Assembly: GCF_007115095.1 (NCBI RefSeq)
Contig: NZ_SULH01000003.1
Span: 124,001-188,000 of the forward strand
DNA length: 64,000 nt
Source of the DNA: Levilactobacillus enshiensis
GTDB taxonomy: Bacteria; Bacillota; Bacilli; Lactobacillales; Lactobacillaceae
Reading direction: 5' to 3'
Under the pieces are notes generated by a model. That model did not search any database. It was given only the letters and a program-made list of their open reading frames with translations, and was not told where the DNA came from. Positions 1 to 64,000 of this stretch are shown here, piece by piece; positions within the stretch are counted from its first letter, which is position 1, and every line of letters begins with the position of its first letter. Made by a program: the position numbers and the translations under genes.

Positions 1-839
1 TTGGCGTCGGACTTAGAATTTTCACCGATCAGTTCGGAGTCGAAATCACCAAACGTGTCGCCGTCATTCATCAGGCCGATCGCCCAATCAACGGTCGCGT
101 CACGACTGATGTTGGCCCGCCGATTGAGGTAGGTCGTGGTGTTGGGTCCCAACTCGTCAAAGGAGGAAAAGTGGACTTCACTGTTTGACCGCGCGAGAAC
201 TTCCACCATGCAGCTGGCCAAGTTCGCACAGTCACCCTGCGTCGTCAAATGTTGCATGACGGCGAAGTGACTGTCCGCCTCGGCAACGATCAACACGTGG
301 GAAATCAAAGGATGCTTTTCTTGCGTGCTGTCCTGAACCAAATGGAGCTCGATGGGTTGGTCAATGACCACGCCCTTCGGCACGTAGAGGAAGATACCAG
401 AATTAAGGAAAGCGGCGTGAAAACTGGTCAACCGGTCCTCATTTGTTTTAATAATCTCAGTCATAAAATGAGGTTGCGTCAGGTCGGGGTGCTCGCGAAA
501 GGCGGTGAAAATATCGGTTAAAATGACGCCCTGATCCGCAAGTTCAGCGGGTAAGTTGACCGTCACCGTGGTCTGCCCAACCTGAACGATTTGAATGTGA
601 TCAGCGGCAACGGGAACGTTCGCGGCCAGATCACCATTGGATTGACTAAAGGTCAGTGGTTCCGCTGGTGTTAAGGGCCAGCGGTGAATGTCAAACCGGT
701 TGACCTCAGGCAAAGCTGCGTCAGCCAAATTGTCAACGGCGGCTAAGCGCTGGTCAACGACCCATTTCGGCTCGCCGTGGTCGTTCGCAGCGGCCGCGAG
801 TTCTGATTTAAGTGCGGTGTAATCTTGAACTGCTTCCAT
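1..839 (-). CDS. sufD: SufD, Fe-S cluster assembly scaffold protein (3' end outside window)
   Basis: Component of the SufBCD scaffold on which Fe-S clusters are built in the cytosol. The frame is open from ATG at 839 to the window edge, so the C-terminus lies outside. The translated protein begins MEAVQDYTALKSEL and carries the SufD-type stretch NSGIFLYVPKGVVIDQPIEL followed by a beta-helix-like region rich in alternating hydrophobic residues (about residues 150-279). It lies 14 bp downstream of sufC on the same strand, the usual sufC-sufD order of Firmicute suf operons; sufS, sufU and sufB would be expected further left. SufB and SufD are homologous, but the position next to sufC and the N-terminal sequence favour SufD. 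No promoter is seen between the two genes. Confidence 0.88.
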   Translation of the reverse strand, partial: MEAVQDYTALKSELAAAANDHGEPKWVVDQRLAAVDNLADAALPEVNRFDIHRWPLTPAEPLTFSQSNGDLAANVPVAADHIQIVQVGQTTVTVNLPAELADQGVILTDIFTAFREHPDLTQPHFMTEIIKTNEDRLTSFHAAFLNSGIFLYVPKGVVIDQPIELHLVQDSTQEKHPLISHVLIVAEADSHFAVMQHLTTQGDCANLASCMVEVLARSNSEVHFSSFDELGPNTTTYLNRRANISRDATVDWAIGLMNDGDTFGDFDSELIGENSKSDA

Positions 840-853
840 GTGTGCGACCCTCC

Positions 854-1648
854 TTAGTTCTCGTCGACTAATTCAACGTCCAGCCCGAGCTCGTCACGCA
901 GGCCAGCGTAACCTTCTTTTTCCAACGTCTTGGCGAGGTCGGCTTTGCCAGTCTTGACGATCCGACCGCCCATCATCACGTGAACCACGTCGGGAACGAT
1001 GTAGTTCAGTAAGCGTTGATAGTGGGTGATAATCAGGGAACCGAAGTTGTCGCCCCGCATGGAGTTGACCCCTTTGGAGACGACCTTCAAGGCATCGATA
1101 TCCAAACCGGAGTCGATTTCATCCAGCAGCGCAAACGTTGGTTTGATCATCAAGAGTTGGAGGATTTCATTCCGTTTCTTTTCCCCACCAGAGAATCCTT
1201 CGTTCAGGTAACGTTCCGTCATGGATTCGCTCATGTCGAGGAGTTCCAGGTTCTTGTCGAGTTCCTTGAGGAAGGCCATGACGGAGATTTGGTCGTCATC
1301 TGCGCGGCGTGAATTCATGGCTGCCCGCAGAAATTCAGCGTTGGTGACCCCTTGGATTTCGGCCGGGTATTGCATGCCGAGGAACAGGCCTTTGCGAGCG
1401 CGTTCGTCGACTGGCATCTTGAGAATACTTTCACCGTTCAACAGGATATCCCCCTGCGTCACGTGGTAGGCGGGTTGGCCCATGATGGTCTGTGATAGCG
1501 TGGACTTCCCGGTCCCGTTAGGCCCCATGATAGCGTGGATCTCGCCAGTCTTCATGGTCAGGTTGACCCCTTTGAGGATTTCCTGCGTCTTATTTTGCTC
1601 GTCATCCTTAACCTCAACGTGTAAGTCTTTCACTTCAAGTGTTGCCAT
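854..1648 (-). CDS. sufC: SufC, Fe-S assembly ABC-type ATPase
   Basis: Cytosolic ATPase that drives conformational change in the SufB-SufD scaffold. 264 aa, normal for SufC. Walker A is GPNGTGKST (residues 42-50), the signature is GFSGGEKKRNEI and Walker B is FALLDEIDSGLD. The frame is open up to 1741, but the ATG at 1648 was chosen because GGAGG stands 9 bases upstream; an ATG nine bases earlier would be too close to it. First gene of the visible suf operon, directly followed by sufD. A TATAAT hexamer (1897-1902, minus strand) could be its -10 box, but no good -35 was found. Confidence 0.95.
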   Translation of the reverse strand: MATLEVKDLHVEVKDDEQNKTQEILKGVNLTMKTGEIHAIMGPNGTGKSTLSQTIMGQPAYHVTQGDILLNGESILKMPVDERARKGLFLGMQYPAEIQGVTNAEFLRAAMNSRRADDDQISVMAFLKELDKNLELLDMSESMTERYLNEGFSGGEKKRNEILQLLMIKPTFALLDEIDSGLDIDALKVVSKGVNSMRGDNFGSLIITHYQRLLNYIVPDVVHVMMGGRIVKTGKADLAKTLEKEGYAGLRDELGLDVELVDEN

Positions 1649-2337
1649 CGAAATCATCCTCCAAAATTTGAGTTTTAAGTTAGTTCGTTGTGGAGCGGCC
1701 GTGTTTCGAACTGCTGAGACAGGCGGCCTACTTTTGATCAATTATTCCCAATCGGCTTTCTAGTACCTTCAACCAAGTAGCGGCACAGCCAGTATTTTCA
1801 CCGATTGGTCGTCCCCATCTCTGTGGTTGCGGCCGAATTATGCCAATCGTATATGATGCTTACCGATTTTAAACCCGGCAGACTACCTAGGACTCTATTA
1901 TACCCGTCATTTCTCGTGCATAATTTCATTATAAGCACTGATTATGCCAAATAAAATTAGGCAAATCCCCCATATATTTAAAAGCCCTTTCATGGCGGTA
2001 AGTTGCCGCACCCCGGCTGCCAGAAATTTCGCCTGTTGTGGGGACACTTCAGACCTGAAAGAACACCAGTCGTCTAAATACACCGTGTAAGCCGAGAGGT
2101 CGGCAGATATGCAGACACGGCATTTGCTCTGTTCCAGCCCATATCTGCCGGCTGGACGACCGGACCACCGCATTCCAGGCCACAATTGATACCCAGTATG
2201 GCAGCAGTTTTCTCAATATGAAGCACCCAATTTTAAACAAGTGGATAGTCACAGTTGATTTTCTATTAATCCACAAAACCATTACCCCTATTTAATGGTA
2301 TGCTTAAAATGTAATTTACAGTAAGTAGGTGAAGTCA
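1649..2337. other. Intergenic region between divergent sufC and the diguanylate cyclase gene
   Basis: About 690 bp without a convincing gene. It holds the possible sufC -10 box TATAAT (1897-1902, minus strand) and, at about 2068-2170, a short version of the structured repeat described at 17806 and 32201. Open frames here (for example 1907-2185, minus) have no ribosome binding site or recognisable sequence. Confidence 0.6.
2068..2170 (+). repeat. Partial copy (C) of a dispersed structured intergenic element
   Basis: Shares with the copies at 17806 and 32201 the segment GTAAGCCGAGAGGTCGGCAG (2087-2106) and the segment ATATCTGCCGGC (2141-2152). These pair: CGGCAGATATG (2101-2111) is the exact reverse complement of CATATCTGCCG (2140-2150), and GTCGTC (2069-2074) pairs with GACGAC (2155-2160). 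The inner loop differs completely from the other copies, so the stem is what is conserved. Confidence 0.65.
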
Positions 2338-3507
2338 ATGTCCTTATTTGACAGCTTCTTTTACGACGTTTTTAATATTAAATCAGTGATTATGGCGTTG
2401 ATTACAATCGGGTTAATTGCCCTGATGATGGTCATGACGTATCTGGTCGCCCAGCAAACGGCCCGGCTGTCCCCTGCCCGTGCCTTCTGGTTGGAGGTGG
2501 TGGAGGCCGGTGTGGTCGTTGGGGGCGTCCTCTTGCTACGCCAAACTTTCCTGGCGTTGAATGCTGGTAGCGTCATCAATTGGGGCTACGCGATTGCGCA
2601 ACTCATCATCCTGCTATACAGTCTCTATGCCATGCAGACGTTTGCCGTGACCCTCGTGAACCTCATCATGCCGCTCTTCTTTTACGGGCAAGCCTTGTAC
2701 CTAGGCGCCAGTCCGAACCGCTGGTGGCTATTTCTGCTTATGCTACTGGTGCTATGTGGTGTCGTTGGCTACATTAGCCGTCATCAGGACTTAGTCTTAC
2801 AATCCGAATGGCGTTTCTTACTCTTACAACTGCTCTACGGGTCGGCTTGGTGTTTTATCATTTGGTCCGTGCGGCCTTTTCAATTGCTTTACACCATCAA
2901 CGTCTTGGTGCTGTTCACCCTGTACATGTGGATCATCCGGTTTTTCGTGACCCGAATCAACCGCAGCATTCGGCACTTTGCCAGTCTGAATCAAGCAGTA
3001 AACTATGATGAACTGACGGGGGTGCGGAACCGCGCCAACTTTGATACCACAACGGTGGGCGTGTTTGGGGTTTATCAGCAGCACCCCACGATGCCCATCA
3101 CCATGGTCATGTTTGATATCGACCATTTTAAACACTTTAATGACCACTACGGCCACTTAGCTGGTGACGTGGTCTTAAAACACGTGGCGCAACTCTTTAA
3201 TCAGGAACTGGCGCAGCGCGGCGACTTATTCCGGTATGGCGGTGAGGAGTTCGTGATCATCTTTAAAAACACTGCCCCCGCCGATGCCCAGCAGATTGTC
3301 GTTGCCATTCGGGATACCTTACAACACCGTCCCGTAAACTTCGGCAGAGAAAAATTAGACGTAACGGTCTCGATTGGCCTTTCTGCGCTCCGTTCTACTG
3401 ATCACGACTTTGCCAGCTGGTTCAAACGCGTTGATCACTACCTCTACTTGTCAAAGGAAGCGGGGCGTGATCGCATCACGGTTGAAGGCGAAACCCAAAA
3501 ACTATAG
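2338..3507 (+). CDS. Membrane-bound diguanylate cyclase (GGDEF domain)
   Basis: Predicted to make cyclic di-GMP from two GTP at the membrane. 389 aa. Residues 1-210 contain about six hydrophobic segments; residues 225-385 form a GGDEF domain starting DELTGVRNRANFD, with the metal-binding MFDIDHFKHFND and the active-site signature GGEEF at residues 301-305, so it should be catalytically competent. The product-inhibition motif RxxD expected five residues before the signature is not evident (QRGDLFRY has different spacing). ATG 2338 is preceded by AGGTGA; GTG at 2329 is an alternative. It stands alone; no EAL or HD-GYP phosphodiesterase or PilZ receptor is seen in the window, so its output is unknown. 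Confidence 0.88.
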   Translation: MSLFDSFFYDVFNIKSVIMALITIGLIALMMVMTYLVAQQTARLSPARAFWLEVVEAGVVVGGVLLLRQTFLALNAGSVINWGYAIAQLIILLYSLYAMQTFAVTLVNLIMPLFFYGQALYLGASPNRWWLFLLMLLVLCGVVGYISRHQDLVLQSEWRFLLLQLLYGSAWCFIIWSVRPFQLLYTINVLVLFTLYMWIIRFFVTRINRSIRHFASLNQAVNYDELTGVRNRANFDTTTVGVFGVYQQHPTMPITMVMFDIDHFKHFNDHYGHLAGDVVLKHVAQLFNQELAQRGDLFRYGGEEFVIIFKNTAPADAQQIVVAIRDTLQHRPVNFGREKLDVTVSIGLSALRSTDHDFASWFKRVDHYLYLSKEAGRDRITVEGETQKL

Positions 3508-3523
3508 CGAAACACGACCAAAA

Positions 3524-3572
3524 AACGTGTGGGCCGAAGGTTAGTCAATCTGGATTAGCCTTGGCCCACGTG
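3524..3572. terminator. Long imperfect hairpin downstream of the diguanylate cyclase gene
   Basis: ACGTGTGGGCCGAAGGTTAG (3524-3543) pairs imperfectly with GATTAGCCTTGGCCCACGT (3553-3571). There is no following T-run, so factor-independent termination is uncertain. Confidence 0.45.
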
Positions 3573-3791
3573 TCGTCCATTGGGGGTCGCCGCCAAAAAG
3601 CGAAATTTTAATGGCGACCTGATAGGATGGTCATTAAGGATAACCTGACGATTCGGACAGCGAACACCGTTAGAAAAATTGTCACCAGGTAACCTGACCA
3701 ACCCCCAAAACGGCCAGACTGATTGCTTTAATCATGTTGACCGTTTTGTTAATATGACAATTGTATTCGCGGCATGCAGCTGGATTAGTTG
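3573..3791. other. Intergenic stretch with a second small inverted repeat
   Basis: GGTCGCC (3585-3591) pairs with GGCGACC (3613-3619) around an AT-rich loop. The rest of the region up to the terminator at 3792 shows no gene. Confidence 0.4.
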
Positions 3792-3832
3792 AAAAAGGCG
3801 AGCTCTCTATTTTTAGAGAAACTCGCTTTTTT
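3792..3832. terminator. Bidirectional intrinsic terminator
   Basis: GAGTTTCTCTAAA/TTTAGAGAAACTC-type stem with A-rich 5' and T-rich 3' flanks (AAAAAGGCGAGC... and ...ACTCGCTTTTTT). It lies just past the stop codon of the minus-strand VIT gene and can serve both strands. Confidence 0.75.
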
Positions 3833-3845
3833 AATTACTGCTACA

Positions 3846-4427
3846 TCACCCAATCATCATGTGAAGTAAGGCACCAATCCCGTACGTGACGAAAATGGTA
3901 AGCACCCCGATGACCACGTTGCGCACGATGGTCCGTTTAGTCGAGTTGGTCGTCTTGTAGGTGCTGATGATGGCATTCAGACTCAACGCAATCACCATCG
4001 CAATGGCCGTGTTGACGAAACGCCAGCTCGGAGCGGACAGCATGATGGCCAACAATGGAATCAGTGAGCCAATGATAAACGCCGTGAAGGACATGGCCGC
4101 CGCATGAAACGGCACCAACAAATCTTTCTGCGACAGGTCAACGTCGACCTGCGCATTTTCGTGCGCCATCGTGTACTCCTGAACGTCGTGTTGGGCGCTG
4201 ACAGAGATCCACTCGCCACCCGCCATGGAGCAGGCGCCGGCTAACATGCCAGAGATGCCACTGACCAGTAAGGTCGTGCTGCTGAGCTCGGCACCGGTCG
4301 CCCCCAGAACGATACCCGAAACGGAAATGATGCCGTCATTGGCGCCGAGAATTCCCGCGCGTAGAACGTTTAATTTGTCCCAAAAATAGATACTCTTGGT
4401 TTTAGCTGGTGTTATTGGTGTGTTCAC
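3846..4427 (-). CDS. VIT1/CCC1-family metal transporter (Fe2+/Mn2+)
   Basis: 193-aa integral membrane protein of the VIT1/CCC1 (DUF125) family, which export Fe2+ or Mn2+ from the cytosol. Family landmarks are seen near the N-terminus: LRAGILGANDGIISVSGIVLG (first membrane helix, family-typical NDG) and MAGGEWISVSAQ in the cytoplasmic metal-binding loop. About five membrane segments, the last three at the C-terminus. The GTG at 4427 is the start because GAGGAGG lies seven bases upstream; the frame continues open to 4475 without another ribosome site. Promoter with -35 TTGCAT and -10 TATAAT just upstream. The metal specificity cannot be read from sequence. Confidence 0.85.
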   Translation of the reverse strand: MNTPITPAKTKSIYFWDKLNVLRAGILGANDGIISVSGIVLGATGAELSSTTLLVSGISGMLAGACSMAGGEWISVSAQHDVQEYTMAHENAQVDVDLSQKDLLVPFHAAAMSFTAFIIGSLIPLLAIMLSAPSWRFVNTAIAMVIALSLNAIISTYKTTNSTKRTIVRNVVIGVLTIFVTYGIGALLHMMIG

Positions 4428-4479
4428 AATGCTTCCTCCTCGAGGAAAATATGTATTTATTTTCACTTGAACCACCTGT

Positions 4480-4509
4480 ATTATAAACTGATTTTATATA
4501 CATATGCAA
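4480..4509 (-). promoter_or_regulatory. Promoter of the VIT-family transporter gene
   Basis: Minus strand: -35 TTGCAT (4504-4509), 18-nt spacer, -10 TATAAT (4480-4485), about 50 nt ahead of the GTG start. Confidence 0.6.
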
Positions 4510-4805
4510 TATTTTTTGTGAATATTAGTTCAATTTAGGAATATTTAGGCATTGGACCAGTGACCATCACTGGCAGTTGGTCATCGGCCCGAATTGCCAG
4601 CACCATGGCCCGAAAACTCACGCTGACGGCCCGATTCGACGTAACGCCACATTGAACCCGTCTCTCTCAGGCGACCGCCACGATTAATTTCCTTGAAAAA
4701 CACGCGCTGAAAATAAAAACGGTTACCTTCAAAATAATCCTTACGCCATGAAAAAATATGTGGTACGCTAACAACTCGTGGGAAATTCAAACGAGGAGCA
4801 ACACA
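4510..4805. other. Intergenic region between divergent VIT and DUF2798 genes
   Basis: Mostly without recognisable features. A minus-strand frame at 4581-4790 has neither a ribosome binding site nor familiar sequence. GAGGAG at 4793-4798 is the ribosome site of the next gene. Confidence 0.4.
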
Positions 4806-5309
4806 ATGCCTAAAAATTTTAAAGAAGAACTACTTTTCACTGCCGTTATGGCGGGCCTGATGGTCCTGGTCATGGCTGGCTACAACATCGCCCTAGCCGA
4901 TGGCTTCAGTCACCACTTCATTCGTGAGGTCTTGACGGGATACCCACTGGCCTTGCTGGTCGCCGCAATCTGCGACTTGGGGATCATCGGTCCCGGCGTT
5001 AAATACATCTTTTTCCACTTTATTATCAACGACTACATGAAAAAGAAGCAGATCCGCATTGCCCTGACCATCTCAGTGATGATGGTTGCCGGCATGGTCA
5101 CCCTGATGTCCCTATTCGGCATGGTGGTCACCCAAAACTTCGGCGTCAATGCCCTGCTGACCTACCTACACACCTGGATTTTCAACCTCTTCATGGCGCT
5201 GCCGCTACAATTATTGATTGTCGGCCCCATTGCCCGGAAGATTCTGGGCGCTGTCCAAAAACACAATGCGCCAGCTGAGAACGCTGAAGCCGAAACAATC
5301 GAAGATTAA
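4806..5309 (+). CDS. DUF2798-type small membrane protein (two repeats)
   Basis: 167 aa with four membrane segments arranged as two similar two-helix units (about residues 8-75 and 80-150), the layout of DUF2798 proteins. In both halves the second helix contains a 'P-L-A/Q-L-L' type stretch (GYPLALLVAAI, ALPLQLLIVGPIARKIL). Function in the family is unknown. ATG 4806 is preceded by GAGGAG at eight bases; the longer frame from 4758 has no ribosome site. C-terminus is acidic. Monocistronic, followed by two hairpin terminators. Confidence 0.7.
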   Translation: MPKNFKEELLFTAVMAGLMVLVMAGYNIALADGFSHHFIREVLTGYPLALLVAAICDLGIIGPGVKYIFFHFIINDYMKKKQIRIALTISVMMVAGMVTLMSLFGMVVTQNFGVNALLTYLHTWIFNLFMALPLQLLIVGPIARKILGAVQKHNAPAENAEAETIED

Positions 5310-5315
5310 CCAACT

Positions 5316-5353
5316 AAACGTCGCCGCTACCAATCAGTAGTGGGGACGTTTTT
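5316..5353 (+). terminator. Intrinsic terminator after the DUF2798 gene
   Basis: AAACGTCGCCGCTAC pairs with GTAGTGGGGACGTTT, followed by a T-run. Confidence 0.75.
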
Positions 5354-5383
5354 CTTTTTCCGCTGGTCCCACGCCAACGGAAA

Positions 5384-5423
5384 AACGACCACACCTTCTT
5401 TGATCGGGTGTGGCCGTTTTTTT
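5384..5423. terminator. Second hairpin with T-run
   Basis: AACGACCACACC / GGTGTGGCCGTT stem followed by seven T; A-run on the other side, so it may also end transcripts of the minus-strand CAP gene. Confidence 0.65.
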
Positions 5424-5467
5424 GAATCATCTGCAACTGCAATAGTGTTTTGACTAATCACGTTTAA

Positions 5468-6478
5468 CTACTTACGCAAGTTGAATAATTTCGTCTGGTA
5501 ATGAACATCCGCATGGTTGCCTAACCCACTGATTTTAACCGTGTAAGCGTGGTTGACCTTCACCTTGCTTGGCGCTGGCTGGTAGGAAATACTGGTTTTG
5601 AACCAGCCGTAGCCGGTCTCACTGTTGTAGTTGGTCACGTGGGTCACTTTGACCTGCTTATGCGTCGTGTTGTCCGTCACCTTAACATTGGGCTTAGTCG
5701 CTTCTTCACCGGTGCCAACGCTGTACGAAAGCGACCACGTGCCATCTTCAACGGCATTGATTGGGAAAACCCCAGCTTTAGGATAGGCGACTTCTTTGGC
5801 TAATCCTGCTTGGGGATCAAAGGCCCGACATTTGGCCCCACCCTCAAATACCTTGAGATCATTATAGCTGCCGGCTTGCCCGACACCAATTTCAATCGTA
5901 TTGCCCAACAACCATTCACGGTGACCGGGGATATAATCAGCTGCTCCCGAATCCACCAGGTAATTCAACACGTTGTCGTAGGGCTTCACCACACCCTCGC
6001 CAAGATTACTATAGCCCGTAGCATCTACACCGCGATTCCAAGCCGTCTTCGACACGTAACTAGGCCGCTTGATTCCGGCCAACTCATGTGCCAGTCCCTT
6101 ATTTGCGGCAGCCAACGTGGCAGCGCCATACTGCGCATCCTCGTTCCACTGCGGATTGGCTTCAATCGCATTCAAGCCATACATTTGCCGGTAAAAGTTG
6201 ACGGATTTGACCGTGGCGTTGATGTACTTTTGGCTCAACTTGCCCGGGTTAAAGGACTTCTTCAACGATGGTTTTTGCACGTACATCCCCTTGGTGCTGT
6301 TGGAGATTCCCTTTACCTGTTGCCGATAGCCTTTGATGGTGGCGCGTTCTTGGGCGGTAAAGGCCTTCTTTTCGGTCGGTTCCTTAACCTTGGTTTTTGC
6401 CGCAGCCGGTTGGACACTTAATGCGCCGCCAAAGGTGAGGGCTAAGAGGCCGAGCATCAGAGTGGTTGTTTTTTTCAT
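5468..6478 (-). CDS. Secreted CAP-domain (SCP/PR1-like) protein
   Basis: 336 aa. Residues 1-28 are a Sec signal peptide (MKKTTTLMLGLLALTFGGAL, cleavage probably after AAA). Residues about 90-220 form a CAP domain: VNFYRQMYGLNAIEANPQWN at its start, a central LAHELAG histidine and HREWLLG near its end. The remaining residues, about 235-336, look like an extracellular Ig-like beta domain. CAP proteins of lactobacilli are surface or secreted proteins of mostly unknown activity. The ATG at 6478 follows AAGGGGAG; the longer frame to 6535 adds no plausible signal sequence. A plus-strand frame at 5810-6421 is a shadow of this gene. Confidence 0.82.
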   Translation of the reverse strand: MKKTTTLMLGLLALTFGGALSVQPAAAKTKVKEPTEKKAFTAQERATIKGYRQQVKGISNSTKGMYVQKPSLKKSFNPGKLSQKYINATVKSVNFYRQMYGLNAIEANPQWNEDAQYGAATLAAANKGLAHELAGIKRPSYVSKTAWNRGVDATGYSNLGEGVVKPYDNVLNYLVDSGAADYIPGHREWLLGNTIEIGVGQAGSYNDLKVFEGGAKCRAFDPQAGLAKEVAYPKAGVFPINAVEDGTWSLSYSVGTGEEATKPNVKVTDNTTHKQVKVTHVTNYNSETGYGWFKTSISYQPAPSKVKVNHAYTVKISGLGNHADVHYQTKLFNLRK

Positions 6479-6574
6479 GAATTTGACTCCCCTTCTATGT
6501 ATGTTCATTTCAATCATACACAAGTGCCCCGACACAATATGACATTGCGTGGCTACCTGCCAAAATTTTTCAAA

Positions 6575-6624
6575 AAAATCCGCAAGTCAGTGGCCCCTAC
6601 AACTGCCACTGACTTGCGGATTTT
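6575..6624. terminator. Bidirectional intrinsic terminator
   Basis: Perfect stem AAATCCGCAAGTCAGTGGC / GCCACTGACTTGCGGATTT with A- and T-rich ends; it ends the minus-strand nucleotidyltransferase transcript. Confidence 0.85.
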
Positions 6625-6677
6625 AAATTTGATTCATGCTAAACACAAGTAGCCCAAACGAAGATTTTGCAGGCTGA

Positions 6678-7238
6678 CTACACCTCAGCAACTTGCAGCT
6701 GCGGCCACTTTTTCTGCCACTGCTTGTCCGCCATCCGTTGCCGATAAATGGCGCGATGACGCTCATCTTGCTGGTAAAACGGAATCGGTCGGCAACGAAA
6801 ATTGACCAAATCGGCCACACCATGAGGCGCGATTAATTTCAGCTCATCCCCATCGAGATAGGCGCCTACGCAGGTCGGCACCTCGACAAAGTGACCAATG
6901 GCGTCGGCCACCGAGGTGAAGTCCGGCGTATCAGAGAAATTATAGTTGGCCATGTAGACTTCATTTTTGACCTGCCACTGATAATCCGGCGCAAGTTGGG
7001 TGAGTTGCGCATAAATTTTAAGGTCGTCGCTGGCCGGTCGCTCGGGGTCAAAGAAAACGACGTCGACGTCACTGCCTAGTTGAACAGGCTGCCCACTCAG
7101 CACCTGCCAAACGGTGTTGCGAATACTCCCGGCCGCCAGCGCCCCCTGTTTGAGATGGCAGTCTCGAATCAAGGTGAGAATGCGCATGAGTTCTGGGGTG
7201 GTGCGGATGATGGATAGGACTTGGGATTCTGGTGTCAT
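6678..7238 (-). CDS. Nucleotidyltransferase-fold protein (DUF925-like)
   Basis: 186-aa cytosolic protein with the nucleotidyltransferase core: AAGSIRNTVW (Gly37-Ser38) followed by SDVDVVFFD with the metal-binding Asp57 and Asp59, and a C-terminal helical part ending FYQQDERHRAIYRQRMADKQ. This is the layout of the 'nucleotidyltransferase family protein' (DUF925) group, whose substrate is unknown. ATG 7238 has AGGAGG ten bases upstream; ATG/GTG candidates further up lack a site. Monocistronic, ended by the strong hairpin at 6575-6624. Confidence 0.8.
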   Translation of the reverse strand: MTPESQVLSIIRTTPELMRILTLIRDCHLKQGALAAGSIRNTVWQVLSGQPVQLGSDVDVVFFDPERPASDDLKIYAQLTQLAPDYQWQVKNEVYMANYNFSDTPDFTSVADAIGHFVEVPTCVGAYLDGDELKLIAPHGVADLVNFRCRPIPFYQQDERHRAIYRQRMADKQWQKKWPQLQVAEV

Positions 7239-7286
7239 TGGGGAAGAGCCTCCTAACTTCAACTAACACCTATTTAGCTTGGAATT

Positions 7287-8961
7287 CTAAACTGGTTTAT
7301 ACTTGCTATTTTCCTCTAATATTGCCTTCTTCAGTTTATTTAAGATATCTACCATCTGAACCGCATCTTCAGGCAACTTCAGCTCCCAGTTTATACCACT
7401 ATAATTAATAAAAGTATTCTTTCCCATCAATGCTTCCGCTTGAAAATCTTTATATAGCGTAACATCAAAATTCATCTTAGATTTTTTTAAAGCTCCAAAT
7501 GGCATACGATTACTTATAACGCGATCCTTTAAAAAAACGACCCCAACCGTATCTTTTAATTCACCAAACACAACATCTTTACTTTCTGGTACCATGACAG
7601 CCAATAGGTTATTTTCATTAACATCCATGTACTGAAACCCAGTAATTTGCTTTGCTTAAGTCCGCCTGAGGGTAAACAGACGTTATTTCTTCCTTAAATC
7701 CTTGGATTGGCGATATGATTTTAGCGAGGCCCTCTAACGTGCCTTGGCTATTTTCATCGTTTACCTGCCGGCTTTCTACAAGCGTACCTGCCATTATTTG
7801 ACTGGCCTTTTCTTTAAGCTCGTTCAATACCGCAACCATTTTGTCGGCTTGTTTTGGAGAACCAACATTCCAATTGATACCATTATAAGCCACGTAAGAC
7901 TTATCAGGTTTTTCTTCAATTTTCAAATCTTGATATAACGTAACATTAAATTTCACGTGCTTTTTAGTGACGTGACCATAAGTCTGCCGATTACTAATGA
8001 CTCTATCCTTTAAAAATACGACACCGATCCGATGTGATAAGCTACCAAATATGCCATCATCCCCAGAGCCACAAAGTACACCAATTATATTATCTTTTTC
8101 CACGTTCAAGTAATCGTAACCACAAATTTCACGTGCCTTAACAATATCAACTTTAGGAAAAATAGAAATATAGTAACCTTGAAAATACTTTATTGGCTCT
8201 AAAATATTCCCAACCATTTTTTGCTTTGCGTAGATATCATCTTCGACATCATCTTTCCCGTTAGTTCTGCTGTCTTCTCCTTCACTTTTTGCTTCCGCTG
8301 TCGCAATATTTTCTGCCGTTTGTGCATTAATTTTTTCATCCGTAACTTCAAATGGAATAATCAGGCCTTCATTTCCCATAACGGAAATTCTATCTTGAAT
8401 ATCAGCAATTACTTTTTCCTTGGTCCGATTGTTAATATTAAAACAATCAAAGTAGTCTGTTATTTTTTGATTACTACGAACTAGATTACGAGTTCCATTA
8501 TACAAAAACAAATACTCGTTAACTGCTCTAAATATTAATTGCGACGTTTCAGCATCCGTTATGTTTTCGATACCATAAATATCAGCTCCATCCGTAGGAG
8601 AAACTTCTAAGTACCGACTAATTGCTCGTAAGTAATGCTTCTGGAGGTCACTAGTATCACCAATTTCATGCCCCAAAGTAACTAATGTTGCAACCATAAA
8701 TGCCTTACTGGTGTCATCCAGATTCTCTTTAAAAGATAACTTTTGGACTAAACCCAATAGCTTCTCCTTAGCATCGCTAGCTAAAATATCACTTACGTCA
8801 CTAACATCATCTTGTAATAACCCTAATCCACCCACCAAATTATCTTCGGTTGTTTTCAATGCTTGCGTTAGTTCATCTATTTTTTCTTTATCCACTTCCG
8901 CTGTGTTCGTTGTTGCACGCTTATATGCCTTCGTTTTATTACCCAAATCAAATAGTCCCAT
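7287..8961 (-). pseudogene. Frameshifted protein: TerB-like N-terminus plus two tandem PH-like repeats
   Basis: Two frames join to one protein. The first (8961 to 7618, ATG after GGAGGTG) has an N-terminal helical region (residues about 60-165) that resembles TerB-type helical domains, an acidic linker (about 215-245), and a domain of about 130 residues containing DDGIFGSLSHRIGVVFLKDR and YNGINWNV. A second copy of that domain begins at KIISPIQGF but the frame ends at about 7620. The second copy continues in another frame (7628 to 7287: KDTVGVVFLKDRVISNR, YSGINWEL). The shift is near 7640-7655, at GCAAATTAC. The repeat resembles bacterial PH-like domains by pattern only. Function unknown; it is the last gene of an AT-richer cluster. 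Either a true pseudogene or a sequencing error. Confidence 0.7.
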
Positions 8962-8974
8962 ACCTACACCTCCA

Positions 8975-10189
8975 TCATTGAAATTGACTCGGAATAATCA
9001 ATTTTTCCCCTAAGACTGCCTTTGACCAACCATTCTTTAAAAACTCTTCTTTAACACGACTAATAAACTTAGCATCGTAAAAAAGCTGGCCTACCGTAAC
9101 TAGCATACCACCCAAATCTAAATTCTCGATTGCCATAGGCGCATGTCCTGTAACTGCCATCACACCAGACGCAACGACATTACTTTCCATTGCCAAAACA
9201 TTAGAATATGCTATTATTTTTTGAGTTCGAACTTTAAATAGTTCTAAGCTGCCATCGCGTTCTTTATTATAAAAAAGCCTATGGATCATTCCTATCAGCA
9301 CATTAATTCCCAATGATAAGAGGGCTTGTAGTGACAATTTTCCTACAACTCGGAGAACGTTATACATGTCAACACCGTAATCACAAAGTTTCTTAGCGAG
9401 ATCCATATTCAACAATGACACACCTGGTAATGCAATCCCTTGTTTAGAAAATATATCTGATTTTAAATGAACTGCTTCTTTTCCAATTGCCGCTCCTAAG
9501 ATCCCCAAGTTATCTGCTTTCAGAGGATAAACATTCTCGATCAATCCCTTATCCAAAACAGTTAGTGTTTCTGCTGGACTAGAAAATCTATCCCCCTTAC
9601 GGCTCACGCCAATGCTGCCATAGGTCACATGATACGAATGTAGGTTTGCCAATGTCACTGTCCGTGTCGCGATATTAGCCGTTCCAAAAATCCAACCCAT
9701 CATTGGATCGTGACCAAGCGTTGCTAAACGATGATACTTTCCGCCACCCAAATTCTCATGAAATAATTTAGAACCATTTTGTGTGTCAAAGGGAACCGGG
9801 TTAGTCAAAATTTCACTGATTGTTGTGCTATAGTCTTCCGTACCCCGATTTTCTCTGACATACTTTCCATGAGTTCCCTTCGCTGCGTCTTGATCACTCT
9901 TGCGTTTACCCTTATCCACTGTCCAATCCATTTTTGATAGAAAATATTGACGTGCGACTTGCAAAGCCGTCGCCGTCATTAAAAAGGTAGTATCGACTTT
10001 GGTTAATTTGATTGCGCTTTCAAAATCATGGTCGATAGAGTTCATCACCGTGGTCGCGTTCCCAAATACATTGGAAACGCGCGTTGTCTCCTTGGCAACT
10101 TTAGCCGCATCATTCACAGTTGATTTCATTTGAGCAAAGTCACTATTTGTCTTTTGGGTCACTCTCTTCACTTGCTTCAATCGATTCAT
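8975..10189 (-). CDS. Uncharacterised protein with GHDPMMGWIFGTANI motif and one membrane segment
   Basis: 404 aa, not recognised. The N-terminal 60 residues are polar and helical (QKTNSDFAQMKSTVNDAAK). About residues 155-175 contain TLGHDPMMGWIFGTANIATR, a glycine-rich conserved-looking motif, followed by LANLHSYHVTYG. Residues about 283-302 are a hydrophobic helix. ATG 10189 is preceded by GAAGG; a GTG at 10198 is possible. It lies 13 bp upstream of the TerB/PH-like gene, so the two are probably cotranscribed. Base composition is clearly AT-richer than the flanking genes, which suggests acquisition. It could be a membrane-associated effector of a stress or phage-defence unit, but this is only inferred from context. 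Confidence 0.6.
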   Translation of the reverse strand: MNRLKQVKRVTQKTNSDFAQMKSTVNDAAKVAKETTRVSNVFGNATTVMNSIDHDFESAIKLTKVDTTFLMTATALQVARQYFLSKMDWTVDKGKRKSDQDAAKGTHGKYVRENRGTEDYSTTISEILTNPVPFDTQNGSKLFHENLGGGKYHRLATLGHDPMMGWIFGTANIATRTVTLANLHSYHVTYGSIGVSRKGDRFSSPAETLTVLDKGLIENVYPLKADNLGILGAAIGKEAVHLKSDIFSKQGIALPGVSLLNMDLAKKLCDYGVDMYNVLRVVGKLSLQALLSLGINVLIGMIHRLFYNKERDGSLELFKVRTQKIIAYSNVLAMESNVVASGVMAVTGHAPMAIENLDLGGMLVTVGQLFYDAKFISRVKEEFLKNGWSKAVLGEKLIIPSQFQ

Positions 10190-10324
10190 CCATTTCACCT
10201 TCGTACATAGATAAAATTAATCATATAATAATTTTAAACTACCCATTACTAATAATATAAAACAATTTTAATGCCAAGAAAAGCAATATTTTCGAAAGAC
10301 GCTCATCATCACTAGATATCGTTC

Positions 10325-11119
10325 TCACAGCTCTCCAAAACTAATCTTCTCCACCCCATAAGCAAACGCTTGACTACCTTTCTCAGTCGCATCCAGCGAA
10401 CGATGATATTGGGCCACAATCCCGTTGAAAACTGTTTGGCTATCAATCTGCTGAACAATCTTTCCGGCTAACGCAATCGGTGCGTATACATTCAAATGGT
10501 TGTAAAAAACCGTCTTGTCCGCTCCCCGAACTAAAACATCCGTCAATAGGACGCGTACTTCAGTTCCCCGCTCAGACAATTCACTTGATTCGACGTGACC
10601 GTTCATTGTCACAAACTGATCTGTGTAGGGGGCCAAGGCCACGCGAGAATTACTCGTATCGTGTAACAAATACCGGCGCATTCGCATACACTCAGCCGCG
10701 AAAAATTCCTTCATTGGTCCTTCATACTCACTTTCACCCTGCGAATTCGATTCATTCTGCAGATAATTATTCCAACTATTTAGTACCTTCCAAATACGTT
10801 GTCGTTCATTGTCCGGATCTAGTTTCAACTGCAGAAATTGTTGGGTCGCGACACTCAAATCTAACTCTGCTAGACTGTTAGCTTCCATGAAATGGGGATT
10901 TTGAAAAATATACTGTACAAATGTCCACTCCTCTTCCGTCACCCTTAAGGCATGTAAAATATCAGGAGTTGCGAATAACTCAGCAATCTGGGCGACGATG
11001 GCATCGTGACCCGTCTTAAGTCGAGATTCCCGATCGAGATTCTGTTGATATGCCGCCTTCTTCTGCAAACGATGTTGGTTTTGCTGTCTTAGTTTTTCTC
11101 GTAAGTCATGTAACTTCAT
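10325..11119 (-). CDS. Uncharacterised protein with basic coiled-coil N-terminus
   Basis: 264 aa, not recognised. Residues 1-45 are a charged coiled coil (LREKLRQQNQHRLQKKAAYQ). The C-terminal part (about 165-264) has alternating beta-like stretches (TEVRVLLTDVLVRG, VFYNHLNVYAPIALAGK) that may form a small beta domain. ATG 11119 has GGAGG nine bases upstream; ATG 11131 is too close to it. It follows the Mor-like gene by 25 bp and is probably cotranscribed with it. About 135 bp of AT-rich DNA separate it from the next minus-strand gene. Confidence 0.6.
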   Translation of the reverse strand: MKLHDLREKLRQQNQHRLQKKAAYQQNLDRESRLKTGHDAIVAQIAELFATPDILHALRVTEEEWTFVQYIFQNPHFMEANSLAELDLSVATQQFLQLKLDPDNERQRIWKVLNSWNNYLQNESNSQGESEYEGPMKEFFAAECMRMRRYLLHDTSNSRVALAPYTDQFVTMNGHVESSELSERGTEVRVLLTDVLVRGADKTVFYNHLNVYAPIALAGKIVQQIDSQTVFNGIVAQYHRSLDATEKGSQAFAYGVEKISFGEL

Positions 11120-11144
11120 TTTCATCAGCCTCCTCAAATTCGAC

Positions 11145-11402
11145 TTATTCTTTCCGTCCCTCCTGGATCATCTGCCGCACCCAACGCTGCGAGTAATCAT
11201 ACTTACGCGTCAGCTCGGCGATGTTATGGCCGTCATATTCCGTCAGGATCTGTTTAGCCACCTTATCGCGGTTATAGAGGCGCATTGGGAACGAGACCTG
11301 TTGCCCACGATAGACCTGATATAACTTTTCCGTTAATTCTTCACCTAATAAATCATATAGTTGTGCGTATGAATCCTGTAATAAATCGACCCGCATTGTC
11401 AT
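11145..11402 (-). CDS. Mor-family DNA-binding protein
   Basis: 85 aa. Pattern of the Mor transcription-activator family: an N-terminal dimerisation helix (LYDLLGEELTEKLYQVYRGQ), the family-typical turn QQVSFPMRLY, then a helix-turn-helix (NIAELTRKYDYSQRWVRQMI). Mor activates the middle promoter of phage Mu; chromosomal relatives are found in Firmicutes with unknown targets. ATG 11402 has GGAGG eight bases upstream. The gene next upstream (11514-11771) is a paralogue of the same length, and the 264-aa gene follows. Probable regulator of this cluster. Confidence 0.72.
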   Translation of the reverse strand: MTMRVDLLQDSYAQLYDLLGEELTEKLYQVYRGQQVSFPMRLYNRDKVAKQILTEYDGHNIAELTRKYDYSQRWVRQMIQEGRKE

Positions 11403-11513
11403 GTGCATGTCCTCCTCAATTAGTTGGTGCTTTCTACCCTTCATAGAGTAGCAAACGTCTCCGGCCGACTAAAATGCCTTTGGCTGGGGACGTGTCCGGC
11501 AATCTGCAACGCA

Positions 11514-11771
11514 TTACGCCGACGGTTTTGCTAGGATTCTGCGGATTGTTCGGCTGGCGTAATTGTGCCGCCGGGCCAACGCCACCACGCTTGCCCCTTG
11601 CTGGTACTCCTGACGAATCAGCTCCGCCTCTCGCTGCTGGTCCAAAAGTCGCCGCGGAAAATTGATCTGCGCACCCCCATAGTAGGCACACAGTTTACGC
11701 GTCGCTGCTGGGCCGATCAGCCGCGCCAATTCCTGATACAACGCTTGCCAATTCTGAATGTCATCCATCAT
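11514..11771 (-). CDS. Second Mor-family DNA-binding protein
   Basis: 85 aa, paralogue of the protein at 11145-11402: LARLIGPAATRKLCAYYGGA, then QINFPRRLLDQQ (compare QVSFPMRLYNRD), then the helix-turn-helix VVALARRHNYASRTIRRIL. Start ATG 11771 follows GGAGG by five bases; an adjacent ATG at 11768 is equally possible. It is divergent from the WYL regulator (88 bp between starts). The GC-rich composition here differs from the AT-rich genes further downstream. Confidence 0.7.
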   Translation of the reverse strand: MMDDIQNWQALYQELARLIGPAATRKLCAYYGGAQINFPRRLLDQQREAELIRQEYQQGASVVALARRHNYASRTIRRILAKPSA

Positions 11772-11859
11772 AAATCCCTCCCATTGCGAACTGATTGACC
11801 ACAGTTTACAATGACAGATAGACAGCATACGTCCATCTACTAAAAAGGAGTCCTCCCCC

Positions 11860-12804
11860 ATGAATGCCGCTTATCGCCAACTGACCATCTTTCAGTTGCT
11901 TATCAGTCAGCATATCGTCAACAAGGCCGCCCTCGCCGACCAATTTCACGTCAGCCTGCGGGTCATTCAACGTGACCTCAGTCAGATTCGCCAGTTCATT
12001 GCCGAACAAAATTTATTTTATCAACTGGTCTACCGCCGCCAATTTGACGGCTACCAGCTCATCACTACCCAGGCCAGTGTGTCCAAACAAGCTGTGCTGG
12101 TGCTCATCAAGATTGCGCTCGCCAGCCGGTCCCTGACGACGGCTGAAATGACCCAAACCATCGACGGCCTGCTCCAACTGCTCCCCCTTGCCGATCAGCA
12201 GGAAATCCGGCCCATCATTAAAAACGAACGTTTCTACTATCAGCCCGTCCATCATGGTCAAGACTTACTCACCAACATTTGGGAGCTCAGCCAATTCATC
12301 ACGCAGCAGCAGGCCGTGACCATCACGTATCAAAAGCAACATAAAGAGATCGTCACCCGGACAATTCTGCCGGAAGCCATCATCTTTTCCGAATACTACT
12401 TTTACGTCATCGCCTACAACGCCAAGTACGACAGTAATCTCTTCTACCGTGTCGACCGGATTCGTCACCTGCAAACGACCAGCCAAACCATCCCCCGTAC
12501 CCGGGCACAACGCGTGGAGGACGGCGAGTTGCGGCGGCTCCTGCACTACATGCAGCCAGGGAAAAAGCTGACAGTCCAATTTAAATTTTGGGGCATCGTC
12601 GAAGCCGCCCTCGACCGATTTCCCACGGCCAAGGTAGTCAAGAAATATCCCGCCGAAAAGGCTGTCTTGATCGAGGCCACGGCCTTTGCGGGCGGCGCCA
12701 AGATGTGGCTACTGAGTCAAGGCGCCAACGTCCAAGTCGTGGCCCCGCAATCATTTGTCACTGAGTTTCAAACGGAAATTCAACGGATGGCGGACCGCTA
12801 TTAA
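11860..12804 (+). CDS. WYL-domain transcriptional regulator
   Basis: 314 aa. N-terminal winged helix-turn-helix of DeoR/HTH_11 type (residues about 5-60: IVNKAALADQFHVSLRVIQR), followed by a WYL domain (about 145-230: AVTITYQKQHKE ... YYFYVIAYNAKYDSNLFYRV DRIR) and a C-terminal WCX-like extension. WYL regulators bind nucleotides or nucleic-acid ligands and commonly repress defence or DNA-repair genes. ATG 11860 follows AAGGAG. Divergent from the Mor-like gene 11514-11771, so it may control that neighbourhood. Ended by a strong hairpin at 12813-12861. Confidence 0.85.
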   Translation: MNAAYRQLTIFQLLISQHIVNKAALADQFHVSLRVIQRDLSQIRQFIAEQNLFYQLVYRRQFDGYQLITTQASVSKQAVLVLIKIALASRSLTTAEMTQTIDGLLQLLPLADQQEIRPIIKNERFYYQPVHHGQDLLTNIWELSQFITQQQAVTITYQKQHKEIVTRTILPEAIIFSEYYFYVIAYNAKYDSNLFYRVDRIRHLQTTSQTIPRTRAQRVEDGELRRLLHYMQPGKKLTVQFKFWGIVEAALDRFPTAKVVKKYPAEKAVLIEATAFAGGAKMWLLSQGANVQVVAPQSFVTEFQTEIQRMADRY

Positions 12805-12812
12805 TCACCCTA

Positions 12813-12861
12813 AAAACACCGGAGCTCGTCATTGTTTCACGACTAGCTCCGGTGCTTTTTC
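12813..12861 (+). terminator. Intrinsic terminator after the WYL regulator
   Basis: CACCGGAGCT / AGCTCCGGTG stem followed by CTTTTT. Confidence 0.8.
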
Positions 12862-13047
12862 GGCTGGCTGACGTCTCTTTTCAGCGGTATACCGCCATTT
12901 TTCACCTCAGCTCCACACCATTTCTCGGTGAATTTTTCAGTGCATTCTGCCATGTTTCACTACCAGTTTTCCGGCTTTAAGCGTATGATTAAGACTGTCA
13001 ATTCAGCTAGTTTGAAACAATTAATGGTTAAGGAGTGTCTTTTACAT

Positions 13048-13737
13048 ATGAAAAAATGGAAATTCGGTCTCGTTGCTGGGCTACTGCTACTGTTACCACT
13101 AGCTCTAAGCACCCCCACGCTGGCTAGGGCAGCAACGACGGCGACCCCGGAAGCGACCGCTAAGCCGGCTAAGAAGGCTGCCAAGGTAAAGCCCAAGCCG
13201 CATTACCTGATCGTCATGGGTCACGGTGCCGGCGATCCTGGCGCCCATGGTAGTGGGACGACCGAAGCTACTTTTCTCCGCAAATACATGTTGCCACAGC
13301 TCAGAAAATACGCGCGCGAAGTCCAAAACAGCACCATCACGTTCTACAACCCCCGCAAAAATCTGGTCAGCGACACCCTGTTCCATCACCAAGGGTCCTA
13401 CAAGCTGAGCAAAAAGACCACGGTCATCATGTTTCACTTGGATGCCCCAGCTGGTCATGGTGGCCACGTCATCATCCACAAAAAGCACCCGACGGCCCGC
13501 GACCAACGGCTGGCCAAGGTCATCAAGAAATACGTTGGCCTGAACCGTGCCTACAACGGCTTTAGCTACCGGACCAATTTGAAAAATTGCAACGTCTTAC
13601 GCAAGCGTGGCATCGACTACAGTCTGGTCGAATCCGGCTTCATCACCAACAAGACTGATGTGCACCACTTGAAGAAAAACATGGCGAAGATCGCTAAGGC
13701 GGACATCGAAGCCATCACCAACGAAAAGCTCAAGTAA
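13048..13737 (+). CDS. Secreted N-acetylmuramoyl-L-alanine amidase (Amidase_3)
   Basis: 229 aa. Cuts the amide bond between MurNAc and L-alanine in peptidoglycan. Signal peptide at residues 1-27 (MKKWKFGLVAGLLLLLPLAL), then an Ala/Lys/Pro-rich linker, then an Amidase_3 domain (about 52-225). Zinc ligands and catalytic residue are visible: His59 in VMGHGAGDPGAHG, Glu73 in TEATF, His130 in MFHLDAP and Glu195 in LVESGFITNKTD. No wall-binding repeat domain, so it is short for the family. ATG 13048 follows AAGGAG by 12 bases. Followed by an intrinsic terminator. Confidence 0.85.
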   Translation: MKKWKFGLVAGLLLLLPLALSTPTLARAATTATPEATAKPAKKAAKVKPKPHYLIVMGHGAGDPGAHGSGTTEATFLRKYMLPQLRKYAREVQNSTITFYNPRKNLVSDTLFHHQGSYKLSKKTTVIMFHLDAPAGHGGHVIIHKKHPTARDQRLAKVIKKYVGLNRAYNGFSYRTNLKNCNVLRKRGIDYSLVESGFITNKTDVHHLKKNMAKIAKADIEAITNEKLK

Positions 13738-13745
13738 GCACCATC

Positions 13746-13772
13746 GACCGGTCCCGCGTGGCCGGTTTTTTT
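13746..13772 (+). terminator. Intrinsic terminator after the amidase gene
   Basis: ACCGG / CCGGT stem followed by seven T. Confidence 0.7.
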
Positions 13773-13853
13773 AGTCACGTTACGAACGAAAAGACCATAA
13801 CTCGTCCCCTTTGCGTCGGTTAGCCCCGTCTGCTACGCTGATGACCAAAGGAC

Positions 13854-13869
13854 TGTTTCACATGGAACA
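13854..13869. other. parS-like site 1
   Basis: TGTTTCACATGGAACA, 14 of 16 bases of the ParB consensus TGTTTCACGTGAAACA and nearly palindromic. It lies just upstream of the SMR gene. Confidence 0.7.
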
Positions 13870-13885
13870 TTAGGGGGCGTTGCGC

Positions 13886-14209
13886 ATGCCATACATCTAC
13901 TTAGGCATCGCTATTGTTGGGGAGTTAGTTGGCACCAATCTACTCAAGGCAGCGGCTGGGTTCACCCGGATATGGCCATCACTGGGGGCGCTGGTCGCGT
14001 ACGGCCTCTGTTTTTACTTCCTATCCGTTGCCATGAAAAATATTGACCTCAATGTCGCCTACGCCATTTGGGCCGGCATCGGCATCGTAATTACCACCGC
14101 CATCTCCATCACCCTCTGGCACGAACCCATCAACCTCGCCAGCGTCTTTGGAATCGCGCTGGTCGTGGTTGGCGTGGTCATCCTCAATCTGTACGGACCT
14201 GGGCATTAG
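13886..14209 (+). CDS. SMR-family small multidrug exporter
   Basis: 107-aa, four-helix proton-coupled antiporter of the small multidrug resistance (EmrE/QacE) family. The essential membrane-embedded acid is present as Glu13 in GIAIVGELVGTNLLKAA; the family motif AYAIWAGIGIV is in helix 3. Length matches EmrE (110 aa). ATG 13886 has a GGGGG site eight bases upstream; a TTG at 13880 is a poorer start. Substrate unknown. A single SMR gene suggests a homodimer; no partner gene is adjacent. Confidence 0.88.
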   Translation: MPYIYLGIAIVGELVGTNLLKAAAGFTRIWPSLGALVAYGLCFYFLSVAMKNIDLNVAYAIWAGIGIVITTAISITLWHEPINLASVFGIALVVVGVVILNLYGPGH

Positions 14210-14261
14210 GCGTGACTGCCTGCGAATACCTGTTTTCCTAATAAAAATTCGATATATGAAT

Positions 14262-14292
14262 GGACCTGAGACTTTTATCTCAGGTCTATTTT
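14262..14292 (+). terminator. Intrinsic terminator after the SMR gene
   Basis: GACCTGAGA (14263-14271) / TCTCAGGTC (14278-14286) followed by ATTTTG. Confidence 0.7.
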
Positions 14293-14878
14293 GCATAGTA
14301 GCCGAACAGTGAGCACGGCTTTTCTCACACCTTGCTCACTTGCTAAACCCTGTTTTGTCAGTGTTTAGCAGTTAAGAATCACTTTATTTCACCAATTGTA
14401 ATTGTACAGGGGCACCATTAGTTTAGTTATTAATAACAACGTTTGTTTACTAATAAACCAAAAATAATTAGTTTTACTTCACAATATTCCCGTCAGGTCG
14501 GAATTAGAACCACTACTTTTTCAAATACCAGTCATTATTAAAAGTTGGGTAGGTTACTAAAAAATCCCCTGAAATTTTCTGCCGATTAGAGACAGTAAGG
14601 CTAGCGCGGTCGTTTACACTATTTTTCTTGTGAAAAACTTTGCATTTAGTCACAAAAAGGACTAAAACAAAAGGTGAGAAGTCGGAAAGGTGCACTACTA
14701 GCATGCATCATGGATTGCTCATAATTTAACATAATGTTGTTTTTTAGACGTTATTTCCCCTAACGTGCAAGTTGCGTACACGTTGCGAAATGATGTTGTA
14801 GCTGTTTTATTTGTCGCCTAATTCGTTTTATAGTTACCCTCCCAAAGAGAGCAACTGGGAAAGGAAGTATTTGACATC
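14293..14878. other. Long leader region ahead of the aldehyde dehydrogenase gene
   Basis: About 590 bp, AT-rich, no convincing gene; a minus-strand frame at 14513-14704 lacks a ribosome site. A TATAGT hexamer near 14830 could be a -10 box but no matching -35 was found. The upstream size suggests regulation of the following gene. Confidence 0.4.
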
Positions 14879-16354
14879 ATGGCACAAAGTTCTGTTGCAT
14901 TAAAACACTATCAAATGTACATCAACGGTGAATTTAGAGATTCTTCTTCAGGCAATCTGATCACTGTTATCAATCCGGCCACCGGTGAACCAATTTCCAC
15001 TGTACCAAGTGCAACTGTCGATGAAGCACGTGAAGCCATCGACGCTGCTTACGAAGCACAAAAGACTTGGAAGTTAGTTCCCGCCGCAACTAGAGGCCAA
15101 TACTTACACGACGTTGCGACCGAAATCCGTAAAGATTCCGACCACTTGATCGAAATGCTGCAAGAAGAACAAGGTAAGATCAAGTCCTTAGCAACGACTG
15201 AAATTTTATTCTCAGCCGACTACTTCGACTACATGGCTAGTGCTTCTCGGACCTATGAAGGTGAAATTCTTCAATCCGACAACGCTAACGAAAGCATCAT
15301 GATCGACAAGCAACCAATCGGTGTTGCCGCTGGGATTCTCCCTTGGAACTTCCCATTCTTCCTGATTGCCCGGAAGATGGGTCCAGCTTTGGTAACTGGG
15401 AACACCATCGTTATGAAGCCAAGTACCGATACGCCTAACTTGGGGCTGGAATTTGCCAAGATCGTTGAAAAAGTTGGGATTCCTAAGGGTGTTGTTAACA
15501 TCATTACCGGTCCTGGTGCCGTTATTGGTGACGAACTTTCTAAGAACAAGAAGATCGGTATTATCAGTTTGACCGGTTCCGTTAACTCTGGGAAGCGGGT
15601 CATGGCTGCGGCTGCTACCCACATGGCTAAGGTTTCTCTGGAACTTGGTGGGAAAGCCCCTGCTATCGTCTGCAAGGATGCTGATATCGACTTGGCCGTT
15701 CAATCCATTATCGACTCTCGTGTCGACAACAACGGTCAACTTTGCAACAACTGTGAACGGGTTTACGTTCAAGAAGACATTGCGGATGAATTCACGAAGA
15801 AATTGGCTACCAAGATGGGCGAAGTTACCGTCGGCGACCCAATGGCAAATGAAGACATTGGCATGGGTCCACTGATCAACCAAGGCGCTTTGGACAAGGT
15901 ATCTGGCATGGTCGATCGTGCCGTTAAGGCCGGTGGCAAGCTAGAAACTGGTGGTCACATCGTTAAGATCGCCAAGGGCTTCTACTTCGAACCAACCGTT
16001 ATTTCCAACGTCAAGCAAGACTCCGAAATCGTTCAAGACGAAATCTTTGGCCCAGTACTCCCAGTATTGACCTTTAAGACTTTGGACGATGCCATCAACA
16101 TGGCTAACGACAGTGACTTTGGGTTGACTTCTTCCATCTTCACCGAAAATATCGACAACGCTATGCGTGCTTCTCGTGAATTGGAAGATGGTGAAACTTA
16201 CATCAACCGGTTCAACTTTGAAGCCATGAACGGGTCTCACTCCGGCTGGAAGGAATCCGGTATCGGTGGTGATGATGGTAAGCATGGGATTGAAGAATTC
16301 TTGAACACCCACGTTGTTTACCTACAAGGCCATCCTGAAAAGGCGAATGGCTAG
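14879..16354 (+). CDS. NAD-dependent aldehyde dehydrogenase, AldA (lactaldehyde/glycolaldehyde) type
   Basis: 491 aa, full-length ALDH. Oxidises an aldehyde to the acid with NAD(P)+. Catalytic residues are Glu255 in VSLELGGKAP and Cys289 in NNGQLCNNCERVYVQ; the NAD-binding GILPWNFPFF is near residue 155. The unusual double cysteine motif and the C-terminal ETYINRFNFEAMNGSHSGWK closely follow E. coli AldA, so lactaldehyde or glycolaldehyde is a better guess than succinate semialdehyde. ATG 14879 follows GGAAAGGAAG. Codon use is strongly biased, as in highly expressed genes. It is followed by the Zn alcohol dehydrogenase but separated by a strong terminator. Confidence 0.85.
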   Translation: MAQSSVALKHYQMYINGEFRDSSSGNLITVINPATGEPISTVPSATVDEAREAIDAAYEAQKTWKLVPAATRGQYLHDVATEIRKDSDHLIEMLQEEQGKIKSLATTEILFSADYFDYMASASRTYEGEILQSDNANESIMIDKQPIGVAAGILPWNFPFFLIARKMGPALVTGNTIVMKPSTDTPNLGLEFAKIVEKVGIPKGVVNIITGPGAVIGDELSKNKKIGIISLTGSVNSGKRVMAAAATHMAKVSLELGGKAPAIVCKDADIDLAVQSIIDSRVDNNGQLCNNCERVYVQEDIADEFTKKLATKMGEVTVGDPMANEDIGMGPLINQGALDKVSGMVDRAVKAGGKLETGGHIVKIAKGFYFEPTVISNVKQDSEIVQDEIFGPVLPVLTFKTLDDAINMANDSDFGLTSSIFTENIDNAMRASRELEDGETYINRFNFEAMNGSHSGWKESGIGGDDGKHGIEEFLNTHVVYLQGHPEKANG

Positions 16355-16363
16355 TTATAGACT

Positions 16364-16401
16364 CGAAAAAAGATAATTCCGTCGTGAATTATCTTTTTTC
16401 G
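16364..16401. terminator. Bidirectional intrinsic terminator
   Basis: Perfect 16-bp stem CGAAAAAAGATAATTC / GAATTATCTTTTTTCG. Confidence 0.85.
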
Positions 16402-16524
16402 GTGAAATTCCCCTATGAATGTGAATTGAAAACAAGATCCCCGTCATTTTGGCGAGATTGGCTAACTGCTGACAAATCCCGTCATATTGGGGATATCACC
16501 CCGGATGGTGTGAAAATAGCATCG

Positions 16525-16561
16525 TGGAAGCGCTTGCATTTTTATCCATCTGTGTGATAAT
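16525..16561 (+). promoter_or_regulatory. cre site overlapping the alcohol dehydrogenase promoter
   Basis: TGGAAGCGCTTGCA (16525-16538) matches the CcpA cre consensus TGWAARCGYTWNCW at nearly every position. It overlaps the -35 TTGCAT (16534-16539); the -10 GATAAT follows at 16556-16561 after 16 nt. CcpA binding should block the polymerase, so catabolite repression is expected. Confidence 0.75.
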
Positions 16562-16600
16562 GATCAAGTGTAAACAATAAATAAAAACGAGGTGCCAATT

Positions 16601-17725
16601 ATGAAGATTCAAGCTGCAGTTGTTGATAAGCAAAATGCTGATTTTGAAATTCGTGATGACGTTGAACTGGCTGACATGGGCCCAGACGACATTCAAGTCC
16701 ACATGGTTGCCAGTGGGATCTGCCACTCTGACGAAGCCCTACGAACTGGGGTTGCGGTCATCGACTATCCTATCGTTTTAGGTCATGAAGGTTCCGGGAT
16801 CGTTGAAAAGGTTGGGCCAGAAGTTACCCAATTCAAGCCCGGCGACCACGTTGTCCTCAGTTTCTACGGCTGTGGGAACTGCAAGAGCTGTTTGAAAGGG
16901 ATTCCTACCCAATGTGAAAACTACGCTGCTAACAACCTGTCTGGTGTTCGTCCAGATGGCACGGCGCACTTCACCGAAAATGGCCACAACGTTGCTGACA
17001 TGTTTGACCAAAGTTCCTTCACGTCAACCACGGTCGTTCGTGAACGGAACGCCGTTAAGGTCGACAAGGACCTTGACTTACGGAAACTCGGACCTCTGGG
17101 CTGTGGCTACGTCACTGGTTCTGGGACCGTCCTCAACACCTTGAAGCCAAAGCCTGGTGACACGATCGCCGTCTTTGGGACTGGTGCCGTTGGTTTGGCT
17201 GCCATGATGGCTGGCCGGATCTCAGGTTGCACCAAAGTCATCGCCATTGATATCGTGGACTCTCGTTTGGACTTGGCTAAGGAACTCGGCGCTACTGATG
17301 TCATCAACAGTAAGAAGGTTGACGATGTCGTTAAAGCCGTTCAAGACTTGACCGGTGGCTACGGTGTTAACTACGCGGTTGACACGACCGGTGTTGCCAG
17401 TGTTATCTCCAACTCCATCCAAGCCTTAGCACAAGGTGGGACTTCAGCTGCCATCGCCGTTACGAACCATCATATCGACCTCGACACTTGGAACGACCTC
17501 TGTGTCAACGACAAGAGTGTCATTGGGGTTAACATGGGTGACTCCATTCCTCAAGTTGACATCCCTCGTTTAATCGAATTCTACAAGATGGGCCAATTTG
17601 ACTTCGACAAGACTGAAAAGTTCTACAAGTTCAGTCAGATCAACGAAGCCAACGCGGACTCCGTTTCCGGGAAGACCATCAAGCCAGTTCTGGTCATTGA
17701 TGACAGCTACATTCCTGGCAAATAA
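16601..17725 (+). CDS. Zinc-dependent NAD(P) alcohol dehydrogenase (aryl-alcohol type)
   Basis: 374-aa medium-chain dehydrogenase. Catalytic zinc ligands are Cys and His in ASGICHSDEA and LGHEGSGIVEKVG; structural zinc cysteines are in YGCGNCKSCLKGIPTQC; the Rossmann motif is VFGTGAVGLAAM (about residue 195). The C-terminal part matches benzyl/aryl-alcohol dehydrogenases (XylB/AdhC-like) better than ethanol AdhP. ATG 16601 follows GAGGTG by six bases; a GTG at 16592 lies inside that site's reach but is unlikely. Same strand as the aldehyde dehydrogenase, own promoter with a cre box, terminator at 17754-17790. Confidence 0.85.
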   Translation: MKIQAAVVDKQNADFEIRDDVELADMGPDDIQVHMVASGICHSDEALRTGVAVIDYPIVLGHEGSGIVEKVGPEVTQFKPGDHVVLSFYGCGNCKSCLKGIPTQCENYAANNLSGVRPDGTAHFTENGHNVADMFDQSSFTSTTVVRERNAVKVDKDLDLRKLGPLGCGYVTGSGTVLNTLKPKPGDTIAVFGTGAVGLAAMMAGRISGCTKVIAIDIVDSRLDLAKELGATDVINSKKVDDVVKAVQDLTGGYGVNYAVDTTGVASVISNSIQALAQGGTSAAIAVTNHHIDLDTWNDLCVNDKSVIGVNMGDSIPQVDIPRLIEFYKMGQFDFDKTEKFYKFSQINEANADSVSGKTIKPVLVIDDSYIPGK

Positions 17726-17753
17726 AACACCTAACGTGATTCTTTAACGTTCT

Positions 17754-17790
17754 TGACCGGTGAGCTCTGTTTGGGACTTGCCGGTTTTGT
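17754..17790 (+). terminator. Probable terminator after the alcohol dehydrogenase gene
   Basis: ACCGGTGAG... / ...CTTGCCGGT stem followed by TTTGTT. Confidence 0.5.
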
Positions 17791-17805
17791 TATGCTTTTA
17801 AGTAA

Positions 17806-18215
17806 GGGTTGAAAGATAAAACTCAGGCCTCATCTCAGTATTTGGTAGGTAGTCACACCATTAAATTAGCCTAAATTAGGCGCACTACGGCTGCCAGCGT
17901 TCTATCAAGACAACGGCTGTAGACCAAAGCTATCTGGCATTTTGGGGATTCAATTGATAACGACCGTTACGGTTATTCTCAAAGTCGTCTGAGAACACAA
18001 TGTAAGCCGAAAAGTCGGCAGATACAGGCTCAGGCACGTCGTTCTACTTAGTCAGTAAGTGGTCTTCTTACTACTAAGCTTGTAGACTCGTGCCCTTCAA
18101 GGCTTCAAGTTGTGTTCGCACCGATCCACCTCATATCTGCCGGCCGGTAAGGCGACCAGACCACCAAGTTACCTACTTTTAAGGCCACTGTTGTTGGCAG
18201 AACAGAACCGTACTT
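17806..18215 (+). repeat. Dispersed structured intergenic element, copy A (about 410 bp)
   Basis: Similar along its length to copy B (32201-32647); both start at GGTTGAAAGATAAAA and end at CCGTACTT, both on the plus strand and just downstream of a metabolic gene. Conserved hairpins: ATAAC/GTTAT around the shared GACCGTTACG (17958-17974); the local GCCGA AAAG TCGGC; CTTAGTCAGTAAG / CTTACTACTAAG; and the long-range CGGCAGATA with TATCTGCCG. No open frame is conserved between copies, so an RNA or mobile non-coding element is more likely than a gene. Confidence 0.75.
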
Positions 18216-18229
18216 CGCTGCAGCAACGG

Positions 18230-18724
18230 TTAATCCGCAGTCACCACGCTCATCAATGTCGCAACTTGGTCTGTCACCTGTTCTTTTTCATCCCAAATAA
18301 GCCTTTCACTGCCCAGAATATCTTTGTCCAACCACCACTGTCGCAATTGTTTTGCGGTAAATGGTGACTGCTTCTGCTGATTACGTGCTAAAGTCGTTGC
18401 CAAGGGAACCTCAAAGTATACCGAAATCAGGCGTTCACCCCACTGTGCTTGCAATTCGCGAAGCCAGCCACCATAGACACTGCGTTTCAAGATACCTTCC
18501 AGCACAATCGTTGAAAATTTCTGTTGCTCACCCCACTGAATCAAGTCGGCCATGATCTGAATCGATGCATTGCCCTGTCGATCAGGCGCGTGACAAATCT
18601 GACGCCGGACGACATCCTGACTGATCAGGAGACATTCGGGCCCTAATTGTTCTCGTAAACGTTGCGCTGTCGTTGTTTTACCAGACCCTGAATTTCCACG
18701 TAACACTACTAATTTCGTCATCAT
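18230..18724 (-). CDS. P-loop kinase (AAA_33/zeta-toxin-like)
   Basis: 164 aa. A single-domain P-loop phosphotransferase: Walker A RGNSGSGKTTTAQRL near the N-terminus, an ISQDVVRRQICH stretch in the position of the substrate-binding acid, and LEGILKRSVYGGW and FEVPLATTLARN in the places of Walker B and lid. Proteins of this type in lactobacilli are annotated as AAA-family or uridine-kinase-like; the substrate is unknown. ATG 18724 (or the adjacent ATG 18721) follows AAAGG. No cognate antitoxin neighbours it, so a zeta-toxin role is not supported. It abuts the end of repeat copy A. Confidence 0.7.
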   Translation of the reverse strand: MMTKLVVLRGNSGSGKTTTAQRLREQLGPECLLISQDVVRRQICHAPDRQGNASIQIMADLIQWGEQQKFSTIVLEGILKRSVYGGWLRELQAQWGERLISVYFEVPLATTLARNQQKQSPFTAKQLRQWWLDKDILGSERLIWDEKEQVTDQVATLMSVVTAD

Positions 18725-18868
18725 CTTCACTTGCCTTTCACCTAGTATGCGCGCTGTCCCTGCCGATTACTAGCACCATCAATTCAGTAAATTAGCTTGT
18801 GTGACCCACATTGAAGTGGGGCCTCATCTGCCGTAAACTAAACCTATATCTAAAGGAGGCCTTTCGCC

Positions 18869-19240
18869 ATGGTCACACGACAAACTATTTTTGATTACAT
18901 TGAAGATAACTACGGCGTCACGCCAGAATATACCTTCAAAAGTTACCCCCAATACGCTGCCCTCAAGAACTTACAGGGCAAGTGGTTTGGACTAGTCATG
19001 AACGTTCCCCGTGAAAAGCTGGGACTGACCGGGACGGATGAAGTCGACGTGCTCGACGTTAAAATCGATCCTGAACTTGGCAGTATTTTACGTGAGCAGC
19101 CCGCCTATCTTGCGGGCTACCACATGAACAAAGAACATTGGCTAACGATTCTGCTCGACCAGGTCGATGATAAAACGGCGCTGCAATTATTAGATGGTAG
19201 TTATCAATTAGTTACTAAAGGCAATGCTCGGTTAAACTAA
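18869..19240 (+). CDS. MmcQ/YjbR-family protein
   Basis: 123 aa, the usual length of MmcQ/YjbR proteins, which have a CyaY-like double-wing fold and are predicted DNA-binding. Typical pattern: N-terminal DYIEDNYGVTPEYTFKSYPQ, central GKWFGLVMNVP, later LDVKIDPELGSILREQP and MNKEHWLTILLD, ending in a short helix plus SYQLVTKG. ATG 18869 follows AAAGGAGG. No operon partner; the stop codon lies inside the palindrome 19229-19262. Confidence 0.82.
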   Translation: MVTRQTIFDYIEDNYGVTPEYTFKSYPQYAALKNLQGKWFGLVMNVPREKLGLTGTDEVDVLDVKIDPELGSILREQPAYLAGYHMNKEHWLTILLDQVDDKTALQLLDGSYQLVTKGNARLN

Positions 19241-19262
19241 TTATTAATAATTAGTTTAACCG
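19229..19262. terminator. Perfect palindrome across the stop codon of the YjbR gene
   Basis: CGGTTAAACTAATTA followed by its reverse complement (34 bp in all). A strong hairpin, but only weak T content follows. Confidence 0.55.
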
Positions 19263-19474
19263 AATATCTTGCAACTATCCAGCCCAGTTCACCCACTAAC
19301 AACGCTATGTGGTCATTAGACAGTGGCGTCATCTCTTGCAACTACGCCAATGCAATTAGTATCTACTGCTTGTCTTCTTCAACTACGCCGGAAGTCCTTC
19401 CCACAAGTTGGCGACATGTTCCCCTAGCAGGCCCCCCCGCTACAACGAAGCTGTATATTTTTTCAATCTCCGGG

Positions 19475-19503
19475 TTGACACCACCTTTTTTCCGGGTTAC
19501 ACT
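19475..19503 (+). promoter_or_regulatory. Promoter of the T-box leader
   Basis: -35 TTGACA (19475-19480), 17-nt spacer, -10 TACACT (19498-19503), about 35 nt before the leader helix. Confidence 0.7.
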
Positions 19504-19534
19504 AGCCTCAATTCAAGAATCGTCCGAAACAAAC

Positions 19535-19801
19535 CATTGAGGTGGAGATCAAGACCATCGTGCACGCAAAGAGAGCCGTCGTTGCTGAGAGTACGGCCGA
19601 ACGCAGATGATTAAATGGACCACCGAGGGCTTCCCCGAACCTTTAGCAGTACGGGAAGACGTGTGACATACGTCAGTTGTCAGGGAAATGATAGTTTCCT
19701 GTGGAGAAGGGATGTGGGCTCTATTTGAGTACCCGTCCAATTAAGGTGGCACCGCGGTTAAAACCGTCCTTAACGCATTGGCTGTTGAGGACGGTTTTTT
19801 G
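19535..19801 (+). ncRNA. T-box riboswitch leader of the peptide-binding protein gene
   Basis: Contains the T-box AAGGTGGCACCGCGG (19743-19757) and an overlapping intrinsic terminator AAAACCGTCCT / AGGACGGTTTT plus T-run (19759-19800). Upstream, GGTGG (about 19541) pairs with CCACC (about 19620) to form the base of stem I, with CATC-GTGC / GCA-GATG above it. The internal loop on the 3' side reads ATTAAATGGA and should hold the specifier codon, which I could not assign with confidence (AUG is one candidate). Uncharged tRNA would stabilise the antiterminator and turn on peptide uptake. Confidence 0.88.
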
Positions 19802-19901
19802 TATCCAATTTTAATCGAGGGGGATTCACTGATGATCAAACGATGGCAAAGCTCACAATTATTTCTAACCCAAACAACTAAAATTTCTGGAGGAATATAT
19901 T

Positions 19902-21542
19902 ATGAGCTTAAGAGAACACAAGAAAGCACTTTTAATTTGTAGCGGCATCATTCTAATTGGCGGTATCTTCGCGGTTACTGCACAATCCAAGTCAACGAAG
20001 AAGACTGCCACGCAGGACCTGAACCTCTATGAAGCTGCACCGATTTCTAGCCTGGACGTTGCTAAGATCACCGACAGCGTTTCCACCAACGCCGTCAGTC
20101 AGGTCGGCGAAGGATTATACCGGTTGAATGCTAACAGTCAAGCTGAAAATGCTTTGGCCACTAAGACTACCATCAGCGATCACGGCCACCTGTACACCAT
20201 TAATTTGAAACACAATGCCAAATGGAGCAACGGCGACCCCGTGACGGCTCAGGACTTCATTTACTCCTGGAAGCGCACGCTGAACCCGCAATCCAAGTCG
20301 GAGTTCACCTATCAGTTTGCCAACATCAAGAACGCTACTGCCATCGCCGCTGGCAAAAAGGCCCCGTCCACACTGGGCGTCAAGGCCGTTGGCAAGTACC
20401 AATTGAAGATCACGTTGAGTCAACCCGCTTCCTACTTCAAGCAAATGTTGGCTAGCACGACCTACTACCCGCTGAACAAAACCGCCGTTACCAAATACGG
20501 TAAGAAGTACGGCACGTCCTCAGCTACCACCGTTTACAACGGCCCATTTGTCATGAAGAACTGGAACGGAACGAGCGACAGCTGGAAGTTAGAGAAAAAC
20601 CCAACCTACGTGGATAAGCAAGCCGTCAAGCTGACCAGCATCAAGTATCAGGTCATCAAGTCGCCCACCACGTCTTACAACCTTTACCAGTCTAAAAAGC
20701 TCGATGCCATCACGTTGAATGGCGAACAGACCACCCAAAACAAGAACAATTCCGATTTGAAGTCCCTCTCTTCCGGTCGCATCGGCTTCATTCAATACAA
20801 CGAAAAGAACGCCGTGGCCGCCAACCAGAACTTGCGCCTCGCCATTTCACTGGCCATCAACCGGCAGCAATTGGCTGACAAAGTTTTGAAGAATGGCTCG
20901 ACACCAGCCAAAACATTTGCCATCAACAACATGTTGAAGAATCCTAAGACTGGCGCCGACTTCACCAAGGATGCCAATGTGACCGGCACTGCCGATTACC
21001 AACCTGCCCAAGCTAAGCAGTTCTATCAAAAGGCGCTGAAGCAACTTCACAAGAGTCAGCTGACCGTCACGCTGACCTGTGCGAATGACGATACCAGTCA
21101 GCAACTCGCCGAATATATTCAAGGTGCGTTGAACAACAAGCTGGGGTTGACCCTTAAAGTCCGGGCCTTACCATTCCCATCCATGCTCAGCAACGTTTCC
21201 CAAGGGAATTTCCAAATGAACCTGACCAGCTGGAGCATGGACTACGCCGACCCGATTCAATCCCTACAGATTCTCGGTTCCAAGAACAACTCCAACATGG
21301 GGCACTACAACAGTAAAGCCTATGATCAGGCTTTAGCTGCTGCTCAGGGCGTGGACGCACTGAACAAGACCGCCCGTTACCAAGACCTGCTGACCGCTGC
21401 TAAGACCGCGGCCAAAGACCAAGCCGTCACCCCACTGTATCAGGGACGGTCTAGCATTTTGGTCAATCCCAAGGTCAAGGGCGTTGTTTACAACAAGTTT
21501 AACGGGAGTGCCGATTACCGGTTAGCCCACGTTGCCAATTAG
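19902..21542 (+). CDS. Peptide ABC transporter substrate-binding protein (OppA family, SBP_bac_5)
   Basis: 546 aa, extracellular peptide-binding protein that delivers oligopeptides to an Opp-type ABC permease. N-terminal hydrophobic segment (about residues 8-27) then SBP_bac_5 fold: ISSLDVAKITDSVS at the start, YTINLKHNAKWSNGDPVTAQ, and late NLTSWSMDYADPIQSLQIL. There is no clear lipobox: the only Cys (position 13, LLICSG) is not in a typical context, so it may be an uncleaved membrane anchor. Ribosome site GGAGGA. No permease or ATPase genes are adjacent, so it is an orphan binding protein. Expression is controlled by the T-box at 19535-19801. Confidence 0.88.
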   Translation: MSLREHKKALLICSGIILIGGIFAVTAQSKSTKKTATQDLNLYEAAPISSLDVAKITDSVSTNAVSQVGEGLYRLNANSQAENALATKTTISDHGHLYTINLKHNAKWSNGDPVTAQDFIYSWKRTLNPQSKSEFTYQFANIKNATAIAAGKKAPSTLGVKAVGKYQLKITLSQPASYFKQMLASTTYYPLNKTAVTKYGKKYGTSSATTVYNGPFVMKNWNGTSDSWKLEKNPTYVDKQAVKLTSIKYQVIKSPTTSYNLYQSKKLDAITLNGEQTTQNKNNSDLKSLSSGRIGFIQYNEKNAVAANQNLRLAISLAINRQQLADKVLKNGSTPAKTFAINNMLKNPKTGADFTKDANVTGTADYQPAQAKQFYQKALKQLHKSQLTVTLTCANDDTSQQLAEYIQGALNNKLGLTLKVRALPFPSMLSNVSQGNFQMNLTSWSMDYADPIQSLQILGSKNNSNMGHYNSKAYDQALAAAQGVDALNKTARYQDLLTAAKTAAKDQAVTPLYQGRSSILVNPKVKGVVYNKFNGSADYRLAHVAN

Positions 21543-21705
21543 TAAGTAAAATTTGGAAGGGCGGAGCGTTGCAGTGACAGCCAAAAACGGTATAATTAAG
21601 TCAGCACATTAATTACACGTTTTCATAACTCCGGTGAGCCGTGTGTCGTTTTCAATGGCGGTTACACCCAGCTAGGTGAAACGTCACAGAAAGGTTCCGA
21701 AATTT

Positions 21706-22227
21706 ATGGAAAGTCAACCCTTACGTCACGATCACTACCCAACATCGCAGGAAGAATACGAAGCTGAGTTAACCGAAACGGAACACGAATACGCCGCCAA
21801 GATTGAAGCGGCCAAGGAACAAGTCGAAGATAAGGTTCAAGGTCAGATTTCACGTTACCTGTTGTTTGGGGCTATCTCGGTCGTCATCAACATCACGTTG
21901 TTCTACCTCTTCTACCACACCTTCGGCATCGAGTACCAACTCGCCAACTTCATTGACTGGCTCATCAGTGTGCAATGCTCCTTCTGGCTCGACCGGACCT
22001 TCGTGTTCAAGCACAAGTCCGACAAACCCGTCAAGGAAATGGGCACGTTCTACATGACCCGGGTCGCCACATTCTTGTTGGAAACGGTCATCTTGTTCTT
22101 AGGAATTTCCTGGATGAACTTGAACGGGACCATCACCAAGGTCGTCGGCCACGCCATTGCCTTAGTTCTGAACTTCTTCTTATCTAAGAAGTTAGTATTC
22201 AAGAACCAACCGGCACCAGCGGACTAG
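21706..22227 (+). CDS. GtrA-family membrane protein
   Basis: 173 aa. N-terminal about 50 residues are charged, coiled-coil-like (YEAELTETEHEYAAKIEAAK). A GtrA domain with four membrane segments follows: ISRYLLFGAISVVINITLFY, then FIDWLISVQCSFWLDRTFVF, then two more and C-terminal LSKKLVFKN. GtrA proteins assist transfer or flipping of lipid-linked sugars for wall or teichoic acid glycosylation. ATG 21706 follows AAAGG; a GTG at 21676 is an alternative. Monocistronic. Confidence 0.82.
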   Translation: MESQPLRHDHYPTSQEEYEAELTETEHEYAAKIEAAKEQVEDKVQGQISRYLLFGAISVVINITLFYLFYHTFGIEYQLANFIDWLISVQCSFWLDRTFVFKHKSDKPVKEMGTFYMTRVATFLLETVILFLGISWMNLNGTITKVVGHAIALVLNFFLSKKLVFKNQPAPAD

Positions 22228-22280
22228 CGAAAAAGGGTGTGCCCCTTGGTCACCCATTTCCACCATCTAAAAATAACAAC

Positions 22281-22336
22281 AAAAATCACCAATGCCAGCC
22301 CTCAAAAATGAGGAACCCGCCGTTGGTGATTTTTTA
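22281..22336. terminator. Bidirectional intrinsic terminator
   Basis: AAAAATCACCAA... / ...TTGGTGATTTTTT stem between the convergent GtrA gene and the small minus-strand gene. Confidence 0.75.
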
Positions 22337-22361
22337 ATGCCACTAATTTCAGTTAACCCGA

Positions 22362-22514
22362 CTACGACCGCGACTTCCCCGCATCGCTCCGCTTCTTCCG
22401 CCATTGACCATCATCGTTTTGCGTCCGCACATTTCCATTAGTTGGCCCGGACTTGACCACGGGACCACCAGCCTTATGCGGATCACGTTCAATTCTGTTG
22501 TTATCGTTTGCCAT
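22362..22514 (-). CDS. Small hydrophilic protein, 50 aa
   Basis: Too short for many gene finders but supported by AAAGGAGG eight bases before ATG 22514. Sequence starts MANDNNRIERDPHKAGGPVV and ends with a basic WRKKRSDAGKSRS tail. Highly charged, glycine-rich, no hydrophobic segment, so cytosolic and possibly disordered. Not assigned to a family; stress-related small proteins with similar composition occur in lactobacilli. It is followed by a hairpin terminator. Confidence 0.65.
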   Translation of the reverse strand: MANDNNRIERDPHKAGGPVVKSGPTNGNVRTQNDDGQWRKKRSDAGKSRS

Positions 22515-22716
22515 CAACATGTCCTCCTTTAGAATTAGCTTAGTCGTTGAACTAGTTCTAAGGTACACCGTTGGGCTGGCCAAATCAGGTGCAGGTGACC
22601 GTGATAACTGCCGGTTACGCCAAAAAAGGCTTAGGCAGGGGCCCCATGAACGAGTAGAATAGGAACTAACATCGACAACCATTTTGGCCGAGCTGGCCCA
22701 TCGGAGGGGAAGTCCC

Positions 22717-23292
22717 ATGTCATTACCGTTCATTCTAACTGCCATCGGCATCTTCTTCGTCACGGACACCGATGACTTAGTTGTGCTCCTGTTACTCTGG
22801 TTGAGCGCGAATAACGCCCGCCAACGCCGTGGCATTGTTTTCGGTCAGTACCTCGGGATTCTCACATTGATCATCGTGGCGTGGCTGGTCAGCCGCGGCG
22901 TCCTACACTACAACGTCGCCCATCTGACCCACTGGTTGGGACTGGTTCCCCTGACATTAGGGGTGATTGGCTTGCGCAATTGGTTGAGAAACCGACAGGC
23001 AAACGCCTTACCACCGCTACTCACCAAGGCCGTCAGCCTCCCCCTGGTATGGTCGCTGACCATTGGCAATGGCGGCGACAACCTCAGCATTTACATCCCT
23101 TACTTTACCCATCTCACCCCCGCAGAATTTGGCGGCGCGTTCATGGTCTTCATGATCATGGTTGGTCTCTGGCTGCTCATTAGCAATCGGCTAGCCCGGT
23201 CACACGCAGCCAGCCACTTCTTCGCCCGTTTTGGGGCGTGGCTCTCCCCCATCCTCTTTATCACGATTGGGACGCTGATTCTGTGGCAATAA
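22717..23292 (+). CDS. CadD-family cadmium/cation efflux membrane protein
   Basis: 191 aa, about five or six membrane segments. Diagnostic acidic motifs of the CadD family are present: FFVTDTDDLVVLLLL in helix 1 and IGNGGDNLSIYIPYF in helix 4. CadD proteins confer cadmium resistance; some members act on other cations. ATG 22717 follows GGAGG at ten bases. No CadX/ArsR regulator is adjacent, so regulation is unclear. A parS-like site lies ten bases after the stop. Confidence 0.85.
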   Translation: MSLPFILTAIGIFFVTDTDDLVVLLLLWLSANNARQRRGIVFGQYLGILTLIIVAWLVSRGVLHYNVAHLTHWLGLVPLTLGVIGLRNWLRNRQANALPPLLTKAVSLPLVWSLTIGNGGDNLSIYIPYFTHLTPAEFGGAFMVFMIMVGLWLLISNRLARSHAASHFFARFGAWLSPILFITIGTLILWQ

Positions 23293-23301
23293 TTTACAAA
23301 A

Positions 23302-23317
23302 TGTTCCATGTGAAACA
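23302..23317. other. parS-like site 2
   Basis: TGTTCCATGTGAAACA, two bases from the ParB consensus TGTTTCACGTGAAACA; same sequence as site 1 on the other strand. Confidence 0.7.
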
Positions 23318-23332
23318 TTCAAGGAGGTACTT

Positions 23333-23662
23333 ATGGCAGACACTCAAGCCGTTACACTAACCGGCAAACAGATTCGTTCCTACGTGCAACAGGTCATCAC
23401 GCTTAAGTTAACGGATATTCAACGCGTCTCCGGGGACGCCAGCGTCATGCATCTGGCCCTCGCCAACGGCACGTCCCTTGGCATCATCACCGGTTCCGCA
23501 TACGACTCGGCGGCTCAGGTCATGGGCATTCAGGACCTCCGCTACTTCATCAACGAGTTGAATCTCGACTTCGTCTTAAACCAGACGGCGGCTAACGATT
23601 CGGCCCGCCAGCGGATCTTTCAAGACGCACAGAAACGGCAAATCTTGATTGTCGAAAAATGA
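23333..23662 (+). CDS. Uncharacterised small protein, 109 aa
   Basis: Not recognised. Soluble, mixed alpha/beta, beginning MADTQAVTLTGKQIRSYVQQ with a central SLGIITGSAYDSAAQVMGIQ and a C-terminal helix. AAGGAGG stands well before ATG 23333 and the gene ends in a good terminator, so it is a real gene. Neighbours give no hint of function. Confidence 0.65.
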   Translation: MADTQAVTLTGKQIRSYVQQVITLKLTDIQRVSGDASVMHLALANGTSLGIITGSAYDSAAQVMGIQDLRYFINELNLDFVLNQTAANDSARQRIFQDAQKRQILIVEK

Positions 23663-23688
23663 ACGCGTCCCAAGAACCGCTTAAAAAT

Positions 23689-23724
23689 ACAACAGGCCTG
23701 GGACAAAATCCCAAGCCTGTTTTA
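23689..23724. terminator. Bidirectional intrinsic terminator
   Basis: AACAGGCCTGGGA / TCCCAAGCCTGTT followed by TTAATTT; serves both the 109-aa gene and the convergent acetyltransferase remnant. Confidence 0.75.
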
Positions 23725-23726
23725 AT

Positions 23727-24313
23727 TTAGACAAAATCGTTACCAACAAACCCCGTCTTGTCCGCATCCGTGATTGGCCGCAGGACCCGACACGGATTCC
23801 CCGCTGCAATCACGTTGGCCGGAATATCATGGGTGACCACGCTGCCGGCACCGATAATCGTGTCATCGCCAATCGTTACACCAGGAAGGACCGTCACGTT
23901 GGCCGCCAGCCAGCAACGACTACCCACGCTGATGGGCTTCCACCAAGCTGACGTTCAGTGGCATCGAACAAGTGATTGCTGGTATACAAGCCCACTTTAG
24001 GTCCAAACAAAACGTTGTCGCCAATCGTTATCGGCGCGCCATCTAACATGACACAGTCGTAGTTCGCGTAGAAGTGGTCCCCCACATGGATGTTATCGCC
24101 GAATTCACAACGAAAATTGGGATTGACGTCGGGAGCACTACCCGCACTGCCGATGAGTTCCTGAAATAACCGGGCGCGTTGCTCGGCTTTTGGTGCTGCG
24201 TTCAACGCGTTCGTCAATTCCGTTGCCCGGTTCCGTCGGTCAATCAATATGGGGTCGAGGTCATCGTAGGGTTTCCCGGTTGCCATATAGGCGTATTTTT
24301 CTGCTAAATTCAT
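23727..24313 (-). pseudogene. Maltose/galactoside O-acetyltransferase, frameshifted
   Basis: Left-handed beta-helix sugar O-acetyltransferase (LbH_MAT type) that uses acetyl-CoA. The first frame starts at ATG 24313 (AGGAG eight bases upstream): MNLAEKYAYMATGKPYDDLD, FRCEFGDNIHVGDHFYANYD, GLYTSNHLFDATERQLGG. The rest is in another frame: KPISVGSRCWLAANVTVLPG through VIAAGNPCRVLRPI. The break is after GGTGG near 23937-23945; adding one base would restore LGG-KPISVG exactly. All expected hexapeptide repeats are otherwise intact, so the lesion is recent or a sequencing error. Confidence 0.85.
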
Positions 24314-24557
24314 CACGTCAGCTCCTTTAGATGATGTGTCTATCATAGCATTTAAGAAACCGGTTTCAACATTGTGAGTCATAGCTTCGGTGGCGGAAAG
24401 TAACTACGGTCCACCGATTGACCTCATAACTATATTCATTAAGTCCATTGCGCAACGATTATGGTCACCTATCAATTTAATCTATACCGGCAAAAGGGTT
24501 GTTTCCGGCATCAATTTCCTTGATAATAAGGAAAAAGATTCTTGAGGAGCATGACCG

Positions 24558-24815
24558 ATGACGATTTGGCAGAACGGACTTTGGCTACTCTGTTTTCTCG
24601 TAGCGATTGCATTAGCACCAACCATTACGCACTACTTCGACTTACATCAACGATTTTTCAATAGCATCGCGCTCAACAGCGTGGCCTTCCTCGTCTACTC
24701 GCTTATTATTCTGGTCCTGTTCCTGCCAGTTCGGGTTGGCACGATCAGCCTGCTGATTATTAGTAATCTTATTTTTGACGGCTGGCTGATTTATCGGCAT
24801 AACTGTCGAAAATAA
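24558..24815 (+). CDS. Small membrane protein, 85 aa
   Basis: Not recognised. Two to three hydrophobic segments (WLLCFLVAIALAP, AFLVYSLIILVLFLPV, ISLLIISNLIFDGWLIY) separated by short polar turns. GAGGAG ribosome site before ATG 24558 and a strong downstream terminator support it. No genomic context for a role. Confidence 0.6.
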   Translation: MTIWQNGLWLLCFLVAIALAPTITHYFDLHQRFFNSIALNSVAFLVYSLIILVLFLPVRVGTISLLIISNLIFDGWLIYRHNCRK

Positions 24816-24868
24816 AAAACTCGTGTCAAATTCCACTATCGGTACGGAATTTGGCACGAGTTTTTAGA
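24815..24868. terminator. Bidirectional intrinsic terminator
   Basis: AAAAACTCGTGTCAAATTCC / GGAATTTGGCACGAGTTTTT stem between the convergent 85-aa gene and the antitoxin gene. Confidence 0.8.
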
Positions 24869-24874
24869 TTACTA

Positions 24875-25153
24875 TTAATCGATAGAAACTTTTAATGGCT
24901 GTTGAAGTGCTTGGGCAATACGCGCTAATGTTTTAAATGACGGATTCCCCTCACCATTCTCAACTCTACTAATTGCTGCCTGACTAGTCCCAACTAAAGT
25001 GGCCAACTCCTTTTGTGAAAGATTAGCCGCCTCACGCGCTTTCATGACTTGAACTGCTAATTTCATTTGTGCCATATTTTCATCAAATCTTTTTTTGAAT
25101 TTTGGATTTTGACTTAATTCTTCAATAAATGAATCAATTGTTCTTAGTGGCAT
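24875..25153 (-). CDS. XRE-family antitoxin (HigA-like)
   Basis: 92 aa. HTH_3 domain at about residues 35-88 (AREAANLSQKELATLVGTSQ AAISRVENGEG). In HigBA-type modules such a protein binds the toxin and represses the operon. ATG 25153 overlaps the toxin stop codon (TAATG), the normal toxin-first arrangement. Because the adjacent toxin is truncated, this antitoxin is probably an orphan. It has a paralogue at 42435-42701 with an intact toxin. Confidence 0.82.
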   Translation of the reverse strand: MPLRTIDSFIEELSQNPKFKKRFDENMAQMKLAVQVMKAREAANLSQKELATLVGTSQAAISRVENGEGNPSFKTLARIAQALQQPLKVSID

Positions 25154-25344
25154 TAATCTTCATCCTTTCGATTAAAAAAACTATCTCTAATCCTTTTTGC
25201 ATGCTTCTTTTCTCTTATCGGTAAGGTATTCGACTTCTTCTTAAAGCCATGCGTTATCACATATTGATTATTCTCTGCATGGAAGTAGAGTACCCGAATA
25301 AAGATAGGACTAATACGTACTCTGATCTCGTACAAATTAGCATG
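25153..25344 (-). pseudogene. N-terminally truncated HigB/RelE-type toxin
   Basis: Only the C-terminal half remains: ANLYEIRVRISPIFIRVLYF, HAENNQYVITHGFKKK, then a basic C-terminal helix. It aligns with the second half of the intact toxin at 42691-43050 (NLYELRSKVG, GQYVITHGFTKKTQKTP). Upstream in frame a stop codon is met within a few codons, and the expected N-terminal strand and helices (about 60 residues) are missing. Probably inactive. Confidence 0.75.
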
Positions 25345-25474
25345 CCTATATCATGCCACTTATTAGCCTTCTCCTCCTACTTAACTCCGCAATTAAGTCC
25401 TCATTTTTTATTTAGTTTAATGATGCCACGAAAAAAGACTGGCCCCAGTTTCAGACCAGCCCAGTACAGCCAAT

Positions 25475-26092
25475 TTAAATTACCATCATCAACGCTTGGT
25501 ACAGCAGGTAGCACCCGTAAGCCATCACGATACCGCCGGAGACGATGTTGACCCACATCAAGAACTTTTGTGGCAACCGTTCCTTTAGCAGACCCAGGAT
25601 CAACGTGATGCCGAAGAACCAGATGGCCGTGGCAGACACGACCCCGGTGATAAAGGGCGTGACTTCACTGTCACTCAGCGACCCGCGCATGGCCCCGAAC
25701 ATTAAACTCGTATCAATAATGGCTTGCGGGTTCGCCCAAGTCACGACCCAGGCATTGACCAGCGACTTCTTCATAGGCAGTGGCGTGTTGGAACTCTCCA
25801 ACTTAAAACTCGCGGCGGACCGCAAGATACCAAACCCAATCCAAATCACCAGCAGGCCACCCAAGAACATGATCACCAACTTGAACATTTCGTGAGAGCT
25901 AATGATCGCCCCCATCCCGAAGAACGCTGCCAACGTTAGCGCCGTATCGGCAAACCAGACCATAATGGTGACGGGCCAGGCACGCTTCAAAGGCTGGTTG
26001 ATGGCGTTGTTAAAGACAAATAGGTTTTGCATCCCAATTGAGGATACCAGGGCCAAGCTCAACAGCAGCCCCCGTAAATACATTGCTGACAT
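25475..26092 (-). CDS. LysE-family amino acid exporter
   Basis: 205 aa, six membrane segments, the LysE/ArgO layout: LALVSSIGMQNLFVFNNAIN near the N-terminus, then FADTALTLAAFFGMG, and the conserved VVTWANPQAIIDTSLMFG in the middle. The NP pair in that motif is characteristic. Likely exports basic amino acids such as arginine or lysine. Starts at ATG 26092 (AAGTGAG upstream; a second ATG lies nine bases on). Divergent from the Lsa-type ABC-F gene with 380 bp between. Confidence 0.85.
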   Translation of the reverse strand: MSAMYLRGLLLSLALVSSIGMQNLFVFNNAINQPLKRAWPVTIMVWFADTALTLAAFFGMGAIISSHEMFKLVIMFLGGLLVIWIGFGILRSAASFKLESSNTPLPMKKSLVNAWVVTWANPQAIIDTSLMFGAMRGSLSDSEVTPFITGVVSATAIWFFGITLILGLLKERLPQKFLMWVNIVSGGIVMAYGCYLLYQALMMVI

Positions 26093-26476
26093 GACAACTC
26101 ACTTTCCCTCAAGCCTACTCCGAGTGGTGCCTGAGTTTTCAAAAATATATCCTGCTAGCATAACAAATTTTTCATGAAAACTAAAGGGTTCCCGGTAACC
26201 TCGGTCAAAATTTCTGAGAATCAACTGTCAACTTCCTTCATTTGATTAATATCATAATAATTAAAGTTGGGAGTTTTGATTGATTTTAATCAAATTTTAA
26301 TCTAGAATACCCTTTAAGGAGCTAATCTAACACCACTGAAAGTCCGTTTATTAAATAACGCCTAGAATATCCGGCTCCCAATCCCTTAAGAAAGAATGCG
26401 ATCAATGTGAAGATCCAATCACTGAACACCCCATTACTGCAGAACCTGAGTCAACTAAGAATGGGAGTCCCACGAT
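26093..26476. other. Intergenic region between lysE-like and ABC-F genes; possible ABC-F leader
   Basis: No gene of normal size. An upstream CTCCCAAT (about 26371-26378) can pair with AATGGGAG (about 26460-26467), which contains the ribosome site of the ABC-F gene. A four-codon minigene (ATG CGA TCA ATG TGA, about 26396-26410) lies between. AT-rich direct/inverted repeats around 26240-26310 (ATTGATTTTAATCAAATTTTAATC) may be promoter sequence. Confidence 0.35.
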
Positions 26477-27967
26477 ATGCCAAAAATTGGATTACACCAC
26501 CTGACCTTCGGCTTCGACACGAACGTCAGCTTACTCTTTGATCACGTCGATTTAGATCTCGAATCACACTGGAAGCTGGGATTGGTCGGCCGCAACGGTC
26601 GCGGCAAGACCACCCTCTTCAACCTCTTGCTGGGAAACTTACCCTACCAGGGAACAATTACCGGCAAGCAAAAATACGTCTACTTCCCGGCGACCGTCAC
26701 CGATCCGCAGCAGACCGCCGCGGCCGTCCTCCAGGCCATCTCACCAGTTGCCGACTGGCAGTTAGAACGTGAATTGCGCCAGCTGGACTTAGACCCCGAA
26801 CGCTTGACCCAGCCCTTCGCCACCTTATCCGGAGGTGAACAGACCAAGGCACTACTTGCCATTTTATTTGCCGATGACCAAGCCTACCCGCTCATTGACG
26901 AACCCACGAATCATCTGGACCTCCCCAGCCGAAAACGCGTTGCCACTTACTTACAGAGCAAACAGCAGGGCTTTATCGTGGTCAGCCACGACCGCCATTT
27001 CCTGAATCAAGTGACCGACCACACGCTGGCCATCGAGCGGAAACAAGTGATTCTATATCACGGCAACTTTGCCATTTACGAGGACCAGAAAAAACGGCGG
27101 GATGCCTTTGAAGCGGAAAAAGATGCCAAGTTAAAGAAGGAAGCCGACCGCCTCAAAAGCATTGCCGTGGACATCACCCACTGGGCGCAGGTCACTGAGA
27201 ATTATCAGCACGGCAATCCTCACGAGAAAAATAGTGGGTGGCAGGCCGCCGGCAGTAGCACCCTTCCCGCTAAGATGATGAAGCGGGCGAAAAATGTCGA
27301 ACGGCGACGGGACCGCAAGCTCAAGGAGACCGAGGGTTTACGGCAAAATATCGAACACGTGGCGCCTCTCGCCATGACGCCAGTACCGACCCACTATCAC
27401 CCCCTCCTCCACGTGGCTGACTTTTCCCTGTGGTACGGCGACCGGCAGCTCTTCCAGCCAGTCTCGTTTGATCTCGAACAGGGCGACCGCATCGCCATTA
27501 TCGGTCCCAACGGCTGTGGCAAGTCTTCGCTGATTCACTATCTCCGTGGCACCTTTACCGGTGAACATACCGGCACGGCCGCGCTGAAGCCACAGTTGTC
27601 GTTGAGCGTCTCGCGCCAATTGTCGCCGGATAACCGCGGGTCGTTGACGGCCTTTGCCAACGCTCACCATCTCGACCGCAACGCGCTCCTGAATAACCTC
27701 AAAAAGCTCGGATTGCCACGCGACGTTTTCGCCACTCCCATCGAGCAAATGAGCATGGGCCAACAGAAAAAGGTTGAACTTGCCCAGTCACTCGCAACCC
27801 CGGCAAACCTGTTTATCTGGGATGAACCCCTCAATTACCTGGACGTTTTCAATCAAGAACAGCTGACGACCCTGATTCAACAGGCCCAGCCAACACTCCT
27901 GGTCGTTGAGCACGACCAACAGTTTATTGACGACGTGGCAACTAAGGTGATTACGCTGCAACCGTAA
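26477..27967 (+). CDS. Lsa-type ABC-F protein (ribosome protection)
   Basis: 496 aa, two ABC domains in one chain and no membrane part. Binds the ribosome E site and can dislodge lincosamide, streptogramin A and pleuromutilin antibiotics. Domain 1: Walker A VGRNGRGKTTL (about 37-47), signature LSGGEQTK, Walker B YPLIDEPTNHLD. Linker helices about 195-285. Domain 2: IGPNGCGKSSL (about 343-353), signature MSMGQQKK, LFIWDEPLNYLDVF. The wording of all these motifs and the start MPKIGLHHLTFGFD follow enterococcal Lsa(A) closely. Actual resistance was not tested and depends on the linker loop. GGGAG precedes ATG 26477. Confidence 0.85.
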   Translation: MPKIGLHHLTFGFDTNVSLLFDHVDLDLESHWKLGLVGRNGRGKTTLFNLLLGNLPYQGTITGKQKYVYFPATVTDPQQTAAAVLQAISPVADWQLERELRQLDLDPERLTQPFATLSGGEQTKALLAILFADDQAYPLIDEPTNHLDLPSRKRVATYLQSKQQGFIVVSHDRHFLNQVTDHTLAIERKQVILYHGNFAIYEDQKKRRDAFEAEKDAKLKKEADRLKSIAVDITHWAQVTENYQHGNPHEKNSGWQAAGSSTLPAKMMKRAKNVERRRDRKLKETEGLRQNIEHVAPLAMTPVPTHYHPLLHVADFSLWYGDRQLFQPVSFDLEQGDRIAIIGPNGCGKSSLIHYLRGTFTGEHTGTAALKPQLSLSVSRQLSPDNRGSLTAFANAHHLDRNALLNNLKKLGLPRDVFATPIEQMSMGQQKKVELAQSLATPANLFIWDEPLNYLDVFNQEQLTTLIQQAQPTLLVVEHDQQFIDDVATKVITLQP

Positions 27968-28056
27968 TGCGCTCAATTTAGCCTAACTTAATGGCACGAA
28001 TACTGACCAATACTGGGTTGAGACCCGAAGTTCAGCTCTCAATCTTTAGATTTCAA

Positions 28057-28110
28057 ATAAAAGAGCCCAGCAAACTAGGAATTCATTTCCTAATCTGTTG
28101 GGCTTTTATA
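28057..28110 (+). terminator. Terminator between the ABC-F and ATPase genes
   Basis: TAAAAGAGCCCAGCA / TGTTGGGCTTTTATA with an inner AGGAATTCATTTCCT hairpin. Confidence 0.7.
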
Positions 28111-28178
28111 CGTTCGATTCAGACTCCCCACCACAAGCGAAATTCCTGGCAATCGGAGGATAAACAAATTACGCGATA

Positions 28179-29366
28179 TTACGCCAATAGCCAATCTACG
28201 ATATGGACAATTGGTATGCCGTCCACTTCGCCCACATCCATCCGATTGGGCGTAATCAGTGTCTTAGGATAATTGTCGGCCAATTCCTGAAAATTACCAA
28301 TTTCTCGATTATCCTTAATTGGCAACTGCATCGTCACTTGGTAATAGGCGACTTCACTCCCCCGCTTCGCAACAAAATCAATTTCTTGATCATCGTATTT
28401 GCCCACATCAACACGGTATCCTCGCCGCAGTAACTCTAAGTAGACAACGTTCTCAATCTGATGGCCAAAGTTGTCATGATAATTACGATTCAACGTTACA
28501 TTACGTAATCCCGTATCAACCGCGTAGTATTTAGCTGTTGATCGCAAGTAATTCTTGCCCCGCAAATCATATCGCTTAGCCGGATAAAAAATAAATGCAT
28601 CACAGAGTAAATTCATGTAGCGCAACGTAGAGGTCGGATTAATCTTCCAACCTTCATTTTTCAAAACACCAGCAATTTTATTACCAGAAATCGGATTGCC
28701 AATTTCACTTAGCATGTACGTTGCAACCTGTGTCAGCAAAGCATCATTTCTGATTTCCGCGCGTTCGTTCACGTCACGAAGCAGAATTGAACTATAAATG
28801 CCATCAAGGACGCTACGTTTCACCTCAGCATCTGCAACTAGTGCGCCTGCGGGAAAGCCGCCTTCTGTAATGTAATCGTTAAAAGCCAGCTCAAGCGGCT
28901 TAGAATTCTGCGTGAATTGCAAAAATTCCTTAAAGGATAAAGGATAAATTGGAATCTCAACCATCCGTCCCGTCAACAAGGTCGCCAGCTCGCCAGAAAG
29001 TAGAGAGGCATTGGACCCTGACACGTAGATATCTGCGTCAAAATCAACCCGAAAACTATTGATGGCATCTTCCCAACCGGATACTCGCTGAACCTCATCA
29101 AAAAACAGATACATCTTTTGGTTCGGAACAACGCGGTCAGTCACGTACTGGTACAGGGCTTCTTTCGTCAACAAGTTCTGATACTTCATGGATTCAAAGT
29201 TGATGAAAATAATTTGTTCATCCCTAATGCCACTCTCTTTAAGAAAATCGCGAAACATCCGCAGAACAAAAGTTTTCCCAGATCGGCGAACACCTGTAAT
29301 GACCTTGACGAATTCTGTATCCTGATATTTTTTCAACCGATCCAAGTAAAGCTGACGAACAACCAT
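28179..29366 (-). CDS. AAA_14/DUF4143 ATPase
   Basis: 395 aa. Archaeal-type AAA ATPase of the common AAA_14 plus DUF4143 group: Walker A ITGVRRSGKTFVLRMF (about 23-38), Walker B YLFFDEVQRVSGWEDAI, sensor region YVSGSNASLLSGELATLLTG, and a C-terminal DUF4143 domain with a nuclease-like DQEIDFVAK (about 340). Biological role is unknown; the genes are widespread and often recently acquired. ATG 29366 follows GAGGTG; the frame runs open to 29438 across a palindromic operator. Monocistronic. Confidence 0.82.
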   Translation of the reverse strand: MVVRQLYLDRLKKYQDTEFVKVITGVRRSGKTFVLRMFRDFLKESGIRDEQIIFINFESMKYQNLLTKEALYQYVTDRVVPNQKMYLFFDEVQRVSGWEDAINSFRVDFDADIYVSGSNASLLSGELATLLTGRMVEIPIYPLSFKEFLQFTQNSKPLELAFNDYITEGGFPAGALVADAEVKRSVLDGIYSSILLRDVNERAEIRNDALLTQVATYMLSEIGNPISGNKIAGVLKNEGWKINPTSTLRYMNLLCDAFIFYPAKRYDLRGKNYLRSTAKYYAVDTGLRNVTLNRNYHDNFGHQIENVVYLELLRRGYRVDVGKYDDQEIDFVAKRGSEVAYYQVTMQLPIKDNREIGNFQELADNYPKTLITPNRMDVGEVDGIPIVHIVDWLLA

Positions 29367-29389
29367 GCTAGTCACCTCAAATCTCACTT

Positions 29390-29413
29390 TTTCTTCAAGT
29401 ATACTTGAAGAAA
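29390..29413. promoter_or_regulatory. 24-bp perfect palindrome upstream of the ATPase gene
   Basis: TTTCTTCAAGTA and its exact reverse complement TACTTGAAGAAA, 24 bp without mismatch, 24 bases before the ATPase start. Most likely a dimeric repressor operator; the regulator is unknown. Confidence 0.6.
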
Positions 29414-29522
29414 TCCATAAATTAACGAACTTTATCAATTATGCTTAATAAAAACGGCAAATTCATAGGCGCTGTTAACTATCCTTGATGAAAATCAGAA
29501 ATTTCAACTTAAATAAGCCAGC

Positions 29523-30407
29523 TCACGCTTCCAATGTCGCCCGCAACACCTGAATCACGCGCTGCTGCATTGGTGTCAGGACGTGCGAGGTCCGGGTCAC
29601 GATGCTCGAAATGAACATCGGCTGCTCATCGTCCAACAGCGCCAACGGAACCACGTCAGCGCGGTGTTGATCCACAATGCCGGTCAGGAAGGTCACCCCG
29701 ACACTTTCCGCAACGAGGTTCATGATGACTTGCGTGTCGTTCGCGCGAAAAACCACGTCCGGGCGGAAATGATTACGACGCGTCAGCTGATTAAACGCCG
29801 TATTATGGACAAAACTACTATTAAATAGAACAAACTGCTCTCGTTTAAGCTCACTAAAGTAGATGCGCTTGCGGCCGGCCAACGGATGCTGCCGCGACAC
29901 GAAGATCCGAAATGGTTGGCGGTCAAACTCCTCCGCGACCAACGTCTGATACGCCAACGGTTCCGTGGACCCCAGTAGCGCCACGTCCGCCTGTCCATCA
30001 CGCAACGCATTGCGCAACCAGACCGAACCACCCACCAACGTCTGAATATTTTCCAAGATACCCTGTTGCTGGAGTTGTGCGGCGACCTTGGGAAAGTAAT
30101 GATTCTCAATGATTGGCGGCAGGCCCAAGACCATGTGCTGGTCCGTCAAGTGGTTCAGTTCCTGATGGGCCAACTGGAGCGCATTCAAAATGGTTTGCGC
30201 GTGCACGGCCAGTTGTTCCCCACTCGGCGTCACGATCAGTTCATTGTGCACCCGATCCCGTAAGAAGAGGGTCGCGTTGAATTCCTGTTCCAGCCGTTTA
30301 ATGGCCATGGTAATCGTCGGCTGCGTCACGCCGAAATCCGTAGCCACTTTGGAAAAGTTTTTGCGCTTAATTAGTTGGTTAAAATAATTCAAATCATTGA
30401 TGTTCAC
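29523..30407 (-). CDS. mleR: LysR-family regulator, probably MleR of the malolactic locus
   Basis: 294 aa. N-terminal LysR winged helix (residues 1-60: FSKVATDFGVTQPTITMAIKRL) and a two-lobed effector-binding domain (about 90-290). Divergent to mleS, the classic position of the malolactic regulator MleR, which responds to L-malate. GTG 30407 is the start, AAGGGGG eight bases upstream. The 136-bp gap to mleS contains an inverted repeat of LysR type (30457-30484). The mleR name rests on position as well as family. Confidence 0.82.
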   Translation of the reverse strand: MNINDLNYFNQLIKRKNFSKVATDFGVTQPTITMAIKRLEQEFNATLFLRDRVHNELIVTPSGEQLAVHAQTILNALQLAHQELNHLTDQHMVLGLPPIIENHYFPKVAAQLQQQGILENIQTLVGGSVWLRNALRDGQADVALLGSTEPLAYQTLVAEEFDRQPFRIFVSRQHPLAGRKRIYFSELKREQFVLFNSSFVHNTAFNQLTRRNHFRPDVVFRANDTQVIMNLVAESVGVTFLTGIVDQHRADVVPLALLDDEQPMFISSIVTRTSHVLTPMQQRVIQVLRATLEA

Positions 30408-30456
30408 GTCTAATCCCCCTTCAATTCAACGATCCTTGCTGGGATATAAATTATTT

Positions 30457-30504
30457 TTATAGTCACCGTTACATTTGACTATAACATATTTCACCCACTA
30501 TAGT
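30457..30504 (+). promoter_or_regulatory. mleS promoter with LysR-type operator
   Basis: Perfect inverted repeat TTATAGTCA (30457-30465) / TGACTATAA (30476-30484), 10-bp spacer, containing T-N11-A. The right arm overlaps the mleS -35 TTGACT (30475-30480); -10 TATAGT is at 30499-30504, spacer 18. Confidence 0.65.
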
Positions 30505-30543
30505 ATTCCCTGTAAAGTAAATAAATGAACGGAGGAATTCACA

Positions 30544-32199
30544 TTGACAACAGCTAATTCCATTTTAAATAACCCCTTTTTGAACAAAGGAACGGCCTTC
30601 ACCACAGCCGAACGCTCAGCCTTAGGTCTGGTGGGGACACTCCCCAGCCACGTGCAAACGTTAGCCGAACAGGCCACGCAAGCCTACGCGCAATTTCAAA
30701 GCAAGTCCACGCACTTGGAAAAACGGCTCTTCCTGATGACCCTCTTCAACGAAAACCGCACCCTCTTCTTCCGGTTGATGGCCGATCACGTGGTCGAATT
30801 CATGCCGATCGTTTACGACCCGACGGTGGCCGATTCCATTGAACAGTACAGCCACCTCTTCACCGACCCGCAAAATGCCGCCTTCCTGTCCGTCGATGAT
30901 CCCGACAATATCGAAGCGTCCTTGAAAAACGCCGCGGCCGGCCGGGACATTCGCCTGGTCGTCGTCACCGACGCTGAAGGAATCTTAGGAATCGGTGACT
31001 GGGGCGTCAACGGTGTCGATATTGCCGTTGGTAAGCTGATGGTCTACACCGCCGCAACTGGCATCGACCCCGCCCAAGTGCTGCCCGTCAGCATTGACGC
31101 CGGCACCAACAACCAAGCGCTTCTAGATGACCCACTCTACTTGGGCAATCACCACAAGCGCATCACCGGTGACCGCTACTATGATGTCATCGACCAATTC
31201 GTAACCGCAGAACAGAAGCTATTTCCAGAATCACTCCTACACTGGGAGGACTTCGGACGCGCCAACGCTCAGGTCATTCTCGACAAGTACAAGGCTAACA
31301 TCGCCACGTTTAACGATGATATTCAAGGGACTGGGATGGTCGTCTTGGCCGGTATCCTGGGCGCCCTCAACATTTCCAAGGAAAGCATTAAGGACCAAAA
31401 GTTTGTCACGTTCGGTGCCGGGACCGCTGGCATGGGTATCGCCAACCAAATCCTAGATGAACTCAAGCGTGCTGGGCTCTCCGAGGACGAAGCCCGCAAG
31501 CACTTCTACGCCGTCGACAAACAGGGGTTGCTCTTCAACGACACTCCTGACTTAACTGCCGCTCAGCAGGAATTCACCCGCGACCGCAGTGAATTCGCCA
31601 ACGCCGATGACCTGACCACGCTAGCCGCCGTGGTCAAGACTGTGCACCCGACCGTCTTGATTGGGACCTCCACCCAACCCGGAACCTTTACTGAAGACAT
31701 CGTCAAGGACATGGCGGCGCACACGGAACGACCGATCATCTTCCCCCTGTCTAATCCAACGAAACTGGCCGAAGCTTCGGCGGAAGACCTCATCAAATGG
31801 ACCGATGGCCGGGCTTTGGTTGCTACGGGGATTCCTGCCGAAGATGTCACTTACAAGGGCACGACCTACCACATTGGCCAAGGCAACAACGCGCTCATGT
31901 ATCCCGGCCTAGGCTTCGGCTTGATTGCTGCCAAGGCCAAGGTCTTAAATGGTGAGACGTTATCGGCTGCTTGCCACGCTCTCGGCGGTATCGTCGACAC
32001 GGCCCAACCGGGCGCCGCCGTGTTGCCACCCGTATCACAGATTACCGAATTCTCTCAGAAATTGGCTGAAGTTGTCGCCCAAAGTGTGGTCGATCAACAA
32101 TTAAACAAGGAACCGATTGCTGATGCCAAGCAAGCCGTTGCGGACATGAAATGGACGCCGGCTTACCGGGACCTGCCGGCTAGCTTGGTCTTAGATTAA
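30544..32199 (+). CDS. mleS: Malolactic enzyme
   Basis: 551 aa. Converts L-malate to L-lactate and CO2 with NAD+ and Mn2+, a proton-consuming step that raises cytosolic pH. Malic-enzyme fold: [20 protein letters not shown] in the N-terminal domain, [17 protein letters not shown] metal-binding motif, the Rossmann motif [14 protein letters not shown], and [12 protein letters not shown]. The start is TTG 30544, eight bases after GGAGG. Malate permease (mleP) usually follows mleS; here it is missing and replaced by the structured repeat and a possible island. The last 59 bp are duplicated at 36802-36860. Confidence 0.92.
32141..32199 (+). repeat. Left copy of a 59-bp direct repeat (mleS 3' end)
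   Basis: CGGACATGAAATGG... through the mleS stop codon; repeated at 36802-36860 with two mismatches (57/59). It may represent an attL-like boundary of the segment in between. Confidence 0.75.
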
Positions 32200-32200
32200 A

Positions 32201-32647
32201 GGTTGAAAGATAAAATTCAGGTCTCATCTCAGTATGGGTCAGCAGTCGCACCGCTAAATTAGCCTAAATTGGGCGCACTACGGCTGCCAGGGATTCCGCC
32301 GGCGCTGACGGTGTTTTATCACGACAGTGGCGGTAAACCACAGCTACCTGGCATTTTTTGAATTCGACTGATAACAACCGTTACGGTTATTATAAAAGTC
32401 GTCCAAAAGCACAATGTAAGCCGAGAGGTCGGCAGATATGAGCTCAGGCGCGTCGTTCTACTTAGTCAGTAAGTGCACTTCTTACTGGCTTAGTAGAAAA
32501 CCAACCTTGTAGACTCGTGATTTACGAGGCTTCAAGTTGTGTTCGCACCGATCCAGCTCATATCTGCCGGCCGGTAAGGTGACGTAACCACCAAGTTGCC
32601 TAGATTTAGTCCCACTATTGTTGGTAGAACCAGCATGAGCCGTACTT
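32201..32647 (+). repeat. Dispersed structured intergenic element, copy B (about 447 bp)
   Basis: Starts one base after the mleS stop. Similar to copy A (17806-18215) from GGTTGAAAGATAAAA to CCGTACTT, with an extra insert near 32300. The outer stem is stronger here: CGGCAGATATGAGCT pairs perfectly with AGCTCATATCTGCCG (15 bp). An inner hairpin CTACTTAGTCAGTAAG / CTTACTGGCTTAGTAG has one mismatch, and CTTGTAGACTCG pairs imperfectly with CGAGGCTTCAAG. No conserved coding frame. Confidence 0.75.
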
Positions 32648-32691
32648 TGGAACTTTCAAGCTTTGGTCTTGAACTAAATTTAATTCAATTT

Positions 32692-32722
32692 AAGCGTTGC
32701 TGCTGAGGCGGTGACGCTTTTT
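32692..32722 (+). terminator. Intrinsic terminator downstream of repeat copy B
   Basis: AAGCGTTGCTGC / GCGGTGACGCTT stem (12 pairs with wobbles), loop TGAG, followed by TTTT. Related sequences recur at about 33456-33485 (after doc) and 38246-38276 (after the MFS gene). Confidence 0.65.
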
Positions 32723-32748
32723 TGAGCGAAAGATTAGCTAATCAAGCA

Positions 32749-32770
32749 TTCTAATATTATAATATTAGAA
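32749..32770. promoter_or_regulatory. 22-bp perfect palindrome, operator/promoter of the AbrB-Doc pair
   Basis: TTCTAATATTA followed by its reverse complement TAATATTAGAA. It contains TATAAT-like sequence and lies 25 bases before the antitoxin start, as expected for autoregulation by an AbrB-type antitoxin. Confidence 0.6.
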
Positions 32771-32794
32771 ACATCTATCTATGAGGTGAGTGAA

Positions 32795-33046
32795 ATGCAA
32801 GAAAAAAAACAACCTATTTTACGAAAGGTCATTAATGTGGGCAGTTCCATCGGTGTCACAATCCCGGCTGAAGTCGCTAAACAATTAGAGCTCACTAGTG
32901 GCGTCGAAGTTGAAATTCAGCCGACTGCCAATGGCTTTTCTGTTTCTAAAAAACCAAGTCTTGATCCCGCATTCATGGCTAGCATGGAAAAGGGACTTAA
33001 AGAATATCGTGGCGCCTTAGAAATTTTGCGAAAGAGTGACGAATAA
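32795..33046 (+). CDS. AbrB/MazE-type antitoxin
   Basis: 83 aa. N-terminal SpoVT-AbrB swapped-hairpin domain: RKVINVGSSIGVTIPAEVAK, QLELTSGVEVEIQPTANGF. The C-terminal 30 residues are charged and helical (MASMEKGLKEYRGALEIL) and probably wrap the toxin. ATG 32795 follows GAGGTG. Its stop overlaps the toxin start (TAATG), so translation is coupled. Pairing of an AbrB-fold antitoxin with a Doc toxin is a known toxin-antitoxin arrangement. Palindromic operator upstream. Confidence 0.85.
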   Translation: MQEKKQPILRKVINVGSSIGVTIPAEVAKQLELTSGVEVEIQPTANGFSVSKKPSLDPAFMASMEKGLKEYRGALEILRKSDE

Positions 33047-33441
33047 TGCGCTATTTGTCTGCTGAAGAACTGATTGCTTTGAACGCTAATGTCCTATTGT
33101 CTGCTCATCAAGCAACGACGATTCGGAACGCAGCTGGTCTATCATCCATCGAGCAGCTTCCTAAACAGGCTTTCTTTCAAACTGAAGCCTACCCTAACCT
33201 GGAGAGTAAACTGGGAATCGTTTTCATCAAAATCATCAATTTGCATCCCTTTGCTGATGGTAATAAGCGGACCGCTATTGCCGCCCTTTGGACGATGGCT
33301 GATTTAAATGGCTATTGGATTACCTTTACTGACACTGAATTAGCAACCTTCGCTCTGGATGTCGCCCAACTTGAAGACCGCAAGTTGGATTACGACAGCA
33401 TTTACCGAACCATCAAAAATCACTTAACTTTGGAACACTAA
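33046..33441 (+). CDS. Doc/Fic-family toxin
   Basis: 131 aa, the length of Doc, which phosphorylates elongation factor Tu and halts translation. The Fic/Doc active-site loop is HPFADGNKRTAIAA (about residues 67-80), with the catalytic His and the GNKR nucleotide-binding residues intact. No inhibitory Fic helix within the protein, so control depends on the antitoxin. One-base overlap with the antitoxin gene. Both genes lie inside the segment bounded by the 59-bp mleS repeat. Confidence 0.87.
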   Translation: MRYLSAEELIALNANVLLSAHQATTIRNAAGLSSIEQLPKQAFFQTEAYPNLESKLGIVFIKIINLHPFADGNKRTAIAALWTMADLNGYWITFTDTELATFALDVAQLEDRKLDYDSIYRTIKNHLTLEH

Positions 33442-33455
33442 ACTTTAATTTCAAA

Positions 33456-33485
33456 TATTGTCGCTGCGACGGTGATGCTTTTCAA
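33456..33485 (+). terminator. Terminator-like element after doc
   Basis: GTCGCTGCGACGGTGATGCTTTT resembles the terminator at 32692-32722 in sequence but the stem is weaker. Confidence 0.4.
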
Positions 33486-33544
33486 TCTTGTTTCACATTG
33501 AAGCAACAACTATCTATATCTACTCCACTAGGTCCCATTATTAA

Positions 33545-33594
33545 AAAACGTCCTATTTCCCGAGCACTCACTGTCAGGGGAATAAGACGTTTTT
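33545..33594. terminator. Hairpin with T-run between doc and valS
   Basis: AAAACGTCCTATTTCCC / GGGGAATAAGACGTTTTT. It can end the doc transcript or, on the other strand, valS. The remaining 33595-33797 shows no further feature. Confidence 0.65.
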
Positions 33595-33797
33595 GTAATT
33601 ATCAGCGACCTAACTATCAGGGTTGACAGCTTAAACCGACTCCAAAATCAATAGACTGACTGAACGACTCAGCAGCTGTAGACCAGCACACTCGTTCCAA
33701 TTGAGGAGCTAACCTTTCCACTATGATTTTCCTGGAATTGCTGGTTTAAAGAAGCCTGCTTCAGTAAAAGTTCTTCGAAGTTAACACTAGCTCACTC

Positions 33798-36452
33798 CTA
33801 TTTTGCTGCGGATATTTGCACAAGACGCTGCTTTAACTTGGCTACTTGAGCGCTATAATTTTTCAACTTCGTATACGCTTCCTGCACAACGCTTTCTGGC
33901 GCATTATCCAAGAATTTCTTATTACCTATCTTTTTCTTCACCCGATTGACTTCAGCCGTGTACTTGTCAATTCCCTTGTTCAAGCGCTTAGCTTCATCAT
34001 GTAAGTCAACCAGTTCAGCCAACGGCACAGAGACTTCAGCACCGGTAATGACGCCCGTCATGGCTAACTTAGGCGCAATCAAGTCAGCACCAATTTCCAA
34101 GCTCTTGGGGTGAACGAACCGCTCAATATAGTCACGATTATTTTCAAAGACGCTGCGCAGTTGTGTGTCACTCGTCTTAATCTGCAGGTCGATTGGCGTA
34201 GACATTGGTGCATTCGCCGTGGCTCGAATATTTCGAACTGCCTTGATCAAGCCAATCAGACTCGTCATCTCATCCTCGGCAGTGGGGTTATCAAATTCTG
34301 GATGATCGACTGGGTAAGCCGCTGTGACCAAAGATTGCCCGTCATGTGGCATCGCTTGCCAGATAGCTTCCGTCACAAATGGGATCGTCGGTTGCAACAA
34401 CCGTAGGGTTTGGTCCAAGACATAAGCCAACACATCCTGCTTGTTGGCTTTAGCAGCTACATCGTCACCCGTCAAGACTTCCTTACTCATTTCGATGTAC
34501 CAATCACAGAAGTCGTTCCAGATAAAGTTATAAAGTGCCCGTCCGGCTTCACCGAAGTCGAACTTGTCAAACATTTCTGTTACGTGCTTAACGGTATCGT
34601 TCAAGCGGCTTAAAATCCACTTGTCGGTCAGGTCCCACTGATTCGCTACTGGCACTACGGGCTTCGTGTTTTCATCCAGATTCATAATGACAAAGCGACT
34701 AGCGTTCCAGATTTTATTGATAAAGTTCCAAGCGGCATCCATTTTGTCATAGTTGAACCGGACGTCTTGGCCCGCCGTTGAACCAGTAGACAGGAACCAA
34801 CGTAAGGCATCGGCCCCGTACTTGTCGATAACATCCATTGGATCGATCCCGTTGCCAAGTGATTTGCTCATCTTGCGACCTTCTTCGTCCCGCATCAATC
34901 CATGAATAAATGCATGTTTAAAGGGCCGCTTCCCAGTAAATTCAAGGCTTTGGAAAATCATCCGGGAAACCCAGAATGGAATAATATCATAACCGGTAAC
35001 CAACGTACTTATTGGGAAATAACGCTTATAGTCCAGGGCATCAATATCTGGCCACCCCATCGTTGAAAATGGCCACAAGGCACTAGAGAACCAAGTATCC
35101 AAAACATCCGGATCTTGTTCCCAATTTTCAATATCCTTAGGCGCTTCCTCATTGACGTAGACTTCGCCAGTCTGTTCGTTGTACCAGGCTGGAATCTGGT
35201 GCCCCCACCAGAGTTGACGAGAAATAACCCAGTCATGGACATTCTCCATCCATTGTATAAAGGTGTGTTCAAACCGTTCCGGCACGAAATTGACTGCATC
35301 ATCACCCGCTTGGTTCTTGATAGCGGCTTCGGCAAGCGGCTTCATCTTCACAAACCATTGGGTTGATAGGCGGGCTTCGACTTGAACTCCAGTCCGTTCA
35401 GAATGACCAACTGAATGGACAATTGGCACAACTTTAAGCAATAGGCCCTGTTCATCCAAATCGGCAACCATAGCCTTCCGGGCGTCAAACCGATCCATAC
35501 CAGCATACTTACCGGCCTTTTCGTTCATCGATGCATCCTCGTTCATCGTATTGATCCGTTCGAGGTGGTGTCGGTTACCCACTAAGAAGTCGTTCGGGTC
35601 ATGAGCCGGCGTTATCTTAACCATTCCGGTCCCAAAGTTGATGTCAACGTATTGGTCGGCGATGATGGGAATCTCACGATTGGCTAAGGGCAGAATAACC
35701 TTCTTGCCGACTAAGTTCTTGTACCGATCATCATCCGGATTAACGGCAACGGCGGTATCCCCCATCATGGTTTCAGGACGCGTCGTGGCGATTTCAATAT
35801 AGTGCTTGCCGTTAAACGTATCCTCTGAATCAGCAAACGGGTATTTCACGTGGTAAAACGCCCCTTTGTCGTCCTGGTGAATAACTTCGATGTCAGAAAG
35901 CGCCGTTCGTGCTTGGGGATCCCAGTTGATAATATACTCGCCACGATAAATCAAGCCTCTCTTGTACAGTGCGACGAAGACCTTTTTCACTGCATCAGAT
36001 AAGCCTTGATCCAAGGTAAACCGTTCACGGGAGTAGTCCATAGACAACCCCAGCTTGGCCCATTGCTGGTGGATAGTGGCGGCGTAGTCGTCTTTCCATG
36101 CCCAAACCTTATCAACGAATTTTTCCCGCCCCAAGTCGTAACGGGTAATGCCCTGTTCGCGTAGTCGTGCTTCGACCTTCGCTTGTGTGGCGATCCCGGC
36201 GTGGTCCATTCCCGGAATCCAGAGCGTATCAAAGCCCTGCATCCGTTTTTGCCGAATAAGCATGTCCTGTAAAGTTGTGTCCCAGGCATGACCTAGATGT
36301 AGCTTCCCGGTAACATTTGGTGGTGGTAAAACGATGGCATAAGGGGCAGCCTGCTTATCACCACTGGGCATGAAGACACCTTGAGCAAGCCATTTATCAT
36401 ATCGATCTTTCTCAACCTCAGCAGCATTATATTTTGGAGATAAGCTCTTCAT
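33798..36452 (-). CDS. valS: Valyl-tRNA synthetase
   Basis: 884 aa, full-length class I synthetase that charges tRNA-Val. HIGH motif [16 protein letters not shown] (about residues 43-58), editing domain with [25 protein letters not shown] motif [14 protein letters not shown], anticodon-binding domain, and a C-terminal coiled coil ([27 protein letters not shown]). ATG 36452 follows AAAGGGG. Unusual: no T-box (AGGTGGNACCGCG) is found upstream although valS genes of lactobacilli often have one. Instead TTCCGCTC / GAGCGGAA can form a hairpin next to the ribosome site. It lies inside the segment bounded by the 59-bp mleS repeats, so it may be a second or displaced valS. Confidence 0.93.
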
Positions 36453-36522
36453 TTATAAAGCCCCTTTCCGCTCGTTGTGCCTTGAATTTTTTCAATGTAC
36501 CTACTGAGCGGAACCCTTATAA

Positions 36523-36795
36523 TCAGAGCAACGCTCTCCAGTACCTAAAAAGCTCATCAAGCATCATCTCGGCGAGGTTCCCAGCTACAATTCGCTGGTC
36601 TCCGATTTCGTCACAAACGCCATCCACGAGTACATGTACTGTAGGCGTAATTACAAGGGGGTTCAAGTCTGTGCCTTTCGTGATGACTGGTTCTTTAAGT
36701 GATTTTATGAAGTATTTAAAAAATGGTTTTAGGTGGGATAGCTTCCAAGCCTTATTAAAGTCATCAACGCGTTTTAGTTGGATTGCTGTAAGTAT
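36523..36795 (-). pseudogene. Gene remnant upstream of valS (91 codons, no start)
   Basis: A minus-strand frame without start codon that reads like a real protein end: ILTAIQLKRVDDFNKAWKLS, KEPVITKGTDLNPLVITPTV, VDGVCDEIGDQRIVAGNLAE, ending LFRYWRALL and TGA (36523-36525). Family not recognised. It is cut at the N-terminal side seven bases from the copied mleS tail at 36802, which suggests that the recombination event truncated it. The plus-strand frame covering this area is its shadow. Confidence 0.5.
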
Positions 36796-36801
36796 GCCAT
36801 A

Positions 36802-36860
36802 CGGACATGAAATGGACGCCGGCTTACCGGGACTTGCCGGCTAGCTTGGTCTTGGATTAA
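36802..36860 (+). repeat. Right copy of the 59-bp mleS 3'-end repeat
   Basis: Identical to 32141-32199 except two transitions (C to T and A to G), including the mleS stop codon. It has no coding role here because no upstream mleS sequence precedes it. The distance between copies is 4661 bp. Confidence 0.85.
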
Positions 36861-36933
36861 ATTTTCGTTTAATGAGCAAACATCTCGTCACTATTTAAAA
36901 ATGCGGCTTCCAATTTTCTATTTTTTCCGGTAT

Positions 36934-37033
36934 ACTAACCACAACAAAACTTCCGAAAGCGGGTCTCCACCCGTCATGTTACTAGTTAGAACACTTCTAC
37001 TAGGCTGGAATAGCCTAAGGAGTGTTCTTTTTT
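36934..37033 (+). promoter_or_regulatory. MFS-gene leader with terminator-like hairpin that covers the ribosome site
   Basis: A TATACT -10-like box (36932-36937) starts the region. Near its end GAACACTTCTACTAGGCT pairs with AGCCTAAGGAGTGTTC (7 + 6 pairs with an internal loop), followed directly by TTTTTT and the ATG at 37034. The only ribosome site, AAGGAG, is inside the stem. The structure could act as an attenuator or as an RBS switch. An upstream GCGGGTCTCCACCCGTC hairpin (about 36958-36974) might be an alternative fold. No known riboswitch class was recognised. Confidence 0.5.
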
Positions 37034-38179
37034 ATGTTCAAAAACATCAAAATTCTGATTATCCTCGTCACTGCCATGAATCTGCGGCTAGCCGTCACCG
37101 CTGTCACCCCGCTATTTTCAGCCATCCAACGGTCGCTACGCGTGGACAGCGCGCTGACGGCATTACTGGTCACCTTGCCCCTGCTCTGCTTTGCAATCGG
37201 GGCCATTCTCACGCCACGATTGATTCGAACGTTAGGCATCGTCCCCTTGCTCTGGAGCGCCAACGGCCTCTTACTGGTCGCTAACCTCCTACGTCCGGCC
37301 ACAACGGCGACTCTCCTGGCTGGCACAGTTCTCATTGGCCTCGCCATTGCCGTGCTAAATGTCCTCATCCCCACCATGATCGCCCAAACGACCACGGCCG
37401 GTGTGACCCGGCTGACTAGCGCCTACGCTGTTACGATGAACGTTGTCGCCGCGTTGGGAACTGCTGTCGCTATTCCGTTGGCTGCACACTGGGGGTGGCA
37501 ATTGGTTCTTCGCGGCTTTGCCCTGCCAGCTGGTTTAGCACTCCTCGTTTTACTCCGGCTGCCCCGGCACAGTTTTTCCCGGTCCGTTACGGCAAATACA
37601 ACGCAGCAAACGGGACTTTGGAAAACACTGCGCTATGATGCTGATGCCCGGCGGCTCACACTATTTATGGGCCTACAATCCCTGACATTTTACAGTCTGA
37701 CTGCCTGGCTTCCCACAATTTTTCGGACTTTGGGCGCCACACCCGTATTAGCTGGTAACTTACTGGCCGTCTTTCAACTGGTCGGCATTCCCGCTGCATT
37801 GGTCTTGAACCTAATGACCAACCGACGCCGGCTGCTTTGGGGAGTGCTCGGCGGTTACGTATTGGGCGGTCTCAGTCTTCTCTGGTCCGGTATGGGTTGG
37901 TGGCTGTCCGCCAGCCTATTGGGCTTCACATCGTCTCTAATTTTCACTCTGGCCCTCAACCTAATTGCAACCAGTAGCCCACACGTTACTGTTATCGCCA
38001 ACCGTTCCGCCGTTGCCCAATCATTAGGCTATTTACTGGCGGCAGTGGGGCCAGTCATGTTGGGGCGACTACACGATGGTTGGGGGAGCTGGCTCCCGGT
38101 TGGGTTGGTTTTAGCCGGACTAGTCCTGCTCACCTTTGTAACGGGGCTACAGTTGACCCATCGTCAATTAAACGATTGA
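37034..38179 (+). CDS. MFS transporter, CynX/NimT type
   Basis: 381 aa, about 12 membrane segments. N-terminal MNLRLAVTAVTPLFSAIQRS is the hallmark of the CynX (cyanate)/NimT (nitroimidazole) group, as is LPLLCFAIGAILTPRL in helix 2. Transports an unknown small compound with proton coupling. ATG 37034 is taken because AAGGAG ends 11 bases before; a GTG at 37022 would overlap that site. Expression may be controlled by the leader hairpin (36987-37033). A degenerate terminator follows at about 38246. Confidence 0.82.
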   Translation: MFKNIKILIILVTAMNLRLAVTAVTPLFSAIQRSLRVDSALTALLVTLPLLCFAIGAILTPRLIRTLGIVPLLWSANGLLLVANLLRPATTATLLAGTVLIGLAIAVLNVLIPTMIAQTTTAGVTRLTSAYAVTMNVVAALGTAVAIPLAAHWGWQLVLRGFALPAGLALLVLLRLPRHSFSRSVTANTTQQTGLWKTLRYDADARRLTLFMGLQSLTFYSLTAWLPTIFRTLGATPVLAGNLLAVFQLVGIPAALVLNLMTNRRRLLWGVLGGYVLGGLSLLWSGMGWWLSASLLGFTSSLIFTLALNLIATSSPHVTVIANRSAVAQSLGYLLAAVGPVMLGRLHDGWGSWLPVGLVLAGLVLLTFVTGLQLTHRQLND

Positions 38180-38350
38180 AAGACGGCCGTTTTACGGCTT
38201 GGTTGCTAGCGATTTCGATACGTATCTTCCTAAATTAATTCAACTTAAGCATGGCTGTTCACGTAGTAACACTTTTTGTGAGTGTAAAATTGGCTAATTC
38301 GGAATTATAATATTTAAGCAAAAATATCACACAAGAATCCGTCTATTCAC
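38180..38350. other. Intergenic stretch with a degenerate copy of the region upstream of the AbrB-Doc pair
   Basis: 38232-38320 resembles 32674-32770: CTAAATTAATTCAACTTAAG versus CTAAATTTAATTCAATTTAAG, a similar terminator hairpin (38246-38276) and AATTATAATATTT in the place of the palindrome. This suggests a decayed second copy of that promoter region. Confidence 0.45.
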
Positions 38351-38512
38351 TTGATAAATATTAAACGAAAACTTCTATTTGGTATTTCTGTTGCTATTTT
38401 TTTCTACATCGCTCTCAAATTTCCAAATAGCTCCAAAATTTGGATTAACCTCCGTGACGAATCTCTGGAATATAACTGGACTTATCCAAACGAGGTTTTT
38501 ATAAATAACTAA
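38351..38512 (+). CDS. Possible small membrane protein, 53 aa
   Basis: Frame starting at TTG 38351: LINIKRKLLFGISVAIFFYI, then polar residues with tryptophans, ending EVFINN. One N-terminal membrane helix. It follows a promoter-like AATTATAATATTT but has no clear ribosome site, so it may be a remnant. Surrounding DNA is AT-rich. Confidence 0.35.
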   Translation: MINIKRKLLFGISVAIFFYIALKFPNSSKIWINLRDESLEYNWTYPNEVFINN

Positions 38513-38532
38513 GTCTTAACTTCCAATTTACA

Positions 38533-38584
38533 CAAAAACAGGTGACCCCTTCTCATAACAAGAGAAAGGAACACCTGCTTTTTA
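38533..38584. terminator. Bidirectional intrinsic terminator
   Basis: AAAACAGGTGACCCCTTCTC / GAGAAAGGAACACCTGCTTTT stem at the end of the minus-strand SnoaL-like gene. Confidence 0.7.
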
Positions 38585-39022
38585 GTACATTGTGGCCACC
38601 ACACTCATAATCTGCCAGCGACCATCGAGTCGTTCAACAACTAGGACCGTATTCAGTGGCCAAACATGCTTACCACCACCGTGAATACTGGCGGTCACCC
38701 GATTCTGCCCCACTATGTGCCAACCAGTAGCAGTGGCTACCATTTCAACGTGATCCTCAACTGCGGAAAAGTAGTGCATCGTGCCTAACCGCAACTCTCG
38801 CAACCACTCCGCTCGTGGCTGAACGTATCCCGTCATGTGAGTCAGCGTAAATTCGGGCGCCAGCAAGTGGTCCAGGGCCACCGCATCATCAGCCGCCATT
38901 GCTTCATTTTCTTTAGGCGTAATGATTTCAAACGGAAGTCGGTTCTGAATGATAAACTGCTTTACAGCCATTGTCATACACGTGTTTAAACTAATCCCAA
39001 CATCTGCCAATCGCTTGTTCAA
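38582..39022 (-). CDS. Chimeric protein: RelB/DinJ-type antitoxin part joined to a SnoaL/DUF4440-like domain
   Basis: 146 aa. Residues 1-36 (LADVGISLNTCMTMAVKQFI, QNRLPFEI) are the C-terminal part of a RelB/DinJ ribbon-helix-helix antitoxin; in-frame sequence upstream (RFDDDLRKELNKR) continues it, but there is no start codon before a stop. Residues 39-146 are a SnoaL/DUF4440-like NTF2 fold (APEFTLTHMTGYVQPRAEWL, ending WQIMSVVATMY), a family of small enzymes or binding proteins. The only start candidate, TTG 39022, has no spaced ribosome site. Most likely a deletion fused an antitoxin gene to the SnoaL gene; expression is uncertain. Confidence 0.6.
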   Translation of the reverse strand: MNKRLADVGISLNTCMTMAVKQFIIQNRLPFEIITPKENEAMAADDAVALDHLLAPEFTLTHMTGYVQPRAEWLRELRLGTMHYFSAVEDHVEMVATATGWHIVGQNRVTASIHGGGKHVWPLNTVLVVERLDGRWQIMSVVATMY

Positions 39023-39073
39023 CTCTTTACGAAGATCATCATCGAATCGTTGTTGGTGTCACGCTCACAAAAA

Positions 39074-39643
39074 CTACTGTTCCTTCAACCGCGTCCGAAT
39101 CCGGCTCAACGACACCGGCGTCATCCCCAAGTAAGATGCCACCAGATGTAGCGGCACTCGTGCCAAAATTTCCGGATCATCAGCCGCCAACTGCTGGTAG
39201 CGCTCAACCGGCGAATACTGGAGCTGGTCAAAGAAAATGTTGCGGTAGGCGATGAACCGTTCGCAAACAAACCGGGTGATTGCCGGCTGAATCGTGGGAT
39301 ATTTCCGCTGAATCTGGTCAAAGGCGGCCTTACTCAAAGCCAACACCTGGGTGTCTTCAAAGCTCTCAATCGAGAAGCCACTGGGCTGGCCCAAATAAAA
39401 GCTTTCAAAGGAAGAAACCAGTTGATTTTCAAAGAAAAATTGTAGGGTGATATCTTTGCCATCACTGTTGTGCCAGAGTCGCAGGCCCCCTTGTGTGACG
39501 ATGAAAATTTCAGTTGCCACATCGCCTTCCGCTAGTAGCGTCGTGCCGGTGAGGACTTTTTTGGCAACGAACAAGGCCTGTAGTTCTGGCCAATGGGCAC
39601 CGATTGTTGGGAACTTTTGTGCTAAGTATGCGGGTATTTCCAT
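39074..39643 (-). CDS. Crp/Fnr-family transcriptional regulator
   Basis: 189 aa. N-terminal cyclic-nucleotide-binding fold (about 15-115: TTLLAEGDVATEIFIVTQGG LRLWH) and a C-terminal HTH_Crp part (about 150-189: VPLHLVASYLGMTPVSLSRI). No cysteine cluster for an Fe-S centre, so not a classical Fnr. The C-terminal region resembles regulators that sit next to redox enzymes. ATG 39643 follows GGGGGAG. Divergent from the quinone reductase gene with a shared palindrome TTAACATATGTTAA in between, so it probably controls that gene and itself. Confidence 0.83.
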   Translation of the reverse strand: MEIPAYLAQKFPTIGAHWPELQALFVAKKVLTGTTLLAEGDVATEIFIVTQGGLRLWHNSDGKDITLQFFFENQLVSSFESFYLGQPSGFSIESFEDTQVLALSKAAFDQIQRKYPTIQPAITRFVCERFIAYRNIFFDQLQYSPVERYQQLAADDPEILARVPLHLVASYLGMTPVSLSRIRTRLKEQ

Positions 39644-39671
39644 GTGCTTGCTCCCCCTTTCACTGACCGCG

Positions 39672-39685
39672 TTAACATATGTTAA
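39672..39685. promoter_or_regulatory. Palindromic operator between the Crp/Fnr-type regulator and quinone reductase genes
   Basis: TTAACATATGTTAA, 14 bp perfect, in the 101-bp divergent intergenic region. Likely binding site of the Crp/Fnr-type protein. Confidence 0.55.
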
Positions 39686-39744
39686 TGCCGTATATTTACG
39701 CCTCATTTATACTCTCATTATCAACTAAAAACGAGGTCTTAACC

Positions 39745-40335
39745 ATGAAAACAGTCATTATTTTTGATCACCCCTATACCGCAACCGCCGGCAACAACGT
39801 TCCCCACCACCGTTCTTTTCTAGCCGCCTTACTCCAACGCGTCATGACCCAACTACGTCACGAAAATAACGCTATCGACCTGATCGACCTACACGCGGAT
39901 GGTTTCAATCCGGTCATGTCCGCGGCCGACCTGAGCAATTGGCGCCGCGGCCAAGCCACCGATCCGCAAGTCGCCGACTATCAGCAACGCCTGCTCGCGG
40001 CCGACCGCATCATCTTCATGTTCCCCGTCTGGTGGGAAGTCATGCCAGCCATGACCAAGGGGTTTCTCGACAAAGTCTACGCCAAGGGCCAACTGTACCA
40101 GGCTGACACCATGCAAACTAAACTGACCAAGCAGCCAAAGGTCGACATCATCACAACCATGAGCACGCCCAACCTGGCCTACCGCCTGTTGTTCGGCGCC
40201 CCACTCGCCAAGCTGTTGTTTCGCGGAACGTTTCTAAAAACGCGACTGTGGCATTTTAAATGGCACAACGTTGCGCAGGTTGAGAAGAAATCGTTGGCGA
40301 AACGACAACAGCTTTTGCGAGACTTCAAGATTTAG
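39745..40335 (+). CDS. Flavodoxin-like NAD(P)H quinone reductase
   Basis: 196 aa, Flavodoxin_2 family (MdaB/Kef-ancillary type), FMN or FAD-dependent. Family landmarks: N-terminal KTVIIFDHPYTATAGNN, and FMFPVWWEVMPAMTKGFLDK V with the flavin-binding loop. Detoxifies quinones or other electrophiles by two-electron reduction. ATG 39745 follows GAGG at eight bases; the frame to 39679 runs through the palindrome and is not coding. Regulated probably by the adjacent Crp/Fnr-type protein. Terminator 40340-40382. Confidence 0.85.
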   Translation: MKTVIIFDHPYTATAGNNVPHHRSFLAALLQRVMTQLRHENNAIDLIDLHADGFNPVMSAADLSNWRRGQATDPQVADYQQRLLAADRIIFMFPVWWEVMPAMTKGFLDKVYAKGQLYQADTMQTKLTKQPKVDIITTMSTPNLAYRLLFGAPLAKLLFRGTFLKTRLWHFKWHNVAQVEKKSLAKRQQLLRDFKI

Positions 40336-40339
40336 GAAT

Positions 40340-40382
40340 TAAAAAACACGTGTTAACTAATTAAAGTTAAGACGTGTTTTTG
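40340..40382 (+). terminator. Intrinsic terminator after the quinone reductase gene
   Basis: AAAACACGTGTTAACT / AAGTTAAGACGTGTTTTTG. Confidence 0.75.
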
Positions 40383-40554
40383 TTATTAATAGTTGTTTTA
40401 TAGTGTTACGCCTACTAGGTTAAAACGCGGACTAAGGGACAACCGATTCTGATGACGCCCCTTTCCTCATATTTGTTATACCATGCCGCTACCAGCAAAA
40501 ACAGACTAGTCATTCCCACTGAAGCGCGTAAACTAGGTGCTCGGAGGTGATTGG

Positions 40555-42363
40555 ATGTCAGAATCAGAGGCACACCATTTGCAGGTGATCTATCAGCGCC
40601 TAACCGGCGATATTGACCGGCTCACGGCGCAATTAGCTGCACTCAGTCAGACAGCGCGGGCCATGAAACAACAGTTGAATAGCGAAGGTCACCTCGACCT
40701 GGGAACCTTTAGCGATCAGTTAGAGACTTATGCCAGTATCGAGGCTAACAACCGCCAGATTGACACGTTAAATGCCCGTCACGATACCGCCGTGACCCGG
40801 CTAGCACACGCCCAATTGCTGTTACCCCAAGCTTACTTTGCCAAACTCCAACTTGATTTTGGTGATGGCGACGCCGAGGCCCTCTATCTCGGCAAAGTTG
40901 GCTATACCGATGAAGCGGCCAACGATTTAATTTATGATTGGCGGGCCCCCGTCGCCGATGCCTACTATGCCAACCGGACAGGGGCCACCACTTACCAAGC
41001 CAACGGTCGCACCATCCCCATCACCGTCGTCGCGCGGCAACAATTTATCATTGACCACGCTGACCTGCAACAAGTCATCGACACCGATGCGGCCATCGGC
41101 GACCCCCTCCTCCTCGACGTGCTCGCTAGCAATCGCAGCGGTGGCCTCCAGGAAATCACGGCCACCATTCAGCAGGAACAAAACGCGATTATCCGCGAAA
41201 ATAGTCAACCGACCGTAATCGTTGACGGGGTGGCGGGCAGTGGCAAGACATCCGTGCTGCTTCAGCGCGTCGCCTACCAATTGTACCGGCACCGTGACAG
41301 TTGGACGCCCGCCGATATCTTGATTCTCACGCCCAACGTCGCTTTTAGCCGCTACATTCGCGGTGTATTACCGGCGCTGGGTGAGGCCGAGCCCCTCAGT
41401 ACGACCTACGGCAATTTAGTTCAGGCTTGGGGCCGCCAATTTGGCCTAGCCATCTCAACTACCAACGGCAATCATCTCACCGAATTAGCTAAAATCATGC
41501 AAGCGCCATTCACCGAAACACCAGCCGGACTCACTGCGGCGGCCTACGCCCAGTCCAATGCACACGATTCCCTACTAACCCGCATGCAACGCGCCTGGCG
41601 CTGGCTTCAAGCCGTCGACCGCCTGCCGGACGATGTCAGTCAGTGGCTCGATTGGCCAACACTGGCGCAACAACTGGGACTGGCGACACTGACGACCTAC
41701 GATCAACTGTACCTGCTGCTTCGGTTCACCGCCTACCAGCAAACGGCGACCGCCGCGCTCTTCGTCGACGAGGCCCAGGACTATGCCGCGGATACTTGGC
41801 TATTTCTGACTGCCCTCTATCACAACGCCGCGCTCACTATTGTTGGTGACCATCGCCAACGATTAACCGGCCAGGCCGTCACTATCCCTGACTACTTTGA
41901 ATCGGCCAAAACGACCGTCCTCCACCTCACCACCAGCTACCGGGCGACCGGTGAGATCACGCGCTTCTTTGCCCAGTTCGCCGGTGATTGGCAAACAACT
42001 ATCCAAGCCGTGCAAGCCGCGGGAACGACACCCCAGGTCTTGAAACAGGCTGACTTGAACCGCGTACTCGCGGCCCTCCCAGCTACGGTCGGTCAGAGTA
42101 TTGGCATCCTCACGCCTTCTCAAGCGGCTGCGGCGGAACTCGCGAAACAGTTGCCGGACGCCCAGGTGATTACTAGTGATAGCACCCAAACTGTCCGCCC
42201 CGGACTTAACGTGCTGCCCCTGACTGTAGCGAAGGGCTTGGAATTCGACTTTGCCGTGGTTACCGACTGGCAGGCTGACTTTTATCAGGACGCGCAGTTC
42301 GGTAATAATCGCCGTTACGTGGCGGCTTCACGGGGAACTAAGGGGTTAATACTGCTGACTTAA
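40555..42363 (+). CDS. HelD-like superfamily 1 ATPase (RNA polymerase recycling type)
   Basis: 602 aa. N-terminal coiled coil (about 5-75, many Gln/Leu) then a UvrD/Rep-like ATPase: Walker A VDGVAGSGKTSVLLQRVAYQ (about 222-241), Walker B ALFVDEAQDY (about 401-410), VGDHRQRLTG motif III, and C-terminal LTVAKGLEFDFAVV with AASRGTKGLILL. HelD in Bacillus pulls RNA polymerase off DNA; it is about 770 aa, so this is a shorter form missing part of the arm regions. A PcrA-type helicase is less likely because of the coiled-coil start. ATG 40555 follows GGAGGTG. Confidence 0.82.
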   Translation: MSESEAHHLQVIYQRLTGDIDRLTAQLAALSQTARAMKQQLNSEGHLDLGTFSDQLETYASIEANNRQIDTLNARHDTAVTRLAHAQLLLPQAYFAKLQLDFGDGDAEALYLGKVGYTDEAANDLIYDWRAPVADAYYANRTGATTYQANGRTIPITVVARQQFIIDHADLQQVIDTDAAIGDPLLLDVLASNRSGGLQEITATIQQEQNAIIRENSQPTVIVDGVAGSGKTSVLLQRVAYQLYRHRDSWTPADILILTPNVAFSRYIRGVLPALGEAEPLSTTYGNLVQAWGRQFGLAISTTNGNHLTELAKIMQAPFTETPAGLTAAAYAQSNAHDSLLTRMQRAWRWLQAVDRLPDDVSQWLDWPTLAQQLGLATLTTYDQLYLLLRFTAYQQTATAALFVDEAQDYAADTWLFLTALYHNAALTIVGDHRQRLTGQAVTIPDYFESAKTTVLHLTTSYRATGEITRFFAQFAGDWQTTIQAVQAAGTTPQVLKQADLNRVLAALPATVGQSIGILTPSQAAAAELAKQLPDAQVITSDSTQTVRPGLNVLPLTVAKGLEFDFAVVTDWQADFYQDAQFGNNRRYVAASRGTKGLILLT

Positions 42364-42377
42364 ATTTTAAAAAAACA

Positions 42378-42409
42378 AATCCCCCACGTTGCCGAAAACG
42401 TGGGGGATT
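42378..42409. terminator. Bidirectional intrinsic terminator
   Basis: Perfect 13-bp stem AATCCCCCACGTT / AACGTGGGGGATT with A- and T-rich flanks. Confidence 0.8.
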
Positions 42410-42434
42410 ATTATGATAAAAAATTCGACTATTC

Positions 42435-42701
42435 CTATTCGAAAGTAACTCTCAACCGTTTGCCTAAAGCATGAGCAATTTGCGCATATTTAGCAAAGGA
42501 AACATTGTCACCGCGCTCAATTCGTGCAATGGTTGCCTGCGTTGTTGCCGCACGCTCTGCTAGCTCAGCCTGTGTTAACCCGGCCGATTCTCTAGCATGG
42601 TAGAGCGTCATTGCTGTATCTAAAAGCTCTCCTTCATCACGATAAGCTGCCGCAAATTCAGGATCTTTTAATTCCTCTTGAATTAAATCATCAATTTTCA
42701 T
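42435..42701 (-). CDS. XRE-family antitoxin (HigA-like)
   Basis: 88 aa. HTH_3 domain at about residues 33-86 (ARESAGLTQAELAERAATTQ ATIARIERGDN). Homologous in layout to the antitoxin at 24875-25153. ATG 42701 lies within the 3' end of the toxin gene (11-bp overlap), so translation is coupled; TTG 42710 is an alternative start nearer to AGGAG. Neutralises the HigB-type toxin and probably represses the pair. Confidence 0.83.
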   Translation of the reverse strand: MKIDDLIQEELKDPEFAAAYRDEGELLDTAMTLYHARESAGLTQAELAERAATTQATIARIERGDNVSFAKYAQIAHALGKRLRVTFE

Positions 42702-43050
42702 GATTTTCAAGCCACTCCTTTCTTAACTTCTTAGCATGTTGTAACTCATGTTCTGGTGTCTTCTGTGTCTTCTTAGTAAATCCATGGGTAATCACATATT
42801 GGCCACGTACAACATGGAAATATAGCGCACGCTGAATATTTGACCCAACTTTACTCCTTAGTTCATACAAATTAAAATCCACTTTTTTAACCCATTGTAA
42901 TCTCTGTGCTGGGAGTAAACCATTGCTTTCAATCTCAGCAATCGTTTGTAATAGCTTTGCCCTGTCCTTCTTTGGTAATCCTTTAATCCACTCTACAAAT
43001 TCATCATGTCCATTTGGACGCTTATAAGACTGAAATACTATCTTTTCCAT
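42691..43050 (-). CDS. HigB/RelE-type toxin (phage Gp49-like)
   Basis: 119 aa. Ribosome-dependent mRNA interferase fold: N-terminal MEKIVFQSYKRPNGHDEFVE, central FNLYELRSKVGSNIQRALYF, and the family hallmark YVITHGFTKKTQKTPEHEL. Toxin gene first, antitoxin second, typical of HigBA. The -10 box TATAAT (43057-43062, minus strand) lies only six bases before ATG 43050 and there is no ribosome site, so the mRNA may be leaderless. A decayed paralogue is at 25153-25344. Confidence 0.85.
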   Translation of the reverse strand: MEKIVFQSYKRPNGHDEFVEWIKGLPKKDRAKLLQTIAEIESNGLLPAQRLQWVKKVDFNLYELRSKVGSNIQRALYFHVVRGQYVITHGFTKKTQKTPEHELQHAKKLRKEWLENHEN

Positions 43051-43056
43051 ACAAGT

Positions 43057-43062
43057 ATTATA
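43057..43062 (-). promoter_or_regulatory. -10 box immediately before the toxin start (leaderless promoter)
   Basis: TATAAT on the minus strand, followed by ACTTGT and then the ATG at 43050. The expected transcription start coincides with the start codon. No convincing -35. Confidence 0.5.
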
Positions 43063-43150
43063 TCATATATTTCTTAAAATTAGTTTTTCAAGAATTTTAT
43101 TCTCAAAAAAAGCCCTCGTTAATTACATATATATTTGGTTCAAGCTCCCT

Positions 43151-43795
43151 CTAAGCAATCAACGCATACGTCGCCCGAAACTCCCGGAGAATCGTGGCTT
43201 TGAAGCTTTCAAGATGCGTCGTGTCAATCTGCTCCCAGCCAGCTGGCGTTAACAATCCCCACAGTTGTAAATGCAAGGTCGCCACCAAATACGTTTCCGC
43301 GCGATCTAACGTTAACTGGTGGGCCTGCACCCGCTGAAGTACTGTTTGCACCAGCGCCTCTGCTTGGAACAACACGTAATCGGCGGGCAACGCTGGGTCA
43401 ATAAATTCCACCTGTTGGGCCTGGTCAATGTAGACCTCCAGCTGTGCGAAATAGACCCGGTGGGCACCGGTCAACTGCTGATACAACGCCGGATAAGCTC
43501 TTTTCAATTCCGTGGTAAACGTCTCTGTCGTCGACCCCATTAACAACAAGGAATCCAACCAAATTGGTAGAAACGTTGCCGGTGCAAATGGCCGCGGCAC
43601 AGGGTGTTCAGCTATGAACTGGAGGTGACGTGCCACTACCGCTTGGACGATTTCGTCCTTACTTTTAAAATATAAGTAGAGACTGGCCCGGCTGACGTTA
43701 ACGGCCGCCGCCAACTTGCTCATCGAAACGGTTTGAAACCCCTTAATTAAAATTACATGGTGTAGCTTTGCGGTTAGTTCTTTTTGGTCAATCAT
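43151..43795 (-). CDS. TetR-family transcriptional regulator
   Basis: 214 aa. N-terminal TetR helix-turn-helix (about 10-55: GFQTVSMSKLAAAVNVSRAS LYLYFKSKDEI), the rest a helical ligand-binding domain. ATG 43795 follows AGGAG at nine bases. No efflux gene lies next to it in either direction (the neighbours are the HigBA pair and lacM), so its target is probably itself or distant. The upstream region shows CCTATAGAAATAGG (43807-43820), an imperfect inverted repeat near the start that may be its operator. Confidence 0.85.
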   Translation of the reverse strand: MIDQKELTAKLHHVILIKGFQTVSMSKLAAAVNVSRASLYLYFKSKDEIVQAVVARHLQFIAEHPVPRPFAPATFLPIWLDSLLLMGSTTETFTTELKRAYPALYQQLTGAHRVYFAQLEVYIDQAQQVEFIDPALPADYVLFQAEALVQTVLQRVQAHQLTLDRAETYLVATLHLQLWGLLTPAGWEQIDTTHLESFKATILREFRATYALIA

Positions 43796-43889
43796 CCTGT
43801 TCAACTCCTATAGAAATAGGATAGCATCGATTGACCACTTAGACAATATAGGATGTTATTTGTCCAAATCTATTTTCACTAATAGCAAA

Positions 43890-43935
43890 ACAAAAAGGAC
43901 CTGATCAGACGACAAACGCGCCTGTCAGGCCCCTC
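43890..43935 (-). terminator. Terminator of the lacLM transcript
   Basis: Minus strand: GGGCCTGACAGG... / ...TGATCAGGTCC followed by TTTTTGTTTT. Confidence 0.65.
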
Positions 43936-43948
43936 TCACGAACTTGTT

Positions 43949-44911
43949 TTATGATTGAATTCCCGCAATTTCAAAGCTAAAGTCGTGGTCGATGTCGCCC
44001 GCGATATGGTATTGTGGTTCAACGTCGGCACCCCAACTGTCGATGCCACCGACACCACGAACGGCACCAAAGATGGTCAGTACCGTCCGCCGAACTGGTG
44101 GCAATTCCTCAATATGCGTGGCACTTTCCAACTCTTCTGGCGTGTAGGGCAAGCAACTGAAGGCAAATGGATGTCCCGTCTGGCGAATCGTCAGGCTGAA
44201 TGGCTGGTGGTCGGGATCGGCGTTATTGAGCGTCGTGGCCCGCGTCACTTTGACCCAGTCATTCTTCATGTGCATCCCACATTCCTGCGGGACCATGTAC
44301 GGCGTTACAGGTAACCCGTCAACGTGGTAGGTTCCAGGACGACCACCAGCTTGCCGGTCGGGATACGTTTCACCCGAGAGGCCCTGGTAGTCAAACCCCG
44401 TGGCCGCCGTTGGCATGACCAAACGCAAGCCAAACGCAGGGAGTTCCGGCAAGGCAGTCGCTCCCTTATAGTGGACGTTAACCACGATCTTACCGGTACC
44501 ATCGACGACGTATTCAACCGTTGCCGTGGTCGCTGGCGTCGTAGTGGTCGTATAGGTGAATTTCACCGCGACCGTATCTGCCGTTTCGTGATCAGAATAC
44601 TGGTTGTTGACTGGCGCAATCGGCAGCTGAATCGGTTGGCCGTCAACCGCCACGTCGATTTGCGTGCAGGCACTGAATAGGTCGGCGCCCAACCACTGTG
44701 CGGAGGTCGTAGAAAAGCCGTTGCCGCGGTCATTGTCGGTCGTTGCCCGCCAAAATGCCGGGTTCGGTGTCCGGTACAGCCACTCCTTACCGTATTGGAC
44801 CAGTGATTCCAAACCGCGCCGGTCGTAAGCAAAGATGTAATGGAAACCGGGACCGCTCAGTCCCAAGGTCTCATCGCCATAAATTACGTTTAATTTAGTC
44901 GTGTTGGCCAT
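43949..44911 (-). CDS. lacM: Beta-galactosidase small subunit
   Basis: 320 aa. C-terminal domain of GH2 beta-galactosidases as a separate subunit (beta-gal small chain): [20 protein letters not shown] at the start, then [14 protein letters not shown], and [18 protein letters not shown]. Contributes to the active site of the LacL/LacM heterodimer that splits lactose and galactosides. ATG 44911 lies inside lacL (17-bp overlap), the arrangement known from other lactobacilli, so translation is coupled. The longer frame to 45094 is internal to lacL. Terminator at 43890-43935. Confidence 0.92.
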
Positions 44912-46781
44912 AGTAGTAGTCCACCTCCTGTAGTGCTGGCTTCGGTGTCCGGTCGGCAAAGAGCAGACCGTCGCCGGAGAATTCGTAGTTGGCGTGCCGG
45001 TCATCGAAGTCCCCACCATAGCGGAGAACGGGTTGACCAGTGACCTCATCCTTGACCCAGAGCGCTTGGTCAATGTAGTCCCAGATAAAGCCACCCTGGT
45101 ACATCGGATACTTATCGATTAAGTCGGTATAACTGTTCATGCCACCCAGGGAATTGCCCATGTCGTGCATGTACTCACAGTTCACAAATGGCTTGGCCGG
45201 ATCATGCGTCAAGTAGTCCTCGATGGCGTCTGGATGATCGTACATCATGCTTTCCATGTCGGAGATGCGATCCGCATAGTCCCGGTTACGGCAAACACCC
45301 TCGTAGTGGGTCAGCCGCGTAGGATCGACGTTGTGGTAGTACTTGTCCATGGCCGCAATGTCATCGCCAGCATAGGATTCGTTGCCCAGCGACCAAATCA
45401 AAACGGCCGGATGGTTCTTAAACATTTCGTAGTTGCTCTTGGCCCGATCAAGTACGGCCAATTGCCATTGTGGCAGGCTTCCTGGCACATTGTAGGAGGG
45501 CTCAACGGCACCCATCTTCTGCCAAGTGCCGTGGGTTTCCAGGTTATTCTCCGCCATCATGTAGATCCCGTTGCGGTCACACAGGTGGTACCATTCATCC
45601 TGGTCCGGATAGTGGCAAGTCCTCACCGCATTGATGTGATTTTCCTTGAAAATCTGTTGGTCGTAATCCATGTCGGCTTGCGTTACGGCACGGCCGCGGT
45701 GGGCGTCCCATTCGTGCCGGTTGACCCCGTTTAGAATCAGCCGTTGACCATTGAGTTCCATGACCTTATTCTTCATTTCAAAGCGACGGAACCCAACCTG
45801 GTAAGGCACCACTTCAACCAGGTTACCCGTGGCGTCGCGCAACTCGACTTGGAGTTGGTAGAGGTAAGGATCGTGATGATTCCAGAGGTGAACGTGGTTG
45901 ATGGTCGCAGTCAGATCTAGCGTGTCAGCGACTTCACTTTCGGTCGTCCAGATGGCCTCGCCAGTATCGTTCAAGAGGCTCACGTTGACGGCTCCTGCCA
46001 GATTATCAGCAGCGGATAATTTTAAATTGACCCGCAAGTCGCCGGTCACAAACTGGTCGTCGACGCCGGCACGAATCGTCATGTCCTCCACGTGGAGTGC
46101 GGGCTTGGCCACTAAACGGACGCTGCGGAAGATGCCGGAGAAGCGGAACATGTCCTGATCTTCGAGGTAGGCGGCCGTGCTGTGCTTGAAGACCTCAACG
46201 GCCAGAACGTTGTCGCCGGTTTGTAAGTATGGTGTCAGGTCAAATTCGGAGCGACTGAAACTATCCTCAGCGTACCCCACAAACTGCCCGTTCAGCCAAA
46301 GATACATCGCCTGTTCGACCCCGTCAAACTCGACGCTGACCCGTTTATTTTGTAGTGCGGGCGCTAGTGTGAAGTGTTTGACGTAGGCCCCAACGGTGTT
46401 CTCGGGATCCGTGCTGAACATGCCCTTTTCGGGACGGTCGGCCCCCATGCTGTAGGCCGGACGGCGGTAGTGCTTGCCTTCCCACGGATAAGTCGTGTTA
46501 ATGTATTGAATCTGGCCATAACCGGCGAGTTCAATGTGACCCGGAACGGTCAATCGATCAAAGCCAGAACGGTCATAATCGGGCTGGTAAAATCCGATTG
46601 GTCGGTGTTGGGGATCCTTCGCAAAAGAAAATTCCCAGGAACCATCGAGACTTTGGACCAAACTACTTTGCTTGGCCACCGCCTCGTCAATCGTCGCGTA
46701 ACCGCGGTGATCGCTATGCGCTGGTAACTGGTTGACCCGAAAAGTCTGCGGATCATCCAGCCATGAAATTTCTGCTTTCAA
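44895..46781 (-). CDS. lacL: Beta-galactosidase large subunit (GH2)
   Basis: 628 aa, the standard LacL length. GH2 sugar-binding, immunoglobulin-like and TIM-barrel domains; [20 protein letters not shown], the acid/base Glu468 in [13 protein letters not shown] and the nucleophile Glu536 in [16 protein letters not shown] are all present. Start is TTG 46781, seven bases after AGGAGG. Cytosolic; it needs LacM for activity. A cre box (46797-46810) lies between its -10 and the ribosome site, so CcpA should act as a roadblock. Downstream of the symporter gene but with its own promoter. Confidence 0.94.
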
Positions 46782-46796
46782 AAGTTTTCCTCCTTT

Positions 46797-46822
46797 TTAA
46801 AACGCTTACACTGGTAATTATA
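46797..46822 (-). promoter_or_regulatory. lacL promoter -10 and cre site
   Basis: Minus strand: -10 TATAAT (46817-46822) then TGTAAGCGTTTTAA (46797-46810), a good cre match except the last bases. The -35 is weak. Confidence 0.6.
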
Positions 46823-46872
46823 CAACAGAACGGTGGTGATGCCAGCGAAGTCGGATTAAATTGTAATATGAA

Positions 46873-46929
46873 AAGTGACTAAACCAGTTCAGCCTAAATT
46901 CATCATTAAGACGACCGGTTTAGTCACTT
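46873..46929. terminator. Hairpin between the symporter gene and lacL
   Basis: Perfect 13-bp arms AAGTGACTAAACC (46873-46885) / GGTTTAGTCACTT (46917-46929). There is no long T-run; it could be a terminator or a paired regulator site for lacL. Confidence 0.5.
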
Positions 46930-46952
46930 ATACATTATCAGTCAGTCCAAGA

Positions 46953-48395
46953 CTAGTTGACGTTTTCGGCGCCTAACTTCTTCTGCAATTCTTCAACGAT
47001 TTCGGCATGTTTCTTTTCGGAAATCTTAACCTTGAAGACGTAGATGAGTAACGCCAAAATGTGAACGATTAAGCCTGCCCAGAAGGCAACGGCCTTGAAC
47101 AAAGAAATTCCGCCAGCTGTGATCGATGCCGCAGTTGCCGTCCCGGTCATCCCAGCAGCAACCGCGACCCAACCAACGACCCCGTTAGAGATCGCACTGG
47201 ACATTTTGTCGAGCATTGGCCGAATCGCCAACGTCACGGCTTCACTCCGCGTCCCATTTTTCAGTTGACCATATTCGATGGTATCGGTCAGCGTTAAGAT
47301 AACGGCCATGAAGATGAAGCCTTGTGGCACGTAGTACAAAACTAAGGCGGTCATGACCATGATTAAGTTGTCGGTGGACACGATCAGGATGATGTAGGCC
47401 AAAATCATGGCACACATGCTGACGGCGTAAATGGTCTTCCGGGTAACCCATTTGTTGATAATGGGGTAGAGCGGTGACGTAAAGAAACCAGCAACCGTTG
47501 GAATCAGTCCAGCGATCCAGAACAGACCAGGCTTGTCCATGACGTACTTGAACATGTAGAACATCAACCCGGCAGTGGCTGCATTCCCGAATCCATAAAC
47601 CAGATATGGTAGCGCGGTCCACAGCATCTGGTCGTTGTGTGCCAAAGCCCAGAACATGTCTTTCAAACTCGTCTTATCCTTCGCGGCGTTCCGCAAAACG
47701 TTATGCTTTTCGTGCGTCCCTAAGGCCACGATAAATGAACAAATAATAGCAACTACGGCAATGATAATGCCGAAGGTCGTCCAACCAGCTTGACCTTCAT
47801 TATGTTGACCCGTCGCCAGGTAAGTGACATAGGTCACGACAGGAACAATCGTCATCGTCACGATGTTTTGACCAAAACCGGTAAAGTTCCCAGCGGCCGT
47901 GAAGATGGAACGTTCGTGACTGTCTTCACTCAACGCCGGAATCATGCCCCAATAAGAGACGTCCCGGAACGAGTAGAAAATATCAAAAATGGTAAAAATT
48001 GGAATAAAGAGAATCATGAACCAAGTGGTGTTTGACCGCGATAGGCCGAAGATCCCCGACATCAGCACGATCAGTAGCAGCGCCGAAACCGTCCCCGCAA
48101 TGATCAACCAAGGCTTGAATCGGCCCCAACGCGTATTCGTGTTATCAACAATGTTCCCAATAATTGGATCAATAAAAATTTCAAGAATTCTAAGGACAAA
48201 AATTAGTCCGGTAATCATGGCAATTGATTTAGTCGCTTGTGACTTTGACACGCCGGTGAACATCGCCGTCGTGACGTAGACCATAAAGTAAGTCCCAAAC
48301 ATCATTGATAACGCAGAATGACCAAAGTTCCCAAAGGCATAGTTGACGACTGGCCAAATCTTACTCTTATGGGCAACTGTTTTTGTAGCATCCAT
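46953..48395 (-). CDS. GPH-family glycoside/pentoside cation symporter
   Basis: 480 aa, 12 membrane segments, no C-terminal EIIA domain, so not LacS proper. GPH family landmarks: VNYAFGNFGHSALSMMFGTY in helix 1, FIDPIIGNIVDNTNTRWGRF (loop 2-3 motif) and TDTIEYGQLKNGTRSEAVTL. Relatives carry xylosides, arabinosides, raffinose or galactosides. It starts 48 bp after the arabinofuranosidase stop and is probably cotranscribed with it, so uptake of arabino-oligosaccharides is the best guess, with galactosides possible because lacLM follows. Confidence 0.87.
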   Translation of the reverse strand: MDATKTVAHKSKIWPVVNYAFGNFGHSALSMMFGTYFMVYVTTAMFTGVSKSQATKSIAMITGLIFVLRILEIFIDPIIGNIVDNTNTRWGRFKPWLIIAGTVSALLLIVLMSGIFGLSRSNTTWFMILFIPIFTIFDIFYSFRDVSYWGMIPALSEDSHERSIFTAAGNFTGFGQNIVTMTIVPVVTYVTYLATGQHNEGQAGWTTFGIIIAVVAIICSFIVALGTHEKHNVLRNAAKDKTSLKDMFWALAHNDQMLWTALPYLVYGFGNAATAGLMFYMFKYVMDKPGLFWIAGLIPTVAGFFTSPLYPIINKWVTRKTIYAVSMCAMILAYIILIVSTDNLIMVMTALVLYYVPQGFIFMAVILTLTDTIEYGQLKNGTRSEAVTLAIRPMLDKMSSAISNGVVGWVAVAAGMTGTATAASITAGGISLFKAVAFWAGLIVHILALLIYVFKVKISEKKHAEIVEELQKKLGAENVN

Positions 48396-48443
48396 TGTAA
48401 ATCACACTTCCCATTCTAAATTGTGTGGCCCGCCTACTCCTGA

Positions 48444-49910
48444 CTAGACGGTAAACGTGATGACGTTCCAAGAAAACGGTTTCAAAATAATCTGACCGTC
48501 ATCCTGAATCGTTTCCTCAGGGACGGCGTGGTCCAATGAGTTTTTGAACTCCGGATCAGAGCAACTATAGCTGAGATGACGCGTTTCTTGAAGCTGATCA
48601 TCGTTGAGCTTCACGGCTAGATTCATTGACGCCGTTTGGTGCCGATTAACCGCGAAAATCGTGTAGTGATGGTCGTCATTTTTAACCGTCACGGCATCCA
48701 GGTACGGCACATCGCCGAATTCTGGGACCCGATACGTTGGCGACTGGGCACTGGTCTGTAGTGCCGTGCCATGGGCGTATTGCGCAACATCCCGCAATGG
48801 CGTGAAGATGGTCTGCTTCAACAGGCTATCTTTCGTGGTGAGAATTGGCGCGATGACGTTGACCAACTGCGCAAAGCAGGCAATCTTGACCCGGTCGGCG
48901 TGCTTCAACAGCGTAATCAGCGATGACCCGACGAGCAAGGCGTCTTCGAAATTGTAGACATCTTCCAACCGGTGCGGGGCCTGTTGCCAAGGCTTGAGGT
49001 GCGCATCGTGTTCGTTGGAATGGTACCAGACGTTCCACTCATCAAAGGAAATATTGAGCGTCTTAGCTGACTTTTTCGTCGCCTTTGCCGCATCGCAGAG
49101 GGCCACGACGGAATTAATAAACTGATCCATCCGCAGTGACTTGGCGACATGGTGCATCGTCCCCTGTGATGGCAGCTCGTAATACTGATGCATCGAGATG
49201 TAATCCACGTTGTCATAACACTCGTTGAGCACCGTCGACTCCCAGATGCCAAACGTCGGCGTATGCTCGTTGGAACTCCCACAGACGATGAGCTTAATAT
49301 CCGGGTCGAGACTGCGCATGGCTTTGGCCGTCTCATTGACCAATTGGCCGTATTCGTGAGCGGTCTTGTGGCCGATCTGCCACGGCGCATCCATTTCGTT
49401 CCCGAGACACCAGAACTTCACGTGGTAGGGTTCTGGATGCCCGTTTTCACGGCGTTTGTTGGCCCAATATGTATCGGTATCGAGGTTACAATACTCCAGC
49501 AAGTTGCAGGCATCTTCAATTCCTCGCGTTCCCAAGTTAACGGCAATCATCGCTTCAGCATCGACCTTCGTCGTCCAGTCCATGAAATCATCGAGACCAA
49601 ACTGATTGGACTCCACACTCTGCCAAGCCAAATCGACCTTTTGTTGGCGCTGGTCACGTGGCCCAATCCCATCTTCCCAGTGATAACTGGACACAAAGTT
49701 ACCGCCTGGATACCGGATTAGTGGCACGTTGAGCTCCTTCACAGCCGCGATGACGTCCTTGCGCAGACCCGCGTCATCTGCCAACGGACTATCCGGATCA
49801 TAGATGCCGCCATAAATGCTGCGCCCCATATGTTCTGCTAAAGATGAATTGATCCGGTGGTCAATCTGACCAATGGGAAATAAGTCCGTTGCATAAAGCT
49901 TTCCTTGCAT
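48444..49910 (-). CDS. Alpha-L-arabinofuranosidase, GH51
   Basis: 488 aa. Releases terminal arabinofuranose from arabinan or arabinoxylan oligosaccharides. GH51 motifs: YPGGNFVSSYHWEDGIGPRD, the acid/base Glu172 in CLGNEMDAPWQIGHK and the nucleophile Glu291 in ISFDEWNVWYH. No signal peptide, so it acts in the cytosol on imported oligosaccharides. ATG 49910 follows GGAGGGG; the frame to 49955 crosses the ribosome site. Promoter with overlapping cre; divergent from an ArsR-type regulator that is the likely specific regulator. Confidence 0.93.
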   Translation of the reverse strand: MQGKLYATDLFPIGQIDHRINSSLAEHMGRSIYGGIYDPDSPLADDAGLRKDVIAAVKELNVPLIRYPGGNFVSSYHWEDGIGPRDQRQQKVDLAWQSVESNQFGLDDFMDWTTKVDAEAMIAVNLGTRGIEDACNLLEYCNLDTDTYWANKRRENGHPEPYHVKFWCLGNEMDAPWQIGHKTAHEYGQLVNETAKAMRSLDPDIKLIVCGSSNEHTPTFGIWESTVLNECYDNVDYISMHQYYELPSQGTMHHVAKSLRMDQFINSVVALCDAAKATKKSAKTLNISFDEWNVWYHSNEHDAHLKPWQQAPHRLEDVYNFEDALLVGSSLITLLKHADRVKIACFAQLVNVIAPILTTKDSLLKQTIFTPLRDVAQYAHGTALQTSAQSPTYRVPEFGDVPYLDAVTVKNDDHHYTIFAVNRHQTASMNLAVKLNDDQLQETRHLSYSCSDPEFKNSLDHAVPEETIQDDGQIILKPFSWNVITFTV

Positions 49911-49941
49911 AAATTCTACCCCTCCTTCTTTTTCCGAATTC

Positions 49942-49971
49942 ATGGTAGCAGGCACATGTAAGCGCTGTCAA
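49942..49971 (-). promoter_or_regulatory. Arabinofuranosidase promoter with overlapping cre
   Basis: Minus strand: -35 TTGACA (49966-49971), 18-nt spacer, -10 TACCAT (49942-49947). The cre-like TGACAGCGCTTACA (49957-49970) starts inside the -35 box. Confidence 0.75.
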
Positions 49972-49988
49972 TAGATGATTAGGCAAAA

Positions 49989-50026
49989 AGTGAACTAAAT
50001 GGGTAAATTTAGGCATTACGTTCACT
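49989..50026. promoter_or_regulatory. Inverted repeat in the divergent abf/regulator region
   Basis: AGTGAAC (49989-49995) / GTTCACT (50020-50026), placed between the arabinofuranosidase promoter and the regulator gene. A candidate site for the ArsR-type regulator. Confidence 0.4.
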
Positions 50027-50117
50027 AGTAACGACATTTATCACCGAATTACGGGCTTTGTGCGGCCCTTATGTTAATATATATATGAACTTAATATGCA
50101 AATGAGGTGAATATTTA

Positions 50118-51020
50118 ATGGAAATCGATCTTAATCAGGACTCAGTTGGTCTGCTCAAAGCCCTTGCCAGTCCAATTCGGCTCCGCATCATCGACCTGCT
50201 CTCTACGCGGGCAATGAATATCCAAGAACTGAGCGCGCATCTGCACCTCAGCAAGTCAATCGTCAGCACCCACGTTAATCAGTTGGAACGCGCCCAGATT
50301 ATTGAGACAACCCGAAAGCCGGGTAAGAATGGTGTTCAAAAGATCTCGCAGTTACGAGTCAGCTACCTGGGAATTAATTTCCCCAACCGCAAGGAATCGG
50401 CCTATTCTCATTACGAGACCCACCTTCCCATCGGCCACTATGTCGATTACGACGTTGATCCAGTCTGTGGCTTGGCGACGACTAAGGACTACATTGGTCA
50501 TTTAGATGATCCGAAATACTTCATGGACCCCAATCGTGTCAACGCTGGTATTCTCTGGTTTGCTAAGGGCTACGTTGACTACAAGGTCCCTAATCTATTG
50601 GACCGGTCGCAAACGATTCAACAAGTCGAAATCAGCTTTGAGTTGGCGTCAGAGTTCCCCTTTACGAACGACAACTGGCCGTCAGATATCAGTTTTGAGC
50701 TCAACGGTATCGACCTGGGGTTCTGGGAAAGTCCCGGTGATTACGCGGATGTCCGCGGTGAATTGAACCCGGAATGGTGGCCGAACAACATGAACCAATA
50801 CGGATTGTTGAAGACGTTGCAGGTCACTCATGAAGGGACCTTTGTCAGCGGCGAGAAGATTTCCGACGTGACCATCGACCACTTCTCCCGTCAAACACAG
50901 TACTGGAGTCTCCGACTGGCGGTGAAGAATACAGCAAAACACGTTGGCGGCCTAACCCTGTATGGCAAGGGTTTTGGCAACCACGACCAAGATATTGATT
51001 TTCGCTTCTATTATCTCTAA
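50118..51020 (+). CDS. ArsR-type winged-helix regulator with sugar-locus context
   Basis: 300 aa, three times the length of a simple ArsR protein. Residues about 8-85 are an ArsR/HTH_20 domain (LLKALASPIRLRIIDLLSTR, ELSAHLHLSKSIVSTHVNQL). The remaining 200 residues form an unrecognised, mostly beta domain (ELNGIDLGFWESPGDYADVR GE; SLRLAVKNTAKHVGGLTLYG), plausibly a carbohydrate-binding sensor. Such regulators are found beside arabinosidase and galactosidase genes in lactobacilli. ATG 50118 follows GAGGTG. Divergent from the arabinofuranosidase gene, which it probably controls. Confidence 0.82.
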   Translation: MEIDLNQDSVGLLKALASPIRLRIIDLLSTRAMNIQELSAHLHLSKSIVSTHVNQLERAQIIETTRKPGKNGVQKISQLRVSYLGINFPNRKESAYSHYETHLPIGHYVDYDVDPVCGLATTKDYIGHLDDPKYFMDPNRVNAGILWFAKGYVDYKVPNLLDRSQTIQQVEISFELASEFPFTNDNWPSDISFELNGIDLGFWESPGDYADVRGELNPEWWPNNMNQYGLLKTLQVTHEGTFVSGEKISDVTIDHFSRQTQYWSLRLAVKNTAKHVGGLTLYGKGFGNHDQDIDFRFYYL

Positions 51021-51585
51021 AAAACAAAAAGTGATGTGCTGCCTTGGGCGTGCACATTTTACGCCCGTTCATTCAGTGTGCAAGAAGCGGCTGAGACAAG
51101 ACTGTCTCAGCCGCTTCGACTCTGCCAATTCCAGGTTCAAAGCCAAATTTTCGGATTCTCGGCTCGCTGTTACCTGATGACCCGAAATCATCGCAATGCT
51201 GCGTTTAGAGAAACGCCCCCCGATGGTCACCACTATGACGAGATGACTATCAAGTAGCCCGCCACTACTAGTTAGCGGCGGTTAATTACGACTCAAGCTT
51301 TTGGGAAATTTATAACCCGGGTTAAGTGCTGAAAAATTTCGTTAACTTTCTCAGCTTGACGTAGATGAAGACAACTAATGTCTGCTTATGTTGATTTGTT
51401 GATCAAAGGCCCATTTATTCCCCGGGAAATATTTTGCGCTATTTTTAAAATTTTCCGGACTAAACGTCTTAAAAATAGCACGCGACTGCCAGTTAAATCG
51501 CCTTTCAGATCGTACATTTGCTGTCAACGATTCCCAAATCAGGTATAATTGACAGTATCATTAAATTTTAGGAGGCTGGAAAAAC
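51021..51585. other. Intergenic region with a strong hairpin and the promoter of the next gene
   Basis: A perfect 14-bp stem GAAGCGGCTGAGAC / GTCTCAGCCGCTTC (51084-51117) without T-run, and CCGCC / GGCGG near 51260. -10 TATAAT at 51544-51549; no clear -35. No gene is seen in the remaining 565 bp. Confidence 0.5.
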
Positions 51586-52485
51586 GTGAGCAGACTTGGC
51601 AAATGGGCCCTTGGTTTGGCCACATTAAGTGCCACATTGCTAATTGGTAACGTCATCGGCAATGCGCAAACTGAAAAGCCTAGTGCCATCGTGAAGGTCG
51701 GTGATTTTGCCGCCAGTACGGACTTTTTAAACCTGAGTCAATACTTTCAGACCACCCGCGACGTTAACATCAAGGTTGCCTATCTCCCCATGAAGAAGAT
51801 GGGCGCTCCCGTTAAGCGGACATTAACTCTGCCTGCTGGTACGGTGGTTGCCGGCTCACTGACCACGACTAAACGACATGGCTACTTAATTCCCAGCCTT
51901 CAACTCTATTTAGCCCGGCTCAGTTATCCCTTATTACAACGAAGTGCCCCCAAAGGCTACACCATTGACCCTGGTGCTGGTGCCTACGATCCACAGGCAA
52001 CTTTAAAGGCCACCGCTGAGCTCACCGCCTTCAAGCGTGTTAAGGTGCCGGACTTCATGCCCGGTTACAGCCATGGTGACCTCTACATTGGCGGTGCCAA
52101 GGCGGCACTGAGCCCCGTGGAACCTTCTAGCAAAAGTCTTCGGATCACACCGGATGGCTATGCGGAGGTCCTGACTTATGATCCCACAGCGAGTGTTGGC
52201 CTCGGCTTCTACCAAAAGCCGACCGGGCTAGCAAAAATTATGAAGACTGATTACCACGATCCTTACCGGCGACTCTACTTTAGTCACAAACTTAAGGGGG
52301 TCAAAACCAAGCGCGTTAATCATACCGGTGCTTACCAATACCGGTTGACCTTGAAGAACTTGCATGATCCGCAACACACATCAGGCGACGAGGACAACGG
52401 CATCGCCGGAACCTTCAACAGCCTCTATTCGGTTGGCGGAACCCCCTACTTTACATTTATTGGCTACGACGGCATTAGCGGTTAA
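51586..52485 (+). CDS. Secreted protein of unknown function, 299 aa
   Basis: Starts at GTG 51586, nine bases after AGGAGG. Residues 1-27 are a signal peptide or N-anchor (LGKWALGLATLSATLLIGNV, then NAQ). The mature part is rich in Lys, Thr and Tyr and has beta-like stretches (RDVNIKVAYLPMKKMGAPVK; GVKTKRVNHTGAYQYRLTL). No catalytic motif, LPxTG or repeat was found. Similar secreted proteins are common and unassigned in lactobacilli. Monocistronic. Confidence 0.65.
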   Translation: MSRLGKWALGLATLSATLLIGNVIGNAQTEKPSAIVKVGDFAASTDFLNLSQYFQTTRDVNIKVAYLPMKKMGAPVKRTLTLPAGTVVAGSLTTTKRHGYLIPSLQLYLARLSYPLLQRSAPKGYTIDPGAGAYDPQATLKATAELTAFKRVKVPDFMPGYSHGDLYIGGAKAALSPVEPSSKSLRITPDGYAEVLTYDPTASVGLGFYQKPTGLAKIMKTDYHDPYRRLYFSHKLKGVKTKRVNHTGAYQYRLTLKNLHDPQHTSGDEDNGIAGTFNSLYSVGGTPYFTFIGYDGISG

Positions 52486-52728
52486 CGGCCTGTGACGAGC
52501 AAATCATGGCTCGTCTTTTTTGTTACAAGCGTTTCACTAAATAATCCGTTATTACTCCCCGCGCTTTATTAGACTCAGTGGACGTGCTCATTCCGGCAGC
52601 ACCTATACATTGCCCACTGATTAGTTGGCCAAGGACCTGAATTGCCGGGTAAAACGACTTTTTCCCGCTACCTTGCTTTCCGTGATACACTTCCGGTAAG
52701 TCCTAAATCTAGTCAGGAGGAAAGGCCC

Positions 52729-52842
52729 ATGTTGATTAAGCTAATTGCATCCTTTGCCGCTTTGTTTATCACCGTGACCCTAGTCACTTTGGGAACGAGT
52801 CAGATTCCCGGCGATTTGACCACTCATGACAAACCCCTTTAA
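52729..52842 (+). CDS. Small membrane peptide, 37 aa
   Basis: MLIKLIASFAALFITVTLVT followed by a short polar tail. One membrane helix. AGGAGG stands nine bases before ATG 52729 and a strong terminator follows, so it is likely translated. It sits directly beside the Wadjet locus, convergent with jetD. Function unknown. Confidence 0.55.
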   Translation: MLIKLIASFAALFITVTLVTLGTSQIPGDLTTHDKPL

Positions 52843-52852
52843 CGTTAACTAA

Positions 52853-52896
52853 AATGGCGGCGAGAAACTTGTTTTCTGAAGTTTCTCGCCGCCATT
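52853..52896. terminator. Strong hairpin between the 37-aa gene and jetD
   Basis: Perfect 17-bp stem AATGGCGGCGAGAAACT / AGTTTCTCGCCGCCATT. Confidence 0.75.
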
Positions 52897-52904
52897 GCTA
52901 TCTC

Positions 52905-53711
52905 TTATTCCATTTTTAACCAGGGGGTAATCAGTGCCTCATACTCCGCAATCAACTGTTCTTGTTCAACGAACTTTTTAACTAAGGTCAGTGAACTTAA
53001 TTCCTGCTGAAACACTGGGGCAGTCACCGTTACCGGCCGCGTACGTTGTGGATCAGCTTTACCTTTTAAGGTCACCCATTTTAGAACATTCGCTGGGCTC
53101 TGCAGGGCCGTAAATTCTGCCGGATCAACTGCTAGTTCCCCTAATAGGTGATCCGCTATCTGGATGCCGCGACTATCGAGATCGCCTAGATACGTAAACC
53201 GCACGCCGCGTTTCACCAAGGTGCGCATCAAGGTCACATAGGCCGCATTAAAGTCATTACCCGACTGATCAATTAATGGCCACTCGGGATGAAGTCGAAG
53301 CAACCAGGCAAAGACCCCATTGTTTTCAACAATGACGACCCGGTGATGGCGCAAAGGAAACTCCGCCATGGCCGCAATCTGCCACGGATTTAATGTTAAC
53401 GGTTGGGGCAGGTCCGTCTCAAAAACATTCGCACAGATGAAGGCCATCCCAATCAGTTTCGCCGTCACCTCGTGGACCTGACCCGTAAAGCAATTGGCTA
53501 GCACCCACTGATAATAGTCGTAAACTGCGGGATTTTCCTGAGCATCATTCAAGCTATGAGCCGTCAATCCCGCTTCAACTGCCTGTTGACCACGAGGCGG
53601 TAACGTTTCGCCAGCAGCAATTCGGTCAAATAGGCCATCTAGTTGTGCTGCCTCCTTGGGCGCCGCCTTGCCAGTCCCCGTCACGTAACGCTTAAGATAC
53701 TGACTTGGCAT
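52905..53711 (-). CDS. jetD: Wadjet JetD, Toprim-type nuclease subunit
   Basis: 268 aa. Last gene of the JetABCD plasmid-defence operon. JetD binds and cuts the circular DNA that the JetABC motor has trapped. The C-terminal part is Toprim-like (DUF2399/2220-type): VVIVENNGVFAWLL with the catalytic Glu, SGNDFNAAYVTL, and the metal-binding YLGDLDSRGIQIADHL (about residues 172-187). The N-terminal half is helical. ATG 53711 follows GGGGGG by six bases and overlaps jetC by 20 bp. The family assignment inside Wadjet types (I-III) is not certain; the Toprim region looks closest to the DUF2399 type. Confidence 0.85.
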   Translation of the reverse strand: MPSQYLKRYVTGTGKAAPKEAAQLDGLFDRIAAGETLPPRGQQAVEAGLTAHSLNDAQENPAVYDYYQWVLANCFTGQVHEVTAKLIGMAFICANVFETDLPQPLTLNPWQIAAMAEFPLRHHRVVIVENNGVFAWLLRLHPEWPLIDQSGNDFNAAYVTLMRTLVKRGVRFTYLGDLDSRGIQIADHLLGELAVDPAEFTALQSPANVLKWVTLKGKADPQRTRPVTVTAPVFQQELSSLTLVKKFVEQEQLIAEYEALITPWLKME

Positions 53712-56700
53712 GTGCATCCCCCCAACGCAACGCTTCTCGGATAATATTACGGTGGAACCGACCGTCATTTTGATTCTGCGGGGCAATCACATCGTAAGCA
53801 ATATTATCCACCCGGTCAGCCAGAATTTTATTCTGCGCACCACTCGGCATCGTCGCAATGAAATTAAACCCAAACCGGGCAATGGTTTTCGCGAAGGATT
53901 TCGCGGTCTCCGGGTCCAACTTGTCGGCAAATTCATCGAACATGACGAGATAAGGCGCATCTTCCTTTTGTGCGCGTTGCAAGACCATCTTGGGCACCAG
54001 CAATAACGGCAAAACCATCGCTTGGGCCTTCTCAGCCCCCGACCCGCCGGACTGAACGAACTTGTCATCGACTTCTTCGTAGTTATCCTCTGCGCTTTGT
54101 CGCCGCTTGATCAGTACCTTAAAGGCTGACCACTGGCGCGTATCGAGTAAGCGTTGGGCGGCAGCCATAAATAAGTCATCATCGTCAGCGACCGTTAAGT
54201 CATTGGCTAATTTTTCCAAACGATTACGAATTTCCGCAACCAGTGCTGGGCGCTTGTCGGCTAATGGATCACAAGCCTCTTTGATGACCTGGTCACTGAC
54301 CTCGGTCGGCGTCAATTCCACCTTCAACTTGATGCTTTGCTCGCGGCTAACCCCTTCCGTTAACATCCGGTTATAGTCCGCAATCAGCTGATATTGTGCC
54401 GTAATGCGTTGAATTGCGGCCGTTAAATACGTGTCCTGGGCCACGTCATTTCCCGTCGTCAGTTCTTTCAAGGATTTTGTCACGTGATTTTGGTCCGTGG
54501 TCATTAGTAACAAAGCCCGGTTGATATCAAAGGCAACCACCGTCAACCCATTCTGATTCACGGAACGTTGTTGGCGCATGGCACTGGCAAAATCGGTATA
54601 ACCCCGTTCCTCAAATAGGGTATCTAGCGCGTTACGGTCGATTCCATTGCTATCATTATGATGAATCAAGCGCCCAATCCAATCACTGATATCACCATAG
54701 CTGCTGTTACGAACCTCACTTCGATTCTCCTGCACAAATGCAATGGCACTGGTAATTGTGGTCAGTTGTTCACCCTGTGGCTGATAGGGCGCCAACGTTG
54801 CCAGTGCCGTTCGGCCTTGTTCTGCCAATTGGTCTAACCGCGTCGTCAATTGTGTCATGTCTTCTTTAGCCGTTGCAATTTTGCCCTCAGCCACAGCTCG
54901 TTGATTGTTTAGTCGCTGTTGCTCCCCATTCAGCTGGGTTTGTTCCGTTTCGGCCTGTTTGATTTTCGTATCGATTTCGGTATCGACGATCAACGCATCA
55001 CGACGTTGTTGAATCGCCGTGATTGCTGCGGTCACCCGTTGGACATCAAAATCAGGTTCGACCGCAGCCAAGACATCCGTAATCTGTTGATCAAAGAATT
55101 GTTGTTGCTGCGTCAACTGGTCAAGCCGCTGCTGAACCGTGGCTATCTTCTGTAATAGATCCGCCAACAAGCGTCGTTGCTGGTTTAAATCCGTCAAAAA
55201 ATTTGGTGTCTTGAGAATTCGTTTCAAGTCAGGATGATTCTGTAACAACTGCTGTTGCTTGGCGAGTAACCGCTGAAATTCTCCATTCATCTGCGTTGCC
55301 CCAGCATCATGGACTTCCTGGTTATCTTGATGAATGTCCTTTCTTACCCGACCGTATAGTGGCCCCTGTGCATGTTCATCGATTCGACCCCTCAGTTCAT
55401 CGCGCATCTCCACAACAATTTGAACATCCTTACTGACGCGTTCTTTGGCTCGCTCACAGTCGTTGTACTGATTGCGAAGATCCTTAAAGTGCTGGAGGTA
55501 CTCGCTTAGACGTTGGGCTAACTTGGCCGCGTCGACCTCCGTCACCACATCCATCAACTCTGGGAGTTCAGTTGCTTGCGTTGCCAACTTAGTCAACAAT
55601 GGTCGCAACTGCTGGTCGTTTAGGACCCGTTGCTGGGTCGTCATCTCGTCTTGCTGGGTCGTGACCGCCGCCAACTTTTTCCGCAGCTCCGTCAGTTGTT
55701 CCTGTTGCTTGCGATACGTCAGCAACCGTTGCTGGAGACTGGTCATCTGTTGGTCGTACTCTTTTCGACGTTGCACAATGCCATTCTGGTTGGCCTTTTC
55801 CTGCCGCAATCCTTTCAAGCTATTTTCAACCTGGGTAATATTGGTTGCCATTAGCGCTACCTGTTGGGTCACTTGGCTAATGATCTGTTGATTCTGACTC
55901 ACGGTCTCTTGCTTACTCTCAACATCCTGATGAACCTGACTATAGGGATCCAAGGTCGCCTCACGCAGATGGTTTAGATTACGCCAGAAAATTTCTTTTT
56001 TCATCCGTTGAAGACGATCTTCGGCCTTCTTCAGGCGTTGGAGCACACCTTTGGTCCGATTGACCTCTCGCTGACTATCCGCAACCTGACTGATCACCTG
56101 GGCATCAATACCTTCTTGTGCATTCTTCAAGGCTTCCCGAATCGGTGTAAACCGTGCATTCCCACCAGTCCAGATAGGCGATGCCAACAACCGATAGACC
56201 GCGGCCAATTTTCCCAGTGCTTCGCCATTCGAAAAGCCGTAAACCTGAGTGGCCACGTATTCCCGATAGGCCGGTGCCTGGTTAAACAGGTGTAATTGTT
56301 TCCCCAATCCTGCATTAGCCGACCGAAAAGCCTCTTCATCTAAGCTATTGCCATCAGCATCCGTTGTCACAATGTTTAACTCGGCGGTGACCTCGTCACT
56401 AATGACGACAAACCACCAGGTCGGCTTACGCTGCTCACCCACAGCCCGATGCGCTCCCAGGCCCAAGATAACTTGCCGCGTCGTTGATCGCAGCAACAGA
56501 TAACTATAGCCGGTGCGGACCTTCATCGCACCCGGCCCCCAGCCCAGTAACATACTCTCAAAATTCCGCGTATCACGTTGACTATTCCGGGGTGCTCCCG
56601 TGCTCTCCAAACGGTCTGTCCCTTTGGCCGAATTAAATGACGGCGTGGCAATTGACCCGTCAATCAACATGGGGAAGAAACAGTTAGCCAATGTGGTCTT

Positions 56701-56826
56701 GCCGGCCGCATTTTCTCCAATCAGCGTGAGGTTCCCATTTTCTGCTGCGGTTAAGTCTAAACTCGAATACTTATTAAAGTTTCGCAAGTGAAAGCTCACC
56801 GGCGTTAACTGCGTTCTTAATTTCAT
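53692..56826 (-). CDS. jetC: Wadjet JetC, SMC/MukB-like ATPase
   Basis: 1044 aa. SMC-like motor that extrudes DNA loops and recognises small closed circles. Walker A GENAAGKTTL (37-46), long Gln-rich coiled coil (about 240-780, both arms with a central hinge-like part near 500-520), signature VQSGGSGAEKAQAMVLPLLL (about 926) and Walker B APYLVMFDEFADKLD (about 955-970). The ATG follows directly on the jetB stop (TAAATG) and the gene overlaps jetD by 20 bp, so B, C and D are translationally coupled. All ATPase residues are intact. Confidence 0.92.
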   Translation of the reverse strand: MKLRTQLTPVSFHLRNFNKYSSLDLTAAENGNLTLIGENAAGKTTLANCFFPMLIDGSIATPSFNSAKGTDRLESTGAPRNSQRDTRNFESMLLGWGPGAMKVRTGYSYLLLRSTTRQVILGLGAHRAVGEQRKPTWWFVVISDEVTAELNIVTTDADGNSLDEEAFRSANAGLGKQLHLFNQAPAYREYVATQVYGFSNGEALGKLAAVYRLLASPIWTGGNARFTPIREALKNAQEGIDAQVISQVADSQREVNRTKGVLQRLKKAEDRLQRMKKEIFWRNLNHLREATLDPYSQVHQDVESKQETVSQNQQIISQVTQQVALMATNITQVENSLKGLRQEKANQNGIVQRRKEYDQQMTSLQQRLLTYRKQQEQLTELRKKLAAVTTQQDEMTTQQRVLNDQQLRPLLTKLATQATELPELMDVVTEVDAAKLAQRLSEYLQHFKDLRNQYNDCERAKERVSKDVQIVVEMRDELRGRIDEHAQGPLYGRVRKDIHQDNQEVHDAGATQMNGEFQRLLAKQQQLLQNHPDLKRILKTPNFLTDLNQQRRLLADLLQKIATVQQRLDQLTQQQQFFDQQITDVLAAVEPDFDVQRVTAAITAIQQRRDALIVDTEIDTKIKQAETEQTQLNGEQQRLNNQRAVAEGKIATAKEDMTQLTTRLDQLAEQGRTALATLAPYQPQGEQLTTITSAIAFVQENRSEVRNSSYGDISDWIGRLIHHNDSNGIDRNALDTLFEERGYTDFASAMRQQRSVNQNGLTVVAFDINRALLLMTTDQNHVTKSLKELTTGNDVAQDTYLTAAIQRITAQYQLIADYNRMLTEGVSREQSIKLKVELTPTEVSDQVIKEACDPLADKRPALVAEIRNRLEKLANDLTVADDDDLFMAAAQRLLDTRQWSAFKVLIKRRQSAEDNYEEVDDKFVQSGGSGAEKAQAMVLPLLLVPKMVLQRAQKEDAPYLVMFDEFADKLDPETAKSFAKTIARFGFNFIATMPSGAQNKILADRVDNIAYDVIAPQNQNDGRFHRNIIREALRWGDAHAKSVS

Positions 56827-57834
56827 TTACTTCTCCTCCGCTATGGGCCGCTGTGTTCGCATAGAAAACCGGTGCGCAATGGGCGTTGGGCTTACATAAC
56901 CATCGCGTTCCCGTACCAATGCCATGTCTGCTAGCGCCTGCTTCACCATCGTGACGTTGATGGTACTCTCCGGAAATAACTGATGACTGATCTGATGAAT
57001 CCGTGTCGTCACCATATCCGTCGGCAACCCGACGCCCAATGACCGCGCCACCGCAACGGCAACGACTGCTGGCTTGGCTTCACTCTTCTTTCGTGACTTA
57101 TCCAACAACAGCGCGTAGTCATCCCCACATTCCAAATCAAATCGGTCTAATTGGGCCCACTGTTCAGCAATCTCCGTTTTATGCGTGACCAAATCTAGCC
57201 AAACTCGTGATGAACGGTCCACGTACCGCTGTGTCAGTAACGTCCGGTTCACCCGTTGCAAGGGGGTGGGTTCCGGATCAACCGTCGCAGCTTGTAAGTG
57301 TTCCACCAGGCAGGCCGCCACGTAATTAAAGTCTGGGCTAACGTCCCAATAATCATCGATCTCTTCCGTCCGTTCAACGGCACTGACTTCTGGCATGTCT
57401 GGCGTAAACAGACCGAACCGGTCGACAAATAACGCCGTGATTCGGCGCCGAATTTCCTTTTCGTCGAGGTTCACCACCTCACTGTGGACCTGACGAACGA
57501 TTGTCTGCGTTAAAACGACCCGGTCGCTCTGCTGATTCTGCAACTCTGGTAAATTAATAACGGCCTTGAGGGTCGCCAGCAAGACATGGACCGAATCGGC
57601 AGCCAGTCGCTGGTCTCCCAGTAAAAATAAGAGATTTTCCTGATAGTTATCCGGAACAACTCCCAATAAGCCTTTGAAGAAACTGTTTAATCGTTGTTGG
57701 GTCAAGGGACGTTTCAACGCATTAATGGCGTCTGCCGTTTGCTTGCTAGTCTGCGGTGTGATGGTGCTGGTGAAGATGCCGTGATCTAGTAATTCATTGA
57801 CGATTAATTGTTCTGGTCCGTGTAAGTCGCTCAT
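56827..57834 (-). CDS. jetB: Wadjet JetB, MukE-like subunit
   Basis: 335 aa. Winged-helix subunit that links JetC heads to the JetA kleisin in the MukBEF-like complex. Mostly helical; mid-protein VNLDEKEIRRRITALFVDRF and C-terminal winged-helix-like STINVTMVKQALADMALVRE with RDGYVSPTPIAHRFSM. Assignment relies on position between JetA and JetC as well as this layout. ATG 57834 follows AGGTGG. Between jetA and jetB is a 188-bp gap that holds a promoter-like TATACT and a LexA-type box, so jetBCD may have its own start site. Confidence 0.82.
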   Translation of the reverse strand: MSDLHGPEQLIVNELLDHGIFTSTITPQTSKQTADAINALKRPLTQQRLNSFFKGLLGVVPDNYQENLLFLLGDQRLAADSVHVLLATLKAVINLPELQNQQSDRVVLTQTIVRQVHSEVVNLDEKEIRRRITALFVDRFGLFTPDMPEVSAVERTEEIDDYWDVSPDFNYVAACLVEHLQAATVDPEPTPLQRVNRTLLTQRYVDRSSRVWLDLVTHKTEIAEQWAQLDRFDLECGDDYALLLDKSRKKSEAKPAVVAVAVARSLGVGLPTDMVTTRIHQISHQLFPESTINVTMVKQALADMALVRERDGYVSPTPIAHRFSMRTQRPIAEEK

Positions 57835-57926
57835 AAGCACCACCTTGTAAATGAGGAACGCTTGCCACCATTCGAAATAAGGTAGCGCTCCTTTCAAATC
57901 TACATATTTCCTTTCCCTGTTGTGTC

Positions 57927-57957
57927 AGTATAGCATGTTAAAACGAACAGATGTTCT
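57927..57957 (-). promoter_or_regulatory. LexA/DinR-type SOS box with -10 upstream of jetB
   Basis: CGAACAGATGTTCT (57944-57957) fits the Firmicute LexA consensus CGAACRNRYGTTYC except at the last base. On the minus strand a -10 TATACT (57927-57932) follows, with the box over the -35 position. jetB starts 93 bp downstream. Confidence 0.6.
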
Positions 57958-58022
57958 AATTTACAGAAACAATATATCCTTTACCAACTCGGTACAGGCC
58001 GTTCGCCTGTCACACCTCATGG

Positions 58023-59531
58023 CTACCCGGTCGCTCTCGCTTCGTCTGTCGTTGGGGCAAACCAAACTTCAAAACCACTCGGCAAAGTTACCGCGTAAGC
58101 TTCATCGCCACAATGAACCCGGAGCGGCTGACTGTCAGGCAAGGCTTCGACTTTTATGATTGGCCGGCCAAACGGCGCAAAACTATCGTAATGGTCAACA
58201 CCAGTCGCGCTATACAACCGAATCACCTCATCGCGCGCATGAATCGACGTCATTTCCAGGTCATGGTCCACCACGCCATGGTCGGCACTTCGCATCACGA
58301 TTCGCTGGAATTCCGCCAGGCCCGACCGATCGTCGACCACGTCCGAATCATCATCCGCCAGTTGCGGATTATCCGCTTCGGTAACCGCCACGCTGTGCTG
58401 AGGCACCGCCTCGTAAACGACCGCCCCCATCGTGGTGGCATCCAGCAGGTCAGCGGCATCATCCACTTCCCGATCCTGGGGTAAGTGCCGGGGTAATGGC
58501 TGTCGAATCACGACCGATTGATAGTGGGTTAGCAACGCATCGATTTTTCCCGTCAGTGCTTGGATATCGACCGTTTGTCCCTGAATGTGGTCGTACTCTT
58601 GACTGAGCAAGCGAATCGCATCCAGAATCGTTTGAAATAGCAGATAGACCGTGTCCATGCTACTATCAATTGCCGTTGGGCTGGGGTCAAAGCTAGCGGC
58701 TAACCGATCCAGTTGCCGTTGCGTGTAATCCCGTGCCTTCTGAAAGCGCAGTAACATTTTTCCTTGATCGCCCACGGCATGCGCAGCGTCCAAATCATCG
58801 TTTCCCTGTTGACTTCGAGCAACCCGCTGGCTAAAATCTGCGGCATTGGCCAATGCCTGTAGCCGCGGCCCCTGTGCCAGTAACTTTCGGAACGCTGGAA
58901 TCGCACGATCACGCAGCATTTCTTGTAAGTGATTCGCCGCCTCGCCACCGTGATTAAAAGCCAAGTCGTTCGCCAGCTCGCTAAGGTCCTCATCCAACTT
59001 ATGCATCCCCTTCATCACATCCGCATAAGCTGCCAGCATGTTTTGAAAGTCGTTGTACAACTGCGTGCTGTCCGCTGCCAGACTCGGATCTGTTAATTTG
59101 ACGACCAGATCACAATATTCCTGAATTCGGGTAATGTTAGCCGTCACCGTATTATCCGCATCAATGACCCGTTGCATCATGGTCAGATACTCAATGCCAC
59201 TGCTGGTAATTTTATACACGAAAGACTGCTGGATGTGATAGGCCCCATTTTTCATGGGCACTCGAACTTTTCGGGGTGCCACCTCAACCAGTTTTGCCTG
59301 ATCACTTAGGACATCCAAAATACGTTTTAAGACGACATCGGTCAGCGGTCGCTCGTCCAGCTCAAGGTAATTGGCATTGTATGTTTGGAGCAACGTTCCT
59401 AGCGTGGTGACCACGCCGCTGGTGGCCCCATCATGGTACAAAATCGTCAGCACGTTCCACCCCGCTAGTCGATGATCGCGACTCAATCCCAAGTTGCTGG
59501 CTAAAAGCAGATCTCTTAATTTGTTGGACAA
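58023..59531 (-). CDS. jetA: Wadjet JetA, kleisin-like subunit
   Basis: 502 aa. First gene of the locus; JetA is the MukF-like kleisin that bridges the JetC heads. N-terminal winged helix (about 20-130: DHRLAGWNVLTILYHDGATS, KNGAYHIQQSFVYKITSSGI), a helical middle (about 130-330), an acidic linker, and a C-terminal beta domain. TTG 59531 is the only conventional start in frame, but the ribosome site GAGGGGG lies about 20 bases away; there is no in-frame ATG or GTG nearer. Promoter -35 TAGACT / -10 TATACT just upstream. Name rests on locus order and fold pattern. Confidence 0.8.
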   Translation of the reverse strand: MSNKLRDLLLASNLGLSRDHRLAGWNVLTILYHDGATSGVVTTLGTLLQTYNANYLELDERPLTDVVLKRILDVLSDQAKLVEVAPRKVRVPMKNGAYHIQQSFVYKITSSGIEYLTMMQRVIDADNTVTANITRIQEYCDLVVKLTDPSLAADSTQLYNDFQNMLAAYADVMKGMHKLDEDLSELANDLAFNHGGEAANHLQEMLRDRAIPAFRKLLAQGPRLQALANAADFSQRVARSQQGNDDLDAAHAVGDQGKMLLRFQKARDYTQRQLDRLAASFDPSPTAIDSSMDTVYLLFQTILDAIRLLSQEYDHIQGQTVDIQALTGKIDALLTHYQSVVIRQPLPRHLPQDREVDDAADLLDATTMGAVVYEAVPQHSVAVTEADNPQLADDDSDVVDDRSGLAEFQRIVMRSADHGVVDHDLEMTSIHARDEVIRLYSATGVDHYDSFAPFGRPIIKVEALPDSQPLRVHCGDEAYAVTLPSGFEVWFAPTTDEARATG

Positions 59532-59572
59532 CGTAACGGCGATGATGATGGCCCCCTCTTGTTTTTTCTTTT

Positions 59573-59601
59573 AGTATACGTAAAGCGCCCCGTTCAGTCT
59601 A
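59573..59601 (-). promoter_or_regulatory. Promoter of jetA
   Basis: Minus strand: -35 TAGACT (59596-59601), 17-nt spacer, -10 TATACT (59573-59578). Confidence 0.55.
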
Positions 59602-59738
59602 GGCTGTCCTTGCCCTCAACCTAGCAGTTCCGCCGTGACTGGTCAATCAAACTGCGGTGCGAGGAACGGTGACTGGTCGCAACGACTTTCCCCCACTTCT
59701 GACGATTCATGGTACACTACCTGTGAGGAGGTCATCTC

Positions 59739-59870
59739 ATGAGTAAAACGTTGAAAATGATTCTCGCCATTATTATTTTAGGCGCCACTGCCAGTATCGT
59801 GTTGGGCCACCGCGTCGTCCGGAGTCAGGCGGTCGCCACCCCTACAGTGCTGGTGACGCGGACAAGTTAA
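59739..59870 (+). CDS. Small membrane peptide, 43 aa
   Basis: Starts MSKTLKMILAIIILGATASI, one helix, then a basic and Val/Thr-rich tail (HRVVRSQAVATPTVLVTRTS). GAGGAGG lies before ATG 59739 and a perfect terminator follows the stop. Resembles the 37-aa peptide at 52729 in size and topology; the two flank the Wadjet operon. Function unknown. Confidence 0.6.
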   Translation: MSKTLKMILAIIILGATASIVLGHRVVRSQAVATPTVLVTRTS

Positions 59871-59900
59871 AAGGAGCTATGATCATCGTCATAGCTCCTT
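59871..59900. terminator. Intrinsic terminator after the 43-aa gene
   Basis: Perfect 12-bp stem AAGGAGCTATGA / TCATAGCTCCTT. Confidence 0.75.
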
Positions 59901-59930
59901 TCGTATCTCCAAACCTTATCTGGAATGTCC

Positions 59931-59946
59931 TGTTTCACATGAAACA
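59931..59946. other. parS-like site 3
   Basis: TGTTTCACATGAAACA, one base from the ParB consensus TGTTTCACGTGAAACA. It lies just past the stop of the DMT transporter gene. Confidence 0.8.
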
Positions 59947-59948
59947 AT

Positions 59949-60839
59949 TTAGTTCAGTTGACTGCGCCGCTGAATTCCCCAAACGTTAGGCAAGACGACC
60001 GCTGAAATAATGATCACCACACCCAGCATTTGTAACCAACTCACGGTTTCACCCAATAAGATAAAGGCCACCGTGATGGATGATGGCAATTCTAGCGAGG
60101 ACAAGATTGGTCCAATCCCCAAGTCCAAATACTGCATGAAGATCGAATAGGCCACCAGTGGAAAAACCATCGAAAACAGGGCAATCAGCATTCCCCAGCC
60201 AATCGTTGGGGCGGTGATGTGTGCCGTGACAATCTGTGGCCCCCAAACGATGGAAATCAGGAGAAAGGCCCCGACACACAACAACCAGGTTTTACTCAAT
60301 GGATCCAAGTTATTCCCTAAGCTAGCCGTAAACTGCATGGTGCAGGCGTAGGCACAGGCCGCCAGAAAGCTCAGGAATAACCCCCACGGCGAGAGCGCCT
60401 CTTCAATAGGAAAGAGTCCTGCCGCCAACACCGTTCCAATCAGGACCAAAATGATGCTCAGCACCTGTAGACGAGTTGGCCATTGTCGATGGATCACAGC
60501 CCCCAAGAGGACTGATAGCCAAACGGCCTGCATCAACATCACCGCGGCCGCGGCAACCGGAATCAATTTTAACGACTGAATGTAAAACGTGTTAGTAAAC
60601 CCAGAAGCCGTCCCCGCAGCAATCACCAGCAGGATCTGCTTCCAGTTAGTATGCTGATAGCGCAGCCACCGCCGCCGCGCAATGTGAATCACGCCAAGAA
60701 TAATCACGGCACTTAAAAACGACCAGAACAGGAGTGGCCCATTGACCACCCCTTCGCGGGCAGCAATTTTAAATAACGACGCCGGCACACCAAAACTGAG
60801 CGCACCTAACCCCACAAACAGGGGTGCTAACTTCTTCAA
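59949..60839 (-). CDS. EamA/DMT-family transporter
   Basis: 296 aa, ten membrane segments in two EamA repeats (about 1-135 and 145-290). PLLFWSFLSAVIILGVIHIA and GLFLSFLAACAYACTMQFTA are in the two halves; family members export metabolites or drugs. Start is TTG 60839, six bases after GAGGTGAG; no in-frame ATG is closer. Flanked by parS sites 3 and 4. Substrate unknown. Confidence 0.82.
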   Translation of the reverse strand: MKKLAPLFVGLGALSFGVPASLFKIAAREGVVNGPLLFWSFLSAVIILGVIHIARRRWLRYQHTNWKQILLVIAAGTASGFTNTFYIQSLKLIPVAAAAVMLMQAVWLSVLLGAVIHRQWPTRLQVLSIILVLIGTVLAAGLFPIEEALSPWGLFLSFLAACAYACTMQFTASLGNNLDPLSKTWLLCVGAFLLISIVWGPQIVTAHITAPTIGWGMLIALFSMVFPLVAYSIFMQYLDLGIGPILSSLELPSSITVAFILLGETVSWLQMLGVVIIISAVVLPNVWGIQRRSQLN

Positions 60840-60951
60840 AAACTCACCTCATCTAAATTAAGACTCCGAGGTCTATTATACACGTCTAAATTGGAAGATA
60901 GCGGGTCGAATCTAGCGAAAGTGGCCTTAGCGTTAGGCACCAAAAATTGAT

Positions 60952-60967
60952 TGTTTCACGTGAAACA
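60952..60967. other. parS site 4 (perfect)
   Basis: TGTTTCACGTGAAACA, exact match and perfect palindrome; upstream of the DMT gene and just past the CsbD-like gene. Confidence 0.88.
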
Positions 60968-61009
60968 AAAAAATGCGGTCACCCGTGACTGCTGGCGCCG
61001 CATCTTAAC

Positions 61010-61267
61010 CTATTCTGCTGTTAACTCTTCTCGTACGCCTTCAATGGCATCCTTAACTTCGCCCCGACCCTCGTGAAATTTGCCTTTGAGTTGGTCGACC
61101 GGATCATCGGTGACGGCTCCCTTCCACTGCTCTGCCTTACCGACTACCTTATCGGCAACACTGTCGGCATGGGCTCGGAGCGCGCGCAATTGTTCTTTAT
61201 CCTGTAGCAACAAGTACCCCAATGCCACATTGGCGGCTAAACTAACCCCTAACACTAAATTTTTCAT
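61010..61267 (-). CDS. CsbD-like stress protein with N-terminal membrane helix
   Basis: 85 aa. Residues 1-20 are hydrophobic (MKNLVLGVSLAANVALGYLL), the rest is charged and helical: KVVGKAEQWKGAVTDDPVDQ LKGKFHEGRGEVKDAI is the CsbD pattern of G-K/E-x repeats. CsbD proteins are general stress proteins without known mechanism. ATG 61267 follows AGGAGG at eight bases. A membrane helix is unusual for CsbD, which is normally soluble. Confidence 0.68.
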   Translation of the reverse strand: MKNLVLGVSLAANVALGYLLLQDKEQLRALRAHADSVADKVVGKAEQWKGAVTDDPVDQLKGKFHEGRGEVKDAIEGVREELTAE

Positions 61268-61358
61268 GTGGTTCGCCTCCTAGAACTAGTTATGTTGTCT
61301 AACCATTATTGTAACAATTAGTATATCGGCGTATGTATCCTCAACGCAACCAATCTGC

Positions 61359-61940
61359 TCACAGTTCCAATGGATTCAGTGCCGCCAACGCTAAAATATA
61401 GACGAGCAACGTTGTCATGATGCCGACCCAATTTTGCTGCCAACTGGTTAAGAAGGACCGCGCCCAGCGAACACTGTATCGCGCACTAGCCACGACCTGT
61501 GTGTCCAATTGTGTTCGCCGTGTTAACCGTGCAACAAAGTACAACAGGCCCCACTGCCCACTGACCAGAAGCGTGCGCATCAAGAAGATCCCTAGGCCAT
61601 CATTAAATGACATGCCTAATTGTGCCAAGCTGCTTACGCTGATACTGATGCCCCACATTAAGGGCAAGGCCAATGGCCACTTCACCGGCAACCAGGACAC
61701 CGCGACTAAAATCCCCACGAACCGCAGACCAACCCAACTCGCATTCAGCAGGGCGCCCCCGGTAAAATGAATCGGTGCTGGAATCGCTGGCGAATAGCCC
61801 GGTTGTGTAAATAAGCTCAAATTCAATAATAAGATCACAATACCCCAACAGATATAAAATGTAATCACGTTTGGTGACGTTTGAAACGTTTCACTAGGCC
61901 GAAAAGGCGCGACCCACCACCGTTTTCGCTCCACTTTCAC
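61359..61940 (-). CDS. Uncharacterised membrane protein, 193 aa
   Basis: About five membrane segments (VITFYICWGIVILLLNLSLF, VGLRFVGILVAVSWL, ALPLMWGISISVSSLAQLGM, TLLVSGQWGLLYFVARL, IMTTLLVYILALAALN) and a basic N-terminus. Layout resembles Yip1/DUF1189-type proteins but no motif decides it. GTG 61940 is chosen because AAGGGG lies eight bases upstream; TTG 61946 is an alternative. Monocistronic. Confidence 0.6.
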   Translation of the reverse strand: MKVERKRWWVAPFRPSETFQTSPNVITFYICWGIVILLLNLSLFTQPGYSPAIPAPIHFTGGALLNASWVGLRFVGILVAVSWLPVKWPLALPLMWGISISVSSLAQLGMSFNDGLGIFLMRTLLVSGQWGLLYFVARLTRRTQLDTQVVASARYSVRWARSFLTSWQQNWVGIMTTLLVYILALAALNPLEL

Positions 61941-62196
61941 GCGCAAGGCCCCTTTCCTTCATTTTTAAAATGAGAGTTCTAATCGTTTTATCATTTAATA
62001 GTTAGATTACACGTCCGTTGGTTAACCGTCAAGGGAATTTTTAGTCAACTAACCAGCTTATTTTGCGGGTGAAAAAAAGCCGGCAGCATTCCCGCGCCGG
62101 TTCCCATTTTACTATGTGCTTTGTCCGTCATAGCTGTGATCAGCCAGCAACAAACATTTCCTAAGCACAACGTATTTTAATAACATACTTTTGTTA
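61941..62196. other. Intergenic region
   Basis: Contains an AT-rich promoter-like stretch ahead of the 193-aa gene and, near 62078-62096, AAAAAAAGCCGGCAGCATTCCCGCGCCGGTT with a GCCGG / CCGGT hairpin. No gene seen. Confidence 0.4.
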
Positions 62197-63183
62197 TTAA
62201 TAACTATCTATTATTAATAATTCCGGATATAGTTTGCGTAATTTTGCGGCCAACTTCTGTCCTGCCAATCGTGACCCGGCCGCATCCACGTGAACACCAT
62301 CAGTCGTGGTCGGTTGCCAATCAGCCGTGTTAATGAGTGTGGCGCCTACCTGTTGCGTGACCGCGGAGATGACCGCCGCGAACCGCTGATTGAACGGAAT
62401 CATCACTGCCACAGCACTCACCGGATATAGGCGCTGAATCTGACGCAGAAATTTTGCAAATTGTGGGGCGAATTCCGCCGCTGTGCTTCGCCGGTCATTT
62501 GTCCCCACATTGACCACGACCAAATCCGTGGGTTCTGGTTGCCAAGGCGTCCGGTCATCGATGGCCGTCAACACTTGGGGTAACGGTGGCACGCCACCCG
62601 TTCCCGGCCAGGTCACACCGGCTGCACTGTAGGCCACCCGCACATCCCGTAACCCTAACAGGTCACTGGCGATGGCGGCGTAATTGCCTTCCGCACGATA
62701 GTCGACGGCGGCGTGGCGGCCGGGAATCACCCAGCAACCAGCTGTAATTGAATCCCCAATGAACGTCACGCTGTGGTGGCCCGGTCGCACCGCCTGTAAC
62801 TCGCCGTCGCTAGTTACTGTTTGGACGGCAAACCCCGCATCAGTCGCCCACAGTTGATCCGCATCCGTATTGCCACTCATGACCACCCGAATCACATGCC
62901 GGTGGCCGTCGAGCGTCAGGCGCCATGGCAATGTTTCGACCGCTAGCCGCTGATAGGGCAGTCCATCAATTTGGACCGCTATCCAAGCACTCACATCGTT
63001 GGCCAAGTTTAGCAGCCGCAACGTGACAAAACTAGCGTGATCGACGCGAAACCAAAACTCTGCCCCTAAGTTCGTACTGTACATCACGCGTTGACCACGG
63101 ATCGTCTTTTCGACCCAACGACCTTGAAAATACACTGGCATCAGGGAATTATTTGCCGGGACTGCCGTTACTTTCATTCTCAT
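62197..63183 (-). CDS. SGNH/GDSL-family esterase
   Basis: 328 aa. N-terminal beta domain (about 1-125) followed by an SGNH hydrolase domain: block I TFIGDSITAGCW with the catalytic Ser (about 141), block III VVNVGTNDRR and block V DGVHVDAAG with Asp and His. The two-domain layout recalls CE2-type carbohydrate esterases, which remove acetyl groups from sugars; this is inferred. No signal peptide, so cytosolic. ATG 63183 follows AAGGG; ATG 63177 is nearly as good. Its product could deacetylate imported oligosaccharides such as those released by the abf/lac loci. Confidence 0.8.
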   Translation of the reverse strand: MRMKVTAVPANNSLMPVYFQGRWVEKTIRGQRVMYSTNLGAEFWFRVDHASFVTLRLLNLANDVSAWIAVQIDGLPYQRLAVETLPWRLTLDGHRHVIRVVMSGNTDADQLWATDAGFAVQTVTSDGELQAVRPGHHSVTFIGDSITAGCWVIPGRHAAVDYRAEGNYAAIASDLLGLRDVRVAYSAAGVTWPGTGGVPPLPQVLTAIDDRTPWQPEPTDLVVVNVGTNDRRSTAAEFAPQFAKFLRQIQRLYPVSAVAVMIPFNQRFAAVISAVTQQVGATLINTADWQPTTTDGVHVDAAGSRLAGQKLAAKLRKLYPELLIIDSY

Positions 63184-63259
63184 CTCACCGCCCTTATCGA
63201 CTCATGTTGCTCCAATTATTCCACAACCAGCCCCACAGTACCAGCAATCCCACAGTAAA

Positions 63260-63275
63260 TGTTCCACGTGAAACA
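63260..63275. other. parS site 5
   Basis: TGTTCCACGTGAAACA, identical to the B. subtilis parS core and one base from the perfect palindrome. Confidence 0.88.
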
Positions 63276-63286
63276 ACCAATTTTGC

Positions 63287-63424
63287 TTGACTTGCCCTAG
63301 TCTATCGTGCGATACTACTCGTGGTGCCAAACCAAGGTGGGGGTACGCGATCGGTGCGCAAGCATTCCGAAGGTCGCCGCACCTCACCACTTCAGTCTCG
63401 CGTTCCGCGCGGGGCTGTTTTTTT
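63287..63424 (+). ncRNA. Candidate small structured RNA, about 100 nt
   Basis: Promoter -35 TTGACT (63287-63292), 18-nt spacer, -10 GATACT (63311-63316); expected start near 63323. The transcript can fold: GTGGTG with CACCAC, AGGTG with CACCT, and an inner GGTGC-GCAA-GCATTCC hairpin with a GNRA loop. It ends in an intrinsic terminator CAGTCTCGCG / CGCGGGGCTG plus seven T (63393-63424). No reading frame with a ribosome site. Not recognised as SRP RNA, 6S or a known riboswitch. Confidence 0.55.
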
Positions 63425-63497
63425 ATGGGTTAACCTGCTATTCTAATTGCAACAATGAACAATTTGTCGTTTGGAAAAATATCTCCAAGTTTAACGC

Positions 63498-63513
63498 TGG
63501 TTCACGTGAAACA
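63498..63513. other. parS-like site 6
   Basis: TGGTTCACGTGAAACA, two bases from consensus (16-mer); just upstream of yaaA. Confidence 0.65.
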
Positions 63514-63540
63514 GCGTTTTCTCTGAAAGGAGGCCCACGT

Positions 63541-64000
63541 TTGAAAATCATCATCGCCCCAGCCAAAAAGATGGTCGTCGACACCGATACCTTCGGCTAC
63601 GACGCCACCCCACAGTACTTACCCCAGACTCAGCAGATTCTGGCTGAACTTCGACGACTCACCTACCCCCAGGCCAAGGCGCTTTGGCATTGCAGCGACA
63701 AGCTTGCCCAGCCCAACTATGACTGGCTCCAGCAACTCGACCTCACTCGTCAGTTGACCCCCGCTTTGTTGGCCTTCTCGGGCATTCAGTATCAGTACAT
63801 GGCGCCAGACCTGTTCACCGCACCGGCCTTAGACTACGTGCGGGCCAACCTACGGATTCTCTCCGGCTTCTATGGCATTTTACGCCCATTTGACGGCATC
63901 GTTCCCTACCGCTTAGAAATGCAGGCCAAGCTGCAGGTTGCCGGTGCTCCCAATCTGTACGCCTTCTGGCAAGATCGCTTGTACCAGGCACTCACGCCAG
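63541..64000 (+). CDS. yaaA: YaaA family (UPF0246), peroxide stress response protein, 3' end outside window
   Basis: Starts at TTG 63541, after AAAGGAGG. 153 codons are visible of about 250 expected. N-terminal MKIIIAPAKKMVVDTDTFGY and mid-protein LLAFSGIQYQYMAP, LRILSGFYGILRPFDGIVPY RLEM are characteristic. YaaA limits free intracellular iron during peroxide stress in E. coli and has a DNA-binding fold. The gene continues past the right edge. Confidence 0.88.
   Translation, partial: MKIIIAPAKKMVVDTDTFGYDATPQYLPQTQQILAELRRLTYPQAKALWHCSDKLAQPNYDWLQQLDLTRQLTPALLAFSGIQYQYMAPDLFTAPALDYVRANLRILSGFYGILRPFDGIVPYRLEMQAKLQVAGAPNLYAFWQDRLYQALTP

Follow-up and report, generated by a model that had tools for sequence, protein, structure and literature searches.

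The window (the whole stretch of DNA analysed, 64,000 nucleotides) carries, at positions 63287-63424 of the plus strand, an RNA gene in which a folded body lies between an extended -10 promoter and an intrinsic terminator. Two parS-like 16-mers flank the gene, and downstream begins a frame that we take to be yaaA-like, a name adopted from the initial annotation and from general knowledge; the placement between parS and yaaA described there is thus correct. The features are arranged as follows.

63260-63275, plus strand: parS-like 16-mer from a sequence scan; upstream neighbour, outside the RNA
63287-63316, plus strand: promoter, with -35 TTGACT (63287-63292), TG (63308-63309) and -10 GATACT (63311-63316)
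63323-63424, plus strand: predicted transcript, 102 nt, its start deduced from promoter geometry and its end from the T run
63323-63333, plus strand: 5′ element GGUGCCAAACC, able to form hairpin P0 (GGU/ACC, loop GCCAA); reverse complement of 23S rRNA GGUUUGGCACC
63336-63388, plus strand: conserved hairpin with compensatory changes; same fold from MAFFT alignments not fitted to the fold
63336-63342/63382-63388, plus strand: P1, stem of the conserved hairpin
63347-63352/63372-63377, plus strand: P2, stem of the conserved hairpin
63353-63354/63365-63366, plus strand: tandem G.U in the conserved hairpin
63355-63357/63362-63364, plus strand: P3, stem with loop 63358-63361
63367-63371, plus strand: 5-nt bulge YNGAA in the conserved hairpin
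63393-63424, plus strand: separate intrinsic terminator, hairpin 63393-63417 with 11 pairs, then 7 T at 63418-63424
63498-63513, plus strand: parS-like 16-mer from a sequence scan; downstream neighbour, outside the RNA
63541-64000, plus strand: yaaA-like gene, an open frame truncated by the window end

Six parS-like 16-mers with up to 3 mismatches occur in the window (13854, 23302, 59931, 60952, 63260 and 63498) versus 0.36 expected, and two of them, 63260 and 63498, are those flanking the RNA gene. No tRNA genes were found in the window.

The consensus promoter proposed in the initial annotation is borne out: TTGACT-18-GATACT plus TG, with an 18-nt spacer, matches the consensus at 9 of 12 positions. 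Generic scans of the window are weak taken alone, yielding 3 promoters versus 0.7 expected and 3 terminators versus 1.6 expected. Of 97 distinct copies in which no tRNA arm was recognised (a set that still takes in a few trailer copies with a variant arm), 82 keep an extended -10 at a fixed distance from GGTGCC, versus 20 of 1940 random positions. Because the gap between the -10 and GGTGCC is 6 bases, the predicted start falls at about G63323 and the predicted transcript, both of its ends being deduced, measures about 102 nt, close to the 100 nt of the original description. The intrinsic terminator recognised there is also present, and its stem sequence varies among relatives. By prediction from sequence, the gene therefore possesses a promoter and a terminator of its own, as is characteristic of structured noncoding RNA genes.

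Fold and conserved motifs

The foldable body claimed in the initial annotation is borne out: the 108-nt segment 63317-63424 folds at -47.2 kcal/mol (z = -3.3), a value reached by 0 of 200 shuffles, and the body without the terminator gives a weaker signal (z = -2.1, 5 of 200 shuffles as good). Conservation among relatives follows the same fold. In an alignment of 81 copies from Lactobacillaceae, 59 of them distinct, pairing holds in 98.1% of cells, and two-sided changes affect 14 of 16 tested pairs (115 cells), which 0 of 500 shuffles reach; in 43 copies from the order search, compensatory changes occur in 17 of 24 pairs (208 cells), again with 0 of 500 shuffles as high. Alignments A2 and A3 were fitted to the model, which biases them towards the fold. 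In the first alignment (16 sequences, 11 distinct), two of five measures were matched by 32 and 442 of 500 shuffles, respectively. Two model-free MAFFT alignments of 25 and 28 sequences, analysed with RNAalifold, return an identical consensus fold: P0 (GGU-GCCAA-ACC), P1, P2, the tandem G.U, P3 and the 5-nt bulge YNGAA. The gene thus shows the compensatory stem changes typical of structured noncoding RNA genes. The pairs of P0 are nearly invariant, and P0 has no covariation support. The GNRA tetraloop of the initial annotation is present as GCAA at 63358-63361; it is not conserved and appears incidental. Nor is the region strictly devoid of frames, as had been stated, since short ORFs cross it; variation nevertheless follows RNA pairing.

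Of 101 distinct aligned cores, 100 share the 5′ element GGUGCCAAACC unchanged and the other one reads GGUGCCAAGCC, a ratio that overstates the invariance of the element because model searches favour motif-keeping copies. Two partial copies keep the hairpin and lack GGUGCCAAACC. One (L238, about 1514-1573, genome G429, 37.3 bits) is a second copy 4.4 kb from an intact one; it retains the hairpin and the T run, has lost GGTGCCAAACC and stands without a tRNA. The other is a weak hairpin-only copy (L288, 1992-2039, 20.9 bits) on the E. faecium plasmid p5753cA, located between bacteriocin and transporter genes. Judged from sequence and its variation, window 63287-63424 is a genuine conserved structured RNA gene.

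Distribution and genomic settings

A search with the yaaA-like frame gave 267 loci; of the best 80, 18 contain a sequence that aligns well with the RNA stretch. These are labelled Levilactobacillus (13), Lactobacillus sp. (2) and Lactiplantibacillus (3), and both the distance from the RNA to yaaA and the terminator vary among them. A covariance model of the 69-nt core (R1) recovers the same 18 loci plus one match at E 0.82. With R1 the RNA, single-copy in its own genome, is detected once each in 33 of the 35 genomes of the genus, the remaining two assemblies being 72% and 99% complete, and once each in 122 of 397 family genomes, representing 9 of 40 genera. In the other 275 family genomes R1 has no match: the RNA is either dispensable in many family lineages or missed by the search there. 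A second model (R2) finds it in 92 of 395 order genomes and 27 of 80 genera, with two copies in 6 of the 92. A third model (R3), built from the order-search copies, matches 6 of 398 class genomes, five inside the order and one doubtful. Comparison with named loci places the RNA in Lactiplantibacillus, Secundilactobacillus, Lapidilactobacillus and Lacticaseibacillus; further named copies belong to Latilactobacillus curvatus and to records labelled Enterococcus faecalis. A match outside Lactobacillales (TGGGTGCCAAACCC; L237, 1501-1567, genome G822, 34.4 bits) keeps P0 and has most of P1 and P2 broken; it is either a distant relative or a chance hit. In Listeria monocytogenes NZ_CP030101, tRNA-Lys(CUU) is present and the RNA is absent at that place. 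A search for plasmid relatives of the window copy gave no match, and one for phage relatives gave only matches at E of at least 1, in Rhodobacter and Bacteroides phages.

The initial annotation proposed conservation upstream of yaaA as a check. The RNA is conserved among relatives, but it is not tied to that gene: 13 of 30 tested genomes have no YaaA match and 11 of those 13 carry the RNA, with a query of 153 residues that distant YaaA proteins may escape. Coupling to yaaA was accordingly rejected.

A recurring neighbour is tRNA-Lys(CUU). From the order search, 40 loci containing 43 copies were retrieved: 35 of the copies immediately follow an intact tRNA-Lys(CUU) gene, 5 follow what is left of its 3′ end (some 9 nt in two cases) and 3, all from Lactobacillaceae, stand alone. 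Outside this family, 40 of 40 fetched copies follow tRNA-Lys(CUU) or a remnant. The tRNA also adjoins the match at four loci of the R3 class search (L233-L236) and is missing at L238. In this arrangement P1 continues into the T run, which makes the RNA the trailer and terminator of tRNA-Lys(CUU) in several other families of the Lactobacillales.

The Lactobacillaceae form has its own promoter and often a second terminator, and its predicted start lies at or beside the first G of GGUGCC. A set of 17 Lactobacillaceae genomes, of which 14 carry the RNA, contains 22 tRNA-Lys(CUU) sites; the RNA follows none of them, indicating that it is maintained in this family independently of the tRNA in cis. 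By eye, a different recurring terminator hairpin follows tRNA-Lys(CUU) at ten Lactobacillaceae loci (L244, L246, L247, L249-L251 and L253-L256); there it is often of the type AACCAGT...CGTGGTTGCTGGTTTTTT, and it may represent a second conserved trailer.

The two settings are connected by a shared neighbourhood in part of the loci. At four loci (L188, L195, L217 and L224), tRNA-Lys and the RNA are preceded by purA and, wherever the locus extends far enough, also by dnaB and rplI; purA adjoins the lone RNA of Lapidilactobacillus and Latilactobacillus in opposite orientation, and dnaB precedes the lone RNA in two Secundilactobacillus loci. The identities of purA, dnaB and L9 were confirmed by Pfam. 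This rplI-dnaB-purA neighbourhood links the trailer and lone forms, and across the gene neighbours of 47 loci no cluster is common to more than four genera. Probably, we infer, the trailer form came first and the RNA later became free-standing. From its sequence, the window gene looks like an autonomous relative of the tRNA-trailer form and is not itself classed as a trailer.

The trailer arrangement, with P1 entering the T run and T5 behind the core in 43 of 43 recognised tRNA-linked copies, could be read as a cis element and nothing else, namely an intricate terminator of tRNA-Lys(CUU) or a signal for its processing. This is very improbable: in Lactobacillaceae the RNA is separated from the tRNA and has a promoter and in many cases a further terminator, which makes a purely cis role unlikely, and neither the invariant GGUGCCAAACC nor YNGAA is needed for a terminator. 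The trailer form nonetheless also serves as a terminator, and this may account for some of the conservation seen in that form.

The RNA is also carried by mobile elements. At three of the fetched loci an insert lies between two copies of the RNA, and the insert at L226 contains a tyrosine integrase split over two frames. The copies at L226 lie at 4619-4692 and 11979-12051, and the tRNA-side copy has diverged from the other. An Enterococcus phage record holds, in its attachment site, the 3′ half of tRNA-Lys followed immediately by a diverged, fold-preserving RNA copy that begins 176 nt behind the end of the integrase frame. Among viral contigs, one pattern search gave a single match, by eye not the RNA, and another pattern gave none; a looser pattern identified four contigs with the RNA. 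Three of these show a phage-like upstream arrangement and then a host-type RNA, and the fourth has a complete tRNA-Lys, another version of the RNA and an integrase frame. Between the phage and one viral contig the 130 bases before the RNA are identical and the RNAs differ at many stem positions; both form the same two hairpins, the base pairs of P3 themselves having changed.

These sites raise the alternative of a DNA feature of mobile elements, part of an integrase attachment site at tRNA-Lys, and the attP-like order of integrase, 3′ half of tRNA-Lys and RNA agrees with it, as does the island with a split integrase between two RNA copies. It is nevertheless a far-fetched alternative, for host-type and phage RNAs differ in sequence and fold alike behind 130 identical bases that include the tRNA part, and lone copies carry a conserved promoter. 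We infer that a phage, on integrating, regenerates the RNA as well as the tRNA end. That phages would bring a replacement for both argues that the RNA is worth keeping.

Mode of action and candidate partners

The locus is best explained as a gene for a trans-acting, structured small RNA that was probably once a tRNA trailer, to which we assign a probability of about 0.6 on the strength of sequence comparison. The 5′ element and the YNGAA bulge persist within freely changing stems, which points to an unchanging partner. RNase Z cleaves behind tRNAs. In the tRNA-linked form, cleavage behind the tRNA would release the same RNA unit that the free-standing gene produces. This RNA would act in trans, its hairpin core probably held by a protein or ribosomal partner and its 5′ element contacting or pairing with another RNA. 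The leading specific versions or rivals of the trans-acting reading are pairing with mRNAs or small RNAs, which can be entertained tentatively, and pairing with rRNA, which is rather unlikely.

In the first of these, the RNA would regulate mRNAs or other small RNAs by base pairing, or act as a sponge for them, with the 5′ element or the GCCAA loop as seed. Invariant seeds within changing stems are usual in small RNAs, which favours such pairing; against it stands the second conserved motif within the hairpin, which is unusual in a purely antisense RNA. A precedent for a trans-acting tRNA trailer is E. coli 3′ETS-leuZ (excerpt of PMC6191717). Loci with GGYTTGGCACC, the complement of the element, were examined at 33 places from 13 genomes, 37 of 67 matching places being left out: 6 are 23S, 9 are the RNA gene and 18 are others. 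None of these 18 recurs between genomes as a target (crude frame test, full-length complement), which speaks against full-length mRNA targets. Three (L308, L315 and L317) have a possible start codon within 45 nt, opening frames of 34-61 aa. In two genomes (L290 and L291, at about 1500) GGTGCCAAACC sits between a ribosome-binding site and a start; the opposite strand reads GGAGGTGCCAAACCTATG or GGAGGTGCCAAACCATG and then enters a frame beginning MKLHEL, presumably that of ribosomal protein L15. On balance a base-pairing regulator is possible, at roughly the odds of an open guess among several.

In the second, GGUGCCAAACC would pair with 23S GGUUUGGCACC, which we take to lie in helix 89 near the peptidyl transferase centre, and the protein-bound hairpin would serve 50S assembly, quality control or hibernation. 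A perfect 11-nt complement of the 5′ element is present in the 23S of its own genome and in 5 other classified 23S stretches, and the variant core GGUGCCAAGCC would still pair with 23S via G.U. Within its own genome the complement occurs at three places besides the RNA gene, namely 23S and two sites inside long open frames. By sequence alone, the RNA thus carries an antisense element to rRNA of at least about 10 nt, as do rRNA guides of the snoRNA kind. Several observations weigh the other way. The complementarity was found post hoc, and shuffling the RNA 400 times gives 2 to 17 equally high antisense scores, depending on the species (five tried); the 23S segment is itself invariant, leaving covariation uninformative on the pairing; no second pairing site was found; and the two partial copies do without the 5′ element. 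In genome G566, which has the RNA, the sole complement is the RNA gene itself, in an assembly that may lack 23S. Helix 89 is also buried in mature ribosomes. The complementarity to 23S helix 89 is suggestive only, and an rRNA-directed role would be a surprise. A sense similarity to 23S near H93, tempting by eye, was discarded as chance (198 of 400 shuffles, window). In a paper on bacterial rRNA (PMC4690841), GGTGCCAAACC occurs, presumably as a 23S oligonucleotide.

A fuller version of the rRNA reading, and a long shot, is an rRNA-directed small RNP in which a protein-held hairpin presents an 11-nt guide to helix 89 of 23S. The RNA would be made as a tRNA-Lys trailer or transcribed from its own promoter, and prophages would supply it when integrating into that tRNA. 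To our knowledge, no RNA acting like a guide or chaperone on the peptidyl transferase centre is known from bacteria; if true, this RNP would be the first. An rRNA-directed role is directly testable through the 23S complementarity, in harmless food strains. More generally, the data describe an RNA family spanning an order of food-used and human-found bacteria in which few small RNAs are understood, and they suggest a tRNA trailer turned free-standing gene.

Comparison with known RNAs

At the gathering score, a scan of the window against Rfam 15 assigns no family, and only matches with E>1 fall in the RNA stretch; the earlier judgement that it is not SRP, 6S or a riboswitch is upheld. The best Rfam matches on the RNA are suhB/mmgR (RF00519, 14.4 bits, E 2.1) and isrJ (RF01393, 14.2 bits, E 4.9), at chance level and far below their gathering scores of 41 and 37. 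Ten loci of relatives gave only tRNA and T-box at gathering, and six further loci gave nothing on the RNA up to E 0.5. All Rfam matches at gathering or relaxed thresholds, including those at one tRNA-Lys locus, were rejected as chance, tRNA or T-box. The initial annotation, which proposed a compact RNA gene that belongs to no known class and has a promoter and terminator of its own, is thus supported by the 122 of 397 family genomes, the compensatory changes and the lack of an Rfam 15 family.

Titles and abstract openings of the literature on Lactobacillus small RNAs, Enterococcus Grad-seq, tRNA trailers, Lactobacillales motifs and Lacto-int name no such RNA. A term search of PMC7724050 and PMC10117718, covering the articles apart from their supplements, found no tRNA-Lys, and the main texts of three structured-RNA surveys mention neither Lactobacillus nor Enterococcus. 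The Lacto-int motif, listed for Lactobacillales and their phages with ambiguous RNA status and without an Rfam number (Weinberg et al., 2010, PMC2864571, Table 1), might be the same motif as this RNA: compared by its Table 1 entry, its name would fit an attP-adjacent motif. In that case the motif was listed in 2010, and the tRNA linkage and the free-standing form are absent from the main-text parts of PMC2864571 consulted.

The closest known arrangement is that of 3′ETS-leuZ, the trailer of the E. coli glyW-cysT-leuZ tRNA transcript, which pairs with RyhB (excerpt of PMC6191717). Like the trailer form described here, it is a tRNA 3′ trailer with an intrinsic terminator, and it acts in trans (same excerpt). 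The location directly 3′ of a tRNA gene that marks RNAs of this kind is found in the relatives and not in the window. 3′ETS-leuZ follows a different tRNA, and the likeness is one of arrangement, with no sequence relation claimed. Unlike 3′ETS-leuZ, the RNA described here preserves its fold and an 11-nt element across an order and has its own promoter in one family.
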